Below, in pieces: positions 1 to 47,438 of a stretch of 47,438 nucleotides of DNA (within the stretch, counting starts at the first letter, position 1; each line of letters begins with the position of its first letter). Under the pieces are notes generated by a model that saw only the letters and a program-made list of their open reading frames with translations, was not told the origin of the DNA and searched no databases. Location: positions 1 to 47,438 of IMG/VR virus record IMGVR_UViG_3300036851_000093; one strand, 5' to 3'. The translations under genes were made by a program, and so were the position numbers. Origin of the DNA: a virus.

Positions 1-1
1 G

Positions 2-283
2 AAGACTGAGAGCAAGGTCGCCGGCACACTGCTGGCCATCCGCCTCATCAACGCATGCAGCGGGTCCGAATGCAGTATGCGCTGCCCGGTCGACGGGACG
101 CGCGTCACGGCCGTCGTGCGCGACTCTACCATCAGCACGGTACGCCTTGAATGCACCCTGGGCCTGCTCAAGGACGAGACGTCGCACGCCTGGAGCATCC
201 CGGGGAGCATGGCGCGTGACTGGCGCCGCAAGATCCTGGACTCCCAGTTCATGCGTCGGCGTGGATCGGTGGCCGGACGATGA
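2..283 (+). CDS. Hypothetical protein, 5' end outside window
   Basis: The frame is already open at base 2 and runs to a TGA at 281-283. An internal ATG at 77 would give 68 aa but has no clear Shine-Dalgarno sequence. Upstream of it the frame encodes a Cys-containing stretch (ACSGSECSMRCPVDG), so the true start may lie further left or across the junction with the right end of the window, which is in phase. Its stop overlaps the next start as ATGA (280-283). I do not recognise the family; the paired cysteines could bind zinc. Confidence 0.55.
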   Translation, partial: KTESKVAGTLLAIRLINACSGSECSMRCPVDGTRVTAVVRDSTISTVRLECTLGLLKDETSHAWSIPGSMARDWRRKILDSQFMRRRGSVAGR

Positions 284-663
284 AGCTGCAGTTCTGCCGG
301 CGCTGCCTCCTGGTGCGCGTCACCCCCTACGATGGACCCGGCATGCGCCTATGGTTGCGAGAGAAGGCTGGGATCGAAGAGCGAGGCCTGTACGGCTGCA
401 CCGGTGCGAGCGGTGGTGCTCAGCAGCAAACCCGTCATCAGTGGAAGACACTGGCATTCCAAACCATCGATCGCAACAATAGTCCGACCACCCTACTCTA
501 CAAGGTCAAGCCAGAGCCCACGCCTCCCGGTGAGGAGCTGCCTCGTGCCGTCATCCGTCGAGACGGAGGAGCGGTCATCGTCCGAGAGAGCAATGGCAAC
601 GTGGAATCATTCGAGGCACCACCCTGGGTCGTGGAGGCTATTCGATCGTGGGCACGCCGATGA
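280..663 (+). CDS. Hypothetical protein, 127 aa, N-terminal CxxC
   Basis: The start ATG overlaps the previous stop (ATGA). The N-terminus has FCRRCL followed by a Gly-rich patch containing a further Cys, a possible half zinc site. The C-terminal part (VIRRDGGAVIVRESNGNVESF) reads like a small beta-hairpin domain. The gene lies in a tightly coupled rightward series, so it is probably expressed early with its neighbours. Function unknown. Confidence 0.7.
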   Translation: MKLQFCRRCLLVRVTPYDGPGMRLWLREKAGIEERGLYGCTGASGGAQQQTRHQWKTLAFQTIDRNNSPTTLLYKVKPEPTPPGEELPRAVIRRDGGAVIVRESNGNVESFEAPPWVVEAIRSWARR

Positions 664-902
664 TGGAGAAGCTCTCGCCCAGGCAACGTGAGGTGCTGAC
701 CCTGGTAATCGCCGGCAAGACCAACCCGGAGATCGCCGGTGCGCTAGGCATCAGTCGCAATACCGTGGCCGTGCATCGGCTCCAGGGGCAGAAGACACTG
801 GGGGTACACTCCAGCTCCGAGCTCCTGCGCCTCGCTGCGTCATATGGCCAGCTCAAGATCGTTCGCAAGCGACCCAATCGGAAGAAGAAGGGACAAGCAT
901 GA
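660..902 (+). CDS. Stand-alone LuxR/GerE-type HTH protein
   Basis: This 80-aa protein is almost entirely a GerE (LuxR C-terminal) domain. LSPRQREVLTLVIAGKTNPE is followed by IAGALGISRNTVAVHR, matching the recognition helix-turn-helix of the family, and then a basic tail (RKRPNRKKKGQ). There is no receiver or ligand-binding domain, so it is a DNA-binding module only. I chose ATG 660 because it overlaps the previous stop as ATGA; GTG 648 and ATG 663 are alternatives. In the family this domain binds DNA as a dimer and usually activates transcription. A role in timing phage transcription is an inference. Confidence 0.85.
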   Translation: MMEKLSPRQREVLTLVIAGKTNPEIAGALGISRNTVAVHRLQGQKTLGVHSSSELLRLAASYGQLKIVRKRPNRKKKGQA

Positions 903-1021
903 TCGACCTCAAGCCGCTCATCGAGCAGTACCAGCTCCTGGTCGCGTTCGTCGCGTTCACGATCCTGATGGGGGCCGTCTTCGTGGTGGCGGGGATCTTC
1001 GATTCGAGGCACCGACGATGA
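899..1021 (+). CDS. Single-pass membrane miniprotein, 40 aa
   Basis: ATG 899 overlaps the previous stop (ATGA), and the TGA at 1019-1021 overlaps the next start at 1018. The product has a hydrophilic N-terminus (MIDLKPLIEQYQ), one hydrophobic segment of about 22 residues (LLVAFVAFTILMGAVFVVAGIF) and a basic tail DSRHRR, as expected for an N-out, C-in membrane protein. Coupling at both ends supports it as a real gene despite its size. Function unknown. Confidence 0.65.
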   Translation: MIDLKPLIEQYQLLVAFVAFTILMGAVFVVAGIFDSRHRR

Positions 1022-1215
1022 GCCTTGTGTGGCGATGGCCGGGAAATGCACGAAAGGCCCACGTCTTCGAGAAGGGCGACCTAATCTCCCTCTGCCGACG
1101 CTGGATGTATGGCGGCCCAGACGACCAGGTCATGAGTTTCGGTGAGAAACCAGGCAAGGACGACTGTGCGTCGTGCTGGAAAGAAGCGAAGCGCCGCACA
1201 GAGGCCGACCAATGA
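1018..1215 (+). CDS. Small Cys/His protein, putative zinc binding, 65 aa
   Basis: The start overlaps the upstream stop as ATGA. The sequence has HVFEKGDLISLC followed by KDDCASCWK, i.e. a His and Cys in the first half and a CxxC in the second. This is the usual arrangement of small zinc-knuckle proteins in actinobacteriophages. No enzymatic motif is visible. Both neighbours also carry CxxC pairs, so this end of the early unit is rich in predicted zinc miniproteins. Confidence 0.7.
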   Translation: MSLVWRWPGNARKAHVFEKGDLISLCRRWMYGGPDDQVMSFGEKPGKDDCASCWKEAKRRTEADQ

Positions 1216-1652
1216 TTCCCCAGGTCATGTTCCCGGACGAGCGCCGGTATGGGTCGAACGGACTGCCCGGGGTCCGGCCGGCGCCCAAGAAGCAACGGGG
1301 CCGACAGCCGGTCCTTGGCCTGCCGTGCCTGCGGTGCGAGGGGGCGACCCAGGTCCTGAAGACCGGACGTGCCGAGCTCCAGATCCTGGAGCCGAACGAC
1401 CGCAAGCAGTACGTCAGGGACCAGAGCGGGCTCCTGGCTATGGTGCGCCGGCGTCGCTGCAAGGAATGCAGCTGGACCCGACACTCATTCGAGTTCTGGC
1501 TCCCGGAGGGGGTCGACATCGAGCGGTTCGATGAGGAGCAGAAGTTCTCGCGCATGATGCGCCGCAGAAAGGGAGGCAAGCCTAACGCGACCTGGCTGAC
1601 CAAGCCGATTGACTACATCCGCATGTTCGTAGAGGTACGGAGGAAGCCATGA
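1212..1652 (+). CDS. Zinc-ribbon protein, NrdR-like finger pattern
   Basis: The 146-aa product has CLRC near residue 37 and RRRRCKECSWTRHSFEFW near 80. The spacing and the basic residues before the second CxxC recall the N-terminal zinc ribbon of NrdR (CPFC...RRRRECPAC..RFTTYE). The NrdR ATP-cone is missing, so it is at most a finger homologue. The basic tail (MMRRRKGGK) would suit nucleic-acid binding. The start overlaps the previous stop (ATGA). Function is inferred only as nucleic-acid binding. Confidence 0.65.
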   Translation: MIPQVMFPDERRYGSNGLPGVRPAPKKQRGRQPVLGLPCLRCEGATQVLKTGRAELQILEPNDRKQYVRDQSGLLAMVRRRRCKECSWTRHSFEFWLPEGVDIERFDEEQKFSRMMRRRKGGKPNATWLTKPIDYIRMFVEVRRKP

Positions 1653-1864
1653 CGGCTTACATCCTGCAGGTCCACGGACCTGAAGACATTGACATCCTGA
1701 ATGGAGACTCGGACGCCATCGAGATAGGCCGAACTTCCGATGAGGTCAACGACTTTATCATGGCCACGACCGGCGATGTCGAGTTCTACGTCGAGGGGAC
1801 CGTGGTGAACCCCAACATTCCGATGGGGGTCGACGAGGCCCTGGATCTAGTGGCTGGTCTCTGA
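1649..1864 (+). CDS. Hypothetical acidic protein, 71 aa
   Basis: ATG 1649 overlaps the upstream stop. The protein is acidic (many Asp and Glu, few basic residues), with a compact alternation of hydrophobic and acidic stretches suggesting one small alpha/beta domain. No family recognised. Small acidic early phage proteins are sometimes DNA mimics, but nothing here proves that. Its stop overlaps the next start (TGATG at 1862-1866). Confidence 0.65.
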   Translation: MTAYILQVHGPEDIDILNGDSDAIEIGRTSDEVNDFIMATTGDVEFYVEGTVVNPNIPMGVDEALDLVAGL

Positions 1865-2013
1865 TGGCCGAATGCCCCCACCCCAACGACCACATCATCG
1901 CCACGATGAACGCTGATGGCCGCGTGTGGGAATGCGGAATCTGCGGTGACGTCCTCGGCGTAGATCCCTACGAAGACATGGACCCGATGAGTCCACAGCA
2001 GGAGGAAGAATGA
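1864..2013 (+). CDS. Zinc-finger miniprotein, 49 aa
   Basis: The start is ATG 1864 in TGATG; the stop at 2011-2013 overlaps the exonuclease start at 2010. The sequence has AECPHPNDH at the N-terminus and VWECGICGDVLG in the middle, giving potential ligands C4, H6, C24 and C27 for one zinc ion. The tail (DPMSPQQEEE) is acidic and also encodes the GGAGGAAG ribosome-binding site of the next gene. Translational coupling to the exonuclease suggests co-expression. Confidence 0.65.
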   Translation: MAECPHPNDHIIATMNADGRVWECGICGDVLGVDPYEDMDPMSPQQEEE

Positions 2014-2708
2014 TCCGCGACGACCTAATCTTCTGGTTCGACCTGGAGACCACCGGCAGCAACGTCGAGACGAGCCGGATCTTGGAGCTCGGGGCCGTCC
2101 TGACGGACGCCACGCCTGAGCTCAACATCATCGACCGGCGCAACTGGATCATCAACCCGGAGGACGACCCCAACCAGTTTGAGGTCGAGCACGAGGACAT
2201 CCTGGTCACCCGGATCGATCCGGTTGTCCTCGAGATGCACCTCAAGAACAACCTCTGGCGTGACGTCCAGCGGTCCAACCTGCGTATTCGTGAGGCCGAG
2301 GATCAGATCCTAGGGTGGCTGAGCTACACCCACAAGGTCCGCAAGGGGCAGCTCGTCCCGTACGCCGGCTCCGGGGTCGGACACTTCGACCGGGCGTACA
2401 TCCGTCGGTACATGCCGAAGCTCAGTGGTAAGCTGACCTTCTGGCCCTACGACGTCGGCGTCCTGCGCCGCATGTTCCGCCTGGTTGGATGGGAGGTGGC
2501 CAAGGATCTGGGAGAGTTGCCACACCGCGGTCTGGCCGACACGCTGCATGAGATCGACGAGGCACGCATCTTGCTTGCAGCCCTGAGACAGCCGGCCTGG
2601 CACAACAAGGGCATCATCGGCCACTCGCACCCACCGGTTGGAATGCGGCCCATCGAAAGAGAGGAGACCATTGTCGAGGAAGCCACTCGACCTGTCGGGA
2701 ACCCCTAA
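2010..2708 (+). CDS. DEDDh-family 3'-5' exonuclease (DnaQ/oligoribonuclease-like)
   Basis: A 232-aa protein of the RNase H-like DEDD superfamily. Exo I is FDLETTG with D11 and E13. Exo II includes the aspartate of VGHFDRAY at about D127. Exo III is HRGLADT, with H172 and D177 completing a DEDDh set. These residues bind two metal ions and hydrolyse single-stranded DNA or RNA from the 3' end. It is not fused to a polymerase, and no phage polymerase is visible here, so possible roles are nucleotide recycling, ssDNA end trimming or small-RNA degradation. The length is close to a stand-alone domain plus a short C-terminal extension. It is translationally coupled to its neighbour. Confidence 0.9.
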   Translation: MIRDDLIFWFDLETTGSNVETSRILELGAVLTDATPELNIIDRRNWIINPEDDPNQFEVEHEDILVTRIDPVVLEMHLKNNLWRDVQRSNLRIREAEDQILGWLSYTHKVRKGQLVPYAGSGVGHFDRAYIRRYMPKLSGKLTFWPYDVGVLRRMFRLVGWEVAKDLGELPHRGLADTLHEIDEARILLAALRQPAWHNKGIIGHSHPPVGMRPIEREETIVEEATRPVGNP

Positions 2709-2883
2709 CATGAAGGCGCTGCTCAGTGAAGCGCAGCGCCTGGAGTGCGAGGTAGCTATGCCACGACGGACCGGTGAGGTGCGCGTGACATTACCCGACG
2801 GTCACGTCCTGAACGTGAACAACCGGCGCAAGAGCGGGACCAGGACGTTGGTCACCGCGCTGCGCCGGCTGCAGGAGGGTTGA
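2671..2883 (+). CDS. Small protein with HicA-like layout, TTG start
   Basis: I start this at TTG 2671 because AGAGAGGAG lies 4-5 bases upstream. The in-frame ATG at 2710 has no Shine-Dalgarno sequence and would remove the conserved-looking RKPLDLSGTPNMKALL beginning. The product (70 aa) has a helix, a short beta-meander with PRRTGEVRVTLPDGH, and a C-terminal helix. That layout is like the dsRNA-binding fold of HicA-type small proteins, but the catalytic His of HicA is not clearly placed. No antitoxin-like gene lies beside it. It is the last gene of the rightward run and overlaps the exonuclease by 38 bases. Confidence 0.5.
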   Translation: MSRKPLDLSGTPNMKALLSEAQRLECEVAMPRRTGEVRVTLPDGHVLNVNNRRKSGTRTLVTALRRLQEG

Positions 2884-2908
2884 CAGGCTGGCACAGAGGG
2901 AGTAGGTT
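2880..2908 (+). promoter_or_regulatory. Promoter-like sequence overlapping a palindrome at the convergent point
   Basis: TTGACA (2880-2885), a 17-base spacer and TAGGTT (2903-2908) match a sigma-70-type layout. The -10 hexamer lies inside the perfect palindrome TAGGTTC-A-GAACCTA (2903-2917). No rightward gene follows, only the 3' end of the leftward metallopeptidase gene, so it could drive an antisense transcript or be chance. The 62 bases between the converging genes hold no U-tract terminator that I can see. Confidence 0.3.
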
Positions 2909-2945
2909 CAGAACCTAGGACATTGAGTAAGGGGCCGAGCAGCCT

Positions 2946-3470
2946 CTAACCTTGGCCTCCAAAGGTGCCCACTCCGTTCGTTGACGAGGCCCGTCCCCTC
3001 CCCCGGGACGGGTCTTCGTCGTCCCTGAAGGTCCGTAGGTACACGCGCCAGCCCATCTTGGCCGCGCGCGGCTTGTAGGTTAGCTCGTACTCCCTGACCT
3101 TCATGACGGGATAGCCAAAGAGCTTGGAGATGGCGTAGAGGAAACCGTACATGCGAGCCGTGTGGCCCTCACCATTCGTTCCCCAGTGCGCCAGCTCGTG
3201 AACGAACGCCTGCTCCAGGGCTCCCCCGTCGCACTCCCCGACCTCGCCGTGGCCGTGGTGCCACGACGCGACCATCTCGGGAGTCGGTAGCGAGATCGTC
3301 CACGTCTTGGGGTCGAACTCCCCGCCGATCTTCCTCCAGAACCGGATCTCCGGCAGTCGCTCGGGCACCTCCGGGACGGCGGCCTGCAGCCTTGCGGCCA
3401 TCCGCTGGAACTTGTCCAGCGTTTGGATCTGCACCGGGCTCGTGGCCTGGATGGTAGAGGTAGTTGTCAC
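2946..3470 (-). CDS. HExxH zinc metallopeptidase-like protein
   Basis: The 174-aa product has FVHELAHWGTNGEGHTARMY: H91 and H95 with catalytic E92, plus a third His at 103. This is the gluzincin pattern seen in SprT-like and WLM-like peptidases. There is no signal peptide, so it should act in the cytoplasm or with the virion. The start is GTG 3470 with GGGAGGA about 10 bases upstream. It is the last gene of the leftward unit. Its first 302 bases overlap another frame (3169-3939), an unusually long overlap. The substrate is unknown; SprT-like enzymes cleave DNA-bound proteins, but that role is only a possibility here. Confidence 0.75.
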   Translation of the reverse strand: MTTTSTIQATSPVQIQTLDKFQRMAARLQAAVPEVPERLPEIRFWRKIGGEFDPKTWTISLPTPEMVASWHHGHGEVGECDGGALEQAFVHELAHWGTNGEGHTARMYGFLYAISKLFGYPVMKVREYELTYKPRAAKMGWRVYLRTFRDDEDPSRGRGRASSTNGVGTFGGQG

Positions 3471-3939
3471 GCTGAATCATTCCTCCCATCTCGTCGATGA
3501 CTTCGCCACAGGCGTGGCACTGGTGGTAGAAGACGTCTGGCCGGGGCACTGCCTTCTCCTTCAGGATCTTCTTGCGCTGCCCAATCGGGAGCTTGAGGAA
3601 CTCAAGGAGGCGAGCGCCCTGCACCGGCTGCACGACGTCCTCGAGTGCGGGGGCCGTGACGTGCCGGCGGATGAACCTGGCGTACTTGAGGTGCGCTCGC
3701 TTGCCGGTCTCGGGGTCGTAGGCAGCGCGCCAACAGGGAAGCGGAATGGAGAAGCGTCGATCGACTGCCCGTGCGACAGGACCTCCACGAACCGATCGAT
3801 CTGTGCGTCGGTAGAAGTAAGAGGCCCCGCAGCCCACGCAGACCCACTCGTCGAGCCGGAGGCCCCCCGTCTCCGTGCCCATCCGCTCCACTTTCGTTGG
3901 GCGGATCTGTTCACGCTCAGACTCTTTCGAGCGGGGCAT
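3169..3939 (-). CDS. Double CxxC zinc protein; 3' part overlaps the peptidase gene
   Basis: Residues 1 to about 160 look like a real protein: VCVGCGASYFYRR near residue 34, a mixed alpha/beta middle, then YHQCHACGEVIDEMGG near 147 and a His pair in YHPGHEP. The last 100 residues are Arg/Gly/Ala/Pro-rich and look like a shadow of the peptidase frame. As written the two genes overlap by 302 bases. Either the zinc protein ends early by a frameshift or sequence error, or the two parts form one protein by a +1 shift near 3430-3470. ATG 3939 has GAGGG 8 bases upstream and overlaps the previous stop by 23 bases. Confidence 0.6.
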   Translation of the reverse strand: MPRSKESEREQIRPTKVERMGTETGGLRLDEWVCVGCGASYFYRRTDRSVRGGPVARAVDRRFSIPLPCWRAAYDPETGKRAHLKYARFIRRHVTAPALEDVVQPVQGARLLEFLKLPIGQRKKILKEKAVPRPDVFYHQCHACGEVIDEMGGMIQRDNYLYHPGHEPGADPNAGQVPADGRKAAGRRPGGARATAGDPVLEEDRRGVRPQDVDDLATDSRDGRVVAPRPRRGRGVRRGSPGAGVRSRAGALGNEW

Positions 3940-4278
3940 GGAACCGGCCCTCGAAGCGGTCGACGTTCACCTCGTGCTTGCGCGCGACGTTGACGTGGTT
4001 CGGCGGGAGGATGCCGTACTTGCGGACGTAGTCGATCGGGGCCTTGGGGTCGTAGTACGGTAGCCCCTGAGCCCTGGCATCGGCCCGGAAGAAGTCTTCA
4101 GCTGGGTCCCCAGCTGAGCCTCCAGAGCCTGTAGCAGGGCCGGCGTCAGCTCCCCCTGAACCGACGTCCAGACCTTCCGACACCGATTGCACCGGTGGCG
4201 CCTGAAGGTCAGCTCGTCCATCTCCCTGGGGCCCCGGTACCGTTCCCAGTCCCGGCTCCCGCATCTCGGGCACTTCAC
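3917..4278 (-). CDS. Zinc-ribbon protein split by a -1 frameshift
   Basis: The N-terminal half is in the frame starting at GTG 4278 (KCPRCGSRDW...RRHRCNRCRKVW, a classical zinc ribbon). The convincing C-terminal half (DPAEDFFRADARAQGLPYYD...KYGILPPNH) is in the -1 frame and ends at 3917. The frames meet at the palindrome 4099-4116, where the gene reads CTG GGG ACC. A -1 slip, or one extra G, in the GGGG run gives a continuous protein of about 120 aa. Unshifted, the ribbon frame ends at 3967 in a Ser/Thr/Arg-rich tail. Function unknown; zinc ribbons usually bind nucleic acid or proteins. Confidence 0.6.
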
Positions 4279-4281
4279 GAG

Positions 4282-4545
4282 TCATGCCGCATCGGAGGCC
4301 ACGGCGCCGGCCGTGAAGGATGCCGCAGCAAGGGCGGTGAGCTCGAGCGATCCCGTGCCAATGGCGATCGCCAGGGCGAGCACGCCGCCCACGATAGTTA
4401 CCTGCCTGGTGCTCTTCACCCGCAGCGGGGCCTGCACCATCTGGAAGACGTCACCCACGCGCTCGACGAGCTGCTGGGCCGGCGACTTCGGCTCCTCCGG
4501 GAGCCCCTGGGGATCTGAGAGCCCCTCGCCCATGTTGATCGGCAT
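4282..4545 (-). CDS. Small membrane protein, 87 aa
   Basis: The first 48 residues are hydrophilic, with an amphipathic helix (PAQQLVERVGDVFQMVQAPL). The rest is one long or two short hydrophobic segments (VTIVGGVLALAIAIGTGSL, then ELTALAAASFTAGAVA). ATG 4545 overlaps the previous stop as TGATG. Membrane attachment by the C-terminus is likely. It lies far from the lysis genes, so a holin role is not implied. Function unknown. Confidence 0.65.
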   Translation of the reverse strand: MPINMGEGLSDPQGLPEEPKSPAQQLVERVGDVFQMVQAPLRVKSTRQVTIVGGVLALAIAIGTGSLELTALAAASFTAGAVASDAA

Positions 4546-4679
4546 CAGTCCTTACCTCCCTGGCGTCCGCCGCCAGTGTGCTTGTCGGTCTTCTTGCCTC
4601 GCGCGTTGCCGCGCTTGCCGTACTTGAACTCCGGGATATGCCGGGGTCCGTTCGCCGCACGTCGACGGGTCTTAGCCAT
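4545..4679 (-). CDS. Basic Gly-rich miniprotein, 44 aa
   Basis: This small gene starts at ATG 4679 and ends in a TGA at 4545-4547 that overlaps the next ATG. It is strongly basic (MAKTRRRAANG at the start, KKTDKH and GGGRQGGK further on) and probably unstructured. Its start overlaps the upstream stop by 8 bases. Composition suggests nucleic-acid association, but no motif proves it. Confidence 0.6.
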   Translation of the reverse strand: MAKTRRRAANGPRHIPEFKYGKRGNARGKKTDKHTGGGRQGGKD

Positions 4680-4878
4680 GCTGGGCCTCGAGTCGGCGGA
4701 GGCGCCGCAGGAGACGAAGCACTACCGATGGTGCGGCGGCACTGACGTAGTGCAGCTCGTCACTGTTCATGAGGTGGACCGCCTCGGCCCACGACATCTG
4801 ATAGGTGCGTGCCTGATTCTTGCGAAGCGCACGCACCGCTAGGGCCTCGAGGCGTGTGGCGTACTCGGTGTCTTTCAT
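4672..4878 (-). CDS. Hypothetical helical protein, 68 aa
   Basis: The sequence is predicted to be helical, with a Leu/Arg-rich C-terminus (VVLRLLRRLRRLEAQ) that may form an amphipathic or coiled-coil helix. The start at 4878 overlaps the stop of the upstream gene (ATGA). No family recognised. The dense overlap with both neighbours supports its reality. Confidence 0.65.
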   Translation of the reverse strand: MKDTEYATRLEALAVRALRKNQARTYQMSWAEAVHLMNSDELHYVSAAAPSVVLRLLRRLRRLEAQHG

Positions 4879-5156
4879 TCCTTCAGGAGCCGATGCTCGT
4901 AGATCTTCAGCTCCGCCAGCCGGACGTCGAGGGCGCTCAGGGTCTTCTCGATCGCCTGCATCTCGGCCTGCTTGTCGGTCGTGGCGCCGGCCAGACGCGC
5001 GTACGCGAACTCCTGAGCTAGCAGGATGCGCGCGTTGGCCACCTCCTGGGCCGCTGTGAAGTACGCCTGCTCAGCGTCCGACATGACGTCTTTGGCGTCG
5101 AAGAATGCAGCCACCTCGGGAGTGGCCTCGATAGTGGGTGCGTCGTTCTCGGTCAT
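4875..5156 (-). CDS. Hypothetical coiled-coil protein, 93 aa
   Basis: An acidic N-terminus (MTENDAPTIEATPEVAAF) is followed by nearly continuous helix with heptad-like spacing (AEMQAIEKTLSALDVRLAEL). This suggests a dimerising coiled coil. ATG 5156 overlaps the stop of the MazG-like gene upstream. No catalytic motif. Function unknown. Confidence 0.7.
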   Translation of the reverse strand: MTENDAPTIEATPEVAAFFDAKDVMSDAEQAYFTAAQEVANARILLAQEFAYARLAGATTDKQAEMQAIEKTLSALDVRLAELKIYEHRLLKE

Positions 5157-5464
5157 GCTCGTAGCTCGTCCCTCTCCATGTTCTCGAGCCAGGCCATGGC
5201 CACGGCGGCCTCCTGGATGAGCTCGGTCCGCAAGCGGGCGAATGCCGCGAGCCGATCCGGGCCCGGGGGCTCGAAGTGCGCCGCGAGAACCTCACGGTTG
5301 AGCTCGTCGCGCTCCTCGGTCAGGATGGCCAGCCAGGCCAGTGGCCCGTGGTTCTGGACTCCCCACTTCTCGTCCTGGCGCCGGCGCTCAGCGATTAGCG
5401 CCTGGGCCACGGTGCGGGCGGCCATGACGTTGGTCACGCCGGCCCATGGGTCCTTGCCCTCCAT
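5153..5464 (-). CDS. MazG-like nucleotide pyrophosphohydrolase-type protein
   Basis: The real gene is the 103-aa stretch starting MEGKDPWAGV at ATG 5464, whose ATG overlaps the primase stop; the longer upstream extension of this frame is a shadow of the primase gene. It contains ERRRQDEKWG, LAILTEERDELNREV and ELIQEAAVAMAWLE. Phage proteins of the MazG/all-alpha NTP pyrophosphatase type share the ERxRQDxKWG opening, the EExxE helix and the later ExxxxxW helix. The canonical second metal-binding EExxD is not complete, so activity is uncertain. A likely role is cleaning or tuning the nucleotide pool. Confidence 0.65.
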   Translation of the reverse strand: MEGKDPWAGVTNVMAARTVAQALIAERRRQDEKWGVQNHGPLAWLAILTEERDELNREVLAAHFEPPGPDRLAAFARLRTELIQEAAVAMAWLENMERDELRA

Positions 5465-6387
5465 CAATCGTCCTCCTCTGCGGCGTCCCGGGCGTGGCCC
5501 AGCGTGAGCCAGAACCAGCGGTCCGCGTCGTTGCCCTTGTCTCGGTACTTGGCCCCAATCCCGGTCGGGTAGGCCCTGAAGGCCTCGAGGATCTGGTCGT
5601 CCGACCAGCCGAAGCGACAGAGCCAGAGCATCGCCTTGAAGCACGCTTCGCTGCGCTGCCCCTGCTCCGCCGTGGTCCCATCGTCCCGGCGCGCGTAGGC
5701 CACCAGGTTGAAGAGCCACTCGTCGAGATCCAGCATCCGTTGCTCGAGATCCCCGCCGGCCCTGACGGCTCCGGGGTTGTGGCGCCGCGGATCTGGTGGC
5801 CTGGCCAGGTCGACGTAGTCCGCGAAGTCCTCGATCCGGTATTTCCGGTTCGGGGTGAAGTAGAGCAGGCGCACGCGCCGGGGCGGGTCGTACTTGTGAT
5901 TGTGGGTCCCCGGGATGCGCAAGATCCGGGGCGCATCGGACACGCTGTCTCCACCCACGGTCTTCGCGATGCCCTGCATGGCCAGCTTGGCCTTGGCGTA
6001 CGGCGCCGGCCGGCGCAGGAGCCAGTAGACGTGGTAACCCCCACCGCTCGAGACGACGATCGAGGGGGTCAGGTCGACCTCCTGGATCGCAGCCAGCGCA
6101 TCGGCGTCGCCGCCAGGGAAGTGCTTGCCATCGATGTCGGCCCACAGGACGCGAACCTCGTCAACGACGTCCTCCGCCTTGGAGCCACCATGCTTCGTCC
6201 GGGGCAGGACCCCGAAGTAGGCATCGTAGCCCCATTCGAGATCCTCACCCATGGCATCAGCAACCAGTCCGGCTAGCTCGCTGACTAGATACCATTCCCG
6301 GCTGACCACCCCCTCCTTCATGGTGCGAAGCTCGACCCATTGGCGATCCGAGACATCATGGAAGAGGGCTTCCAAGAACTCGATCAT
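5464..6387 (-). CDS. AEP-superfamily (PrimPol/RepB-like) DNA primase
   Basis: The 307-aa protein carries the archaeo-eukaryotic primase motifs in order: motif I VLWADIDGKHF (D84, D86), motif II SSGGGYHVYW (G115-H119), and motif III SDAPRILRIPGTHNHK with D151. This core makes RNA or DNA primers. The C-terminal 100 residues (ERMLDLDEWLF..., then WSDDQILEAFRAYP and WFWLTLGHA) resemble the helical domain that follows the core in phage and plasmid primases. There is no fused helicase; a separate DnaB is encoded at 8356-9639. Start ATG 6387 overlaps the previous stop. Confidence 0.88.
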   Translation of the reverse strand: MIEFLEALFHDVSDRQWVELRTMKEGVVSREWYLVSELAGLVADAMGEDLEWGYDAYFGVLPRTKHGGSKAEDVVDEVRVLWADIDGKHFPGGDADALAAIQEVDLTPSIVVSSGGGYHVYWLLRRPAPYAKAKLAMQGIAKTVGGDSVSDAPRILRIPGTHNHKYDPPRRVRLLYFTPNRKYRIEDFADYVDLARPPDPRRHNPGAVRAGGDLEQRMLDLDEWLFNLVAYARRDDGTTAEQGQRSEACFKAMLWLCRFGWSDDQILEAFRAYPTGIGAKYRDKGNDADRWFWLTLGHARDAAEEDD

Positions 6388-6887
6388 TCGATCACCGACA
6401 GGTGCAGCGAACCATCCATGTCCTTGTAGGTCACGATGCGCGTGAGGGACGGGATGGCAACGAGCTCTCGAGGGTAGATCTGGGCGATGCCACCCATGCG
6501 CTTGAGCAGGATGGCCATGGCGTGATGCAGCTCCCGAAGTTCAGTCTTCTGGGCTGTCACGCTACGCTGTAGGTCGATGACCTGCCGGCACTCCGGGCAC
6601 CCAGGCGGGCACTGGCCGGGGATACCATGACCCCAGGAGGCAGCCGTAGCTATGGCCTGGCTCGAGAGTCTCCCGGCGGCCTCAGCCGCAAGCGCAGCTG
6701 GCGTCATGGGACCGATCGGGGATCGGCCCTCGTAGTCCTCGCCCGGGCCAAACGCCTGGGCCCGTCCCGGGTCGTCGCCGTCGAGCTGCTCCGGCAGAAC
6801 TCGGTGGCCATCGTACTCGGAGCAGCCCCAGCAGTGGATCTCGTGGAGGCGCCGTGCTTCGGCGCCCCCATCAGCATCTAGAACCAT
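6384..6887 (-). CDS. Hypothetical Cys-containing protein, 167 aa
   Basis: It has HCWGCSEYDGH near residue 18 and QCPPGCPECRQ near 92, which may form a zinc site, followed by a helical segment and a C-terminal beta-rich patch (YPRELVAIPSLTRIVTYKDMDG). ATG 6887 has GGGAGAAG 5 bases upstream. Its position between the primase and SSB genes suggests a replication accessory role, which is inference. Confidence 0.65.
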   Translation of the reverse strand: MVLDADGGAEARRLHEIHCWGCSEYDGHRVLPEQLDGDDPGRAQAFGPGEDYEGRSPIGPMTPAALAAEAAGRLSSQAIATAASWGHGIPGQCPPGCPECRQVIDLQRSVTAQKTELRELHHAMAILLKRMGGIAQIYPRELVAIPSLTRIVTYKDMDGSLHLSVIE

Positions 6888-6970
6888 TGGCTTCTCCCTT
6901 CACCGTAGTAGGTGCGACCCGGGCGGTCCCGCGGGTCGCGATCGGGATCGGTCTCGTAGGTGACCGCCAT
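6878..6970 (-). CDS. Miniprotein, 30 aa, coupled to SSB
   Basis: ATG 6970 shares its A with the TAA stop of the SSB gene (TAATG). The frame encodes a hydrophilic Asp/Arg/Tyr-rich peptide (MAVTYETDPDRDPRDRPG...) and ends at TAG 6878-6880, overlapping the next start by 10 bases. It fills what would otherwise be an 82-base gap in a gapless operon. Function unknown. Confidence 0.45.
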   Translation of the reverse strand: MAVTYETDPDRDPRDRPGRTYYGEGRSQWF

Positions 6971-7527
6971 TACTTGAAAGAGGCATCGTCCTCGTCGTCG
7001 TCCTCGTCCTTCGAGGCGCGCGACCGACCCCTGCTCGCCGGCTTGGGCGCTGCCCTAGTGCTGCGAGCGGAGCTGCGGCGAGCAGGCTTCTCCTCCGGCT
7101 CGTCCTCCTCATCGTCGTCCTTCGAGGACCGTCGGCTGCGAGTCGACCGCTCTTCCTTCGGTGCCTTCTCGGCCATGACCTCGAGGACGTGGATGCGGTT
7201 GGCGAAGACCTTGTACTGGGTCTCGCCCTTGTACTCCTCGGTCCCCAGCCCGCCCTCGACCGCGATGCGCATGCCCTTCTGGACACCATCATCCGCGAAG
7301 ACTGCGTCCTGCATGTCCTCGTCGAAGACCAGGATGCTGACCCACAGAGGAGCCGCGTCCGCGTCCTCTGCCTTCTCGGGCAGGTCATCCGTGGCCACGG
7401 AGAACACCGTGAACGGACCCTTCTTGCCGTCAACTTCCTCCGGGTCCTTGCCGACCCGCCCGACGATCAGGACGTACGCTGAGTCCTGCTGCCGGCTGCT
7501 GCGTGAGCTACCTCGTCGTGTGACCAT
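6970..7527 (-). CDS. Single-stranded DNA-binding protein (SSB-like)
   Basis: I start at ATG 7527 (AGGAGG 6-7 bases upstream), giving 185 aa. Residues 15 to about 115 fit an OB fold of the SSB type: YVLIVGRVGKDPEEV, then FTVFSVATDD, LWVSILVFDEDM, GMRIAVEGGL and YKVFANRIHVLEVM. A long Ser/Arg/Lys/Asp-rich linker follows, ending in an acidic tail (DEDDDEDDASFK). The usual DDDIPF tip is degenerate, so contact with host SSB partners may differ. It protects ssDNA in replication and Erf-mediated annealing. The first 20 bases overlap the VRR-NUC gene. Confidence 0.85.
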   Translation of the reverse strand: MVTRRGSSRSSRQQDSAYVLIVGRVGKDPEEVDGKKGPFTVFSVATDDLPEKAEDADAAPLWVSILVFDEDMQDAVFADDGVQKGMRIAVEGGLGTEEYKGETQYKVFANRIHVLEVMAEKAPKEERSTRSRRSSKDDDEEDEPEEKPARRSSARSTRAAPKPASRGRSRASKDEDDDEDDASFK

Positions 7528-7879
7528 CGTGTTCCTCCTGTTGACGGAGCTCGGCTTCGATTGCGCCGCTCCGAAGATCTGATGGACGCCACAGACCCCA
7601 GTCAGCACCGGCCGCCTGGAGAACGTCGCGCCATTCCTCCTGTTCGGGCGTAAGATGCCCGAGCTCCCTCTTCAGCTCGCGGAAGAGCAGACGCGCCCCG
7701 ACCATCAGGAGGTCAGGGAACCCCTTGGTTGCCGGTGTGCGCCACGCACCTCCGGCCAAGCCGCGCTGGAGACGGAGGACCCGCCACCCATGCTTCTTCG
7801 CCCGGTACTGGACCCGATCGTTGAGCTGCTTCTCGGTCATCTGCCGATCCTTGCGCTCTTCGTCCGTGAGACGCGTCAT
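7508..7879 (-). CDS. VRR-NUC domain nuclease
   Basis: Start ATG 7879 overlaps the previous stop (ATGA); the protein is 123 aa. The core is TKGFPDLLMVGARLLFRELKRELGHLTPEQ: D56 of GFPDL and E68-x-K70 form the PD-(D/E)xK active site, followed by the conserved Gln (Q80). VRR-NUC proteins cleave branched DNA such as Holliday junctions or flaps, and stand-alone phage forms are common. It probably helps resolve recombination or replication intermediates for packaging. It lies between the SSB gene and the helicase block. Confidence 0.88.
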   Translation of the reverse strand: MTRLTDEERKDRQMTEKQLNDRVQYRAKKHGWRVLRLQRGLAGGAWRTPATKGFPDLLMVGARLLFRELKRELGHLTPEQEEWRDVLQAAGADWGLWRPSDLRSGAIEAELRQQEEHDGHTTR

Positions 7880-8064
7880 TCGTGTCCTCCCGGGCACCAG
7901 TCACGGTACCCATCAGGAGGGAACCAGCTGGGCCGCCTCTTCTCCTCGAAGATGAACTCTCGAGGAGACACTCTTCGGTTGTAGTACATGGCTCGCTCCA
8001 GGGTGCGGTAGCCCGGCTTACGAGGCTGATGACACGTTGGACACCGGCAAAAGACCCAGCTCAT
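7876..8064 (-). CDS. Small Cys-rich zinc protein, 62 aa
   Basis: ATG 8064 overlaps the stop of the upstream gene. The product begins MSWVFCRCPTCHQPRKPG, with CxCxxC and a His, and ends DWCPGGHE with another Cys and His, so one zinc site is likely. The middle is basic and aromatic (MYYNRRVSPREF). No family recognised. Its place among replication genes suggests DNA contact. Confidence 0.65.
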   Translation of the reverse strand: MSWVFCRCPTCHQPRKPGYRTLERAMYYNRRVSPREFIFEEKRRPSWFPPDGYRDWCPGGHE

Positions 8065-8378
8065 AGCGGCTCTTCGTCCTTGGGCCAGCCCAGGAGGTTC
8101 ATGACATCCCGGATCGGTACCCATGACTTCCCGTCCATGGTCTTCGGCTGCATCTGGGTCAGCTGACGCAGCCGGCGCGTAAGTAACGCGATCGCCGCGT
8201 CGACGGCCTCCTGATGCCCCTGCCAGAGATCCGGCCGGTAGTGGAGCGGGTCGCCCAGAGTCGTCGTGGACGCCGGCTGGCCCTTCAGCCAGTGCAGCGC
8301 CTCGAGGAGCGACTCGCTGTTCTGCTCGATGCCCGGGACGTCCCGGCTCACCTTGTCACCACGAAATCCCCCCATCAT
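8061..8378 (-). CDS. Hypothetical protein downstream of DnaB, 105 aa
   Basis: The start at ATG 8378 (or 8375) follows GAGGAGG by 9 bases; it overlaps the helicase 3' end by 23 bases. The protein is helical (SESLLEALHWLKGQ, HQEAVDAAIALLTRRLRQL) and ends in a short segment VPIRDVMNLLGWPKDEEP. A helicase loader or partner would be plausible at this position but no motif supports it. It carries one of the few TTA codons of the window (near 8172). Confidence 0.65.
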   Translation of the reverse strand: MMGGFRGDKVSRDVPGIEQNSESLLEALHWLKGQPASTTTLGDPLHYRPDLWQGHQEAVDAAIALLTRRLRQLTQMQPKTMDGKSWVPIRDVMNLLGWPKDEEPL

Positions 8379-9639
8379 CGGGGTCGTCCTCCTCTGCTCG
8401 TGGATCGATGAACATGACCTGGGACGGGCTGAAGTCGAGATAGATCCGCTCGTTCGGCCCCTGGCGCTGCTTGAGGATGTCCAGGTCCAGTTGCTTGGAC
8501 TTCTTGTCCTTGCGGTAGAGGCCCAGGACCACGTCGGCGTCCTGCTCGAGCGAGCCGGACTCGCGAAGGTCGTGGAGCTGCGGGTGCTTGTCACGGCGGT
8601 TCTCCACTGCACGATTCAGCTGCGACATGACGAGGACCGGGCACCGGAACTGGCGCGCCATGCCCTTCAGGGTCCGAGAGATCCGCGTCACGCGCTCGAC
8701 CTCCTGGTCCCCGACATCCCCCAGGATCTGGAGGTAGTCGACGATGATCCCGCCCAGGCCACCAGCCATCATGGAGACCTGCGCCGCGGCCGAGCTCACC
8801 CGCTCGGTCGACGCAAAGCCGCGGTCCAGCCAGATAATCTTGCGATCCTTCCGGTTGTTGAGGATCTTGACGGCCTTGTCGTACTGCTCGTCGGTCAGGT
8901 CGCCGCGGACCAGGTTGGGGACCGGGATGCCGGCGAAGCGCGCCACATCGCGGTCCATGAGGTCGTCGGTCGACATCTCGAGCGAGGCGAAGAGAATAGG
9001 TAAGCTGGACTGGGACGCCCAGCTCTCCGCGAACTGCTCCGCCAGGACGGTCTTGCCGATGGACGGGCGCGCGGCAACGATGATGAACTGGCCCGAGAGG
9101 GCCGGATTGAGGACGTCGTCCAGCGAGGGGAACCCCCAGGACAGCTGGTGCATGCCCTTCCGGCGCTCCTTCAGGGTCTGGATGTACCGGTCGGTCGCCT
9201 GTTCAGTCGTGAGCAGGGTCCGATCGCCGGCATGCCCCAGCAGCGCGACGAGCGAGCTCTGGAGCTGGCCAACGAGCTCGTTGGGGTCCTCCTCGGTCAG
9301 GATCTGGCGCTGCATGCGATCCAGCTGGGCCTTGACCTGACGCCGGAACGAGTCCCGCCGAACGATGTCCGCGTACTCGGCCACGGCCGCTGTGTGGCCA
9401 CGCGTCAGGCCCAGGAGAGGAATGTCGATCTCACGCCCGACGATCCGCCGGATGGCGACGATGTCGACCGCCCGCCCCTCCCGCATCAGCTGCCCCATGG
9501 CCTCGAACGCCTCGCCCATGTCCTTCGAGTGGAAGTCATCGGACGACAGCGTGTCGGCCACGGTAGGTAACTGACCGGGGTCAGCAAGGAGGCGTGAGAG
9601 CAGAGACTCCTCGGCCTCCTTGCTGTAGATGGCTGGCAT
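8356..9639 (-). CDS. Replicative DnaB-like helicase
   Basis: 427 aa, matching the DnaB family. An N-terminal helical domain begins SKEAEESLLSRLLADPGQL. The RecA-like motor has Walker A ARPSIGKT (190-197), LEMS near 220, Walker B IIVDYLQIL (about 298-306), the sensor QLNRAVENR, and the C-terminal LRESGSLEQDADVV. It forms a hexamer that unwinds DNA 5'-3' at the fork and should work with the separate AEP primase and SSB. Two TTACCTA sites using rare TTA codons lie inside it (8997-9003 and 9564-9570). The start ATG overlaps the previous stop (TGATG). Confidence 0.95.
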   Translation of the reverse strand: MPAIYSKEAEESLLSRLLADPGQLPTVADTLSSDDFHSKDMGEAFEAMGQLMREGRAVDIVAIRRIVGREIDIPLLGLTRGHTAAVAEYADIVRRDSFRRQVKAQLDRMQRQILTEEDPNELVGQLQSSLVALLGHAGDRTLLTTEQATDRYIQTLKERRKGMHQLSWGFPSLDDVLNPALSGQFIIVAARPSIGKTVLAEQFAESWASQSSLPILFASLEMSTDDLMDRDVARFAGIPVPNLVRGDLTDEQYDKAVKILNNRKDRKIIWLDRGFASTERVSSAAAQVSMMAGGLGGIIVDYLQILGDVGDQEVERVTRISRTLKGMARQFRCPVLVMSQLNRAVENRRDKHPQLHDLRESGSLEQDADVVLGLYRKDKKSKQLDLDILKQRQGPNERIYLDFSPSQVMFIDPRAEEDDPDDGGISW

Positions 9640-10268
9640 CAGGCCGGCATCTCCCCGCCCAGCACGTCACGAGCGAACTGCTCCTCGGTCGTGCCCTGGC
9701 GCCTGCGCAGAGCCTCGGCCGTAATGACCAGGTGACGAACGTCACCCAGGGCCGCCACGACCTCCTCGAGAGGCCGGTCGTCGTCGGCAGTCATCACGCC
9801 ACGCGCGAGCTCCTCGTCGCTGAAGAGCATGAACGGCATCACCCGCAGGTCGCGGAAGAACTCAACGCCGTCCTTGTTCCAATGACGCGTGGTAGTGTCG
9901 AGCTGCTCATTGGCGTGGTTGCTCAGAGAGTAGGCCTGCAGGGCGTTGAGCGGGATCGAGACCCCACCATCCGCCACGGCCGTCGTCCCCGGAATGACCA
10001 GCGCATGCTCGGGCTTGGTGAAGACCTCAATGACCTCCGACCAACCATGAGCGAGCTCGGCCACGCCCTTCTCATCGAGGGGATTGCCTTTGTCCGCGCC
10101 GACCTTCGCGATGTAGGCCGTCGCAGCCTCGGGATCGGCTAGGCTCATGGACGCTGCTACCGAGCAGAGCCCCTTGGTGTGCTGGACCCACATGCTGTTG
10201 ACCATGAGGGCGACTTCCATCGCGGTGAACGTCACCACGATCCCATCGCCCTCTCTGATGGTCCTCAT
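9639..10268 (-). CDS. Hypothetical protein between Erf and DnaB genes
   Basis: I start at ATG 10268 (GGAGG 7 bases upstream, ATG sharing bases with the Erf stop); GTG 10271 is the alternative. The product (209 aa) begins MRTIREGDGIVVTFTAMEVA and has a helical middle (VAELAHGWSEVIEVF) and a Glu-rich C-terminus. No known motif. Conserved-type position between a recombinase and the helicase suggests a replication or recombination accessory role, by inference only. Confidence 0.7.
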   Translation of the reverse strand: MRTIREGDGIVVTFTAMEVALMVNSMWVQHTKGLCSVAASMSLADPEAATAYIAKVGADKGNPLDEKGVAELAHGWSEVIEVFTKPEHALVIPGTTAVADGGVSIPLNALQAYSLSNHANEQLDTTTRHWNKDGVEFFRDLRVMPFMLFSDEELARGVMTADDDRPLEEVVAALGDVRHLVITAEALRRRQGTTEEQFARDVLGGEMPA

Positions 10269-11119
10269 CACTTGTCCTCCAGACCGGCCAGGAACTCCTC
10301 TTGGGACTCGATGGACGTCTTCTTCACCTTGGCCAGGGCCGCGGGGTCGTCGAGCGCCGCGTAGATCAGATCCATGTCGTCCATGGAGCAGTCCTTCAGG
10401 GAGTGCTTGCCGGTCGCCTCGAGGACCAGCTCACGGAGCTCCGTCTCCTCGAGCTCGCGCTTGTTGGCCATGCCGAACATGCGCTGCTTCTGCTTGGTCG
10501 TCGCCGGCTCCTCATCCTCCGCCGGCTTGGCCGATCGACGACGTCGACGAGCCGGTGGCTCAGGGGCTTCCTCTTCGGCCGGGGCCGCGGCTCGGGTCCG
10601 GCGCGCGCGTGGAGGAGGCGCCTCCTCTTCGACCGGCTGGCGTGACCTGCGGCGCCGCGCGCCACCGGTGCCGTCCGACTCGTCCGCGCGACCCTCCTCC
10701 GGGTCGTCGCCCTGGGCGATGGCCGCCACGATCATCATGGCGTACTTCTTGGCCATGGTCATGGCCTTGCTGCCGCCCTTGTCACCCGTGTCAGTGCCGT
10801 AGCCGACCGTCACGACGCGGACCCACTGGACCCCGTCGGTGATAGTGAAGGCGACCTTGAGCCGGGTCAGCCACATGATCGACCCGCTCTTCGTCTCGCC
10901 CAGCTCCTGGAACTGATCGTCTAGGACCTCGGGGAGGAAGATGATCCCATCCTTGGCCAGGGGGTGGGCGAACTCCGCCACCACCTGGGACTCCTCGAGG
11001 AACTTGTACTTGAGGTTGGAGTTGGTCCCGCCCTTGGCCATCCAGCCGATGCCGGCTGCAACCTTAGCGATTGCCGCGACGAGGTCTCCTGCTCCGTCCG
11101 GCGATATGGCGATGGTCAA
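10268..11119 (-). CDS. erf: Erf-family single-strand annealing protein
   Basis: The N-terminal 140 residues match the ERF superfamily: LKYKFLEESQVVAEFAHPL, GIIFLPEV, then VGYGTDTGDKGGSKAMTMAKKYAMMIVAAI and QGDDPEEG, the family's Gly-Asp-Lys-KAMT-KKY signature. It would anneal complementary ssDNA to drive recombination or genome circularisation. A long charged low-complexity linker (Arg, Glu, Ala, Pro) follows, then a helical C-terminus. The start is TTG 11119, overlapping the previous stop (TTGA) without a strong Shine-Dalgarno sequence, so translation is probably coupled. The neighbouring Cas4/RecB-like nuclease is a natural partner. Confidence 0.88.
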   Translation of the reverse strand: MTIAISPDGAGDLVAAIAKVAAGIGWMAKGGTNSNLKYKFLEESQVVAEFAHPLAKDGIIFLPEVLDDQFQELGETKSGSIMWLTRLKVAFTITDGVQWVRVVTVGYGTDTGDKGGSKAMTMAKKYAMMIVAAIAQGDDPEEGRADESDGTGGARRRRSRQPVEEEAPPPRARRTRAAAPAEEEAPEPPARRRRRSAKPAEDEEPATTKQKQRMFGMANKRELEETELRELVLEATGKHSLKDCSMDDMDLIYAALDDPAALAKVKKTSIESQEEFLAGLEDK

Positions 11120-11454
11120 TCGAGGGCCGCATCAGCCACGGCTGCCGGCGTGCTTTCGGGGGCCTCGGCCTCCTGCTGAGCGATGAACGACTCAGCCTCC
11201 GCCTTGGTCGAGGCGTACTGCGCGTCGATGCGCTCGCCCACGGCCGTAAAGAAGGCGTCGGTGGCCTTGGCGAAGTGCGTGTACGCACGCACGGCCCCTG
11301 CGAAGAGTTCTGCCTCCGTGTCGACGACGTCGTTGGCCGTCTTGCCGTTGCGGATCGCATCCAGCATCAGGTTGACGTTCTCGACGGTGTACTGGTCCTC
11401 GATGACGGGGCCGCCGGCCGCGATCACGGCCTGCGCGGTGTCCTGGTCTACCAC
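11116..11454 (-). CDS. Hypothetical helical protein, 112 aa
   Basis: GTG 11454 is chosen because AGGAGG lies 7 bases upstream and the longer frame would be a shadow of the nuclease gene. The product is Ala/Glu-rich and helical (DAIRNGKTANDVVDTEAELF, FTAVGERIDAQYASTKAE). It lies between the Cas4-like nuclease and Erf genes, overlapping both by a few bases. It could be a recombination accessory protein; no motif proves it. Confidence 0.65.
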   Translation of the reverse strand: MVDQDTAQAVIAAGGPVIEDQYTVENVNLMLDAIRNGKTANDVVDTEAELFAGAVRAYTHFAKATDAFFTAVGERIDAQYASTKAEAESFIAQQEAEAPESTPAAVADAALD

Positions 11455-12284
11455 TCGGTGCCTCCTGTCTCTGTTACCGGAATCTCGTCGGGATCTTCGT
11501 CCCAGCACTTGGTGTAGTAGTCGCATGATCCTCCGTTCCACTTGCACCTCCAGCTCTTCTTCCCCTTGGAGTCAAGGGGAAGCCTGGTAGGTAAGGCCTG
11601 CGTGTCGATCAGGTACGGCTCGAGGTTGGCGATCTTGTCCTCGACGAGCTTGCCCATGCGCTCCTCCCAGTCGAAGACGAACTCCTTGGGGGTGTAATCG
11701 TCCTTGCGGACGTAAGTGATCCGCATGCTCGTGAGCTGCTCGCCCAGGGGCGGAATGATGACCTCGGGCGTCCCAGGATCTTCGGCGCAGGTGCCCTCGA
11801 CGGCCGACACGCGACCACCGATCGTGCGCAGGACGTAGGTGTAGGTGATGACCTGGCCGAGGTGGTCCTCGGAGGGGGCCCCTTCCTTGAGCATCTTGTC
11901 CCAGCCCCATCCGGGCTTCTTGGACTTGAACTCCTGGGTCTCCCAGTAGAGGCGGTCAGAGTCCTGAATCAGCGCGAGGTAGTCAGCCGACCCGCCGATC
12001 AGCAGTCGCGGATGCTTGACCTTGACCTCGGGGTAGCCCATGACCACATGCGCGTCGGCCGGCATCGCCGCCTGGACGAACTCGTGGATCTGGTGACCGA
12101 TTCGGAGGGTGCGAAGGTTCTGGGCTGTCTTGGGGTCGGATCGCGGCGTTCCCCGTTGCTGGTAAACCGCTAGGCGATCGCAACCCCAAAGACCACTCGG
12201 GTGCCAGAGCCCATCCGGCTCTCGTTCCTCTTCCAAACTCGCGACATATGCGTCGAGAGCTTCCTCCACTGAGAAAGGGGTCAC
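11448..12284 (-). CDS. Cas4/RecB-like PD-(D/E)xK nuclease with C-terminal Cys cluster
   Basis: A 278-aa protein with HPSGLWGCDRLAVY (C35), GHQIHE (H64), GGSADYLAL (D101), TQEFKSKK (E118, K120) and QVITYTYVL (Q144). These are the active-site motifs of the RecB/Cas4 nuclease family. The C-terminus has C247, C254 and C260, which with C35 could hold a 4Fe-4S cluster as in Cas4 and AddB. It should resect dsDNA ends to ssDNA for the adjacent Erf protein. There is no CRISPR array or cas1/cas2, so CRISPR adaptation is not implied. GTG 12284 overlaps the upstream stop; a promoter lies 65-94 bases upstream. It carries a TTACCTA site at 11588-11594. Confidence 0.88.
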   Translation of the reverse strand: MTPFSVEEALDAYVASLEEEREPDGLWHPSGLWGCDRLAVYQQRGTPRSDPKTAQNLRTLRIGHQIHEFVQAAMPADAHVVMGYPEVKVKHPRLLIGGSADYLALIQDSDRLYWETQEFKSKKPGWGWDKMLKEGAPSEDHLGQVITYTYVLRTIGGRVSAVEGTCAEDPGTPEVIIPPLGEQLTSMRITYVRKDDYTPKEFVFDWEERMGKLVEDKIANLEPYLIDTQALPTRLPLDSKGKKSWRCKWNGGSCDYYTKCWDEDPDEIPVTETGGTEW

Positions 12285-12688
12285 AGCCTGCCACTCCTCT
12301 TGCCTCTAACGCCAGACTCCCTAGCCTGGCCGCGAGCGGCGTGCGCAGATATTACGGGGCCGTCCGATTGGGTGTCAATCCTATTGCGACCGACTAAGCC
12401 AGAGGGACTAGCGTGACCAGGGCACCAATCCTTGGACTCGAGTTCACTTTCCGCCACGCCCTGCATGCGGGCGCAAACGGCCCGTGGGCACGCCGGCGCA
12501 GGTACCCCGAAGCCGGTCGGCTTCAGCAACACCACCTCTTCCCCATGGTTGGGACAGGTCGGTGGTTCGCGGTCCTCACGGAACCGCAGGTGGCCATAGT
12601 AGTTGCCCTCCTTCGCACAGGGTGGGCAGTAGTATGGCTCGTTGACCTCGGGCCAAGTGACGAACTCGATTACCTTGATAACGCTCAT
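12281..12688 (-). CDS. Zinc-ribbon protein with extended basic tail
   Basis: The 135-aa product has YYCPPCAKEGNYYGHL and PTCPNHGEE near its N-terminus, and later ACPRAVCARMQ and DWCPGHAS. These are enough Cys/His pairs for two zinc sites. The final 40 residues (after GLVGRNRID) are Arg/Gly/Ser-rich and are read through a good promoter (12349-12378), so this tail may be a recent or non-functional extension. ATG 12688 shares bases with the stop of the deoxyribosyltransferase gene (TAATG). Confidence 0.65.
   Translation of the reverse strand: MSVIKVIEFVTWPEVNEPYYCPPCAKEGNYYGHLRFREDREPPTCPNHGEEVVLLKPTGFGVPAPACPRAVCARMQGVAESELESKDWCPGHASPSGLVGRNRIDTQSDGPVISAHAARGQARESGVRGKRSGRL
12349..12378 (-). 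promoter_or_regulatory. Leftward promoter upstream of the Cas4-like/Erf genes
   Basis: On the minus strand TTGACA (12378-12373) is followed by 18 bases and TAATAT (12354-12349). Transcription would start near 12341, about 57 bases before the nuclease start at 12284. It lies inside the 3' end of the preceding gene, so it gives the recombination/replication genes their own supply within the long leftward unit. Confidence 0.6.
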
Positions 12689-13095
12689 TACAGTGTCACC
12701 AGTGCAGCGAGATAATCGACGGCCTCCGCCGACGTCTCGACAATCTTCGTGGCGAAATACCGCAGGAAAGCGGACTTGCGATCCGCCTCCGTAAGTCCCC
12801 AGGCCACGGTAGGGATCTGCATCTCCCAGGCGATATGGAGCTCGATGGCCGTCCCGACCATCGGGGCCCGGGAGCGCACGTCGAAGATGGCTCCGTCCGC
12901 CTGGCTCAGCAGGTAGGTATCGCGCGTGACGATCTCGGTGGGTGTCAGGCCGGCCGAGGCCCCGTCGTACGCCGTGGGATCGATTGCCCCCATCCCGTAG
13001 ATCGACTCGAGCTGGCGGGCAACCTGACGGCGCCAGTCCTTGGCGTACTCCTCGGTGACGTGCTCGATCGGGCCACTCAGGTAGATGCGCTTCAT
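12688..13095 (-). CDS. Nucleoside 2-deoxyribosyltransferase-like protein
   Basis: The 135-aa protein starts MKRIYLSGPIEHV, the family's first beta-strand and sugar-binding loop. It continues with RDTYLLSQADGAIFDV (D59, D67, D72) and APMVGTAIELHIAW with E85, matching the catalytic Glu of this alpha/beta fold. Such enzymes move deoxyribose between bases or hydrolyse deoxynucleosides. In a phage this may salvage or filter unusual nucleotides. ATG 13095 has a GGAGAG ribosome-binding site; the longer frame upstream is not supported. Confidence 0.85.
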   Translation of the reverse strand: MKRIYLSGPIEHVTEEYAKDWRRQVARQLESIYGMGAIDPTAYDGASAGLTPTEIVTRDTYLLSQADGAIFDVRSRAPMVGTAIELHIAWEMQIPTVAWGLTEADRKSAFLRYFATKIVETSAEAVDYLAALVTL

Positions 13096-13105
13096 ACGAA
13101 CTCTC

Positions 13106-13318
13106 CTATGCCACGGGGGTGCCACGGCCGTCGACGACAGCCTGACAGTTCCCACACCAGGTGGAGAAACACGCCGCAGCACGGAGCGCGAGGGCGTCCA
13201 TCTTCGTCAGGTCAAGGCCGCAGTGACTCCAGCTGGGCCGAGCCCAGGTATGGTACCGGGCACGCGTCGGATGCCACGAGGCGTACCACTTCATCCAGAC
13301 GGGGGTGCTAGGCTTCAT
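13106..13318 (-). CDS. Hypothetical Trp/Cys-rich small protein, 70 aa
   Basis: The product contains WYASWHPTRARYHTWARPSW and later HCGLDL, AACFSTWCGNCQAVVDG. Several Cys and His residues suggest a zinc site, and the many Trp residues suggest a compact core. ATG 13318 overlaps the stop of the upstream gene. No family recognised. Confidence 0.6.
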   Translation of the reverse strand: MKPSTPVWMKWYASWHPTRARYHTWARPSWSHCGLDLTKMDALALRAAACFSTWCGNCQAVVDGRGTPVA

Positions 13319-13758
13319 GCCGGCACCTTGATCCGCGTGCCGTCCGGGTACTCCGTCCAGAGCTCGCCCCCCTCAACGAACATCCGGGCTCGACCCTGCG
13401 GCAGTCCTGCTGCTCGCCGGCGTTGTGCTATCCGCTGGCGCCGCGCGCGCCCAGGGCGAGCAGCCGGCCCACGGGCCCCCTGCTTCCGCATCATGGCCTC
13501 GACCATCCGCATGCGCAGCATCTGGATGTGTGCCTCGATCGACGTCGGGAACCAGGTGTGCCGGTATGCTCGCCCCACACGAGGCGGCGTGAACCGACGC
13601 CGGCGCCCCTCGGCGCGCAGCTGGGCCCGTCGACCGGCGTTGTTCCCCGGCAGGCCCTTGACCGTCTGGCGCCGCTCGTCGACTTTCTCCGGCTTCCGGC
13701 GGAAGCGCGTGAGGAGCCTGTCAATGAGGTTCACCAGATCGACCTGCCATGCGCCCAA
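13315..13758 (-). CDS. Basic Arg-rich protein, 147 aa
   Basis: Strongly basic throughout (LLTRFRRKPEKVDERRQ, RRAQLRAEGRRRRFTPP, then RPGRARRQRIAQRRRAAG), ending in a neutral beta-hairpin-like tail (GGELWTEYPDGTRIKVPA). It is likely to bind nucleic acid. Because runs of Arg are also typical of shadow frames in GC-rich DNA, confidence rests mainly on its coupling to both neighbours (ATGA at 13315-13318 and overlap at 13731-13758). Confidence 0.55.
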   Translation of the reverse strand: MGAWQVDLVNLIDRLLTRFRRKPEKVDERRQTVKGLPGNNAGRRAQLRAEGRRRRFTPPRVGRAYRHTWFPTSIEAHIQMLRMRMVEAMMRKQGARGPAARPGRARRQRIAQRRRAAGLPQGRARMFVEGGELWTEYPDGTRIKVPA

Positions 13759-13838
13759 GCGGCGAGCTGCAGCAGGATCAAAATGATCCCCGCAGCCGCC
13801 AGGAGCGCACCGACCTCACCGATGATCCGGTCACGCAT
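13731..13838 (-). CDS. Single-pass membrane miniprotein, 35 aa
   Basis: ATG 13838 overlaps the upstream stop by 8 bases. The peptide is MRDRIIGEVGALLAAAG followed by IILILLQLAAWA and a short HGRSIW tail, so one hydrophobic helix is clear. It overlaps the next gene's start by 28 bases. Function unknown. Confidence 0.5.
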   Translation of the reverse strand: MRDRIIGEVGALLAAAGIILILLQLAAWAHGRSIW

Positions 13839-14373
13839 CCGAGCCACCGTCTTCGTTGAGCGCAACGGCCATGGTGTGGAACGTGTCCGAAACCTCGACA
13901 GGCTCCTGGAGCTCCTCCTCGAGCGGCTTGCCCCAGACGTCCAGGTTCACGGCCTCGAGGATGGCGGCGTAGTTGCCCACGTCCCGCGTCCCGTCGAGCC
14001 AGGTGTCTTCACTGTCCCCCTCGGGGATCGGATCGAGGACCACAGTGCCATTCTCGATGCGGCCGTTTAGGGCCTGCGAGATGCGGGACAGCTTGTCCTC
14101 TCGAATCCGAGTCAGCACACCGAAGATGCCCTGCTGGCGGATGTTGTTGGGGCCGTACTTGCGCTGGCGCTGGATCAGGATCTGGAGCCGGCGCGCGAAG
14201 ATCAGGACGAAGGTCTCCTCGAAGCTCTGGGCCTCACGAAGCTGACGCAGGTACCAGGACTCGAAGTCCGGCTCCCGACGGTTGAGACTGGCCACTGCCG
14301 CGGCCGTCCGCTGACGTAGCTCCGTGAACTCCGCGAAGGTTGCCGACTGGACGTGGCGCGGCAGTGGGTCCAT
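13831..14373 (-). CDS. DUF1599-like (nucleotide-modification-associated) protein
   Basis: With ATG 14373 (GAGG 6 bases upstream) the protein is 180 aa. Residues 67-100 read LIQRQRKYGPNNIRQQGIFG followed by VLTRIREDKLSRI. This matches the K-Y-G-x-x-N-I, G-V-x-x-R and D-K-x-x-R spacing I recall for DUF1599 (nucleotide modification associated domain 1). Later TWLDGTRDVGNYAAI fits the family's second conserved region. The family is tied by gene context to modified nucleotides in phages, but its biochemistry is not settled. Proximity to the deoxyribosyltransferase gene supports a nucleotide-pool role. Confidence 0.72.
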   Translation of the reverse strand: MDPLPRHVQSATFAEFTELRQRTAAAVASLNRREPDFESWYLRQLREAQSFEETFVLIFARRLQILIQRQRKYGPNNIRQQGIFGVLTRIREDKLSRISQALNGRIENGTVVLDPIPEGDSEDTWLDGTRDVGNYAAILEAVNLDVWGKPLEEELQEPVEVSDTFHTMAVALNEDGGSDA

Positions 14374-14374
14374 C

Positions 14375-14638
14375 TCAGGCCTCGATCGGCAGAGCCTGTC
14401 CTGCCACGGCACCCTGGAGATCCTCAGCCGCGTACTCGATGTTGACCACCGGGACGTTCTCGAACGCGTCGGTCGGGATCGTCACGCCGACCTTGATGAC
14501 CACCGCGTCGTCGACGAGACTCGAGGGCTTCTTCTGAGTGATGCGCGCTGCCTTGACGCCGGTGATCCGGTCGCGTCGGTAGTAGTCATCGCGCTCCGGC
14601 TGGAGCTGAACGTAGAAGCTGCCTGTTACCGTGCTCAT
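14375..14638 (-). CDS. Hypothetical protein, 87 aa
   Basis: ATG 14638 has AGGAGG 5 bases upstream. The product begins MSTVTGSFYVQLQPERDDYY and includes AARITQKKPSSLVDDAVVIK and VGVTIPTDAFENVPVVNIEY, suggesting a small mostly beta domain. It lies between the phosphoesterase and the DUF1599-like gene. Similar short beta proteins accompany recombination or replication genes in actinophages, but I cannot name the family. Confidence 0.65.
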   Translation of the reverse strand: MSTVTGSFYVQLQPERDDYYRRDRITGVKAARITQKKPSSLVDDAVVIKVGVTIPTDAFENVPVVNIEYAAEDLQGAVAGQALPIEA

Positions 14639-14657
14639 GGTTCCTCCTGGGGAGGGC

Positions 14658-15887
14658 CTACCAGCCCTCGGCCTTACGGTCTGCGAAGAACACCGGCGCG
14701 TGGATCGTGACGCCGTGCTCGGGTGTGGTGACGAAGAACGCCTGCTGAGGCGCCTCCGGCTTGACGTTGATGCCGTACGCGAACTCGTCCAGGCCCTTCA
14801 TGGACCCGCCCACGATGATCGCCGGCAGGGTCAGGTACTGGTGGAAGTGGCCCATGACCATGATGTCGAAGGGCTTGAGGATGCCCTGCTGCCGGATCGA
14901 CTTCTTCGAGTAACCCCGGAAGATCGGAGGGATGGCGCCGGCGATACCCTGGCCACCCCCGAACTGGTCCCCGTGGGTCAGCAGGAAGTTGGTCTGGTAG
15001 ATCGACGTCGTCAGGTCCATGGCATCCGAGACCTGGAACGTCACGCGCATGTCGCGCTCGAAGTACCGTGCCACGATCTTCCAGAGCAGCCACTCAATGT
15101 TGCTCTGGGCCCGTTTCTTGTACCTCGGCTTGACACTGTTGCGACCGTGGTTGCCCACGACCGCGGCGACATGTAACCTGCCGAACTCGCCGGCGATCAG
15201 GTCGAGCGCGGCGATGATCTGCTCGGACCAGTGAACGACGCTCTCGTAGAGAGTCGCCTCATTGGTCTCGACCAGCTCGGAGTGGATGTCGCCCGACAGG
15301 ATGTCGCCCGTCGCGAAGACCACGGCGCCCTCGTACTCGACGCCCTTGATGTAGTCGCGCGCCAGGACGATCGCCTGCTCCGCCCACGCCCTGAGCCGGA
15401 GCTCCCCGATCTTGCGGTTGTAGGCGTTCGCGAAGTCGATCTCCCGCGGGCTGATGACCTCATCGAAGTGCGTATCGGTAAGTTGGAAGGTGGCGATCGC
15501 CTTGTGTCCGCTCGTGCCGGAGCGGGTCCGCGTCCAGCTCGGCGGCTGGAGTGTCGCGGTTTCGATCGACTCGTAGATCCCGATCTGCCGTTGCAGCGTC
15601 TGCAGCTCCTGCGAGACTCCCGTGTCTCCGGCCTTAGTCCCCTCCTGCACACGCTGGAGACGGTTGCGGACCTGATTGCTGGTCAGGGACACACTGAGTG
15701 TCCCGCTCAGGATCTGAGCGAGCTCACGCCAGCTGGCGTCGGGGTTTGCATTGCGCGCCGCGGTCAGCGCGGCATCCTGCTTTTGTGTCCAGAACAAGCT
15801 CGGGACCTTTCTCTTCGCTAGGTAGAACTCCTGCATTAGGTACCCCGCCTGAGCGTGGAACCGGTACGTTTGTGTCGCTTTCACCAC
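14658..15887 (-). CDS. Calcineurin-like (Mre11/SbcD-type) phosphoesterase with N-terminal HTH
   Basis: 409 aa from GTG 15887 (GTG 15884 and ATG 15836 are alternatives). Metallophosphatase motifs are in order: TDTHFDE (D138, H140), FATGDILSGD (about 192-200), VVGNHGRN (near 253), LTHGDQF and MGHFHQY (near 350). They coordinate two metals for phosphodiester cleavage, as in Mre11/SbcD nucleases. Residues 31-80 (LFWTQKQDAALTAARNANPD, then SWRELAQIL and SNQVRNRLQ) look like a Myb/SANT-type DNA-binding helix bundle. No SbcC-like ATPase is encoded. The first 15 codons coincide with regulatory element 1. ATG 15836 sits just below it without a good Shine-Dalgarno sequence, whereas AGGTGAG precedes the GTG starts. 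Confidence 0.85.
   Translation of the reverse strand: MVKATQTYRFHAQAGYLMQEFYLAKRKVPSLFWTQKQDAALTAARNANPDASWRELAQILSGTLSVSLTSNQVRNRLQRVQEGTKAGDTGVSQELQTLQRQIGIYESIETATLQPPSWTRTRSGTSGHKAIATFQLTDTHFDEVISPREIDFANAYNRKIGELRLRAWAEQAIVLARDYIKGVEYEGAVVFATGDILSGDIHSELVETNEATLYESVVHWSEQIIAALDLIAGEFGRLHVAAVVGNHGRNSVKPRYKKRAQSNIEWLLWKIVARYFERDMRVTFQVSDAMDLTTSIYQTNFLLTHGDQFGGGQGIAGAIPPIFRGYSKKSIRQQGILKPFDIMVMGHFHQYLTLPAIIVGGSMKGLDEFAYGINVKPEAPQQAFFVTTPEHGVTIHAPVFFADRKAEGW
15837..15881 (-). promoter_or_regulatory. Conserved leftward element, copy 1 (replication block)
   Basis: Read on the minus strand: AAAG, then the dyad CGACAC-AAAC-GTACCG (15877-15862), 17 bases, and GGTACCTA. It matches copies at 39926-39971 and 43681-43723 in sequence and spacing. 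It heads the leftward replication and nucleotide block and overlaps the start region of the phosphoesterase gene. I infer a phage-specific promoter or operator. Confidence 0.7.
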
Positions 15888-15904
15888 CCCTGCTCACCTT
15901 GGGG

Positions 15905-15924
15905 TTGACAGGCCGTGGTATACT
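15905..15924 (+). promoter_or_regulatory. Promoter for the isolated rightward gene
   Basis: TGGTATACT (15916-15924) is an extended -10 sequence. TTGACA lies at 15905-15910, only 8 bases upstream of the -10, so it is not a normally placed -35; the -10 extension may compensate. Transcription would begin near 15931, about 36 bases before ATG 15967. The leader holds the hairpin GGGGCG-AGCAG-CGCCCC (15934-15950), which could be an operator or attenuator. Confidence 0.5.
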
Positions 15925-15966
15925 TGACTCGCAGGGGCGAGCAGCGCCCCACGAACGGAGGTTGTC

Positions 15967-16239
15967 ATGGTCGTCAAGAACCAGAATGCGGTATCCGGCT
16001 CGTACGTTTACCTGCCAGAGCACCTCAACCAGGAGGCAGCCGAGAAGGTCAAGGGGGCGTGCGACGTCGAGGCCGGCTACCACGCCTGCGGTGTCCACCG
16101 GTCATCGTTCCGCAACAACATGGAAGCGCGCTTCCACGCGGACGACACCCCGGGCCCGCACGAGATGTACTGGATGTGCGTCGTCGAAGACACCAGCACG
16201 GGCGAGATCCACGGCCCAGAGGCTGCCTACCAGGACTGA
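15967..16239 (+). CDS. Isolated rightward gene of unknown function, moron-like
   Basis: This 90-aa protein is the only rightward gene between 2.9 and 44 kb. ATG 15967 follows ACGGAGGTTGTC (GGAGG, spacing 5). The sequence starts MVVKNQNAVSGSYVYLPEHL, then has CDVEAGYHACGVHRSSFRNN, EARFHADDTPG and MYWMCVVEDTSTGEIHG. Three Cys and several His residues could form a metal site; there is no signal peptide or membrane segment. It has its own promoter region and is followed 12 bases later by a strong terminator. That autonomous layout, between the lysis and replication blocks, is typical of morons, which often affect superinfection or host defence. Function is not recognisable. Confidence 0.75.
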   Translation: MVVKNQNAVSGSYVYLPEHLNQEAAEKVKGACDVEAGYHACGVHRSSFRNNMEARFHADDTPGPHEMYWMCVVEDTSTGEIHGPEAAYQD

Positions 16240-16251
16240 ACGGGCATAGCG

Positions 16252-16284
16252 AAAGGCCCCCGGGGTCGATCCCTGGGGGCCTTT
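16252..16284. terminator. Strong bidirectional intrinsic terminator
   Basis: AAAGGCCCCC (16252-16261) pairs with GGGGGCCTTT (16275-16284), with an additional GGG/CCC inner pairing. The outer A/T ends supply a U tract in both directions. It ends the rightward gene (stop at 16239) and also faces the 3' end of the leftward structural and lysis block (last stop at 16314). Confidence 0.9.
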
Positions 16285-16313
16285 GTCCGTCCAGCAGGAG
16301 GAACAGGACGGTT

Positions 16314-16556
16314 CTACTTGCGCCGCTTGGCGTTGCGCCTCTCGATGGCGCGCGCGCCACCCGTCGGCAGATCCGCACCCATCCAGAAGCCATGCGGGCT
16401 CTGGGCGTTGGCACGGAAGCCCTTGGGGAGCGGCCGCACTCGAGACGATCCGGCAGTGCCGATCTGCTGCTCCGGCTTGGTCATCCGGCGCACGGTCTTC
16501 CCGGTGCCGTAGCTCTGCTTGGTGCCCTTGACGAGTTGCTTAGGCACCGGACTCAC
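16314..16556 (-). CDS. Basic protein at the end of the lysis block, 80 aa
   Basis: GTG 16556 overlaps the holin-like gene's end by 17 bases. The product is basic and low in hydrophobic residues (VPKQLVKGTKQSYGTGKTVR, ending RAIERRNAKRRK), so it is probably disordered or nucleic-acid associated. It is the last gene before the bidirectional terminator. Function unknown. Confidence 0.6.
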   Translation of the reverse strand: MSPVPKQLVKGTKQSYGTGKTVRRMTKPEQQIGTAGSSRVRPLPKGFRANAQSPHGFWMGADLPTGGARAIERRNAKRRK

Positions 16557-16737
16557 CGTTCCGCTTGTCGAGGAAGTAGAACGCGGCCGCCATCGTGACG
16601 AGCTGAACGAACTGGTCGCCCGGGATCATCTTCTGGGTGAAGCCGAAGATAGCCGCAGCGACCAGGCCGAGCGCCAGGAGCGCCCGCACGCTGCCCTGGG
16701 GGAGGCCCAGGGGCTGCTTGGGGTTGAGTAGGGACAT
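16540..16737 (-). CDS. Holin-like membrane protein, 65 aa
   Basis: ATG 16737 has TAAGGAGGA 4-5 bases upstream; the longer frame is a shadow of the endolysin gene. After a short N-terminus there are two hydrophobic helices (VRALLALGLVAAAIFGFT and QFVQLVTMAAAFYFL) and a charged tail DKRNGESGA, a class II holin layout. It directly follows the endolysin gene. Inferred role: making membrane lesions that release or activate the endolysin. A second candidate lies at 17877-18143. Confidence 0.7.
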   Translation of the reverse strand: MSLLNPKQPLGLPQGSVRALLALGLVAAAIFGFTQKMIPGDQFVQLVTMAAAFYFLDKRNGESGA

Positions 16738-16747
16738 CGAATCCTCC

Positions 16748-17710
16748 TTAGAGTCCGAGGAAGGAGCGCAGTCGGCTCTTCTCGGTAGTTTTGCCGGCCT
16801 CGGTGCCCGCAAGCGTGGCATCCGCGACGGCCTTATCGAACTGAGCCTGGGTGATCCCGGTCGGGATCTCCTTGACGACCTCCACGATCTGGGCACCAAC
16901 GTAGCGGGTCCCCGGGTTGGCCAGACCCTTGCGACCGATGACGAGCGCCTCGTGGTCTGGCCCGTAGTCGAGCAACCGTGAGTCGACACCGTTGATGGTG
17001 CCCTCAGCGATGCTCTTGACGCGCACGACCTCTGTGAACGTCCCCGTCGAGCCGTCGGGGCGGGTGAACCCCGGCAGCCAGTTCTTGACCGTGTCCCACT
17101 CCTGGGTCACGATCGGGTTGCGAAACTCCATTTCATCCTCCATGCCGGGTAGCGGGTCTCCGAAGAGCTGAGCGTAGATCAGCGGCCGGAGCTCGGTGCC
17201 CCAGTCGTAACGGGTCGAGGGCTGACCCTCGCCGTGGTTGAAGAGCGGTCGCGGATGGGAGATGGTGGTCTCCTGTGCGAGGAGCTCCCTGATCCGCCGG
17301 GTCGCATAGCCCACGAAGCCGGGGCTTCGGATGGCTGCCGCCAGATCCTCCGGCATGCCGGCGAACGAGACGGTGTAGCTGTAGCTGTTCGGGTTCCACC
17401 ACTTGTCACCCAGGATCTCGCGCACCAACGGAACCGGCTCCCATGGCGGCTGGTTCGGGTTCATCGAATGCGCGGCGCGGTCGATAGGTACGATGCGCAG
17501 GACGCCGAAGGTCGTGCCGTCCCACCACCAGATCTCGTGGTAGCTCGCGTTGCGGGTGTTGTTGACGAAGTACCGGGCCGTGGCCACGGCACCCGCACGA
17601 CCAGGTGCGCCGGCGGTCCAGTGGCACGCGATCCCCCGCGAGGCGAGACCGCCTACCAGGATCGTCTGCGGGATGCCGGCGAGGTACATGTCCTCGATGA
17701 TGTAGCCCAT
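16748..17710 (-). CDS. Endolysin, N-acetylmuramoyl-L-alanine amidase type
   Basis: A 320-aa protein whose first 190 residues fit an amidase_2/PGRP-like fold: GIACHWTAGAPG (zinc ligand H30), ATARYFVNNTRNASYHEIWW (H58), RIVPIDRAAHSMNP, and ISHPRPLFNHGEG with further His residues. It would cut the amide bond between muramic acid and the stem peptide. The rest (TFTEVVRVKSIAEGTINGVD, LVIGRKGLANPGTRYVGAQI) resembles a small beta-rich wall-binding region followed by a helical tail. No signal peptide, so a holin is expected. ATG 17710 shares bases with the preceding stop (TGATG). Confidence 0.88.
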   Translation of the reverse strand: MGYIIEDMYLAGIPQTILVGGLASRGIACHWTAGAPGRAGAVATARYFVNNTRNASYHEIWWWDGTTFGVLRIVPIDRAAHSMNPNQPPWEPVPLVREILGDKWWNPNSYSYTVSFAGMPEDLAAAIRSPGFVGYATRRIRELLAQETTISHPRPLFNHGEGQPSTRYDWGTELRPLIYAQLFGDPLPGMEDEMEFRNPIVTQEWDTVKNWLPGFTRPDGSTGTFTEVVRVKSIAEGTINGVDSRLLDYGPDHEALVIGRKGLANPGTRYVGAQIVEVVKEIPTGITQAQFDKAVADATLAGTEAGKTTEKSRLRSFLGL

Positions 17711-17880
17711 CAGTCGTCCTCGGGCTCGGCGCCCATGCCGACCACGTCGACGATCGATCCCTCCTCGTCGTCAGCGATCAGGCCGGCGTCGAGTGCGCGT
17801 GAGACCGCATCCATCTCGTCCTCGGCCTCGAGCGACACATCCGGTCGCCCGGGGCGCGTCGCGATCACGAAGTTCCTCAT
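17710..17880 (-). CDS. Acidic hypothetical protein, 56 aa
   Basis: ATG 17880 overlaps the stop of the gene upstream (ATGA), and its TGA overlaps the endolysin start. The product is acidic (LEAEDEMDAVSRALDAGLIA, DDEEGSIVDVVG, ending EPEDD). It sits within the lysis block. Function unknown; coupling suggests it is translated with the endolysin. Confidence 0.65.
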   Translation of the reverse strand: MRNFVIATRPGRPDVSLEAEDEMDAVSRALDAGLIADDEEGSIVDVVGMGAEPEDD

Positions 17881-18143
17881 CGCACGGCCTCCTGCACTGC
17901 AGCCGCCACAGCCGGCCCGACATAGCTCAGGACCGCCCTAATGGTCTCGATCCCCAGCAGACCAGCCACGAAGCCCACGACGAACCGCTGCCACCGCTCG
18001 AGCTGGGTAACACGGTCGGGGACCTTCAGGCCCTGTTGGGCGACGACGTAGTCACGCACGAAGCGCACGTCCGTCACCAGCTCCTTGAGGACGTCCTTGG
18101 TCGACGCCGCCGGGGACCCGCCGTTGATGTCAATCTCCCCCAT
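17877..18143 (-). CDS. XhlA-like membrane protein, lysis accessory candidate
   Basis: Start ATG 18143 (MGEIDINGG) is used; the longer frame is a shadow of the upstream gene. The 88-aa product has an amphipathic helical region (STKDVLKELVTDVRFVRDYV, RVTQLERWQ) followed by a hydrophobic C-terminus (FVVGFVAGLLGIETIRAVLSYVGPAVAAAV). A coiled coil before one C-terminal membrane segment is the layout of XhlA-type haemolysins, which help holins. It lies between the tail genes and the endolysin. Confidence 0.6.
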   Translation of the reverse strand: MGEIDINGGSPAASTKDVLKELVTDVRFVRDYVVAQQGLKVPDRVTQLERWQRFVVGFVAGLLGIETIRAVLSYVGPAVAAAVQEAVR

Positions 18144-18303
18144 CACTCTCCCCACTCTGGCCCTCAACAGCCTCTCTGGCCTCACGGCCTGCTGTGGCCG
18201 CTTCCGTTACGCGACGACAGGCTGCAAGCTCGCGGCGCAGTGCGAAGATCGTGATCTCCTTCTGGCCCACCATCTCGATCAGCTCTTCCATCGTAAGTTC
18301 CAT
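18130..18303 (-). CDS. Short coiled-coil protein, 57 aa
   Basis: ATG 18303 follows GGAGGACCC. The product is helical and charged (MELTMEELIEMVGQKEITIF, then ALRRELAACRRVTEAA) with a flexible acidic tail (EGQSGESDGGD). Its end overlaps the next start by 14 bases. The first helix looks like a leucine-zipper-type coiled coil. Function unknown; position suggests a tail or lysis accessory protein. Confidence 0.6.
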   Translation of the reverse strand: MELTMEELIEMVGQKEITIFALRRELAACRRVTEAATAGREAREAVEGQSGESDGGD

Positions 18304-18311
18304 GGGTCCTC

Positions 18312-19382
18312 CTATGGCTGGGTGGCGATGACTTGTTCAGCACCGGTAGCGAAGATCGCAACGAGCTGCGTCTTGCCGGCACCGTTGTCCTTGGCGCGAA
18401 GCCGCACCTTGTCTGCTCCGGGGCCACCCGTGTCAGTGGTTTCGGTCAACTCGATGTAGAGCGGTCGGATGGTCGTCGTACCCCCCACAATGAGGAAGGC
18501 AGCGGAGGAAGAAAGCTTGATGATGTCGCCAAACGTGATCTGCCGGCGCAGGAACGAGTTGATCCGCACGATCGGGCTGCCGGCCGTTCGGTCGATCTCA
18601 ACCCCGACCCGCATGTACCGCGCATTCGTCGGCGCAACGACGGGAGATCCCTGGGGGAACCCAGCACTGATATAGGTGGCCTGGGTGACCGTGTAAGCGA
18701 GTCCCTGCTCAGCGACCGATCCGATCAGAGCGTGATCCTTGTCACGCCACGAGACGGCCGTCGTCCGGTTGAAGGTTGCTCCACCAGAGTTGTCGTGGCG
18801 CCAGGAGAGCTCGACGTCGTATTCATTGCCCGGGATCACTGGGACATCTTGGTAGATCGACGCCAGAACGTCCCCCGTGAACTTCAGACAGAAGCCCCCG
18901 ACAGCGGTCGCGTCTGCCTCACGAACGACAGAGGAGTCGTCTCCCAGAGTCATCGTCTCGATGACCCAGTAAGGAATGTCATTCGACAGGCTGGCGAGGT
19001 ACTCGGCCTCGGTGTCCGCTCCGCCTGTCTCGGTCGCCGCCGTGATAGGGGTGGTGGTGCCACCGACGAAGGTCCCGTTGTAGAAACCGGAGGCCAGAAA
19101 GTCGAGCCAGTTGCTCGTGAACCCCGCACCCGAGAGCACCGTCACACCGAACTCATCCTCGATGAAGATCTTGCCGTCCGTGACGTGGAGGCCCTCTTCG
19201 TCGATGCGCACCGTCGCGCCCAGACCGCTCGAGTCCAGGTTCTCCACCCAGGCCGCAGGCCCGAAGGCCTCTTTGGTGATGGGCTCGGTAGGTACCCCGC
19301 CCGGGTCACGACCACTGAACGGCGACCGGCCGACCAGGGCGAAGAGCCGGTCGAGCTCCAGGGGGGTGAGCTCATTCGTCAT
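18312..19382 (-). CDS. Tail protein, probable receptor-binding or minor tail component
   Basis: 356 aa. The N-terminus (LTPLELDRLFALVGRSPFSG) is followed by beta-rich repeats (GATVRIDEEGLHVTDGKIFI, EDEFGVTVLS) typical of phage minor tail proteins. A jelly-roll-like region follows, with GNEYDVELSWRHDNSGGATF and ARYMRVGVEID, resembling carbohydrate-binding modules. ATG 19382 overlaps the hub-like gene's stop. It is the last of the tail gene series before lysis, a usual place for receptor-binding proteins. A GTACCTA site lies at 19289-19295. Confidence 0.65.
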   Translation of the reverse strand: MTNELTPLELDRLFALVGRSPFSGRDPGGVPTEPITKEAFGPAAWVENLDSSGLGATVRIDEEGLHVTDGKIFIEDEFGVTVLSGAGFTSNWLDFLASGFYNGTFVGGTTTPITAATETGGADTEAEYLASLSNDIPYWVIETMTLGDDSSVVREADATAVGGFCLKFTGDVLASIYQDVPVIPGNEYDVELSWRHDNSGGATFNRTTAVSWRDKDHALIGSVAEQGLAYTVTQATYISAGFPQGSPVVAPTNARYMRVGVEIDRTAGSPIVRINSFLRRQITFGDIIKLSSSAAFLIVGGTTTIRPLYIELTETTDTGGPGADKVRLRAKDNGAGKTQLVAIFATGAEQVIATQP

Positions 19383-20563
19383 GATCCGACGATCTCCTTG
19401 AGCAGCGGTCGAACGTACTCCATCCCGCCGGCGGCAGTGACCATCACACCGACCAGGCGCCGGTCCTCATCGATACTCGTCACGCCTCGGCTGATCTTCA
19501 CCCGGACCTTGTCCCCCAGGGCGAGCGGCGAGCTGGCCAGGGTGGGCGGGACGATGGACTCCGGTGCCAGGTTGAGCATCAGATCCCAGGACCCCTGCTT
19601 CGAGATCTGGAGTCGGCGCTTGATGACCCGCTCGAGCTCGTCCTGGTCGCGGACCCAGCTCAGCAGCAGCGGCTCTTCGCGCCGGCCGTACGTCGTCCGC
19701 GACGTCGCGTCCTCCTGCGTTGTCTGGAGCAGCGTGTCCCGCGGCGTGTAGCCGTGACCGTAGAGGACGTTGCGCCGGGACATGCCGGCGATCTGGCGCT
19801 GGAAGCCCAGGACCCGGCCGTCCCCGTACTCGAACATCACCGTGTCGATGGTGCTGCCCTTGTTCTTCCACAGGTGGAACGTCGGGGCCGTCGAGTGGGT
19901 GATCTCAAAGATGACCATGTTGGTCGTATCGCTCATGGCCAGCGTGGCCAGCTCCTGCAGGGCAAACAAGATCCGCTTGCGGTACAGAACGAACTCATCC
20001 AGGACGATGGCCGTCGAGCCCCCCGATGTCGTGACCGGCGCCTGGATGACCCCCGTCAGGACGTGAGCCAGGAGCGAGCTCGAGAGCGTCGTCTTCGCGC
20101 GCGTCCAAAGGGACGACACGATCGTGTCGATCTGGACCGAGTCGAAGGTCACATTGAACTCCGACAGCAGGAAGTACAACGCCGCGAGGTAGCCGTAGCC
20201 GTAGAAGACGACGTCATCGCCCATCTCGTCGGTGTCGAGCAGTAGACCCTGGAAGACCAGCTCGTTCCCGCGCCAGACCCGGACGTGGGCCTTATCGATA
20301 TAGCTCGCAACCGTCGACGCCTTCGGGTCGTCCTGGTGCATGGTAAATGCCATCTCGTCGACGTCATTGACGTACTTGGCCCAGATCACATGCATCGCCG
20401 TGTCGACCTCTGCCACCAGGGAGCCAACTGCAAAGTTGGCCCCCATAGCGAAGACCTGGACCCGGTACTCCTCATCGATCTGGACCCCACCCGCGGGAAC
20501 CTCCCCGTTGTAAGGGACGAAGAGGTAGGAGTAGGCGACGGTGGCGTCGTTGTAGGTGGTCAA
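19379..20563 (-). CDS. Tail hub-like protein (ReqiPepy6 gp37-like)
   Basis: 394 aa. VIWAKYVNDVDEMAFTMHQD, HVRVWRGNELVFQGLLLDTD and VVFYGYGYLAALYFLL match the opening of siphophage hub or tail-associated proteins of the kind I know as ReqiPepy6 gp37-like. Such proteins form the ring below the distal tail protein. The C-terminal part (LALGDKVRVKISRGVTSIDE, RLVGVMVTAAGGMEYV) fits the same fold. The start is TTG 20563, right after the preceding TAG and without a clear Shine-Dalgarno sequence, so it depends on coupling. Confidence 0.7.
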   Translation of the reverse strand: MTTYNDATVAYSYLFVPYNGEVPAGGVQIDEEYRVQVFAMGANFAVGSLVAEVDTAMHVIWAKYVNDVDEMAFTMHQDDPKASTVASYIDKAHVRVWRGNELVFQGLLLDTDEMGDDVVFYGYGYLAALYFLLSEFNVTFDSVQIDTIVSSLWTRAKTTLSSSLLAHVLTGVIQAPVTTSGGSTAIVLDEFVLYRKRILFALQELATLAMSDTTNMVIFEITHSTAPTFHLWKNKGSTIDTVMFEYGDGRVLGFQRQIAGMSRRNVLYGHGYTPRDTLLQTTQEDATSRTTYGRREEPLLLSWVRDQDELERVIKRRLQISKQGSWDLMLNLAPESIVPPTLASSPLALGDKVRVKISRGVTSIDEDRRLVGVMVTAAGGMEYVRPLLKEIVGS

Positions 20564-21175
20564 CTAACCAATGAGCCGGTAGGTCACGCGCACCACGCCA
20601 TTGAGGTTGCCCGGAGTCCCGGTCTTCGTGACCGTGATAGTGAACATGTCTGCCCCAATGACGGCTATTGTTCCACCCGACCCGAGATTGCGCCAGTTAT
20701 CCGAGAGACCGGAGTCGATCGTGGCGGCCAGACGATTGGTCCCAGTATTCCCCACGAAGCTCTTGAGTAGCATGTCCCACTTGTGAGAGGCGCCCAGAGC
20801 CGTCCCGCCCCCGACGTAGAAGGACTGGTCAAACCGCTCGATATACATGCCGTACGTCTCGTGCGCCGGAGGCCACCCTATCTCTGTGGTCACAGAAATG
20901 TTGTCGAAGGCCTTGAACTCGAAGGTGTACTGGTTCGTCGTGACCCATTCCGCACCGGTCCAGACATACTCCAACAGCCTGTCGGTTCGCCAGAATAGAT
21001 CACCAGTCGTCGGTGATCCTGGGAATGATGTGCCCGAGGTTCCTACCCGACGCTCAATGGCCTCGATCGCATCGTTGGCGTCACCGTGCTGGGTGTGGTG
21101 CGGCGGGCTGGCGAGCTGGTCGGCTGCAGCCGGGTTGCTGAACGCGTCGTATGATGCAGGGAAGACGGTTCCCAT
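20564..21175 (-). CDS. Tail fibre/structural protein, 203 aa
   Basis: ATG 21175 has AGGAGG 5 bases upstream. The start, MGTVFPASYDAFSNPAAADQ, with HHTQHGDANDAIEAIERRVG, is typical of N-terminal attachment segments of phage fibre proteins. LFWRTDRLLEYVWTGAEWVT follows, a motif of fibre shaft modules. The rest is beta-rich. It probably attaches to the Dit-like/hub complex. Order in the operon: Dit-like, this gene, hub-like, receptor-binding candidate. Confidence 0.65.
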   Translation of the reverse strand: MGTVFPASYDAFSNPAAADQLASPPHHTQHGDANDAIEAIERRVGTSGTSFPGSPTTGDLFWRTDRLLEYVWTGAEWVTTNQYTFEFKAFDNISVTTEIGWPPAHETYGMYIERFDQSFYVGGGTALGASHKWDMLLKSFVGNTGTNRLAATIDSGLSDNWRNLGSGGTIAVIGADMFTITVTKTGTPGNLNGVVRVTYRLIG

Positions 21176-21184
21176 CGATTCCTC

Positions 21185-22045
21185 CTAGAACGCGAACGCA
21201 GAGCGAGCCGACACGACCGCCGAGGCGTTCGTCCCGTTCGCGACGGTAATGGTGTTGGCACCGTGATGGACGTGCCAGTAGTCGCCGGAGACGTAGGAGG
21301 TCATGTCCTCCACGCCGTTCTTGGTGATCCGCCGATTGAGCATGTCGACCACGACGATGTCGTTGTTGACCATCCCGCTCAGGTTCAGCGTCAGGGTCTT
21401 GCCCTCGGTGCTGTTGCCGATCGCGAAGGCCGCGTTGCCGGCGCCCGACATCGTGATCGTGACTGTCGGCCAGGACGGGTGGTTGCCCTTCATGGTCAAC
21501 GTGCCAGCGCCGGTGCGGCTCTCCGCGGTCTGCAGGTAGCGCACCGGCTCCCGGAGCAGGAGCTGGATGTCGAACGGGGCGGCCAGGCCGATCGCGTCGT
21601 CCATGATCGGCTCCACGGTCGACATGGCCCGCGCGTAGATCCGGCTGGCCTGGAACCCACTCGGGTAGGTCACATCGTCCGCGGTTGGGACATCGAAGTC
21701 GAAGGCCAGGAACCCGAAGTTGGTCTGGTCCTGGTGCGTCGCGTAGCCCGGGTCGTAGGCGGCCGCCAGGCTGGCAACCAGATCGTGCAAGCCCCCGTAG
21801 GTCGAGTGCCGTACGAAGCCTTCGATCAAGTAGACCCGGCCGGCCTTGTAGGCCTTCGTGGCCAGCAGCCCCTCGGTGTTCTGACGAGCCTCCTGGGTAG
21901 TGCGGATCGTCGTGTGCGCCGAGGTCTTGGTGACCTCGATGATGTTCTGCTGCTCCCCATCGGTCCCGCCGTTCTGGACGTTGATCGTCAGACCGTTGTA
22001 GGCCATCGGGTTGCGCAGCGTGTCCGTCTTGAAGACGGGGATCAT
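21185..22045 (-). CDS. Distal tail (Dit)-like protein
   Basis: 286 aa. KAGRVYLIEGFVRHSTYGGL, VEPIMDDAIGLAAPFDIQLL and a galectin-like C-terminus with ITMSGAGNAAFAIGN, VVVDMLNRRITKNGVEDMTS and YWHVHHGANTITV match the two-domain layout of siphophage Dit/Sipho_tail proteins. Dit forms the ring joining tail tube to hub. No tail tube gene is recognisable nearby, so it may instead form the tip of a short tail. ATG 22045 overlaps the adaptor stop. Confidence 0.7.
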   Translation of the reverse strand: MIPVFKTDTLRNPMAYNGLTINVQNGGTDGEQQNIIEVTKTSAHTTIRTTQEARQNTEGLLATKAYKAGRVYLIEGFVRHSTYGGLHDLVASLAAAYDPGYATHQDQTNFGFLAFDFDVPTADDVTYPSGFQASRIYARAMSTVEPIMDDAIGLAAPFDIQLLLREPVRYLQTAESRTGAGTLTMKGNHPSWPTVTITMSGAGNAAFAIGNSTEGKTLTLNLSGMVNNDIVVVDMLNRRITKNGVEDMTSYVSGDYWHVHHGANTITVANGTNASAVVSARSAFAF

Positions 22046-22677
22046 CCGATGACCCCCGGGACCGGCCGGTGAATCGTCTGCACGCCGAGCTCTTCTCGCT
22101 CCGCCTCGTTCTGTGCCTCACGCACCATCTGCATGAGCTCGTTGACCGAGACGTTCTGGACCTGATTGCGCGCGGCCCAGTTCTTGAACTTGACCCGCGT
22201 GTGGCCCAGCTGCCGGTACGCCTCCGCCCGCGCACGCGCGAGGACGAGGGGCACGAGCTCGTCAGGGATCAGGTTGGTCGCCGTGTCGTACTTGCCCAGG
22301 CCCAGCAGGCGCAGGGTCCCCAGGCGTTCAACGAACGCGGGCGCAACGTGGAGCTTTCCAGCCCCCGTCATGATGTCGCCCACGACCTCCCACGAGCCGG
22401 ACGGCAGGGGACCACCCTCTTCACCGTCCGCGTCGACCCAGTCGACTCGATGAACTGCGAGCAGGGCCGCCGGGAGGGTGTAGTGTTCCGTCTCGGTGAC
22501 GAGGGTGACCTGGTACGTCGCAGAGGTTGGGTCGACCTGGCGTGAGTTCTTAGGCCACAGGCGTGCCACGGCACGGTTGATGAGGTTGTTCTTCTCGGCG
22601 CTCGTCCACACGGCATCGGTCCCGTCGTCGAGCATGTCGTCGAGATAGCTGTTCAGGGTCGCCAGGTCATTGGCCAC
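22042..22677 (-). CDS. Head-tail adaptor-like protein (SU10-type)
   Basis: 211 aa starting at GTG 22677. LATLNSYLDDMLDDGTDAVW, EKNNLINRAVARLWPKNSRQ and LVLARARAEAYRQLGHTRVK form the helical pattern of adaptor proteins like those of phage SU10, which dock below the portal. The middle is beta-rich (YQVTLVTETEHYTLPAALLA). Position downstream of the capsid genes and upstream of the tail genes fits a connector. Confidence 0.7.
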   Translation of the reverse strand: MANDLATLNSYLDDMLDDGTDAVWTSAEKNNLINRAVARLWPKNSRQVDPTSATYQVTLVTETEHYTLPAALLAVHRVDWVDADGEEGGPLPSGSWEVVGDIMTGAGKLHVAPAFVERLGTLRLLGLGKYDTATNLIPDELVPLVLARARAEAYRQLGHTRVKFKNWAARNQVQNVSVNELMQMVREAQNEAEREELGVQTIHRPVPGVIG

Positions 22678-22687
22678 GACTCAGCTC

Positions 22688-23071
22688 CTAGCTGTAGAAC
22701 TCGACCCACACGGTGTAGGTGTACGTCTCGTTGCCGGTCGTCCGGTCCTGGGTGACAACGGCACGCATGTTCGTGCTCAGTGGCACGGAGACGCGCTCGT
22801 TGGCCGCCACGGTAATCGCCGGGTCCAGCGTCAGCAGCACCATGTCGGCCGCTGACAACTGTACGACCGACGCGTCAGCGTCTTCGACCGCGCCCGACCC
22901 ATCAGGTGCAATGTGCTGGAGCTTGAAATCGAAGAGCGGCGTGGTACCGGCCACAGCCGTCAGGTTGATGAAGAAGATCGCTGCGCGCGCCCAGCCCGGG
23001 ACGGAGAAGTCCACGTTCTGGCCGGTTGTCGCATCGGCAGTCTTGGTTGCGAGTTGGCGGATGTGCCTCAT
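22688..23071 (-). CDS. Beta-rich structural protein, head or neck
   Basis: 127 aa starting MRHIRQLATKTADATTGQ. It continues with a beta-rich sequence (FDFKLQHIAPDGSGAVED, LLTLDPAITVAANERVSVPL, TYTYTVWVEFY). Such small beta-sandwich proteins decorate capsids or form neck collars. It lies between the head and adaptor genes and follows a 128-base gap with a stable hairpin. Function by position only. Confidence 0.6.
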   Translation of the reverse strand: MRHIRQLATKTADATTGQNVDFSVPGWARAAIFFINLTAVAGTTPLFDFKLQHIAPDGSGAVEDADASVVQLSAADMVLLTLDPAITVAANERVSVPLSTNMRAVVTQDRTTGNETYTYTVWVEFYS

Positions 23072-23167
23072 CGAAGAATCCTTCGCGTTATGTTGGCTGG
23101 AGCAACTGCTCTCCAGGGAGGGCGAGGATCAGTTTTCAGGAGGAACCTCGCCAGTCCCTGGGGAGCA

Positions 23168-23185
23168 GGGGAGCCGAAGCTCCCC
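23168..23185 (-). terminator. UUCG-capped hairpin after the capsid genes
   Basis: On the minus strand GGGGAGC-TTCG-GCTCCCC is a perfect 7-bp stem with an extra-stable UUCG tetraloop, 15 bases after the stop of the 23200-23643 gene. There is no U tract, so it may be a weak terminator, an mRNA 3'-end stabiliser or a processing site. The remainder of the 128-base gap (23072-23199) holds a second imperfect hairpin near 23094-23113 and the AGGAGG-like site of the next gene. Confidence 0.55.
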
Positions 23186-23199
23186 GCCCCCTACAAGAT

Positions 23200-23643
23200 C
23201 TAGCCGAGCCGCAGAGCGACCACAGCCGGCGAACCGGTGACCCAGGTCGTGCCACTCGTGTCCGTGGTCTTGCGACCACAGCGGATGTGGAACGGCCCGT
23301 CAACGGGACCCAGACTGAAGATCGCAGCGCCCGTCGGCTCGACGCCGGCCGCGTTCAGGGCTGCAGCCGCGGCGGCAGCTGCGCTGCCATCCTCGAGCAG
23401 AAGTCCTGCGTGACCATTGCCGATCAGAACGGCCGTTGCGGCCTGCCAAATGGTGCCACCATCGCGGCTGAACTCGATCACGTCGACACCCGCGGTGCCG
23501 GCCGTACCGGAGTTGAGCTGAGCGATAATCGCGCCCGCTGCTCCAGTCAGATCCAGCATCTGAGTGTTGTCCGTGGTCCCGTCCAGATCGTCAGCGGTGG
23601 CCAGAGTAGTGAGCTCCCCGATGGGGGAACGATGAGAAGCCAT
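23200..23643 (-). CDS. Head decoration-like protein, 147 aa
   Basis: ATG 23643 follows AGGAGGAGAAACAG. The sequence is Ala/Gly/Thr-rich with a beta-sandwich pattern (MLDLTGAAGAIIAQLNSGTA, VDVIEFSRDGGTIWQAATAV, FHIRCGRKTTDTSGTTWVTG) and a run of eight alanines. It directly follows the major capsid gene, the usual place for decoration or head-stabilising proteins. No specific family named. Confidence 0.6.
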   Translation of the reverse strand: MASHRSPIGELTTLATADDLDGTTDNTQMLDLTGAAGAIIAQLNSGTAGTAGVDVIEFSRDGGTIWQAATAVLIGNGHAGLLLEDGSAAAAAAAALNAAGVEPTGAAIFSLGPVDGPFHIRCGRKTTDTSGTTWVTGSPAVVALRLG

Positions 23644-23655
23644 CTGTTTCTCCTC

Positions 23656-24591
23656 CTAGCTCAGGTCAGTCGCTGCCGACTCAAGCCGGTAGTAGTAGTC
23701 GTTGTCGAGCACGGCCACACCGAAGTTGACCTTCCAGCCCAGGAGCTCTTCCTGTGCCAGAGGGTCGGTGTGGTCGCCACCCGGCGCGACGTGATGCATG
23801 GTGAGCGTCTGAAGCTCCCCAGCACCCCACGCCTTGATGGCACCCATCGCCAGAGCGATGTGAACGGTCACCGTCGAGGACGCGGTCGGCGCGGTGGGGG
23901 TCTCCATGATGCGGAAGCCCTCAAGCGTGCCGATTTCACCAGCCAGAATCTGCTCCGGGCGGCTGTAGCGGTTGACATCGATGAACGCACCGGTGCCCGT
24001 GACCGCCTCGCTTCGGATGTCGTAGGCCTGCTCGGTAGAGACGATCAGGCGATACTTCCGATCCGGGAACAAGGGGATCTTCCGCTTCAGCATCTTGCCG
24101 CGGAGCTTCCGCAGATCACCAGCCACCAGGATCTCGCCCGCACCGATGCCGGCACGAGTCGTGTTGGTACCCTGGAAGCTCACAATGCCACCAGCGGCGG
24201 CGACATTGCGAGTCACGGTGTCGACCACCTCAGCCGCGTTGCGGCCGAGACGCTCCCGCGCGATCTCCGCGATCTGGACAGGGCTCTTCACCTTGGCCAG
24301 GTCGGTGATCGACACGAGGTTCCCGTACTGGGAAGTCGAGACGGTGACGGTTCCGAAGGACAGGGCCTGCTTGTCAGGGCGCGTGCCTTCGGTAAGTGGG
24401 GTCGTCGAAACGCTGAGGTCGGGCACCGAGACGAACATCAAGGTGTCGCGGCCGGCGTCGAAGTCCCCTTCCTGCGCATAGCTCGGGTCGGCATAGACCA
24501 GATCGGAACGGAGGTTGTCGAGGACGTCCTCCTGCACGATGAAGGTCAGTGCTGACGCGAACACACTCGCAGTTGTGGATGCATCAACCAT
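23656..24591 (-). CDS. Major capsid protein, N4-gp56 type
   Basis: 311 aa. The segment LTEGTRPDKQALSFGTVTVS, QYGNLVSITDLAKVKSPVQI and AEVVDTVTRNVAAAGGIVSF matches the N-terminal region of N4-gp56-type HK97-fold capsid proteins. The A-domain-like RKYRLIVSTEQAYDIRSEAV and the C-terminal GELQTLTMHHVAPGGDHTDP also fit. It would form the icosahedral shell, assembled on the scaffold encoded just upstream. The Shine-Dalgarno sequence is weak. Confidence 0.85.
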   Translation of the reverse strand: MVDASTTASVFASALTFIVQEDVLDNLRSDLVYADPSYAQEGDFDAGRDTLMFVSVPDLSVSTTPLTEGTRPDKQALSFGTVTVSTSQYGNLVSITDLAKVKSPVQIAEIARERLGRNAAEVVDTVTRNVAAAGGIVSFQGTNTTRAGIGAGEILVAGDLRKLRGKMLKRKIPLFPDRKYRLIVSTEQAYDIRSEAVTGTGAFIDVNRYSRPEQILAGEIGTLEGFRIMETPTAPTASSTVTVHIALAMGAIKAWGAGELQTLTMHHVAPGGDHTDPLAQEELLGWKVNFGVAVLDNDYYYRLESAATDLS

Positions 24592-24638
24592 TGGATGTAC
24601 CTGTCGAAGAGCTCACCGCTCTCCGGCTATCGAACGCG

Positions 24639-25286
24639 CTACTCGCTCTTAGGGCGCCACGGTCCCTGGAAGGACTCCAGGAGTCGCATAGCCCCCGCAC
24701 GGTCGACGACGCGCCCATCAGGGAGCTCCTTCGTCCGTACGCCTGCCGCAGGCAGGGGTGCAATAGCGCGGTTGCGGTCAACATCCGGGACGTTCGGAGC
24801 GACCACCTCGGCCTCTCCCGCGGGCGCCGGCGTAGCCGGAGCGGCAGGGGTGGCTGGAGCGGCGCTCGTAGCCTGCCGGATCTCCTTGAGAAGATCCAGC
24901 TGTTCTTGAGCGGACTGGGCCTGACCGAATCGTTCGAGCAGGGCCACCTCGTCGGCGTACCCGTTGCCCGCCAGCGCCTGGAGAGCAAGCTGCTCTTGGA
25001 GCTGAGCGATGGTCTGGTCCTTCTGTCGCTCGGTCAACTGTGCCCGCTCGTCCTCGGACAGGCCAGCGGTCTGTAGTTGACTCTGAAGCGTGTTGATCGT
25101 CCGATCCTTCTCGGAGATCACACGCTGCAGGCCCGTAATGCGGCTACCGAAACGAGTCTCGATGCCACTCACGGCCTGGTCTACCTGGGCCTTCACCAGG
25201 GTCTCGATGTCAGGCGTCTGGGGCGCGGCCGGGGTCTCCGGTGACGCAGGCTCAGGCTCCTGACCGGCGAGCTGGTCGTCTGCCAC
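24639..25286 (-). CDS. Scaffold-like coiled-coil protein
   Basis: 215 aa. An acidic Pro/Ala-rich N-terminus is followed by a long coiled coil (ISEKDRTINTLQSQLQTAGL, RQKDQTIAQLQEQLALQALA), a Pro/Ala linker and a basic C-terminus (RLLESFQGPWRPKSE). This layout, immediately upstream of the capsid gene, is typical of scaffolding proteins that are removed before DNA packaging. GTG 25286 follows GAGGAGG. Confidence 0.75.
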   Translation of the reverse strand: MADDQLAGQEPEPASPETPAAPQTPDIETLVKAQVDQAVSGIETRFGSRITGLQRVISEKDRTINTLQSQLQTAGLSEDERAQLTERQKDQTIAQLQEQLALQALAGNGYADEVALLERFGQAQSAQEQLDLLKEIRQATSAAPATPAAPATPAPAGEAEVVAPNVPDVDRNRAIAPLPAAGVRTKELPDGRVVDRAGAMRLLESFQGPWRPKSE

Positions 25287-25302
25287 GGGTTTGCCTCCTC
25301 AG

Positions 25303-28300
25303 CTACCGGCGAACCGGGAGCAATCGTTGGTACTCGGCATCTGAGCTCTGGTCGCCGGAATCGAACTCTTGGTTGATCCGTGCGAGGAGCTCTGCCGTAT
25401 AAATGGGCCCCATCTCGAGGATCGCCACGGCGGCTTCGCCAGGATTGGACGCCTTCGCGTACTCCGGCCAGAAGCCGACCCAGGACCCCACATAGCGGGC
25501 TGGTCGGGAGAGTGACACGCCGATGTCGAGCGGCGTGATGGGGAAGAGCATCTGAGCTGCGAACCACAGGGTCGGGTGCTTCTCGAGCTCCTCCGCATAT
25601 TCGGGATTGTTCTGGAGCTGCTGCAGGTGGAGCTGGTGCATGCGCTCGACCATGAACGCCCCGCCCAGGTTGGTCTGCCTGCCGCCCATCCGACGCGTCA
25701 TGACGTCGAAGAGCCAGCGCGTCGCCTTGATCTGGTAGCTCAGGGGCCAGTACAGCCAGTAGCTGTTGAGCAGGCGCTCCATGCGGGACCGATTCACGTT
25801 GCCGATCAGGACCTTGACGATGTCGTCGTAGGTGTTCTGATTGACCTCCGCAATCCGCTGCAAGAGCGGCGCGATCTCCACCATCTCGGCCTGGTTGAGC
25901 AGACGATCCGCCTCGCCCAGGACACCCTCGAGGGCTCCCATCTTGTCGTCGTTCAGGCCTCGGTAGAGCTGCTCATCGAGGAGCTCTGCGATGTCGCGAT
26001 CCGTCTTCAACTCCGGGAACCGCTCCAGGATGTCGCGCTTGATCGGGCTGTCGTCGCCCAACGATCGGACAACGTCCGTGACGGAGTCCAGGCGCTCGAC
26101 CTCGAACATCTTGGCCACCCGCTCGTCGTAGAGCCGACCCCACAGGAAGCCCGTGGTGTCCGCATCGTCGAGGGGGTTGGCGCCCATGTACTTCTTGGCG
26201 TGGATGCGGGAGGCCCGGCGTGCCAGGGCACCCGCCTCACCGCCGAATCTAGTCGCCCGCAGGCCATCGCGACCCAGGGCGATCATGTCCGCCTCGAGCA
26301 TGTTCATCAGGTGGTACCGGATGTCGGACGCGAACCGGAACAGAGGGTAGAGGGTCTTCGACAGAACCCGGGTACCCGAGCTCAGGCCGGGAACATTGCC
26401 CCAACCGTCGTAGACGCCCTTCGCCAGCCGGTCAGCGAGGCCGACCCGCTCGCCGCGGAGCACCATGTGCTCGACACGCCGGACGAAGGAGTTGGACGAC
26501 CGGGCCAGGACTTCCTGGAACGACCCGAACTTCTCAGTCACGCGCGCGAACTGCTCCGGGCTGAAGAGCTCGGCCGCGATCGATTCGATCGTTCGCTTGG
26601 GGAGGCTGTTGATCCCACGGTACATCGGGTACTCGAGGAGGCCGATCCGATGTCGCTCGACGTCGCCGCGCAGGCGCTCCAGGAAGAAGTCGATCTGCTT
26701 GGGCGTGAAGCCCTCGGGGATCAGGTGGTCGTAGATCTCCTGACGGGACGCGTGCGCCATCTTCGAGTTAGGCGTTGGCCCGAACAGGTTGTCCCACATC
26801 ATCGAGATCTTCGAGGCCGGCCCGTACTCGGACAGGAACCGAGCGACCGCATTGCGCTCCAGGACCATGGACGGCAGGACACCATCCTCGGGGTAAAGCC
26901 GCAGCGCGTTGACCGGCGCCGGCTCGAGGGTGTACATCGGGTAGTCCTCACGCAGCCGGCTCTCCAGCTCGCGCAGACGCTGCGCCATCTGGGGCGGCAT
27001 CTCGTCGAGCTTGAACCGGGGGTCCAGACGAACGGTGCGCAGCTCCTCAGCCCGCTTGTCGAGCTCCCGGCTCAGTGCCGTGGCGTCGTCCAACTTGGCC
27101 TGCTGCTCCGCGATCTGGGCCGCGCGCGTCTCGTACTCGACGAGTGCCTCACGCTCCCGCGCCGCCTTGAGCGCCGCACCGGACTCAGTCAGTGTCCCCC
27201 GCCCGCTGGCCGCTTCGACGTCGTAGCCGAGCCTCCGAGCCTGAGCGAAGAGATCCTTGCCGATCCCCTGGCCCTGATTCTTGGACCGAACCGCCACGTT
27301 GACCTGCTCGACCTGGCCTGGCTTCGCGCCTCGCTGCATCTCCAGGATGCCGGCCACATCGCCGGCCTCGTCCCGGAATACCATGTAGAGGCTCTGCGCA
27401 TTCATGACACCCTCCTCGAGGGTGTACCCCGGGTTGCCCTTGGCAGGTACCCGCGCGCTCAGCATGTTGTAGAGCGCATCCGGCTCCGACAGGTCGAAGG
27501 ACCGCGGGGCCGGCACGGTGCCGGTGATGGTATCGGGCATCCCCATCTGGAGCCGAAGCTCGGAGATGGCGACCGGCAGGTCTGCCTCGTTGATCGGGAC
27601 ATTGATCTCGACGCCACGCTTGGCATCCCAGATTGCCTTCTGCTTCTTGAGGAAAGCGGCCGTCATGGCTTCCCCGATGTCCATCAGGACCACGGAGGGG
27701 TCGACGTGGATCACGCCCTCGTTGACCCAGGTCCCGACATACGCGTCGGGGTAGGCCTTCTGGACGTCAGCCACTGCCTTGCGGAAAGCAGCCTGGTTGT
27801 CGACCGGGACCTCCCGGAAGGTGGCGTGATGCTGGCCGACGATGAAGCCGTCCTGCAGCTTGTAGTAGGCCCCGGTCCGCGGGTTCCAGGTCGCCCCGGT
27901 GTCGCGAATGGTCTGTGCGTAGAGGTCGTCGACCTGCGCCATACGCCGCATCGACGGGGGCTTGGGCTTCCGGCGCTTGCCAGGGCTGGAGAAGTCAGAC
28001 CGCAGCGATCGCTTCTGCTCAGCAATGACCTGCCGCATGTCCTCGCCGGCCATGTCGACCTCGCGATGACGGAACTTCTCGAGGTCCTTCTGGGAGTGGA
28101 TCTTGCGGACCGCGTCACGGACGATGACGCCATCGAAGTCCTGGACCTGATCGGCCGGAGCGTCCCGCTCGGCGCGACGAGCCTCGTGGAAGAGCTCCTG
28201 CTGGGCCGGCGCGTTGGTACGCAGCTCTTCGAGGGAGGGCTTCAGCTCGTCGATGTGGACCTCACGCTTGGCGCCACCACCACGCAGGGTCATGAGGCGC

Positions 28301-30207
28301 TCGAAGATCCCGGTCGTGTCGTGCTCGAGCAGGCCGGGGAACCGACGCATCGCGTCGTAGACCTCGCCCAGTGGAACCCACCCGCCATGGTCTTTGGCTG
28401 CCAGCTCCAGCACACGGATCAGGTCGGTCATGCTCTCCTTGGTGATGACCTTGGCACGACCGATCACGGCCGCCCCGAGCTTATTCAGCACCGGAGCCGT
28501 AGTTAGCTGCGCAGGCAGGAACTGCTCGAAGAAGGTCCGCCGTGCGAGCTGGGCATCCCAGGGAAAGTCGAGCGCCGTTACATCGGCGCCGAACTGGTTG
28601 GCGTGCCACCGCTTGAGGGTGTCGACCCGGGCCGTGCTCTTGATCTGGCCCTTGGCGATCATCTTCTCCTTGATGCCGTAGACCCAGTCGTGCAGGAACT
28701 TGCCGCGGTAGGCCAGGTCATCGAACGACGCCGCCAGGGTCTGGCCCGTATTGGCCTGGGGGTCCATCAGCACCGGGGCCTCATCGACGAGACGCTCCAG
28801 GGTGCTGTGCATGTCGATGTGGCTGCGGAAGTAGGCGAGGCCCTCCTCGTAGGTCAGACCCATCGCCTTGGACGTCGAGGTGATGTACTCGCGAAACTCC
28901 GTCAGGCGCTCCGCCGGCGTCGACCCGACACCCAGCTCGCGAGCCATGACGGCCTCAAAGTCGTCACCCTGGAACGCCCTGATGCGACCCCGCACGCCCC
29001 CGACGACCTCTCGGCCGAGCCCAGATGCCGGCATGTGGAAGGCGGTGACCATGACGGCCAGCATGTTGTCGGAGATCGGATGGTCATTCTGGACATCGTT
29101 GGCGAAGTCGAGCCAGCCCTGCATGATGCCGGAGACCACGTTGTTCTCGCCCAGGGTGAACTCGGCCACCTTGTCAACGCTGCCAGCTGCGACCTGGGAC
29201 CCGATGACGCCGGCCTCCGTAGCCAGGCCGATCTTGTAGCCCTTGATGGCCGTCCGGTTCGCGGACGAGGCAATCATGCGCATGTGCCCCGCCCCGCGCG
29301 CGGCCGCGTCCCACACCTGGGCCAGGCCCTTCAAACTGGCGCCCTTGGACTCGCCCCGCAGGATCTCAGCTGCCGCAGTCCGTGGAGACCCCAACTTGGG
29401 GGCCCGCAAGCCGAGACCGACCATGTCCTGGATGTAGCCAGCGCCACGCGTCATGCGACCTGCCACGCTGGGCTTCAACATCGCCCATGCGCCCTGAGCA
29501 GCCTTGCCGCCCACACGCACGATAGCCGGCCCACCGAAGAAAACCAGGTTGACCGGATCGATGACCGCTCGGTAGCCGAAGTCCGCGATTGGGTTGTCCT
29601 GGAATGGACTGGAGATGTCGCCCACCTCCCAGGCCGACACCTTGCCGGAGACCAGATCCGCTGCAACCTGATCCGTAATCCCCATCTTGCGGAGGTCTTC
29701 CTTGTACTCACCAACCGTGATGAAGGAGAGTGTCCCCTGGCCAACAGGTTCATCGTCCCGCTTGTTCCAGATCTCACGCGCGCGGTTGGCATGGTGCGAC
29801 ATGATCCAGCTGTTGGCGAATGCACCGGGTTGGCCGATCACATGAGCGATACCATCAACGGTCTGCCCGAACGTTTGGCTGCCGAACACGCGCTGGCCAC
29901 CGATGAACCCGAAGAGGTGATCGAGCGGCCCCTTCTCGTCATCAGGCGTCCCTAGGATTCGCTTTGCAGCCTGGTTCGCCAACGCGAATGGTCGCTCCGC
30001 AACGTGCGCCGGCGCCTTCACGGCGGTCGTCAGCATGTCCATCGGAGATGCCTGGACCCGCTCAGGGATACCACGCTCCGCCGGCGTAGGAGGACCAGAC
30101 TGGAGCTGTGGAGCCTTGTAGGTGAACGGTGCCCGATAGGCCTGTCCCCGCGTGGGGGCAGCAGGCCGGTCATTCGCCGTCCAGGGGCTACGGTAGGAGA
30201 ATGGCAC
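25303..30207 (-). CDS. Giant virion-associated multidomain protein with GNAT-like domain
   Basis: 1634 aa, the largest gene here. It starts at GTG 30207, overlapping the previous TAG. The first 400 residues contain hydrophobic segments (AVIDPVNLVFFGGPAIVRVG). Near residues 800-830, AYPDAYVGTWVNEGVIHVDP followed by AIWDAKRGVEI resembles a domain common in phage polyvalent proteins. Near 930-1000, YMVFRDEAGDVAGILEMQRG and VRSKNQGQGIGKDLFAQARR fit a GNAT N-acetyltransferase with its acetyl-CoA loop QGQGIG. The C-terminal third is helical (YWPLSYQIKATRWLFDVMTR). Position between portal and scaffold suggests an internal, possibly ejected, virion protein. It could modify a host target on entry. Confidence 0.75.
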   Translation of the reverse strand: MPFSYRSPWTANDRPAAPTRGQAYRAPFTYKAPQLQSGPPTPAERGIPERVQASPMDMLTTAVKAPAHVAERPFALANQAAKRILGTPDDEKGPLDHLFGFIGGQRVFGSQTFGQTVDGIAHVIGQPGAFANSWIMSHHANRAREIWNKRDDEPVGQGTLSFITVGEYKEDLRKMGITDQVAADLVSGKVSAWEVGDISSPFQDNPIADFGYRAVIDPVNLVFFGGPAIVRVGGKAAQGAWAMLKPSVAGRMTRGAGYIQDMVGLGLRAPKLGSPRTAAAEILRGESKGASLKGLAQVWDAAARGAGHMRMIASSANRTAIKGYKIGLATEAGVIGSQVAAGSVDKVAEFTLGENNVVSGIMQGWLDFANDVQNDHPISDNMLAVMVTAFHMPASGLGREVVGGVRGRIRAFQGDDFEAVMARELGVGSTPAERLTEFREYITSTSKAMGLTYEEGLAYFRSHIDMHSTLERLVDEAPVLMDPQANTGQTLAASFDDLAYRGKFLHDWVYGIKEKMIAKGQIKSTARVDTLKRWHANQFGADVTALDFPWDAQLARRTFFEQFLPAQLTTAPVLNKLGAAVIGRAKVITKESMTDLIRVLELAAKDHGGWVPLGEVYDAMRRFPGLLEHDTTGIFERLMTLRGGGAKREVHIDELKPSLEELRTNAPAQQELFHEARRAERDAPADQVQDFDGVIVRDAVRKIHSQKDLEKFRHREVDMAGEDMRQVIAEQKRSLRSDFSSPGKRRKPKPPSMRRMAQVDDLYAQTIRDTGATWNPRTGAYYKLQDGFIVGQHHATFREVPVDNQAAFRKAVADVQKAYPDAYVGTWVNEGVIHVDPSVVLMDIGEAMTAAFLKKQKAIWDAKRGVEINVPINEADLPVAISELRLQMGMPDTITGTVPAPRSFDLSEPDALYNMLSARVPAKGNPGYTLEEGVMNAQSLYMVFRDEAGDVAGILEMQRGAKPGQVEQVNVAVRSKNQGQGIGKDLFAQARRLGYDVEAASGRGTLTESGAALKAAREREALVEYETRAAQIAEQQAKLDDATALSRELDKRAEELRTVRLDPRFKLDEMPPQMAQRLRELESRLREDYPMYTLEPAPVNALRLYPEDGVLPSMVLERNAVARFLSEYGPASKISMMWDNLFGPTPNSKMAHASRQEIYDHLIPEGFTPKQIDFFLERLRGDVERHRIGLLEYPMYRGINSLPKRTIESIAAELFSPEQFARVTEKFGSFQEVLARSSNSFVRRVEHMVLRGERVGLADRLAKGVYDGWGNVPGLSSGTRVLSKTLYPLFRFASDIRYHLMNMLEADMIALGRDGLRATRFGGEAGALARRASRIHAKKYMGANPLDDADTTGFLWGRLYDERVAKMFEVERLDSVTDVVRSLGDDSPIKRDILERFPELKTDRDIAELLDEQLYRGLNDDKMGALEGVLGEADRLLNQAEMVEIAPLLQRIAEVNQNTYDDIVKVLIGNVNRSRMERLLNSYWLYWPLSYQIKATRWLFDVMTRRMGGRQTNLGGAFMVERMHQLHLQQLQNNPEYAEELEKHPTLWFAAQMLFPITPLDIGVSLSRPARYVGSWVGFWPEYAKASNPGEAAVAILEMGPIYTAELLARINQEFDSGDQSSDAEYQRLLPVRR

Positions 30208-33200
30208 TATCGCTCCCGGAAGTTGAGACGTCGAGTCGAACTCGACTTGAGACTAGCCGGCTTGCTAACCCGAACCGGCGCGGCCGGTCGGGCAGGCGTC
30301 GGCTTCACAGTGGGCTGACGCGTCAGGATCGGTCCTGACTTAGTCGGCTCCGGCATGTCGGCCATCTCCGGCGGCTTCCGCACGGGGCGGATGGCAGTCG
30401 GTGGCAGGGCCGGCATGGTGACCTTCGTCTTGGTGGCCTCGTCGGCCAGACGCTGGACACGCTGCTCGCGTCGCTGCTCGTCGATCTCAGTGCCGCCCAT
30501 GCCCAGGTTGATCCCCAGGCTCTTGGCGACCTGGGCGATCGGCTGGGTAATCGAGAGCTGCCGGACGAACTCCTGGTTCGGGACGTCTGCAATCTGCAGG
30601 CCCCGGAACCGCCGGCGAACCGTGTCACCGATCTCCGCCTGGACGCGTGCGCGGTACCGCTCACTCTCTTCCTTCTGGGTCCGGCGTGGCACCTCATTCA
30701 TGGCGTCCGCCACGCCCTGGAGCTTATCGTGGAGATCCTGAGCAGCTTCGCGCTTGCGGTACCACAGGTCCGCCTCCGTCATCGGCTCCCCAGTGATTTG
30801 GCCCGTCGCGTCACGCTTGAACATGCCCTCGATCGAGAGCTCGCCCATGTCGTGCAGGCGCGCGACCTCGCGCGGAGACAGGCCGAACGCAGGGACCGGC
30901 GAGTAACCGGCGTGCGCGAAGGGCACCATGTCCACCGCCAGAGTCCCGTCCGCATTGACCTTGACGGTCCCGTCAGCGTTCATCCCCAGGAAGCGATACG
31001 GCATCGCGCCCTTGATCCAACCATTGGACTGCGGATCGAAGGACCACGACTCTGTGACGACCTTGCCCTTGGCGTTCTCGTAGGTCACCGACGACGTCAG
31101 CCACGGAGCGATCGCGTTGGTCCGCTGGATGACGCCCTGGTCCTGGAGCCGCTGGAACGTGGCCCCATCCGCCCGGATCTGATCTAGGATCTCTGAGCTC
31201 AGGAAGGACCCGGCCTTCAGGGTCACCGTCTTCTTGTTCCCCAGGGTGACCTTCAGGTCATCCGCCACATTGACACCCCAGGCGTCGATCGGCACCGTGT
31301 CCTCGTAGAGGTCGACAAAAACCTTCTGGACTGCGCCGTTGATCTTGATGTACGCTGGCTTGCGGCCGACGCTGCCCTCGGCCAGTCCCACCGCCGGCTG
31401 AAGATCGTCCAGGACATATGCCACGGTGCCATCACGTTGAGGCTGCGCCCTCGGCACGGCCACGGCCGGTACGATCTGCACGCGGCCCCCCTGCATGACG
31501 CGTACGCGCGTGCCCTCCTCCAGGCCCTGGCGATCCTCGAGCGACAGCACAGCGGACTGCGCCAGGTCGTTGAAGAAGGCCTCGGAGACCGGAGAGTTGG
31601 GGTCCTGCGCCGTCAGGATCGAAGCCTCGCGGAGCGTCTGCTCGACGGAGGCCGGGTCGGTCCCGGTGGCGATCGCTGACCAGAGCATGTTCTGAGCGTT
31701 GGCCGCGTTGCGATACTCGGGCGGAACGCCCACGCTGCCCCAGCGCGGAGTCAACTTCTGCTTCGTCTTGGCGCCGACGGCTTCCTTCTCGGTCCCCTTG
31801 GTGACCTTCCGGTCCCGCTGGGAGACCTGCTCCTCATCGACGAAGTTCTCGAGGCCCTCGGCCCACGAAGTCCAGCTCTTCTGCAGCTGCTGCGAGACAC
31901 GGAGCCGCTGGCCCGGGTCCCCTGAATCCATGGCGTGCTGCCACGCCGACTGCGTCGATGCCATTAGATCCGCGAAGCTGTACTCGAGATCAGCGTTCAG
32001 GGTGACCTGGTACTTGGTGATGAACTCCTGCTTGTCGAGGAGCCGCTGCGTGCCGTTCGCGTTCTTGCCCTGGGCGAACTCGGACGCGCCCCACGCGTCG
32101 TAGGTGCGCATCGCCTGGCGACCCAGGTCACGGACCAGCTCGGCCGTGACCTCGAAGGCCTCGCCGGTGGTCTCGTCAACCACAATCCGCTCGCCCCGTT
32201 CGATCTGCTCGAACAGGGTGTCAACGCGGTCGATGTCTGCCTGACGGTCGAAGGCGAACTGCTTGTCGTCGACGAAGCCGATGCCCGTCCAGCCGCCCAT
32301 CGGGTCCAGGATGTTCGGGCCGCTCTGGTAGTCGACCCCGAACGGACCGGCCGCGCCGGCGACGAACTCGCCCCCGGCTCCCGAAGTGGCCCGACTGCCG
32401 GCTCCCGCGCCGCCTCCACCGCCACCTCCGCCGCCGCCTCCACCGCCACCGCCACGACGGCCGGTGCCGACGATGCGGTTGACCTGGTCGGCTGCCGACA
32501 GGAGCTGCCAGTAGCGCGCCGGGTCACTGGTACGGAAGGTCCCGGCCAGGCCCCGGAGGCCGGCCGCGTACTGCGCTCCGTTGATCTGATTGGACGCGTA
32601 CTGGTACTGCAGGTGCTCGAGCTCGCCCTCGCGCTCATTCTGGAAGATCTTGTCGTTGACCGACTCGATCTGCTTGTCGAGCTGGACGCGCAGGTCGGAG
32701 TTCGGCCGGGTCCCCTTGCGATGCTCCTGATAGAACTTCAGCAGGTCGTCGTAGGAGTGCGTCCCGCGCTCAATGCCGTTGATGATGATCTCGGCACCGG
32801 TCGTCAGGTTCTCGCCCTGTCGGCGGTCGACCAGATCATTGAACCGGACGCTCAGCTCGCGCCACGCCTCGCTGTTCTTGTCGACCTTCGACATCCGCTC
32901 GCGGTAGTAGCCCAGGAGCTGCTCGGAGTCCCAAGCACCGCTCTCGAAGTTGTATTCGGCCCGCCGGTCCGCGATCGAGTTGTGGTGCTCGCGCTGGGTC
33001 TTGAGCCAGTCGTCGTGCTCCTCGGGTAGACCCTTCGTGGCCTCGACGCGCTCATCGATGTAGGCGAGCCACTCGTCGTCGGACAGGACGCCCTGCTTCC
33101 ACTCGTTGTACTTCAGTTCATCCGCGGCCGCCTGTTCGCGCTTGGTGCGCGCGATCGCACGATCGGTCGCCGCCTCCTGCCGCGAGACGGTCCCGCGGAA

Positions 33201-33260
33201 GAGGTCGGCCAGCATCCCGCTGACGTCCTGCGATGCCCCGTAGGAGCTCGGGCGCGCCAC
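30207..33260 (-). CDS. Large internal virion-type protein, 1017 aa, poly-Gly linker
   Basis: It starts at GTG 33260 (overlapping the portal stop TAG). The N-terminal 260 residues are helical and charged (FRGTVSRQEAATDRAIARTK, RRAEYNFESGAWDSEQLLGY). A run of 15 glycines follows at about residues 268-283, then a mixed region (FVDEEQVSQRDRKVTKGTEK, TLGNKKTVTLKAGSFLSSEI) and a basic Pro-rich tail. It is neither a typical tape measure (no long hydrophobic repeats) nor a recognisable enzyme. Together with the 1634-aa protein it may be packaged and ejected. Confidence 0.65.
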   Translation of the reverse strand: MARPSSYGASQDVSGMLADLFRGTVSRQEAATDRAIARTKREQAAADELKYNEWKQGVLSDDEWLAYIDERVEATKGLPEEHDDWLKTQREHHNSIADRRAEYNFESGAWDSEQLLGYYRERMSKVDKNSEAWRELSVRFNDLVDRRQGENLTTGAEIIINGIERGTHSYDDLLKFYQEHRKGTRPNSDLRVQLDKQIESVNDKIFQNEREGELEHLQYQYASNQINGAQYAAGLRGLAGTFRTSDPARYWQLLSAADQVNRIVGTGRRGGGGGGGGGGGGGGGAGAGSRATSGAGGEFVAGAAGPFGVDYQSGPNILDPMGGWTGIGFVDDKQFAFDRQADIDRVDTLFEQIERGERIVVDETTGEAFEVTAELVRDLGRQAMRTYDAWGASEFAQGKNANGTQRLLDKQEFITKYQVTLNADLEYSFADLMASTQSAWQHAMDSGDPGQRLRVSQQLQKSWTSWAEGLENFVDEEQVSQRDRKVTKGTEKEAVGAKTKQKLTPRWGSVGVPPEYRNAANAQNMLWSAIATGTDPASVEQTLREASILTAQDPNSPVSEAFFNDLAQSAVLSLEDRQGLEEGTRVRVMQGGRVQIVPAVAVPRAQPQRDGTVAYVLDDLQPAVGLAEGSVGRKPAYIKINGAVQKVFVDLYEDTVPIDAWGVNVADDLKVTLGNKKTVTLKAGSFLSSEILDQIRADGATFQRLQDQGVIQRTNAIAPWLTSSVTYENAKGKVVTESWSFDPQSNGWIKGAMPYRFLGMNADGTVKVNADGTLAVDMVPFAHAGYSPVPAFGLSPREVARLHDMGELSIEGMFKRDATGQITGEPMTEADLWYRKREAAQDLHDKLQGVADAMNEVPRRTQKEESERYRARVQAEIGDTVRRRFRGLQIADVPNQEFVRQLSITQPIAQVAKSLGINLGMGGTEIDEQRREQRVQRLADEATKTKVTMPALPPTAIRPVRKPPEMADMPEPTKSGPILTRQPTVKPTPARPAAPVRVSKPASLKSSSTRRLNFRER

Positions 33261-35167
33261 TAGACTTCCTCCCTAACGGTCAGCTGCTGAAGCGGCTGAA
33301 CCTGCCCCGAGGGCGTACCTCGCAGGAGCGTCTGCTGGGTGAAGCCCAGCCCCTCCGCACCGGCCCCCGCGGGCGGCGCACTGCCTACCCCAGTCGCCGG
33401 CGTAAGCGATTCCTCGTTCTGGGACTCGTCCAGAGTTGGCTGAGCCGTCTGGGCGTCCTGGTCTGCCGCCTCGGAGCTGGCCTCGGGCGTGGGGGCAGCG
33501 CCCCCAGCCATAGCGATCTGCTGTGCAGTGGCGGCCACGGCCATCTGAGACTGCACCTCTCCTGGGTAGAGCTTGACGTCAGATCGTTCCTCTCGGATGA
33601 GCTCGAGCTCGTCCTCTGGCGAGTCCTCACCCAGCCGATCCATGGAGGACCGGTTCGACGAGAGCTTGGCGTTGATCTTGTTGATCTCGTTCATGGTCGC
33701 CTCGATGACGTCGCGTGGCGTGATCTCCGGCGCAATGACCTTCCAGCGGCGCATGCCCTTGACCTTGTCGGCCAGGGCGAGCGTCTCACCGTCGGGGGTC
33801 TTGATCTTCACGTCCATGCGCTCGATCATGGCCAGCCACATCACCAGGACCTGGATCAGGGCGTTGTACATGTAAAGGCGCGCAATGCCGATCCGGTTCG
33901 AGGCGCCTTCGATCTGGATGGCGACGGCACGACCGGACGTCTGCGCCCCCGGGAGCTGGCCCCACAGAACCTCGCTCAAGCCAGTGCGCCGATGGATCTC
34001 GTTCCAGAGCGCGGCCACAGCCTCGGACATCTGATAGATGTTGCCGACGCCCTTGTTGATGACCTCGAAGAAGCGATTGCCCCCTGGCGCCACGGCATCG
34101 CCGGCAGCCGGGATGCTGCCCGCCGGCACCTCGTCGTTGCCTTCGCCCCTCAGCTGGTATGCGGGGTCAATGTTGTCCGCGATCGCCTGCATCCAGTGGC
34201 TCATGAGCCGGTTGAACTCGATCTGCAGGTCGACCAGGTCATCGACGATCGACATGCCCTCGGGGTTCCCCGGCTCCCGATCGTTGGGGACGGGGATGTA
34301 CGGGATGCCGATCAGCTCGCTGTGGGTCCCCTCAGCCACGACGGTGCGGTTCAGCATGATGACGTTCTGCACCACGCCGTCTTCGTCGATGTACCAGTAG
34401 TCCCACACGCGGACCTGCTTGCGCTCGTAGTCAGTCAGGGTGTACCGCTTGCGCTGCGGCCGGAAAGGTCGCTGCTCGACGGTTCCCCCACCGATCGTCC
34501 CAGCGGTGCCGGAGTCGATGCTATCGATCGGGTCCGCATGGTCGCCGGCCCCTTCGAGGACCTCGATCTTCAGGGGCTTGTCCTTGCCCTGGTTCGGGCT
34601 GACCTGAACGTCCGGGAACCGCCGCATCGCCTGGATCGGGCTGATCGCGTACTCGTAGATGATCCAATCGACGGTTTCGTAGTTGCTGTCGCCCCACCCG
34701 ACACGCAGGTTCTGGGGCTGCTCAATCGCCGTGAAATCGGGACGCTTCTCATCGTTGTTCCAGAAGACCTTGAAGAACGTCTTGCCGTAGAGGTTCTTCG
34801 TCTTCGAGGTCATGGCCAGCTGGACTTCCCAGTTGGCCAGCTCGAGGAAACGGTAGACCATCTTCTCGACGCCCTCCGCCTGCTTGCGCGTGGCCGGATC
34901 AGTCGTCGGGGGAACCAGCGCCAGCCGCGGGAGAATGGCCTCGAGACGGGCCCGGATCTCGACTGCCGGCTTGATGACGTTCTCCGTCATGTGGATCTTG
35001 CCCGGGCGCTTCTTGGCGTCCTCGGGCCACTGATCGCCACGCGGCGGGCTGTAGTAGAAGTGCCGCTTGTTGTACTGCGCCGCCAGGTCCAGGTAGTAGG
35101 CCTCGACCTCGACGTACCGCTCAATCGCCTCAGCGGCGACCATCTGGCGCGCGATCTGATCCGCCAC
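33260..35167 (-). CDS. Portal protein
   Basis: 635 aa starting at GTG 35167, directly after the terminase stop. VIKPAVEIRARLEAILPRLA, KNLYGKTFFKVFWNNDEKRP, DYWYIDEDGVVQNVIML, YIPVPNDREPGNPEGMSIVD and the long helix LVDLQIEFNRLMSHWMQAIA are the order seen in P22/SU10-type portals. QTSGRAVAIQIEGASNRIGI follows. It forms the dodecameric DNA channel and docks the terminase. The low-complexity Gln/Ala/Pro tail is probably flexible inside the capsid. Confidence 0.9.
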   Translation of the reverse strand: MADQIARQMVAAEAIERYVEVEAYYLDLAAQYNKRHFYYSPPRGDQWPEDAKKRPGKIHMTENVIKPAVEIRARLEAILPRLALVPPTTDPATRKQAEGVEKMVYRFLELANWEVQLAMTSKTKNLYGKTFFKVFWNNDEKRPDFTAIEQPQNLRVGWGDSNYETVDWIIYEYAISPIQAMRRFPDVQVSPNQGKDKPLKIEVLEGAGDHADPIDSIDSGTAGTIGGGTVEQRPFRPQRKRYTLTDYERKQVRVWDYWYIDEDGVVQNVIMLNRTVVAEGTHSELIGIPYIPVPNDREPGNPEGMSIVDDLVDLQIEFNRLMSHWMQAIADNIDPAYQLRGEGNDEVPAGSIPAAGDAVAPGGNRFFEVINKGVGNIYQMSEAVAALWNEIHRRTGLSEVLWGQLPGAQTSGRAVAIQIEGASNRIGIARLYMYNALIQVLVMWLAMIERMDVKIKTPDGETLALADKVKGMRRWKVIAPEITPRDVIEATMNEINKINAKLSSNRSSMDRLGEDSPEDELELIREERSDVKLYPGEVQSQMAVAATAQQIAMAGGAAPTPEASSEAADQDAQTAQPTLDESQNEESLTPATGVGSAPPAGAGAEGLGFTQQTLLRGTPSGQVQPLQQLTVREEV

Positions 35168-36721
35168 CTAGATACGCCCTCTCTGTGCCACGGTCGCCCC
35201 TGGTCGGAATGCCGCACGCACCTGGCCACCCGCCCCCATGCCGTGCCCGTTCTGGGCAGCACCGGCGGCAGCAATGACCGTGTCCTGCTGGATCTTGTCG
35301 TCGACGAGTCGGTAGTTCATCACTTCTCTGAGGAGCCGCAACCAGGGCCCAGTCTTCGGGAACTTCAGCTTCCCGGTCAGCAACAGCATGCGGAGGTTGG
35401 TCAGGGCATCGAGCTTGATCTGCTTCTTGCCGGCGAAGTCAATCGGCTGCTTCGGTGAGATGTCTGACAGGAGCTGGGTGAACATATGTCCACCCATGGA
35501 CGTACTGTCCCATCCGCTCTTGCAGGTCGTGCCGCGGATCATGCGACGGGCCATGGACGGCTTCGCGTGGTACCAGAAGTGCGTCCGGTGGATCTCCATC
35601 AGCAGGTCATCGACCCCCAATGGGATCTGGTTCCACTGTAGGTAGACTCCCTGCCAGTGATCCGGGTCTGTGACATCGATGACGATGCCGGCGGTCGGGT
35701 CACTGTCGAGCGACGGGTCCCAAAAGGCGGAGTACGAATGCCCATCCTGGGGTGGAACATGGACCGGGAGCGTCACGTCGAACGCCGCCTCGATCCTCTC
35801 CAGCGGAACGAAGAACGCCTCTTGCGGGTTGAGGAACGCGCCACGAAGGGTCTGCTCCTTGTGCGCTGACTGCTTCGCCTCCTCCCGGTCAATCGCCTCC
35901 TGCGTCAGGCCGAACCCGAGGTTGTCGTACACATCGGCGTACATCAGGACCTCGCCGTCGTCGTTGACCCAGACCCGGTCATCGATCTCGCCGGCTTCAC
36001 CGAGGATGTGGTGGCCACTGTCCCGCAGGCGTGTGACGAGCTCGAAGAAGTCGTTGATGCCGTCAGGCGTCGAGACGATGAAGAGGGGACCACCCGAGGC
36101 GATGAGCCGCATGCTCAGCACCTCCTCGATGATCTCGATCAGGTGCGTCTCGAAGGCTGCCTCGTCGAACGAGATCCCCGCCGCCCGCCGACCCTGCAGC
36201 GCCTTGGCCCGCTCGGACGTGGTGCGGAAGTGGATGTGCGCCCCATTCCATAGCTCGAGGCCGTCGTAGTAGTGCTCAAGCGTGACGCTCTTGACCATCC
36301 CCTCCGGGATGCGCATCGGCCGGTACTCGCCGGTGGCCTTGTCGAACTGCGCCGGGTGCGACCCCTGGACGAGGAGTTCGATGTCCCGGAGCGGCAGGTA
36401 GGCCTGCTCCTGGAACGGGCTCAGGTGGTACCACTCGTACGGGGCGTCGAGCCACCGTGACGTCTCGGCCGTCGGGACGCCGATCTTGTTCCAGGCTGCC
36501 CACAGAAGCAGGAACGCCAGGCCGAGCGTCTTGCCGACCTGGTTGGCCGCCCAGAAGACCAGGAACTTGGTAGCCCACGTCTCCGACCCGTCGCGCGGGG
36601 CGACCATGCGGATGAGGCGCTTCTGAGCGAAGTTGAATCGAATGCCGAGGATATGCTCCCCGAAGTAGATGGGGTCCCGGCTATAGCCGAGGTGAGCTAG
36701 CTCCTGGAGCTCAGAATCCAT
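35168..36721 (-). CDS. terL: Terminase large subunit
   Basis: 517 aa. The ATPase has Walker A AANQVGKT (58-65), Walker B GISFDEAAFE (about 182-191) and the motif III region FIVSTPDGIND. The nuclease domain includes FWDPSLDSDPTAGIVIDVTD and DIQQD-like acidic residues near LVDDKIQQD. It cuts concatemers and pumps DNA through the portal encoded next. ATG 36721 overlaps the small gene upstream by 11 bases. Its class cannot be assigned to cos or headful packaging from sequence alone. Confidence 0.93.
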   Translation of the reverse strand: MDSELQELAHLGYSRDPIYFGEHILGIRFNFAQKRLIRMVAPRDGSETWATKFLVFWAANQVGKTLGLAFLLLWAAWNKIGVPTAETSRWLDAPYEWYHLSPFQEQAYLPLRDIELLVQGSHPAQFDKATGEYRPMRIPEGMVKSVTLEHYYDGLELWNGAHIHFRTTSERAKALQGRRAAGISFDEAAFETHLIEIIEEVLSMRLIASGGPLFIVSTPDGINDFFELVTRLRDSGHHILGEAGEIDDRVWVNDDGEVLMYADVYDNLGFGLTQEAIDREEAKQSAHKEQTLRGAFLNPQEAFFVPLERIEAAFDVTLPVHVPPQDGHSYSAFWDPSLDSDPTAGIVIDVTDPDHWQGVYLQWNQIPLGVDDLLMEIHRTHFWYHAKPSMARRMIRGTTCKSGWDSTSMGGHMFTQLLSDISPKQPIDFAGKKQIKLDALTNLRMLLLTGKLKFPKTGPWLRLLREVMNYRLVDDKIQQDTVIAAAGAAQNGHGMGAGGQVRAAFRPGATVAQRGRI

Positions 36722-36935
36722 AGTACGGCGCGTTCCGGCGAACCTCCTGCAGGGTGCCGAACAGGTCGTCGATCTGCTTCTGGAGCTCTTGCTGCTGGGC
36801 CGGCGTCAACGCCAGCGCGGGGTCCATCAGCGCATCCGTGTACGGACCCGGGAACTTGTTGTCGATCGGGTGGATAACACTGAGCGGGATACCCACCACG
36901 AAGGTAGGCCCCTGGAAACTCCCGACGCGACTCAC
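36711..36935 (-). CDS. Hypothetical protein upstream of terL, 74 aa
   Basis: GTG 36935 overlaps the previous stop (GTGA). The first half is beta-like (SFQGPTFVVGIPLSVIHPID); the second is a Gln-rich helix (TPAQQQELQKQIDDLFGTLQ), ending VRRNAPYYGF. Its stop lies inside the terminase start region. It is a small structural or packaging accessory by position; function unknown. Confidence 0.65.
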   Translation of the reverse strand: MSRVGSFQGPTFVVGIPLSVIHPIDNKFPGPYTDALMDPALALTPAQQQELQKQIDDLFGTLQEVRRNAPYYGF

Positions 36936-37396
36936 GCCGGCCGCCCCTGGAGCTGGCGCGCACGGTCGATGATCGCCCGCGTCTCCGGGTCGTTGAGCGC
37001 CTTGAGGACCTCGGGGTCCCAGTTCATCTCCGACATGTCCTGCAGTCGCTGCAGGTGCTGGCGAACCAACGACTTAGCGATGGGGTAGAGCCAGTCCTGG
37101 CTGTCGTGACGATGCTCGACCTCCTTCTCGCGGAAGGTCGAGAACCACATCCCGACGTGATCCAGGATCTTCTGGGTCTTGACCTGGGGATCTGGGCTCT
37201 GCACGGCGAGGACCGCCACGCGCTCAAGCGGCACGACGAGCCCATCGGGGCGCCTGTAGTCGAACGGCTCCTGAATCCAGCTGACCGGCACGGTCTCCCG
37301 ATCGGTCAGCTTCGGGAAGTCCACCAGCAGGTGGTTCCAGAGTCGCGTCAGGCGCAGGTTGTCCAGCAGGACGTCCCCGATGAGCTGCCGGCCCAT
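36932..37396 (-). CDS. Hypothetical packaging-region protein, 154 aa
   Basis: ATG 37396 (MGRQLIGDVL) is the start; the longer frame is a shadow. The protein has aromatic, charged stretches (RLWNHLLVDFPKLTDRETVP, HVGMWFSTFREKEVEHRHDS, QDWLYPIAKSLVRQHLQRLQ). It may have a helical DNA- or portal-binding role, but no family is recognised. It is in the gene run leading to terL. Confidence 0.65.
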   Translation of the reverse strand: MGRQLIGDVLLDNLRLTRLWNHLLVDFPKLTDRETVPVSWIQEPFDYRRPDGLVVPLERVAVLAVQSPDPQVKTQKILDHVGMWFSTFREKEVEHRHDSQDWLYPIAKSLVRQHLQRLQDMSEMNWDPEVLKALNDPETRAIIDRARQLQGRPA

Positions 37397-37397
37397 G

Positions 37398-37913
37398 CTA
37401 GGCGGTGACCGTCTCGGCGGCAGGCTCGATCTGAACCTCACCCTCGGACGTCCCGGAGCCCTGCATCGCCTCGAGCTGGGCACGCAGTGCCGCGATCTCG
37501 GCGTCCTTGTCGTCGATGGCCGCCTGGGCCGATGCCGCAGGGTCGTTCACGAACTCATCGTTGCCGGCCCAGTCGACCTCGAACTTGAGCTCGACCTTAG
37601 CGGACTGGATGATCTCCTCAGCCTTCAGGAGCTCCTCGACCTCGCCCAGGATGCGTCCGTTGGCGTCCATGATCGCGAAGCCAAGGGTCGCCTGCATGAT
37701 GGTGTCCGTGAAGAACACCGAGCGCGGCGCGTCGTTGTCGACGTAGCCGATCGGGTTCGTCATCACGACGTGGTACTTGCCGTCCGACTTCATCTGGACG
37801 TCGAAGCCGAGTACCGGCCCGGGCTCTTCGTCGAGCAGCAGGTCGATCGTCGGTCCGTCGAGCTTCGTGTTGTCGACCTTGCGCAGGATGCGCAGGCCAT
37901 ACTCATTCGCCAT
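37398..37913 (-). CDS. Hypothetical protein with C-terminal coiled coil, 171 aa
   Basis: Residues 1-110 look like one beta/alpha domain (DLLLDEEPGPVLGFDVQMKS, KYHVVMTNPIGYVDNDAPRS). A helix with heptads (AAIDDKDAEIAALRAQLEAM) and an acidic tail follow. ATG 37913 overlaps the upstream gene by 11 bases. It is perhaps a structural or packaging accessory protein. No family recognised. Confidence 0.65.
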   Translation of the reverse strand: MANEYGLRILRKVDNTKLDGPTIDLLLDEEPGPVLGFDVQMKSDGKYHVVMTNPIGYVDNDAPRSVFFTDTIMQATLGFAIMDANGRILGEVEELLKAEEIIQSAKVELKFEVDWAGNDEFVNDPAASAQAAIDDKDAEIAALRAQLEAMQGSGTSEGEVQIEPAAETVTA

Positions 37914-38412
37914 TAGGGATCTCTTCCTCCGTCGTCAGCTGGTGAAACGCCGCTGCGACAATCTCTGGGGCCTTACCGGTAACCAACCGGGCTAGGACAA
38001 CGAGTGCATCAGGCTGGCGCTTGGCCTGCCGTGACGCCTGGAGGGTCTGGGCCGCCTTGAGCCCCTGGTCTAGGGTTACAGACCTGGGATCGCCCCCTTG
38101 CTCGGGGTCGATGTTGGCGAAGGCGGCATCCTTGACGGCCTCCAGGAAGACCTCAGCGTTCACCCGGCGAACCGGGCTGAGCCTCGCCTGATCGACGAAG
38201 GACCGCTTGGGGTCGGTGATATGGGGCTTGTGCTTGTAGTAGGTCCCCCGGTCGAAGGTGAACCCGAAGTCCTGGGCCCACCGCTTGGCCTGACCGGCGT
38301 TCCAGTCCTCCTTGGCGATGTGCTTGTTCAGCTCGCTCGCGCCCTCCCAGGCGCAGATCCGGCAGTAGCCCGGATTGCCGAACCCGGCACGGCTGACCTT
38401 GAGCTGCTTCAC
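37903..38412 (-). CDS. Candidate small terminase subunit, 169 aa
   Basis: GTG 38412 overlaps the upstream stop. The N-terminus has GYCRICAW with a CxxC, then LNKHIAKEDWNAGQAKRWAQ, DFGFTFDRGTYYKHKPHI, which resembles a DNA-binding helical finger recognising short DNA. The C-terminal half is helical (FLEAVKDAAFANIDPEQGGD, SVTLDQGLKAAQTLQASRQA). DNA-binding N-terminus, helical oligomerisation part and position upstream of terL together fit a small terminase; sequence alone does not prove it. Confidence 0.5.
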   Translation of the reverse strand: MKQLKVSRAGFGNPGYCRICAWEGASELNKHIAKEDWNAGQAKRWAQDFGFTFDRGTYYKHKPHITDPKRSFVDQARLSPVRRVNAEVFLEAVKDAAFANIDPEQGGDPRSVTLDQGLKAAQTLQASRQAKRQPDALVVLARLVTGKAPEIVAAAFHQLTTEEEIPNGE

Positions 38413-39008
38413 AGTGATGTCATCGCCCTGACCGCCGCCGGCCGCAGGGCCTGCTTCGAGGCGGGCTTCTTGGCGGGCGCTTTGGCCACCGGCTTCACAC
38501 GCGAGGCAGACTTCGTACCGCTCTCGGTGAAGTTGCGTCGCCCGCCGGCTCCCTTGTTCACAACAGTCCCCTTCGGGATCGTCGGGATCGGAGCTAGCTT
38601 CTTGCCGGCGCCACCGGTGCCCATCGCCGTGTTAGGTAACCCACCGCTGGAGCCGTAGCTCGCCCCGCCGCCCGCACCCCCACTGGCCTCGGGGCCGGTG
38701 CTGCCCTGGGACGAGCCGCCTGGACGGATGACAGACCCGGGCTCGGGACCCTCCGGCAGATCCGGGACGTCGGGCGCCTGGGACTCAGCCTCACGGGCAG
38801 CCTTCTCTCGAAGGAACCGGTCGATGACTGCCTTGGTCGCCGTCTGGTAGAGAGCCGTGTCGCTCTGGCCCTTGGTCTGGGCCGCCTTCAGCTCGAATGG
38901 CTTGAAGACCGACTCGAGCTCACCGGTCGTGAACATCGGTCGACCGCGACGCTGGCCAATGCCTTCTGCGCCGGACTGTCCACCACCGAACTGGGAGGGC
39001 TTAGCCAC
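38409..39008 (-). CDS. Low-complexity protein, 199 aa
   Basis: GTG 39008 follows GCGGAGAT. After a short ordered N-terminus (MFTTGELESVFKPFELKAAQ, ALYQTATKAVIDRFLREKAA) the protein is Gly/Ser/Pro-rich and then Lys/Ala/Pro-rich (VKPVAKAPAKKPASK). It is probably disordered and DNA-associated, perhaps packaged. It carries a TTACCTA site with a TTA codon at 38633-38639. Confidence 0.6.
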   Translation of the reverse strand: MAKPSQFGGGQSGAEGIGQRRGRPMFTTGELESVFKPFELKAAQTKGQSDTALYQTATKAVIDRFLREKAAREAESQAPDVPDLPEGPEPGSVIRPGGSSQGSTGPEASGGAGGGASYGSSGGLPNTAMGTGGAGKKLAPIPTIPKGTVVNKGAGGRRNFTESGTKSASRVKPVAKAPAKKPASKQALRPAAVRAMTSL

Positions 39009-39030
39009 GATCTATCTCCGCACAGGGGAA

Positions 39031-39094
39031 AGCGACCCGTAGGTCAGACGCCCTCAGCATGTATGCATGGGTGGAGGGGTGTACCCGGGTCGCT
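39031..39094 (-). repeat. Long-range 9-bp inverted repeat between structural genes
   Basis: AGCGACCCG (39031-39039) and CGGGTCGCT (39086-39094) are perfect inverted repeats, with a short internal palindrome GCAT-AC-ATGC in the 46-base loop. On the minus strand the stem is followed by TTTCCCC. It fills the 97-base gap 39009-39105 between two structural genes and could be a leaky terminator or regulatory hairpin. Confidence 0.45.
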
Positions 39095-39105
39095 ATTGAA
39101 TCCGC

Positions 39106-39408
39106 TTACTTGCGGTTCTTGAGGAAGTTGCCGATGTCGAAGAAGGACTGGTGCGCCTGGCCGATCGACCCACCAGGGGTGGGCTTGCCGTAGCTCTTCA
39201 GGCCTGACGTCTTCGACGCCGGAGCGGCCGGAGCGGCAGCACTACGGCGACTCGCAGAGGCAGCGACACGCCTACGACTGGCAGCGGCAGCGGCAGGGCT
39301 ACGACTCCCAGTGACCTTGGGTCCCCGCCGAGAGCCCTTCAACTTCGATTGGGAATCGGCTACCTGCTTCTTGCGCGCGGCATCCTGGATCTGGGCCTTG
39401 GTCGGCAT
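39106..39408 (-). CDS. Basic Ala/Ser/Arg-rich protein, 100 aa
   Basis: ATG 39408 has GGAGA 5 bases upstream. MPTKAQIQDAARKKQVADSQ is followed by basic Ser/Ala repeats (RRRVAASASRRSAAAPAAPA) and an ordered C-terminus (PGGSIGQAHQSFFDIGNFLK). It is the first gene after the long leader at 39.4-39.97 kb and may be an internal or DNA-condensing protein. Function unknown. Confidence 0.6.
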   Translation of the reverse strand: MPTKAQIQDAARKKQVADSQSKLKGSRRGPKVTGSRSPAAAAASRRRVAASASRRSAAAPAAPASKTSGLKSYGKPTPGGSIGQAHQSFFDIGNFLKNRK

Positions 39409-39925
39409 AGGGTCTCCATGTCCCCCGTCGGGGACGAACTGAGCTCAGAGCTCGAGCAGAGGCGCCAGGTCCAATGGTGAGAATGGCGACCGATGCAGCA
39501 AGGCTGCGACGGCTCACCTGATCTCTTCGCTTGCTCGAGGTGCCTGCAGCTACGCCTACAGGTGCGGGGCCCGGGTCGTGCCGGCTAGGCCGAACGCTTA
39601 GCCACGGGCATCACTACCGCCTGGACAACGGCGGCGGGGACGGTGCGCTACCGTCGCATGAATGGCCAGCGGCCCCGTTGATGGTGGGGAACCGGTTATA
39701 CGCGCTGGCGGATTAGATGCCGGTTACCCATCCGGCGACGTGTTTGAGGCTGGCTTATGGAGCCCGCAACGTCGGACCGGGATTCCTGGCCATCAGCCTT
39801 CGCCAGTATCTCCCTACTCAGCTGTCGGCCTAGCTGGTACTCCAGTGGCTCCCCAGTGAACCATATCCGACTGCTAATGCGTCTGGGTCGCAGAACCACT
39901 ACCGTCCGAAGACGTACGGTCCTAC
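39409..39925 (-). other. Long gene-free leader of the structural block
   Basis: About 520 bases with no convincing gene on either strand. A minus frame (39696-39899) and two plus frames exist but lack ribosome-binding sites and look like shadows. The stretch lies between leftward element copy 3 and the first structural gene. It contains short palindromes (GAGCTCAGAGCTC near 39443; GCCGG-N8-CCGGC near 39719) but no tRNA or tmRNA that I can fold. It could be a structured leader or an RNA gene. Confidence 0.45.
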
Positions 39926-39971
39926 TAGGTACCCTAGACTAAGCACAAGAGCGGTACGATTGTGCCGCTTT
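39926..39971 (-). promoter_or_regulatory. Conserved leftward element, copy 3 (structural block)
   Basis: On the minus strand AAAG precedes the dyad CGGCAC-AATC-GTACCG (39967-39952), then 18 bases, then GGTACCTA. It begins 5 bases after the stop of the 39976 gene and heads the structural block. The dyad here can also fold as GCGG-C-AC/GT-A-CCGC followed by TCTT, so copy 3 might additionally terminate upstream transcription. Confidence 0.7.
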
Positions 39972-39975
39972 GATC

Positions 39976-40158
39976 TCAGCCGTCGTAGCCCATCATGACC
40001 ATCAACCAGGCCACAACTCCGACCACGGCACCGATCCAGCCCCAGACGAATGCGCCTGCGTAGACGATGAACGGCAGGGCGATCATCAGGAAGAGGAGCT
40101 CTCCGCCGTGCCCCTCGCTGTGATCTGTCTGGGCGGGGGAGTACCTACGCGGGTCCAT
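39976..40158 (-). CDS. Two-segment membrane miniprotein, 60 aa
   Basis: ATG 40158 has AGGTGAG 4 bases upstream. The N-terminus is hydrophilic (MDPRRYSPAQTDHSEGHGG); two hydrophobic helices follow (LLFLMIALPFIVYAGAFVWG and IGAVVGVVAWLMVMMG). Both short helices span a membrane. It is far from the lysis genes but holin-like in form. Function unknown. Confidence 0.6.
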   Translation of the reverse strand: MDPRRYSPAQTDHSEGHGGELLFLMIALPFIVYAGAFVWGWIGAVVGVVAWLMVMMGYDG

Positions 40159-40423
40159 GCCACTCACCTTCGAGTCGACTCCGCTCTCCACGGAGGACAT
40201 CGGCCTGGTTGAATGGCGCGAGATCTCGAATGAATATGGGGTGAGCACCGGACCCCTCGCCAGTTGACGCCAGCTGTCCGGCCGCTCGGGGACCACCACG
40301 CCTGAACGTGGGTCTCTCCGTCGAACCCATGGCCGGCTGCGTCAACAGCTGGCCCCGAATCTGCCGCTTGCGCGGAACCGTGGTGGGTGACGGTGACCTG
40401 GTCCCTTGGGTTGCGTTGCTCAC
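40145..40423 (-). CDS. Basic hypothetical protein, 92 aa
   Basis: GTG 40423 follows GAGGG at a long spacing. The product is Arg/Pro/Gly-rich (TTVPRKRQIRGQLLTQPAMG, PTFRRGGPRAAGQLASTGEG) with a hydrophobic stretch HPIFIRDLAPFNQADVL. Composition is not far from a shadow frame, but no better frame covers this interval and it overlaps the next start by 14 bases. Low certainty. Confidence 0.4.
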   Translation of the reverse strand: MSNATQGTRSPSPTTVPRKRQIRGQLLTQPAMGSTERPTFRRGGPRAAGQLASTGEGSGAHPIFIRDLAPFNQADVLRGERSRLEGEWHGPA

Positions 40424-40444
40424 CCCATCGGTGTCCCTCAGCCC

Positions 40445-40672
40445 TCAGTAGGAGGGCTGGTCATCGACGGAGGCGATGCGGATCTCGATGCCGTTGGCCT
40501 CAAGATCACGGAACAGCTCCTCCGTGGCCTGGCCCCAGCCGTCTGTCGAGACGCCTGAGTAGTGTCGCTGGGCGACGACGGTGAAGTCCTCCAGCAACGT
40601 CGCTGGCGTTGCCTTCCTCCCCTTCGGGAGAGTCTTGACTCCGCCCTCGTCTGTCGTCTTGCCTGGCTCCAT
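40445..40672 (-). CDS. Hypothetical protein, 75 aa
   Basis: ATG 40672 has GGAG 8 bases upstream and lies about 30 bases downstream of a good promoter. The product begins MEPGKTTDEGGVKTLPKGRK, then a helical region (TLLEDFTVVAQRHYSGVSTD, ATEELFRDLEANGIEIRIAS). No family recognised. Confidence 0.65.
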   Translation of the reverse strand: MEPGKTTDEGGVKTLPKGRKATPATLLEDFTVVAQRHYSGVSTDGWGQATEELFRDLEANGIEIRIASVDDQPSY

Positions 40673-40705
40673 AGGTCCACTCCAGTGATGGGTTCCAACC
40701 ACCGG

Positions 40706-40733
40706 AGCATACACCTAGACTAATCCCTGTCAA
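40706..40733 (-). promoter_or_regulatory. Leftward promoter upstream of 40445-40672
   Basis: On the minus strand TTGACA (40733-40728) is followed by 16 bases and TATGCT (40711-40706). The -35 overlaps the stop codon of the preceding gene. The expected start is near 40700, about 30 bases before ATG 40672. The spacer contains TTAGTCTAGG, also present beside leftward element copy 3. Confidence 0.7.
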
Positions 40734-40981
40734 GCCCCTGGCGGCTTAGGCTCCTGGCACCGCTGGCACACGGCCGGATCGCCACCCCACTCGTGCATGT
40801 CGACGGCGCACGGCTCCTTGTAGCGGCGATCCTTCTCCTGCTTCTTCTTCTTGCGCGACTTCAGAATCTCGACGAGATCCGCGGCGATGTTGTACCCGAC
40901 GACCGACACAGCAATCCCCCACAGGAGCGCAAGGATCGAGTAGGCTGACTGGAGCTGCTGCGCCTCGGTCGGCGGGGACAT
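40730..40981 (-). CDS. Membrane-anchored zinc-type protein, 83 aa
   Basis: ATG 40981 follows the tail-fibre stop by two bases. One hydrophobic segment (SAYSILALLWGIAVSVVGYN) is followed by a basic helix (LKSRKKKKQEKDRRYK) and a C-terminal Cys/His site (EPCAVDMHEWGGDPAVCQRC). The layout suggests an inner-membrane protein with a cytoplasmic zinc knuckle. Function unknown. Confidence 0.65.
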   Translation of the reverse strand: MSPPTEAQQLQSAYSILALLWGIAVSVVGYNIAADLVEILKSRKKKKQEKDRRYKEPCAVDMHEWGGDPAVCQRCQEPKPPGA

Positions 40982-40982
40982 C

Positions 40983-42341
40983 TTACACGCTCGTCTTGAT
41001 CGCCACGATCGAGGACTTGGCCTTCAGGGTCGTCGAGCTCGCGGTCTCAGACGAATGCCACACCTCGAGGTTGCCGGCGGCCGTCACCACCATGATGCCT
41101 CGGATATGCATCATCACCAGCGAGTTGATGGTCGTCACGCCAACCGTGGTCCCCAGGTTAGGGGCAGTGGTCGAGTACGTCTTGGTTGCCATGCCGGCCA
41201 TGACACCGAGGCCCTTGACGCCCTCGTCATCCATGTTGTCGGTATACGCCGACAGGGCAGTGGAACCGTCCGGCCAGAAGGCCGAGAACGACTTGACTGT
41301 AGCCGTGCCGTCGAAGTTCAGGCCGATCATGGGCCCGACTGTCGTCGTGGCCGACTCCAGCATCAGGTACATGTTGATCGCCCAGGTTCCGATCCCCAGG
41401 GCGATCGCGAAGGCCTCCGTGCCGGTGGTCGAGCTAATCGCATGGTCAGCCGCCAGCTCAGCCACGACCAGGCGCGCGTCCGGCGATGGCGCGGCGGAGG
41501 GCGTTATCCAGGTCCGGTCATCGCGCAGGAACTTCGTACCGTCAGCCGACCCGCTACCGAGCTGAGCGAAAGGAACCAGAGTGCCGGCGTCGAGGGACGC
41601 GTACCCGGAGGCGGCGCCCTTCTCCGACTCCCTCTGGTACCCAGTATGCGGATCTCCGGCGGCCTCGTGTGCCGTGACGGGGTTGGCCGGCATCCCGTGC
41701 CGGTGCAAGAGCTTGGCGACCTTGGTCGCGTCGGCCCCCTGGGCTGCGGTATCTCCGAAGGCGGCGGTGGTCGGCACCGTCTCCGCGAAGATCGCGTCGT
41801 TGCCCCCGCTTAGGTGCGCGCTCGCGTGGAGCTGGGCGTGGAGCTCTGAGTCCCGCGCGATCGCCGCAGGAATCTGCGCGTCAGGAACAAGCCCCGAGCC
41901 GTCAAGGGAGGCGTAACCGTTCGCCACCCCCTTCTGACTCTCCCGCTCGTAGACGGTATGCGGGTCCGCAGCACCTTCATGAGTAGAAAGCTCTGTACTG
42001 AGAGCGTAGCCAGTATGAGGATCAGGAGCAGATTCGTGTCCATCTAGTTCCGCCTGGGTCGCGAGACCCAAAGTATCGTGGGTCGCCAGGTCGGGATGGG
42101 ACCCGCCGTGCGGCGTCAGCGCGTGGTCGTCGAGCTCCTGCTGTGTCGCCAGCCCGAGCGTGTTGTGGGTCGCCAGATCCGGGTGGCTACCTGCCGGCTC
42201 GTTGGGGTCGACAAGCGCATAGTCCGTGAGCGTCTTCCGGTCGCGCAGGATCGGCTTGTCGTCCTCGTCGAACATGGCAAGCCACCGGCCCTCTCCGGTG
42301 TTGGAGGGCCAGTAGTGGTCAGCGGAGTAGTAGAGCGGCAC
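40983..42341 (-). CDS. Tail fibre protein with internal repeats
   Basis: 452 aa starting at GTG 42341 (GAGGTAA upstream). The N-terminal half consists of repeats: SHPDLATHNTLGLATQQELD twice, ADPHTxY modules, and GVANGYASLDGSGLVPDAQI twice. These are typical of phage fibre shafts that trimerise. The C-terminal half is a beta-rich head (SFSAFWPDGSTALSAYTDNM, GVMAGMATKTYSTTAPNLGT), probably binding the receptor. It is encoded about 18 kb from the other tail genes and is therefore expressed from a different leftward block. Confidence 0.8.
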   Translation of the reverse strand: MPLYYSADHYWPSNTGEGRWLAMFDEDDKPILRDRKTLTDYALVDPNEPAGSHPDLATHNTLGLATQQELDDHALTPHGGSHPDLATHDTLGLATQAELDGHESAPDPHTGYALSTELSTHEGAADPHTVYERESQKGVANGYASLDGSGLVPDAQIPAAIARDSELHAQLHASAHLSGGNDAIFAETVPTTAAFGDTAAQGADATKVAKLLHRHGMPANPVTAHEAAGDPHTGYQRESEKGAASGYASLDAGTLVPFAQLGSGSADGTKFLRDDRTWITPSAAPSPDARLVVAELAADHAISSTTGTEAFAIALGIGTWAINMYLMLESATTTVGPMIGLNFDGTATVKSFSAFWPDGSTALSAYTDNMDDEGVKGLGVMAGMATKTYSTTAPNLGTTVGVTTINSLVMMHIRGIMVVTAAGNLEVWHSSETASSTTLKAKSSIVAIKTSV

Positions 42342-42350
42342 TGGGTTACC

Positions 42351-42452
42351 TCACCAGTCCGAGCACCGAGGCACCATGACCAGCAATGTGAGACCTGCTC
42401 CGATGACGACGCATAGGAGGCAGAGAACGGCTAGCGTGAAGAGAGGGCTCAT
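42351..42452 (-). CDS. Membrane miniprotein, 33 aa
   Basis: ATG 42452 overlaps the preceding stop (ATGA). The peptide MSPLFTLAVLCLLCVVIGAG continues with LTLLVMVP and a short RCSDW tail; almost all of it is a membrane helix. It ends 9 bases before the tail-fibre start. Function unknown. Confidence 0.5.
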   Translation of the reverse strand: MSPLFTLAVLCLLCVVIGAGLTLLVMVPRCSDW

Positions 42453-42631
42453 CGGCCCTTGAGCTGCCTAACGATCTCAGTCGCTACGGCTTTGACGTCA
42501 GCGTCGGAGAGCTTCCGCTCGAACGGGTTGACCGGCTTGACCGGCGGCCCCGGACAGACGTGCGCGTAGTCGACATGGTAGGTCTGCCCGCAGACATCGT
42601 GAAGCAGCCACTCTCGCTCGACCTCAGCCAC
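42449..42631 (-). CDS. Small Cys/His protein, 60 aa
   Basis: MAEVEREWLLHDVCGQTYHV and DYAHVCPGPP give two Cys and three His residues, consistent with one zinc site. The C-terminal helix SDADVKAVATEIVRQLKG resembles small actinophage proteins. It overlaps both neighbours by 4-8 bases. Function unknown. Confidence 0.65.
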   Translation of the reverse strand: MAEVEREWLLHDVCGQTYHVDYAHVCPGPPVKPVNPFERKLSDADVKAVATEIVRQLKGR

Positions 42632-42824
42632 GACGGTTGCCGAAGAGCCGACGGAGCGTCGTCAGCTGCGCGCCCGAGCCAGCGATCTGGGACGGCCGCG
42701 GGTTATGCCAGCGGGCCCCGCCATGGGCGTGGACGCCCGGGTGGCCGGCCGGCTTCTGGCAGTAGATGTCGCGCTCCGAGCCACCGCTCTGGGGCGAGAA
42801 CGTGATCTTGCCGTCGCACTGCAT
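42624..42824 (-). CDS. Zinc-type miniprotein with CxxxxGHxGxH motif, 66 aa
   Basis: The sequence has IYCQKPAGHPGVHAHGGARW plus an N-terminal Cys (MQCDG), a likely CxxxxGHxGxH metal site. A similar arrangement recurs in the 42940-43095 gene. The tail is basic (TLRRLFGNRRG). ATG 42824 shares bases with the stop of the gene upstream. Function unknown. Confidence 0.65.
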   Translation of the reverse strand: MQCDGKITFSPQSGGSERDIYCQKPAGHPGVHAHGGARWHNPRPSQIAGSGAQLTTLRRLFGNRRG

Positions 42825-42940
42825 CAGCTCTTCCTCTTCCCGGCCTGGGCGTTGACGATCTTGGCGGCCTTGGTCTTGCTCATGCCCTTACCCCGGAGCT
42901 TCTCGTACTGCGGCCAGTTCTTGACCTGCTTGCCTGGCAT
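42824..42940 (-). CDS. Small helical protein, DUF7218-like, 38 aa
   Basis: MPGKQVKNWPQYEKLRGKGM and SKTKAAKIVNAQAGKRKS match the N-W/P-x-x-Y-E-x-L-R-x-x-G-M-S-K-x-x-A-A-x-I-x-N pattern I recall in small actinobacterial and phage proteins assigned to DUF7218. The family has no settled function. The TGA shares bases with the next ATG. Confidence 0.6.
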   Translation of the reverse strand: MPGKQVKNWPQYEKLRGKGMSKTKAAKIVNAQAGKRKS

Positions 42941-43095
42941 CAGTCCCACTCCATGCCGAACGGAATGCAGTGGTACCCGTGGTCCCAGTGGTAACCGTCA
43001 TGCCCTTGCTCCAAGACACACCGATGGATCTCCTCGACGACTGGACAGTCGATCGGGTCGAGGCACGGGATGCGCGCGGGCCGCAAGTTGACCAT
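42940..43095 (-). CDS. Cys/His-rich miniprotein with GHDGYH motif, 51 aa
   Basis: It contains RIPCLDPIDCPVVEEIHRC followed by VLEQGHDGYHWDHGYHC. Ligand-type residues at C11, C17, C26, H32, H36, H39, H42 and C43 suggest one or two zinc ions. It shares the GHxGxH signature with the 42624 gene, so the two may have arisen by duplication. It is coupled to its neighbours by one- to four-base overlaps. Confidence 0.65.
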   Translation of the reverse strand: MVNLRPARIPCLDPIDCPVVEEIHRCVLEQGHDGYHWDHGYHCIPFGMEWD

Positions 43096-43310
43096 CAGTC
43101 GGTGCCGGCCGGGACGGTCGACAGCTCGGCCTCCTCGTCCTTGAGCAGGTGCCCAACGAACTCGAGCAGGCTATCTTCGAGACGGAGCGCGCTACGGATG
43201 TGCGCGATCGACTCGGTAGTTTGCTCCTCGCCGGCGTCGAAGCGGAGCTCCTGGCCCAGCTCGTTCATCGCCGCTAGGGCGCCGAACGCGGCCACAAGTG
43301 TGTCATCCAT
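43095..43310 (-). CDS. Acidic helical protein, 71 aa
   Basis: ATG 43310 follows AGGAGGACACC. The product (MDDTLVAAFGALAAMNELGQ, then SALRLEDSLLEFVGHLLKDE) is acidic and helical. The longer upstream frame is not supported. It is the second gene of the rightmost leftward block. Function unknown. Confidence 0.6.
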   Translation of the reverse strand: MDDTLVAAFGALAAMNELGQELRFDAGEEQTTESIAHIRSALRLEDSLLEFVGHLLKDEEAELSTVPAGTD

Positions 43311-43327
43311 GGTGTCCTCCTGAGACG

Positions 43328-43573
43328 TTATTCGGTACGTCGACGGTAGCGACGCTTGGGGCGGGTAGGCTTGTCGACCCAGACGCGGCCCAGAGTCGGC
43401 GGGCCACCATCGATGGTGGCGTGGCCGAATCGGTACGCGCTGTGACCAACCGGACCTGACCCCTGCGCCTCTGCCTTGCGTGCGCGCATGCACGCGTAAC
43501 AGCTCGTGACTCGCGGGTTGACTGGGTGCCCGCACGGGTAGAGCTCGGTGGGCATAGTTGCCAGTGATCGCAT
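43328..43573 (-). CDS. Small zinc-type protein, first gene of the leftward run
   Basis: ATG 43573 follows AAGGAGGCAGGACGG. MRSLATMPTELYPCGHPVNP and RVTSCYACMRARKAEAQ give one CxH and one CxxC, a probable zinc site, with a basic tail (RPKRRYRRRTE). It is the first leftward gene below the divergent control region, about 108 bases below element copy 2. Function unknown. Confidence 0.65.
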   Translation of the reverse strand: MRSLATMPTELYPCGHPVNPRVTSCYACMRARKAEAQGSGPVGHSAYRFGHATIDGGPPTLGRVWVDKPTRPKRRYRRRTE

Positions 43574-43680
43574 CCGTCCTGCCTCCTTGTTCGCGACCGT
43601 CGACCGTTCCCGGTGTGTGATACGTGATGCTGGTCGACGTGTCGCTCTCGGAACCCTGTTTCGGATTCCCTGTTCTACCT

Positions 43681-43723
43681 GGTACCCCGTTTGAGCGTGC
43701 GATCGGTACATTTGTGTCGCTTT
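43681..43723 (-). promoter_or_regulatory. Conserved leftward element, copy 2 (right-hand block)
   Basis: On the minus strand AAAG precedes the dyad CGACAC-AAAT-GTACCG (43719-43704), then 17 bases, then GGTACC. It heads the rightmost leftward block, whose first gene starts at 43573. A partial further match (AGCGACAC) lies on the minus strand near 43643. Confidence 0.7.
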
Positions 43724-44046
43724 GTGCTCAGAAATAAGCACGGCACAACGCGTCCAGAGATACCTCAGCCACGTCCTGCCGGCCCGTGGAGACCCCTCTT
43801 CGACACGATTCGGGCCGTTCTGGGTCCCCTGTCCACACCCTGGTTGAGCTCGAGTGTCGAGACGTCCTCGGTTCGCGAGTTGGGGGGTATCTCCCTCATT
43901 CTATGACCCGGGAGTGCCGCAAAGTTGCTACCCCACCCGGGGCCCGGAAGGGTCTCGAGGTTCCGCGACCTTGCGTCATCCTTACCTACCCTGGGGTACC
44001 TGCTGCTGTTGCCATGTCAACTACATGGATGGTAGGGTGGGAGACA

Positions 44047-44069
44047 CCCCACCCCAGCCCAGCCCACCC
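44047..44069 (-). other. G-quadruplex-type G-tract cluster
   Basis: The minus strand has five G tracts (GGG-T-GGG-CT-GGG-CT-GGGG-T-GGGG) separated by loops of one or two bases, a textbook intramolecular G4 pattern. The same bases can instead pair as GGGTGGG-N6-CCCACCC with the plus-strand sequence just upstream. It lies between the leftward element and the rightward promoter. Confidence 0.6.
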
Positions 44070-44123
44070 TAAGACATGCGCCGCCCATTCGGCCCAGCCT
44101 AGTTGATCGGTACTAGCCCATAG

Positions 44124-44137
44124 GTACTAGTTGACAT
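44124..44137 (+). repeat. Direct repeat GTACTAGTTGACAT, left copy
   Basis: This 14-base sequence recurs exactly at 46268-46281. Both copies include the TTGACA of a rightward promoter. The block between them is CTAG-rich, suggesting a cassette bounded by promoter repeats. Confidence 0.7.
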
Positions 44138-44160
44138 GACGTGACCCATGCGCGCATACT
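44131..44160 (+). promoter_or_regulatory. Rightward early promoter
   Basis: TTGACA (44131-44136), an 18-base spacer and CATACT (44155-44160) form a sigma-70-like promoter. It would start near 44167, about 35 bases before ATG 44202. Its upstream half is the 14-base repeat shared with the promoter at 46275. Confidence 0.65.
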
Positions 44161-44201
44161 CACATCCGACGGCCGAGACGCGGCCGAGACTGGAGGTCCT
44201 G

Positions 44202-44588
44202 ATGCGATACATCCCACCCTTTGGCGTCAACCGACCTGGCACGCCCGCCAACCCGTCACGCCTAGCCGCGGCCGATGCTACCCTCCGCCGATCGGTTAGT
44301 GTCCGCGCGGCCTACGCATTCGGAGACTGGCCGCCTAGCGGTTGCGACTACACTGACCGGCTAGGCCGATGCGGCGGATCGCACACCCGCGAGACGCACA
44401 TTCGATCAATCGCGCCTAGCCCGTTCACCTTCGCCGGCGGAGACTGGCCGCAAGGTCTGACCGCAGACTCGCCACTAGTCGACCTACTGCTACCGCCCGC
44501 GGCCGAGTTCACGGTCAACGATGTCGATCGCGCATGGCGCGAGGGTTACGACCTGGGACGCGAGGATCAGCGACGCGTCAAGCCCTAG
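44202..44588 (+). CDS. Hypothetical protein, 128 aa, first rightward gene
   Basis: ATG 44202 follows GGAGG by 5 bases; the longer frame from 44148 would lie over the promoter. The product has Pro-rich starts (MRYIPPFGVNRPGTPANPSR), an Arg/Ala middle with CDYTDRLGRCGGSHTRETH, and a C-terminal helix EFTVNDVDRAWREGYDLGRE. The two Cys with nearby His could bind zinc. The C-terminal W-x-x-G-Y-x-x-G pattern is common in small phage proteins. Function unknown. Confidence 0.65.
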   Translation: MRYIPPFGVNRPGTPANPSRLAAADATLRRSVSVRAAYAFGDWPPSGCDYTDRLGRCGGSHTRETHIRSIAPSPFTFAGGDWPQGLTADSPLVDLLLPPAAEFTVNDVDRAWREGYDLGREDQRRVKP

Positions 44589-44666
44589 CCGAATCGGGCC
44601 CGTCGGCCCGACAGTGTACGGGTGGCGCCCTGCACTCTGATGATGGCAAGCCGCGGAGATCCGACC

Positions 44667-44834
44667 ATGCGAATCACGATCACGGATGACTTTGGCGAGG
44701 TCTATGCCCACCTGACCGATGTCAGCACCGGCCCTCGAGCCGGGGAAGTCTTCGCAACCGATGATGACGGCGAACGCACAACGCTTGTCGATATCATCCG
44801 CGACGCGGAGACCTGGGAGCGGACAAAGTCATGA
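44667..44834 (+). CDS. Hypothetical acidic protein, 55 aa
   Basis: ATG 44667 follows GCGGAGAT. MRITITDDFGEVYAHLTDVS and FATDDDGERTTLVDIIRDAE make a small acidic beta-alpha protein. Its TGA overlaps the next ATG. The stretch 44589-44666 before it holds no gene, only a possible hairpin CGGGCC-CGT-CGGCCCG. Function unknown. Confidence 0.6.
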   Translation: MRITITDDFGEVYAHLTDVSTGPRAGEVFATDDDGERTTLVDIIRDAETWERTKS

Positions 44835-45076
44835 ACACTCCCGAACGCGGAGACTTCCCAGTCTTCGATTCCCACAACCTGACCGGCCGCTCACGCGACG
44901 CGTATGGCCATCAGGACGTAACCGCCGACCTGGCCGCGCAAGCCGCAAAGGATGCAGCCGCCGGCGCGATCCTGACCGATCCCAGCTACCGCGACGCGGT
45001 AGGCTACCTGACCCATGTCCTGGGATGCACACCTTACGCCGCGGCCGTCATCATTAGCCGGCGGCCGGTAGCATGA
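44831..45076 (+). CDS. Hypothetical protein, 81 aa
   Basis: Start ATG 44831 overlaps the previous stop, and the TGA overlaps the next ATG. MNTPERGDFPVFDSHNLTGR, DLAAQAAKDAAAGAILTDPS and YRDAVGYLTHVLGCTPYAAA suggest a helical protein. No family recognised. Confidence 0.65.
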   Translation: MNTPERGDFPVFDSHNLTGRSRDAYGHQDVTADLAAQAAKDAAAGAILTDPSYRDAVGYLTHVLGCTPYAAAVIISRRPVA

Positions 45077-45234
45077 CCCGGCGACGTCGGCTGCACCCGG
45101 CCGTCAACCTCGCGATCGGTATCGTCGGTTGCGCGGCCGTATTCCTGGCATGGGCCCTAGTCAACCCATGGGCTGGGCTGGCCACGGGTGCTATGTTCAC
45201 CCTCGCGCCTACAGTCTGGGAGTACTGGACATGA
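45073..45234 (+). CDS. Membrane miniprotein, 53 aa
   Basis: The ATG overlaps the previous stop and the TGA overlaps the next ATG. A basic N-terminus (MTRRRRLHPAV) is followed by two hydrophobic segments (NLAIGIVGCAAVFLAWALV and WAGLATGAMFTLAPTV) and a WEYWT tail. It is likely to sit in the membrane with both ends in the cytoplasm. Function unknown. Confidence 0.6.
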   Translation: MTRRRRLHPAVNLAIGIVGCAAVFLAWALVNPWAGLATGAMFTLAPTVWEYWT

Positions 45235-45452
45235 CCGCACACTGCCGCTACGAATGCCGCCACTATCGGATCGTGCGCCACTACTTCAACCGATGGCCAA
45301 ACCGCCGGACGATCACAACCGGCCTAACGCTCGCTGAAGCGCAAGCGCATTGCAATGACCCGGAGACTAGCAGTAGTACGGCCGTTGGCAAGGTCGCAAG
45401 CGCACGCACGCGCCGACTCGGCCCATGGTTCGATGGGTACACCGCATCATGA
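45231..45452 (+). CDS. Actinophage-type conserved protein with HCNDPETSSST motif, 73 aa
   Basis: The sequence has CRHYRIVRHYFNRWPNRRTI, TGLTLAEAQAHCNDPETSSS and GPWFDGYTAS. The T-G-L-T-L-E/A-E-A-Q-x-H-C-x-D-P-E-T-S-S-S-T core and the G-P-W-F-D-G-Y/F end recur in small proteins I know from actinobacteria and their phages. Their role is not established. ATGA overlaps on both sides support reality. Confidence 0.75.
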   Translation: MTAHCRYECRHYRIVRHYFNRWPNRRTITTGLTLAEAQAHCNDPETSSSTAVGKVASARTRRLGPWFDGYTAS

Positions 45453-46111
45453 CCGCGGCGCAACGCCGACGCATCGCACGCCTAGGCGGCCGTGCTACCG
45501 CGCGGGCCCGTCGCGTACGGGTCATGGCGGAGCGACTCGGCCGCCTGTACGCCGATGCTCCCGACTCCGCCCGGGCCGATGGCGCCGAATGGTACGCGAC
45601 CGCGCGCCTGACATGTCACGCCCTGGCCGCCGATGGCCACTACACCCCGGCGCAAGTAGCGGGGATCGTGGCCGCCCTGAGCCCGCGCGTATCCTGGGAG
45701 CAGAATGTTGCGGCCGCGTATCGCATCATCGAAGCTGGCCGCCGCGCATGGCCGCAACCTATGGTAGCTGGCACCGGATCTAACCGTCGCAAGGCTTGGA
45801 GTATCGCATGCGGCGGAGATCCGGCCGAGATCCTAGGCGGGCCGAAGGTCCGCGCATTCTTCGCCAACCTGACCGGCGACGATCACGCCGTAACGGTTGA
45901 TGTATGGGCTGCCCTGGCCGCCCTAGGCCGACCGGTCGCGACCATCCGCGGCGCCCAGTACCTGGAGATCGCGGACGCCTATCGCATGGCCGCGCGAGAC
46001 GCGGAGATCACGCCGCGCGAGCTGCAGGCTACGGTATGGTGCGCCATCCGCGGCCGCTCCAGCCTAGACGCGTTCACCTATGTCCAGCCCAGCCTATGGG
46101 CCCTGGCATGA
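45449..46111 (+). CDS. HhH glycosylase-like protein (DUF7178-like), 220 aa
   Basis: The core is YTPAQVAGIVAALSPRVSWE, then AEILGGPKVRAFFANLTGDD and HAVTVDVWAALAALG. The G-G-P-K-V-x-x-F-x-x-N-L-x-G pattern followed by V-T-V-D-V-W-A matches a phage family I recall as DUF7178, resembling the helix-hairpin-helix DNA glycosylase fold with an Asp after the hairpin. Its target and activity are unknown. The start overlaps the previous stop. A base-excision or DNA-end binding role is a guess based on the fold. Confidence 0.65.
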   Translation: MTAAQRRRIARLGGRATARARRVRVMAERLGRLYADAPDSARADGAEWYATARLTCHALAADGHYTPAQVAGIVAALSPRVSWEQNVAAAYRIIEAGRRAWPQPMVAGTGSNRRKAWSIACGGDPAEILGGPKVRAFFANLTGDDHAVTVDVWAALAALGRPVATIRGAQYLEIADAYRMAARDAEITPRELQATVWCAIRGRSSLDAFTYVQPSLWALA

Positions 46112-46233
46112 CCCGCACGCAACCGGGCCCGGACCTACCCCGTCGGGTTGACCCGGGCCCTGCTACTAGTTGCGGTACCTGGCCGCCAGCTTCGCGGCCT
46201 TGCATGGCGGTACCGGACCGGTGCGCATGCTAA
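46108..46233 (+). CDS. Possible miniprotein, 41 aa
   Basis: ATG 46108 overlaps the glycosylase-like stop (ATGA). The peptide is Pro/Cys-rich (MTRTQPGPDLPRRVDPGPAT, then SCGTWPPASRPCMAVPDRCA). It lies within a strongly palindromic stretch, so it may be noncoding. Kept as a low-confidence call because of the ATGA coupling only. Confidence 0.3.
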   Translation: MTRTQPGPDLPRRVDPGPATSCGTWPPASRPCMAVPDRCAC

Positions 46234-46258
46234 CCGATCGGCCCGCGACCGGTCAACC
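46144..46258. repeat. Palindrome-rich tract at the end of the CTAG-rich block
   Basis: GGGTTGACC (46144-46152) and GGTCAACCC (46250-46258) are 9-base inverted repeats. Between them lie a GGCCGC-N7-GCGGCC hairpin (near 46180-46198) and two GGTACC sites. No U tract is present, so it may be a rho-type or structural end of the first rightward unit rather than a simple intrinsic terminator. Confidence 0.4.
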
Positions 46259-46267
46259 CGTACCATC

Positions 46268-46281
46268 GTACTAGTTGACAT
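46268..46281 (+). repeat. Direct repeat GTACTAGTTGACAT, right copy
   Basis: Exact 14-base copy of 44124-44137, again containing the -35 of a rightward promoter. The two copies bound the CTAG-rich gene block. Confidence 0.7.
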
Positions 46282-46303
46282 CGACTAAGCTACCTGCTAG
46301 ACT
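46275..46303 (+). promoter_or_regulatory. Rightward promoter
   Basis: TTGACA (46275-46280), a 17-base spacer and TAGACT (46298-46303) are close to sigma-70 consensus. Transcription would start near 46310, leaving a leader of about 75 bases with two small hairpins before ATG 46386. Confidence 0.75.
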
Positions 46304-46322
46304 CTAAGCCTCAATCGCATAG

Positions 46323-46363
46323 GCGGGGATGGACCCGCAACCGCACCCGGTCGGCATACCGGG
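46323..46363 (+). promoter_or_regulatory. Two-hairpin leader before 46386
   Basis: GCGGG-N6-CCCGC (46323-46338) and CCCGGT-CGGCAT-ACCGGG (46346-46363) are tandem hairpins in the 5' leader, ending about 8 bases before the GGGAG ribosome-binding site. They could regulate translation or stabilise the mRNA; no known riboswitch is recognised. Confidence 0.4.
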
Positions 46364-46385
46364 CCCGTAATGGGAGAATCGACCG

Positions 46386-46661
46386 ATGGGAATCCTCGAG
46401 GATGCAATCGCCCGGCGCGACGCGCGACCCGAGCCGAGACGCATCGACTACGCGCGCATGCAGCGCGTCTACCCGCGACAGAAAGCCGCGCTGACCCGTG
46501 CTATCCGCACCGGCGACGCGGAGACAATCGCGAAGGTCTGCAAGGCCGCCGTGCAGGAATGGAATGAGATCGGCGCATGGCCCGACGGCTGGAACCGATG
46601 GCAGATCGCCCTGGATGACGTGATGGGCTGGAACAATCGCATTGAACTGGAGGACCTGTAG
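46386..46661 (+). CDS. Hypothetical protein, 91 aa
   Basis: ATG 46386 follows GGGAG by 8 bases. The product is helical and charged (MGILEDAIARRDARPEPRRI, RQKAALTRAIRTGDAETIAK) with a Trp-rich end (NEIGAWPDGWNRWQIALDDV). It resembles small early actinophage proteins, but I cannot name a family. Confidence 0.7.
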   Translation: MGILEDAIARRDARPEPRRIDYARMQRVYPRQKAALTRAIRTGDAETIAKVCKAAVQEWNEIGAWPDGWNRWQIALDDVMGWNNRIELEDL

Positions 46662-46663
46662 TC

Positions 46664-47131
46664 ATGACCCGCAAGGTAGGTACCACGGACGAAGTCTTGG
46701 CCGCGTTCATCGACGGCCGGGAGATGCGAACGGGGCGCGCGAGCGTCCCAGGTGGCAACCGTCTATCGGCCGAGACCGATTACAACCGGCCTGGCCTCTT
46801 CCTCTTCAGCTATCGAACTGAGATCGCCCTCCGCCTTGAGGATGGGTGCATCGCAGTCACGCCGAAGAAGTACAGCCGCACGACCGCCAAGCAGCTATAC
46901 GCCCTAATCGGGGAGCTGCAGTACCACGGCTACGATGTCGCGCGGTACTGGGACATCATGCGCGAGATGGCGGCCAACAGTCGCCGGAAGAATCCGCGCG
47001 AGGTCGACCTGGGCGAGACCGTGAGCGTGCGGGCGAACGTCCCTGGACGCTGGGGCGGCTATGGGCCGGCCTGGCACCCGACCGGCTACGACTTCCTGCC
47101 GTTCATGGTCTTCCGGCGAGGTGCAGCATGA
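46664..47131 (+). CDS. Hypothetical protein, 155 aa
   Basis: ATG 46664 follows GGAGGACCTGTAGTC. The sequence begins TTDEVLAAFIDGREMRTGRA, then beta strands (LFLFSYRTEIALRLEDGCIA), a helix (TTAKQLYALIGELQYHGYDV) and a basic C-terminus. The family is seen in actinophages as a conserved early protein without known function. The TGA overlaps the next start. Confidence 0.7.
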   Translation: MTRKVGTTDEVLAAFIDGREMRTGRASVPGGNRLSAETDYNRPGLFLFSYRTEIALRLEDGCIAVTPKKYSRTTAKQLYALIGELQYHGYDVARYWDIMREMAANSRRKNPREVDLGETVSVRANVPGRWGGYGPAWHPTGYDFLPFMVFRRGAA

Positions 47132-47438
47132 CCCGGAAGTGCCCGGAATGCGGGCGAGTCTTCGATCTGCTCGACCCGGACGATGCCGACGAGTCCGCCT
47201 ACGGGCATGACTGCGAGGGGCGCCGCATCGGCGACCCCTGGTCCCCTGGCGGCCTGACTGCGGCCGGCGTGGGGGAGCGCGTCAAGGTCGAGCTCACTAA
47301 CAAAGAGGTGCTGTACGGGACAATCGAAGAGCTCTACATGGGATCGGGCGCGCACCCGCGCGCCTGGGCCATCCTCGAAACGGATGGCGGGTATCGGGCC
47401 GTCATCGTTGACCCCGACCCTCGCCGCTCGAGTCCACC
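47128..47438 (+). CDS. Zinc-ribbon protein, 3' end outside window
   Basis: ATG 47128 overlaps the previous stop. TRKCPECGRVFDLLDPDDAD and YGHDCEGRR give a CxxC plus His and Cys, one zinc site. GERVKVELTNKEVLYGTIEE then suggests an SH3-like beta-barrel. The frame is open at 47438 and would continue in phase into the frame open at base 2 if the ends join. Function unknown. Confidence 0.65.
   Translation, partial: MTRKCPECGRVFDLLDPDDADESAYGHDCEGRRIGDPWSPGGLTAAGVGERVKVELTNKEVLYGTIEELYMGSGAHPRAWAILETDGGYRAVIVDPDPRRSSP

Follow-up and report, generated by a model that had tools for sequence, protein, structure and literature searches.

Gene neighbourhood of a giant head-region protein

The window analysed here is an IMG/VR virus record of 47,438 bases from an uncultured phage. 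Its minus strand carries, in order, genes for the terminase large subunit (TerL), the portal protein, a 1017-aa protein (P0002), a 1634-aa protein (P0001), a scaffold-like protein and the major capsid protein:

35168..36721, minus strand: terminase large subunit (TerL; phrog_2, E = 1.2e-16; PF03237)
33260..35167, minus strand: portal protein (phrog_156, E = 2.5e-18)
30207..33260, minus strand: P0002, 1017 aa, a place conserved in many related loci
25303..30207, minus strand: P0001, the large protein, 1634 aa, GTG start at 30207
24639..25286, minus strand: scaffold-like protein, named from its position and charged coiled-coil-like sequence
23656..24591, minus strand: major capsid protein (phrog_1357, E = 2.5e-40; PF25209)

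A first-pass annotation had proposed a 1634-aa open reading frame between the portal and scaffold genes. The reading frame is real and lies on the minus strand with its GTG start at 30207, and the placement is borne out, but the 1017-aa gene separates it from the portal gene. The start codon of P0001 overlaps the stop codon of P0002 by one base in the sequence TAGTG, and the start of P0002 overlaps the portal stop in the same way. As each of the two genes begins with the final base of the stop codon before it, P0001 and P0002 are probably translated with the portal protein. From this gene position we infer that P0001 is of virion type, as it had been labelled.

Neither the scaffold-like protein nor P0002 matched any family among Pfam and PHROGs profiles. 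P0002 contains a run of more than 10 glycines, and in many related loci the same slot is filled by a gene of 870-979 aa. A tblastn search of 50,697 phage records gave no match to the terminase, and the nearest relatives of the capsid protein are those of Pagevirus, Streptomyces and unnamed phages, at ~30% identity. Pageviruses are podoviruses. In Pagevirus Pony the order is TerL, portal, a 263-aa gene and capsid, and both large genes are absent. At 21185-22045 and 22042-22677 of the window, a Dit-like siphovirus tail domain (PF22768, E = 5e-12) occurs beside an SU10-type adaptor (PF24175). A short tail would suit the absence of any tape-measure-sized gene among the window's tail genes, although with the Dit-like domain present a short tail is just one possibility.

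This neighbourhood also bears on whether P0001 could simply be a long structural protein of a familiar type, for example a tape measure protein or a MuF-type minor head protein. Its adjacency to the portal region, like that of SPP1 gp7 (MuF), and its long helical stretches fit such a role. However, the gene lies upstream of the capsid gene and away from the tail genes, and searches of Pfam, PHROGs and NCBIfam matched the protein to neither MuF nor tape-measure families. Pagevirus Pony, moreover, whose capsid protein is similar, lacks a gene of this kind between portal and scaffold. We therefore consider this explanation very improbable.

Two further reading frames were seen on the plus strand. 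One, of 976 aa at 25576-28506, is antisense to the P0001 gene and probably arises as an artefact of the 65% GC content and the high GC at third positions; the other, at 45425-46111 in an oppositely oriented gene block, matches phrog_3842 strongly (E = 7e-45).

A probable GNAT-like domain in the middle of P0001

P0001 can be divided into two end frames and a middle that contains recognizable domains:

28156..30207, minus strand: N-terminal frame, residues 1-684 (blastp/phmmer; common to L025, L026, L029, L030, L041 and L042)
27583..28002, minus strand: phrog_17808-like domain, residues about 736-875, containing YVGTWVNEGVIHVDP
27172..27495, minus strand: GNAT-like domain, residues about 905-1012 (Pfam match 935-1009; AlphaFold2 model, Foldseek)
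27259..27276, minus strand: QGQGIG, residues 978-983, a Q/R-x-x-G-x-G/A acetyl-CoA pyrophosphate-loop motif
27076..27186, minus strand: long helix, residues about 1008-1044 (AlphaFold2 model, low to medium confidence)
25342..26949, minus strand: C-terminal frame, residues about 1087-1622 (14-sequence alignment; signature NSYWLYWPLSYQIKA)

A GNAT-like domain with an acetyl-CoA-binding-like loop had been proposed from the sequence, and profile searches support it. In a search of 13 virus records, PF13508 matched the window genome with E = 1.1e-6 (24.7 bits), while the records of the 12 relatives (about 0.35 Mb) held no match at E <= 1. Acetyltransf_7 matched whole P0001 at E = 0.0014 and the cut-out domain at 5e-5; the cut-out domain was also matched by Acetyltransf_10 (2e-4) and by rimI of NCBIfam (7e-4), and Acetyltransf_1 likewise matched the region. 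All GNAT family scores fall below their curated cut-offs, that of PF13508 being 24-24.7 bits against a gathering score of 27. GNATs also take the first five places among PDB sequence matches, with the YvbK-like 1yvk at E = 0.008, and in these alignments strand 4 and the QGQGIG loop coincide with those of solved GNATs. The loop, located at residues 978-983 as the earlier claim requires, fits the motif and has a modelled strand before it and a helix after it. The reading frame is unbroken through the region, where GC and GC3 resemble those of the rest of the gene. We regard a GNAT-like domain in P0001 as likely.

Searches with this segment found no relatives in phages and, whether it was used alone or aligned with other GNATs, no confirmed relatives in viral contigs. 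Plasmids gave weak matches only, two of them annotated GNATs.

To the extent that a predicted structure can be trusted here, it agrees with the profiles. An AlphaFold2 model of residues 876-1045, made from the single sequence without an alignment (pLDDT 70, pTM 0.56), has the order alpha-alpha-beta-beta-beta-alpha-beta, which is that of GNATs. The best 50 Foldseek matches in the PDB all appear to be GNATs, judged by description, and are weak (E 0.03 or worse, TM ~0.25); against viral models, the top two hits are Streptomyces and Arthrobacter phage proteins named as acetyltransferases. With this pLDDT and pTM and no Foldseek match reaching E 0.001, the fold is not firmly established. The first-pass annotation had named the lack of a predicted GNAT fold at residues about 930-1010 as grounds for refuting it; the model, low in confidence as it is, did not refute it.

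Might the match be a chance resemblance around the glycine-rich loop of a helical structural protein? The sub-threshold scores and the low TM-scores are what such a resemblance would give. However, chance would have to account for an E value of 1.1e-6 in a genome whose related records gave none, for matches to several GNAT families, for five GNATs heading the PDB sequence matches, and for a homologue-free model whose best 50 PDB matches appear to be GNATs. We regard chance as quite improbable.

The completeness of the domain is a separate matter. In the low-confidence model, a short strand 5 is followed by a long helix, without the usual alpha4-beta6-beta7, and the GNAT-like part thus seems truncated after strand 5, with its C-terminal half absent or replaced. 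Catalysis is uncertain for this reason. Truncated GNAT-like proteins exist. The domain could be a remnant, degenerate or without catalysis, whose role is to bind a partner or CoA or just to fill its place, in a P0001 that is structural and serves head assembly or DNA ejection. Such a remnant would be consistent with the weak family scores and with the modelled helix in place of alpha4-beta6-beta7, and the occurrence of the domain in one phage only means that purifying selection on an active site would not be visible. On the other hand, the Q-x-x-G-x-G of the pyrophosphate loop is fully preserved, this loop and strand 4 can be aligned with solved GNATs, and the unbroken frame shares its GC and GC3 with the remaining gene. 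On balance we consider a remnant unlikely, but a serious alternative to an active domain.

Upstream of the GNAT-like domain, residues 764-875 (~110 aa) match phrog_17808 with E = 8.7e-12. The YVGTWVNEGVIHVDP segment singled out in the first-pass annotation occupies residues 823-837 within this match and has turned out to be a real homologue of small actinophage proteins of that family. By tblastn, the homologues of the segment are Kumao gp116, Fryberger gp75 and Rockstar gp76 of Mycobacterium and Gordonia phages. Unlike the domain in P0001, these are separate small proteins unfused to a giant protein, and their genes are not adjacent to annotated structural genes. A profile of the segment that includes the window sequence also matched L030 weakly (E = 1.8e-5).

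Relatives with conserved ends and different middles

Scans of viral and genome collections with whole P0001 found no relatives; the C-terminal segment, and then its alignment, did find them. The C-terminal segment search recovered L025-L030 and L041-L045 in virus contigs, and L046 and L047 in two bacterial MAG contigs. The latter contigs were binned to Vicinamibacterales and Chloroflexi MAGs, which makes these groups possible hosts, although binning of phage contigs is unreliable. The relatives that share the ends of P0001 come from uncultured phages; in the closer ones the C-terminal segment is 42-62% identical to that of P0001, and an alignment of 14 sequences gives NSYWLYWPLSYQIKA as the family signature of the C-terminal frame. 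No Pfam or PHROG family matched the N- and C-terminal parts of P0001, and the predicted structure of the C-terminal frame (14 sequences, pLDDT 54) was of too low quality to be read and has no credible fold match. Profiles of LPD38 and MPTase-PolyVal matched neither the ends of P0001 nor the HExxH segments described below; LPD38 matched no control genome either, which makes its negative result uninformative.

Between these ends the relatives differ. L025 aligns to P0001 residues 163-685 and 1087-1618 with only ~20 residues between, and thus lacks the 400-aa insert. L026/L028/L029, L030 and L042 have a conserved HExxH segment (TAxHEFAHVFR) within a middle that is much longer, and in L026, L029, L030 and L042 an EE lies downstream of it; by its motif this segment is zincin-like, and no profile matched it. 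In L043, L044 and L045 the middle holds a ddrB-ParB domain that scores above the curated cut-off (E = 3e-17, 5e-22 and 4e-23, respectively), and L045 matches DdrB of phage P1. A GNAT in the middle was found in the window phage only, among the relatives compared. Read from the sequences, the family conserves its chassis while the middle is exchanged, and phage polyvalent proteins follow the same principle (Iyer et al. 2017, PMC5512222). The polyvalent character suggested by the first-pass annotation gains support from these relatives, which have the same ends and carry ddrB-ParB or HExxH mid-protein.

More distant relatives of the TerL keep the order TerL, portal, a protein of about 930 aa and a giant protein. 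Their giants range from 1262 to >1640 aa, and in some of them the C-terminus gives a weak match.

Two further segments were noted in relatives. In the giant protein of L041, an extra segment with YHFTKPENLDSILVEGL lies inside the C-terminal frame (L041:8900-9560); an ADP-ribosyltransferase-like reading of it was made by eye only and was set aside after Pfam and PDB searches gave nothing. At L042:5705-6380, GGCLIFSVALQKKYGGKLIGAWDD in the giant protein resembles a cysteine-protease-type domain by eye and has no Pfam match.

An active acetyltransferase could act during assembly on phage proteins (the portal, scaffold or capsid protein, or P0001 itself) instead of on the cell just infected, and the start/stop overlaps that couple the gene to the portal operon, so that P0001 is probably made alongside capsid proteins, are in keeping with this. 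Yet the cargo is swapped for ddrB-ParB or HExxH in relatives, or is missing as in L025, so no given cargo can be needed for assembly. A role in assembly is therefore improbable in our assessment.

Proposed function and comparison with known systems

The reading that we favour, by a modest margin over even odds, is that P0001 is a polyvalent protein held in the capsid and ejected with the DNA, whose GNAT cargo acetylates a host target. The N- and C-terminal chassis would most likely hold P0001 inside the capsid near the portal and allow it to leave with the DNA, while the middle would serve as an exchangeable cargo bay. Here the cargo would consist of the phrog_17808-like domain and then a RimI/YvbK-like GNAT, which the long helix would connect to the C-terminal chassis. 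Once inside the cell, and before any phage gene is expressed, this GNAT would transfer the acetyl group of host acetyl-CoA to an amino group on a host target. Most likely the target would be a protein, which could belong to a defence system or to the translation machinery or be RNA polymerase. We infer the packaging, ejection, catalytic activity, target and benefit of P0001; by analogy with the P1 Dar system and polyvalent proteins (PMC9024508, PMC5512222), packaging, ejection and acetylation of a host target at entry are the most likely course. Counter-defence, which the first-pass annotation had in mind, is by the same analogy one possibility among several, and takeover of transcription or translation is equally possible.

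More tentatively, and with rather more doubt than belief, we suggest that in a podovirus-like family a conserved giant head protein serves as a delivery chassis with swappable cargo (none, ddrB-ParB, zincin-like or GNAT-like), the cargo here being a host-modifying acetyltransferase. If this is true, the set of proteins that a phage delivers pre-made evolves by domain exchange inside one gene. Proteins that accompany the DNA are at work before the host's defences can react, and to our knowledge few of known activity have been established. A chassis with a swappable middle, together with a cargo-free version, would offer a direct route to telling apart the regions responsible for delivery and for activity, and reading the middle of P0001-type genes across phages would be a way to look for further cargo.

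GNAT-bearing polyvalent proteins are already known as a kind. What appears to be new, at the level of sequence, is a chassis family that Pfam and PHROGs do not contain, a GNAT without detectable relation to Alice gp113, and a natural cargo-free version (L025). Delivery of polyvalent proteins at invasion has been proposed, and GNATs are among their domains and were judged likely to modify proteins (PMC5512222). Like the phage-type polyvalent proteins described there, P0001 is very large and multidomain and is encoded beside head genes, among virion genes as they are; it joins unrelated domains (phrog_17808-like and GNAT-like) in one polypeptide, and the architecture varies among its relatives. 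The polyvalent hallmark domains, ddrB-ParB and zincin-like, are borne by those relatives, and RimI-like GNATs are described in the same study, whereas P0001 itself carries only the GNAT-like domain from the published set, and its chassis, by contrast, matches neither the LPD38 nor the MPTase-PolyVal profile. Membership of the P0001 GNAT in the family of Alice gp113, a solo GNAT cited in that study, was considered and rejected: BLASTP gave E = 0.70, with the match outside the motif, and hhalign found no alignment, so that similarity between the two is undetectable.

In phage P1, DarB and DdrB are found in the virion head, DarB is believed to enter the cell, and 30 N-terminal residues of DarB suffice for its packaging (PMC9024508). 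P1 Dar thus also involves large head proteins, and the ddrB-ParB domain of DdrB is common to L043-L045; in contrast, P0001 has no ddrB-ParB match, and P1 is a myovirus with several separate Dar proteins. A further giant is JC1 gp69, a DarB-like protein of 4515 aa in virions of the Bcep22-like podovirus JC1 (PMC9144972). It is comparable as a giant virion-associated protein of a podovirus, but its gene lies at the end of the morphogenesis module, whereas that of P0001 lies between portal and scaffold, and no GNAT domain was seen in the description consulted. Finally, phiKMV-like phages have Rac, a GNAT-related protein that affects host RNA polymerase alpha (PMC7552054). Rac, as portrayed there, is a separate protein, whereas the GNAT of P0001 is a domain of a giant head-region protein.
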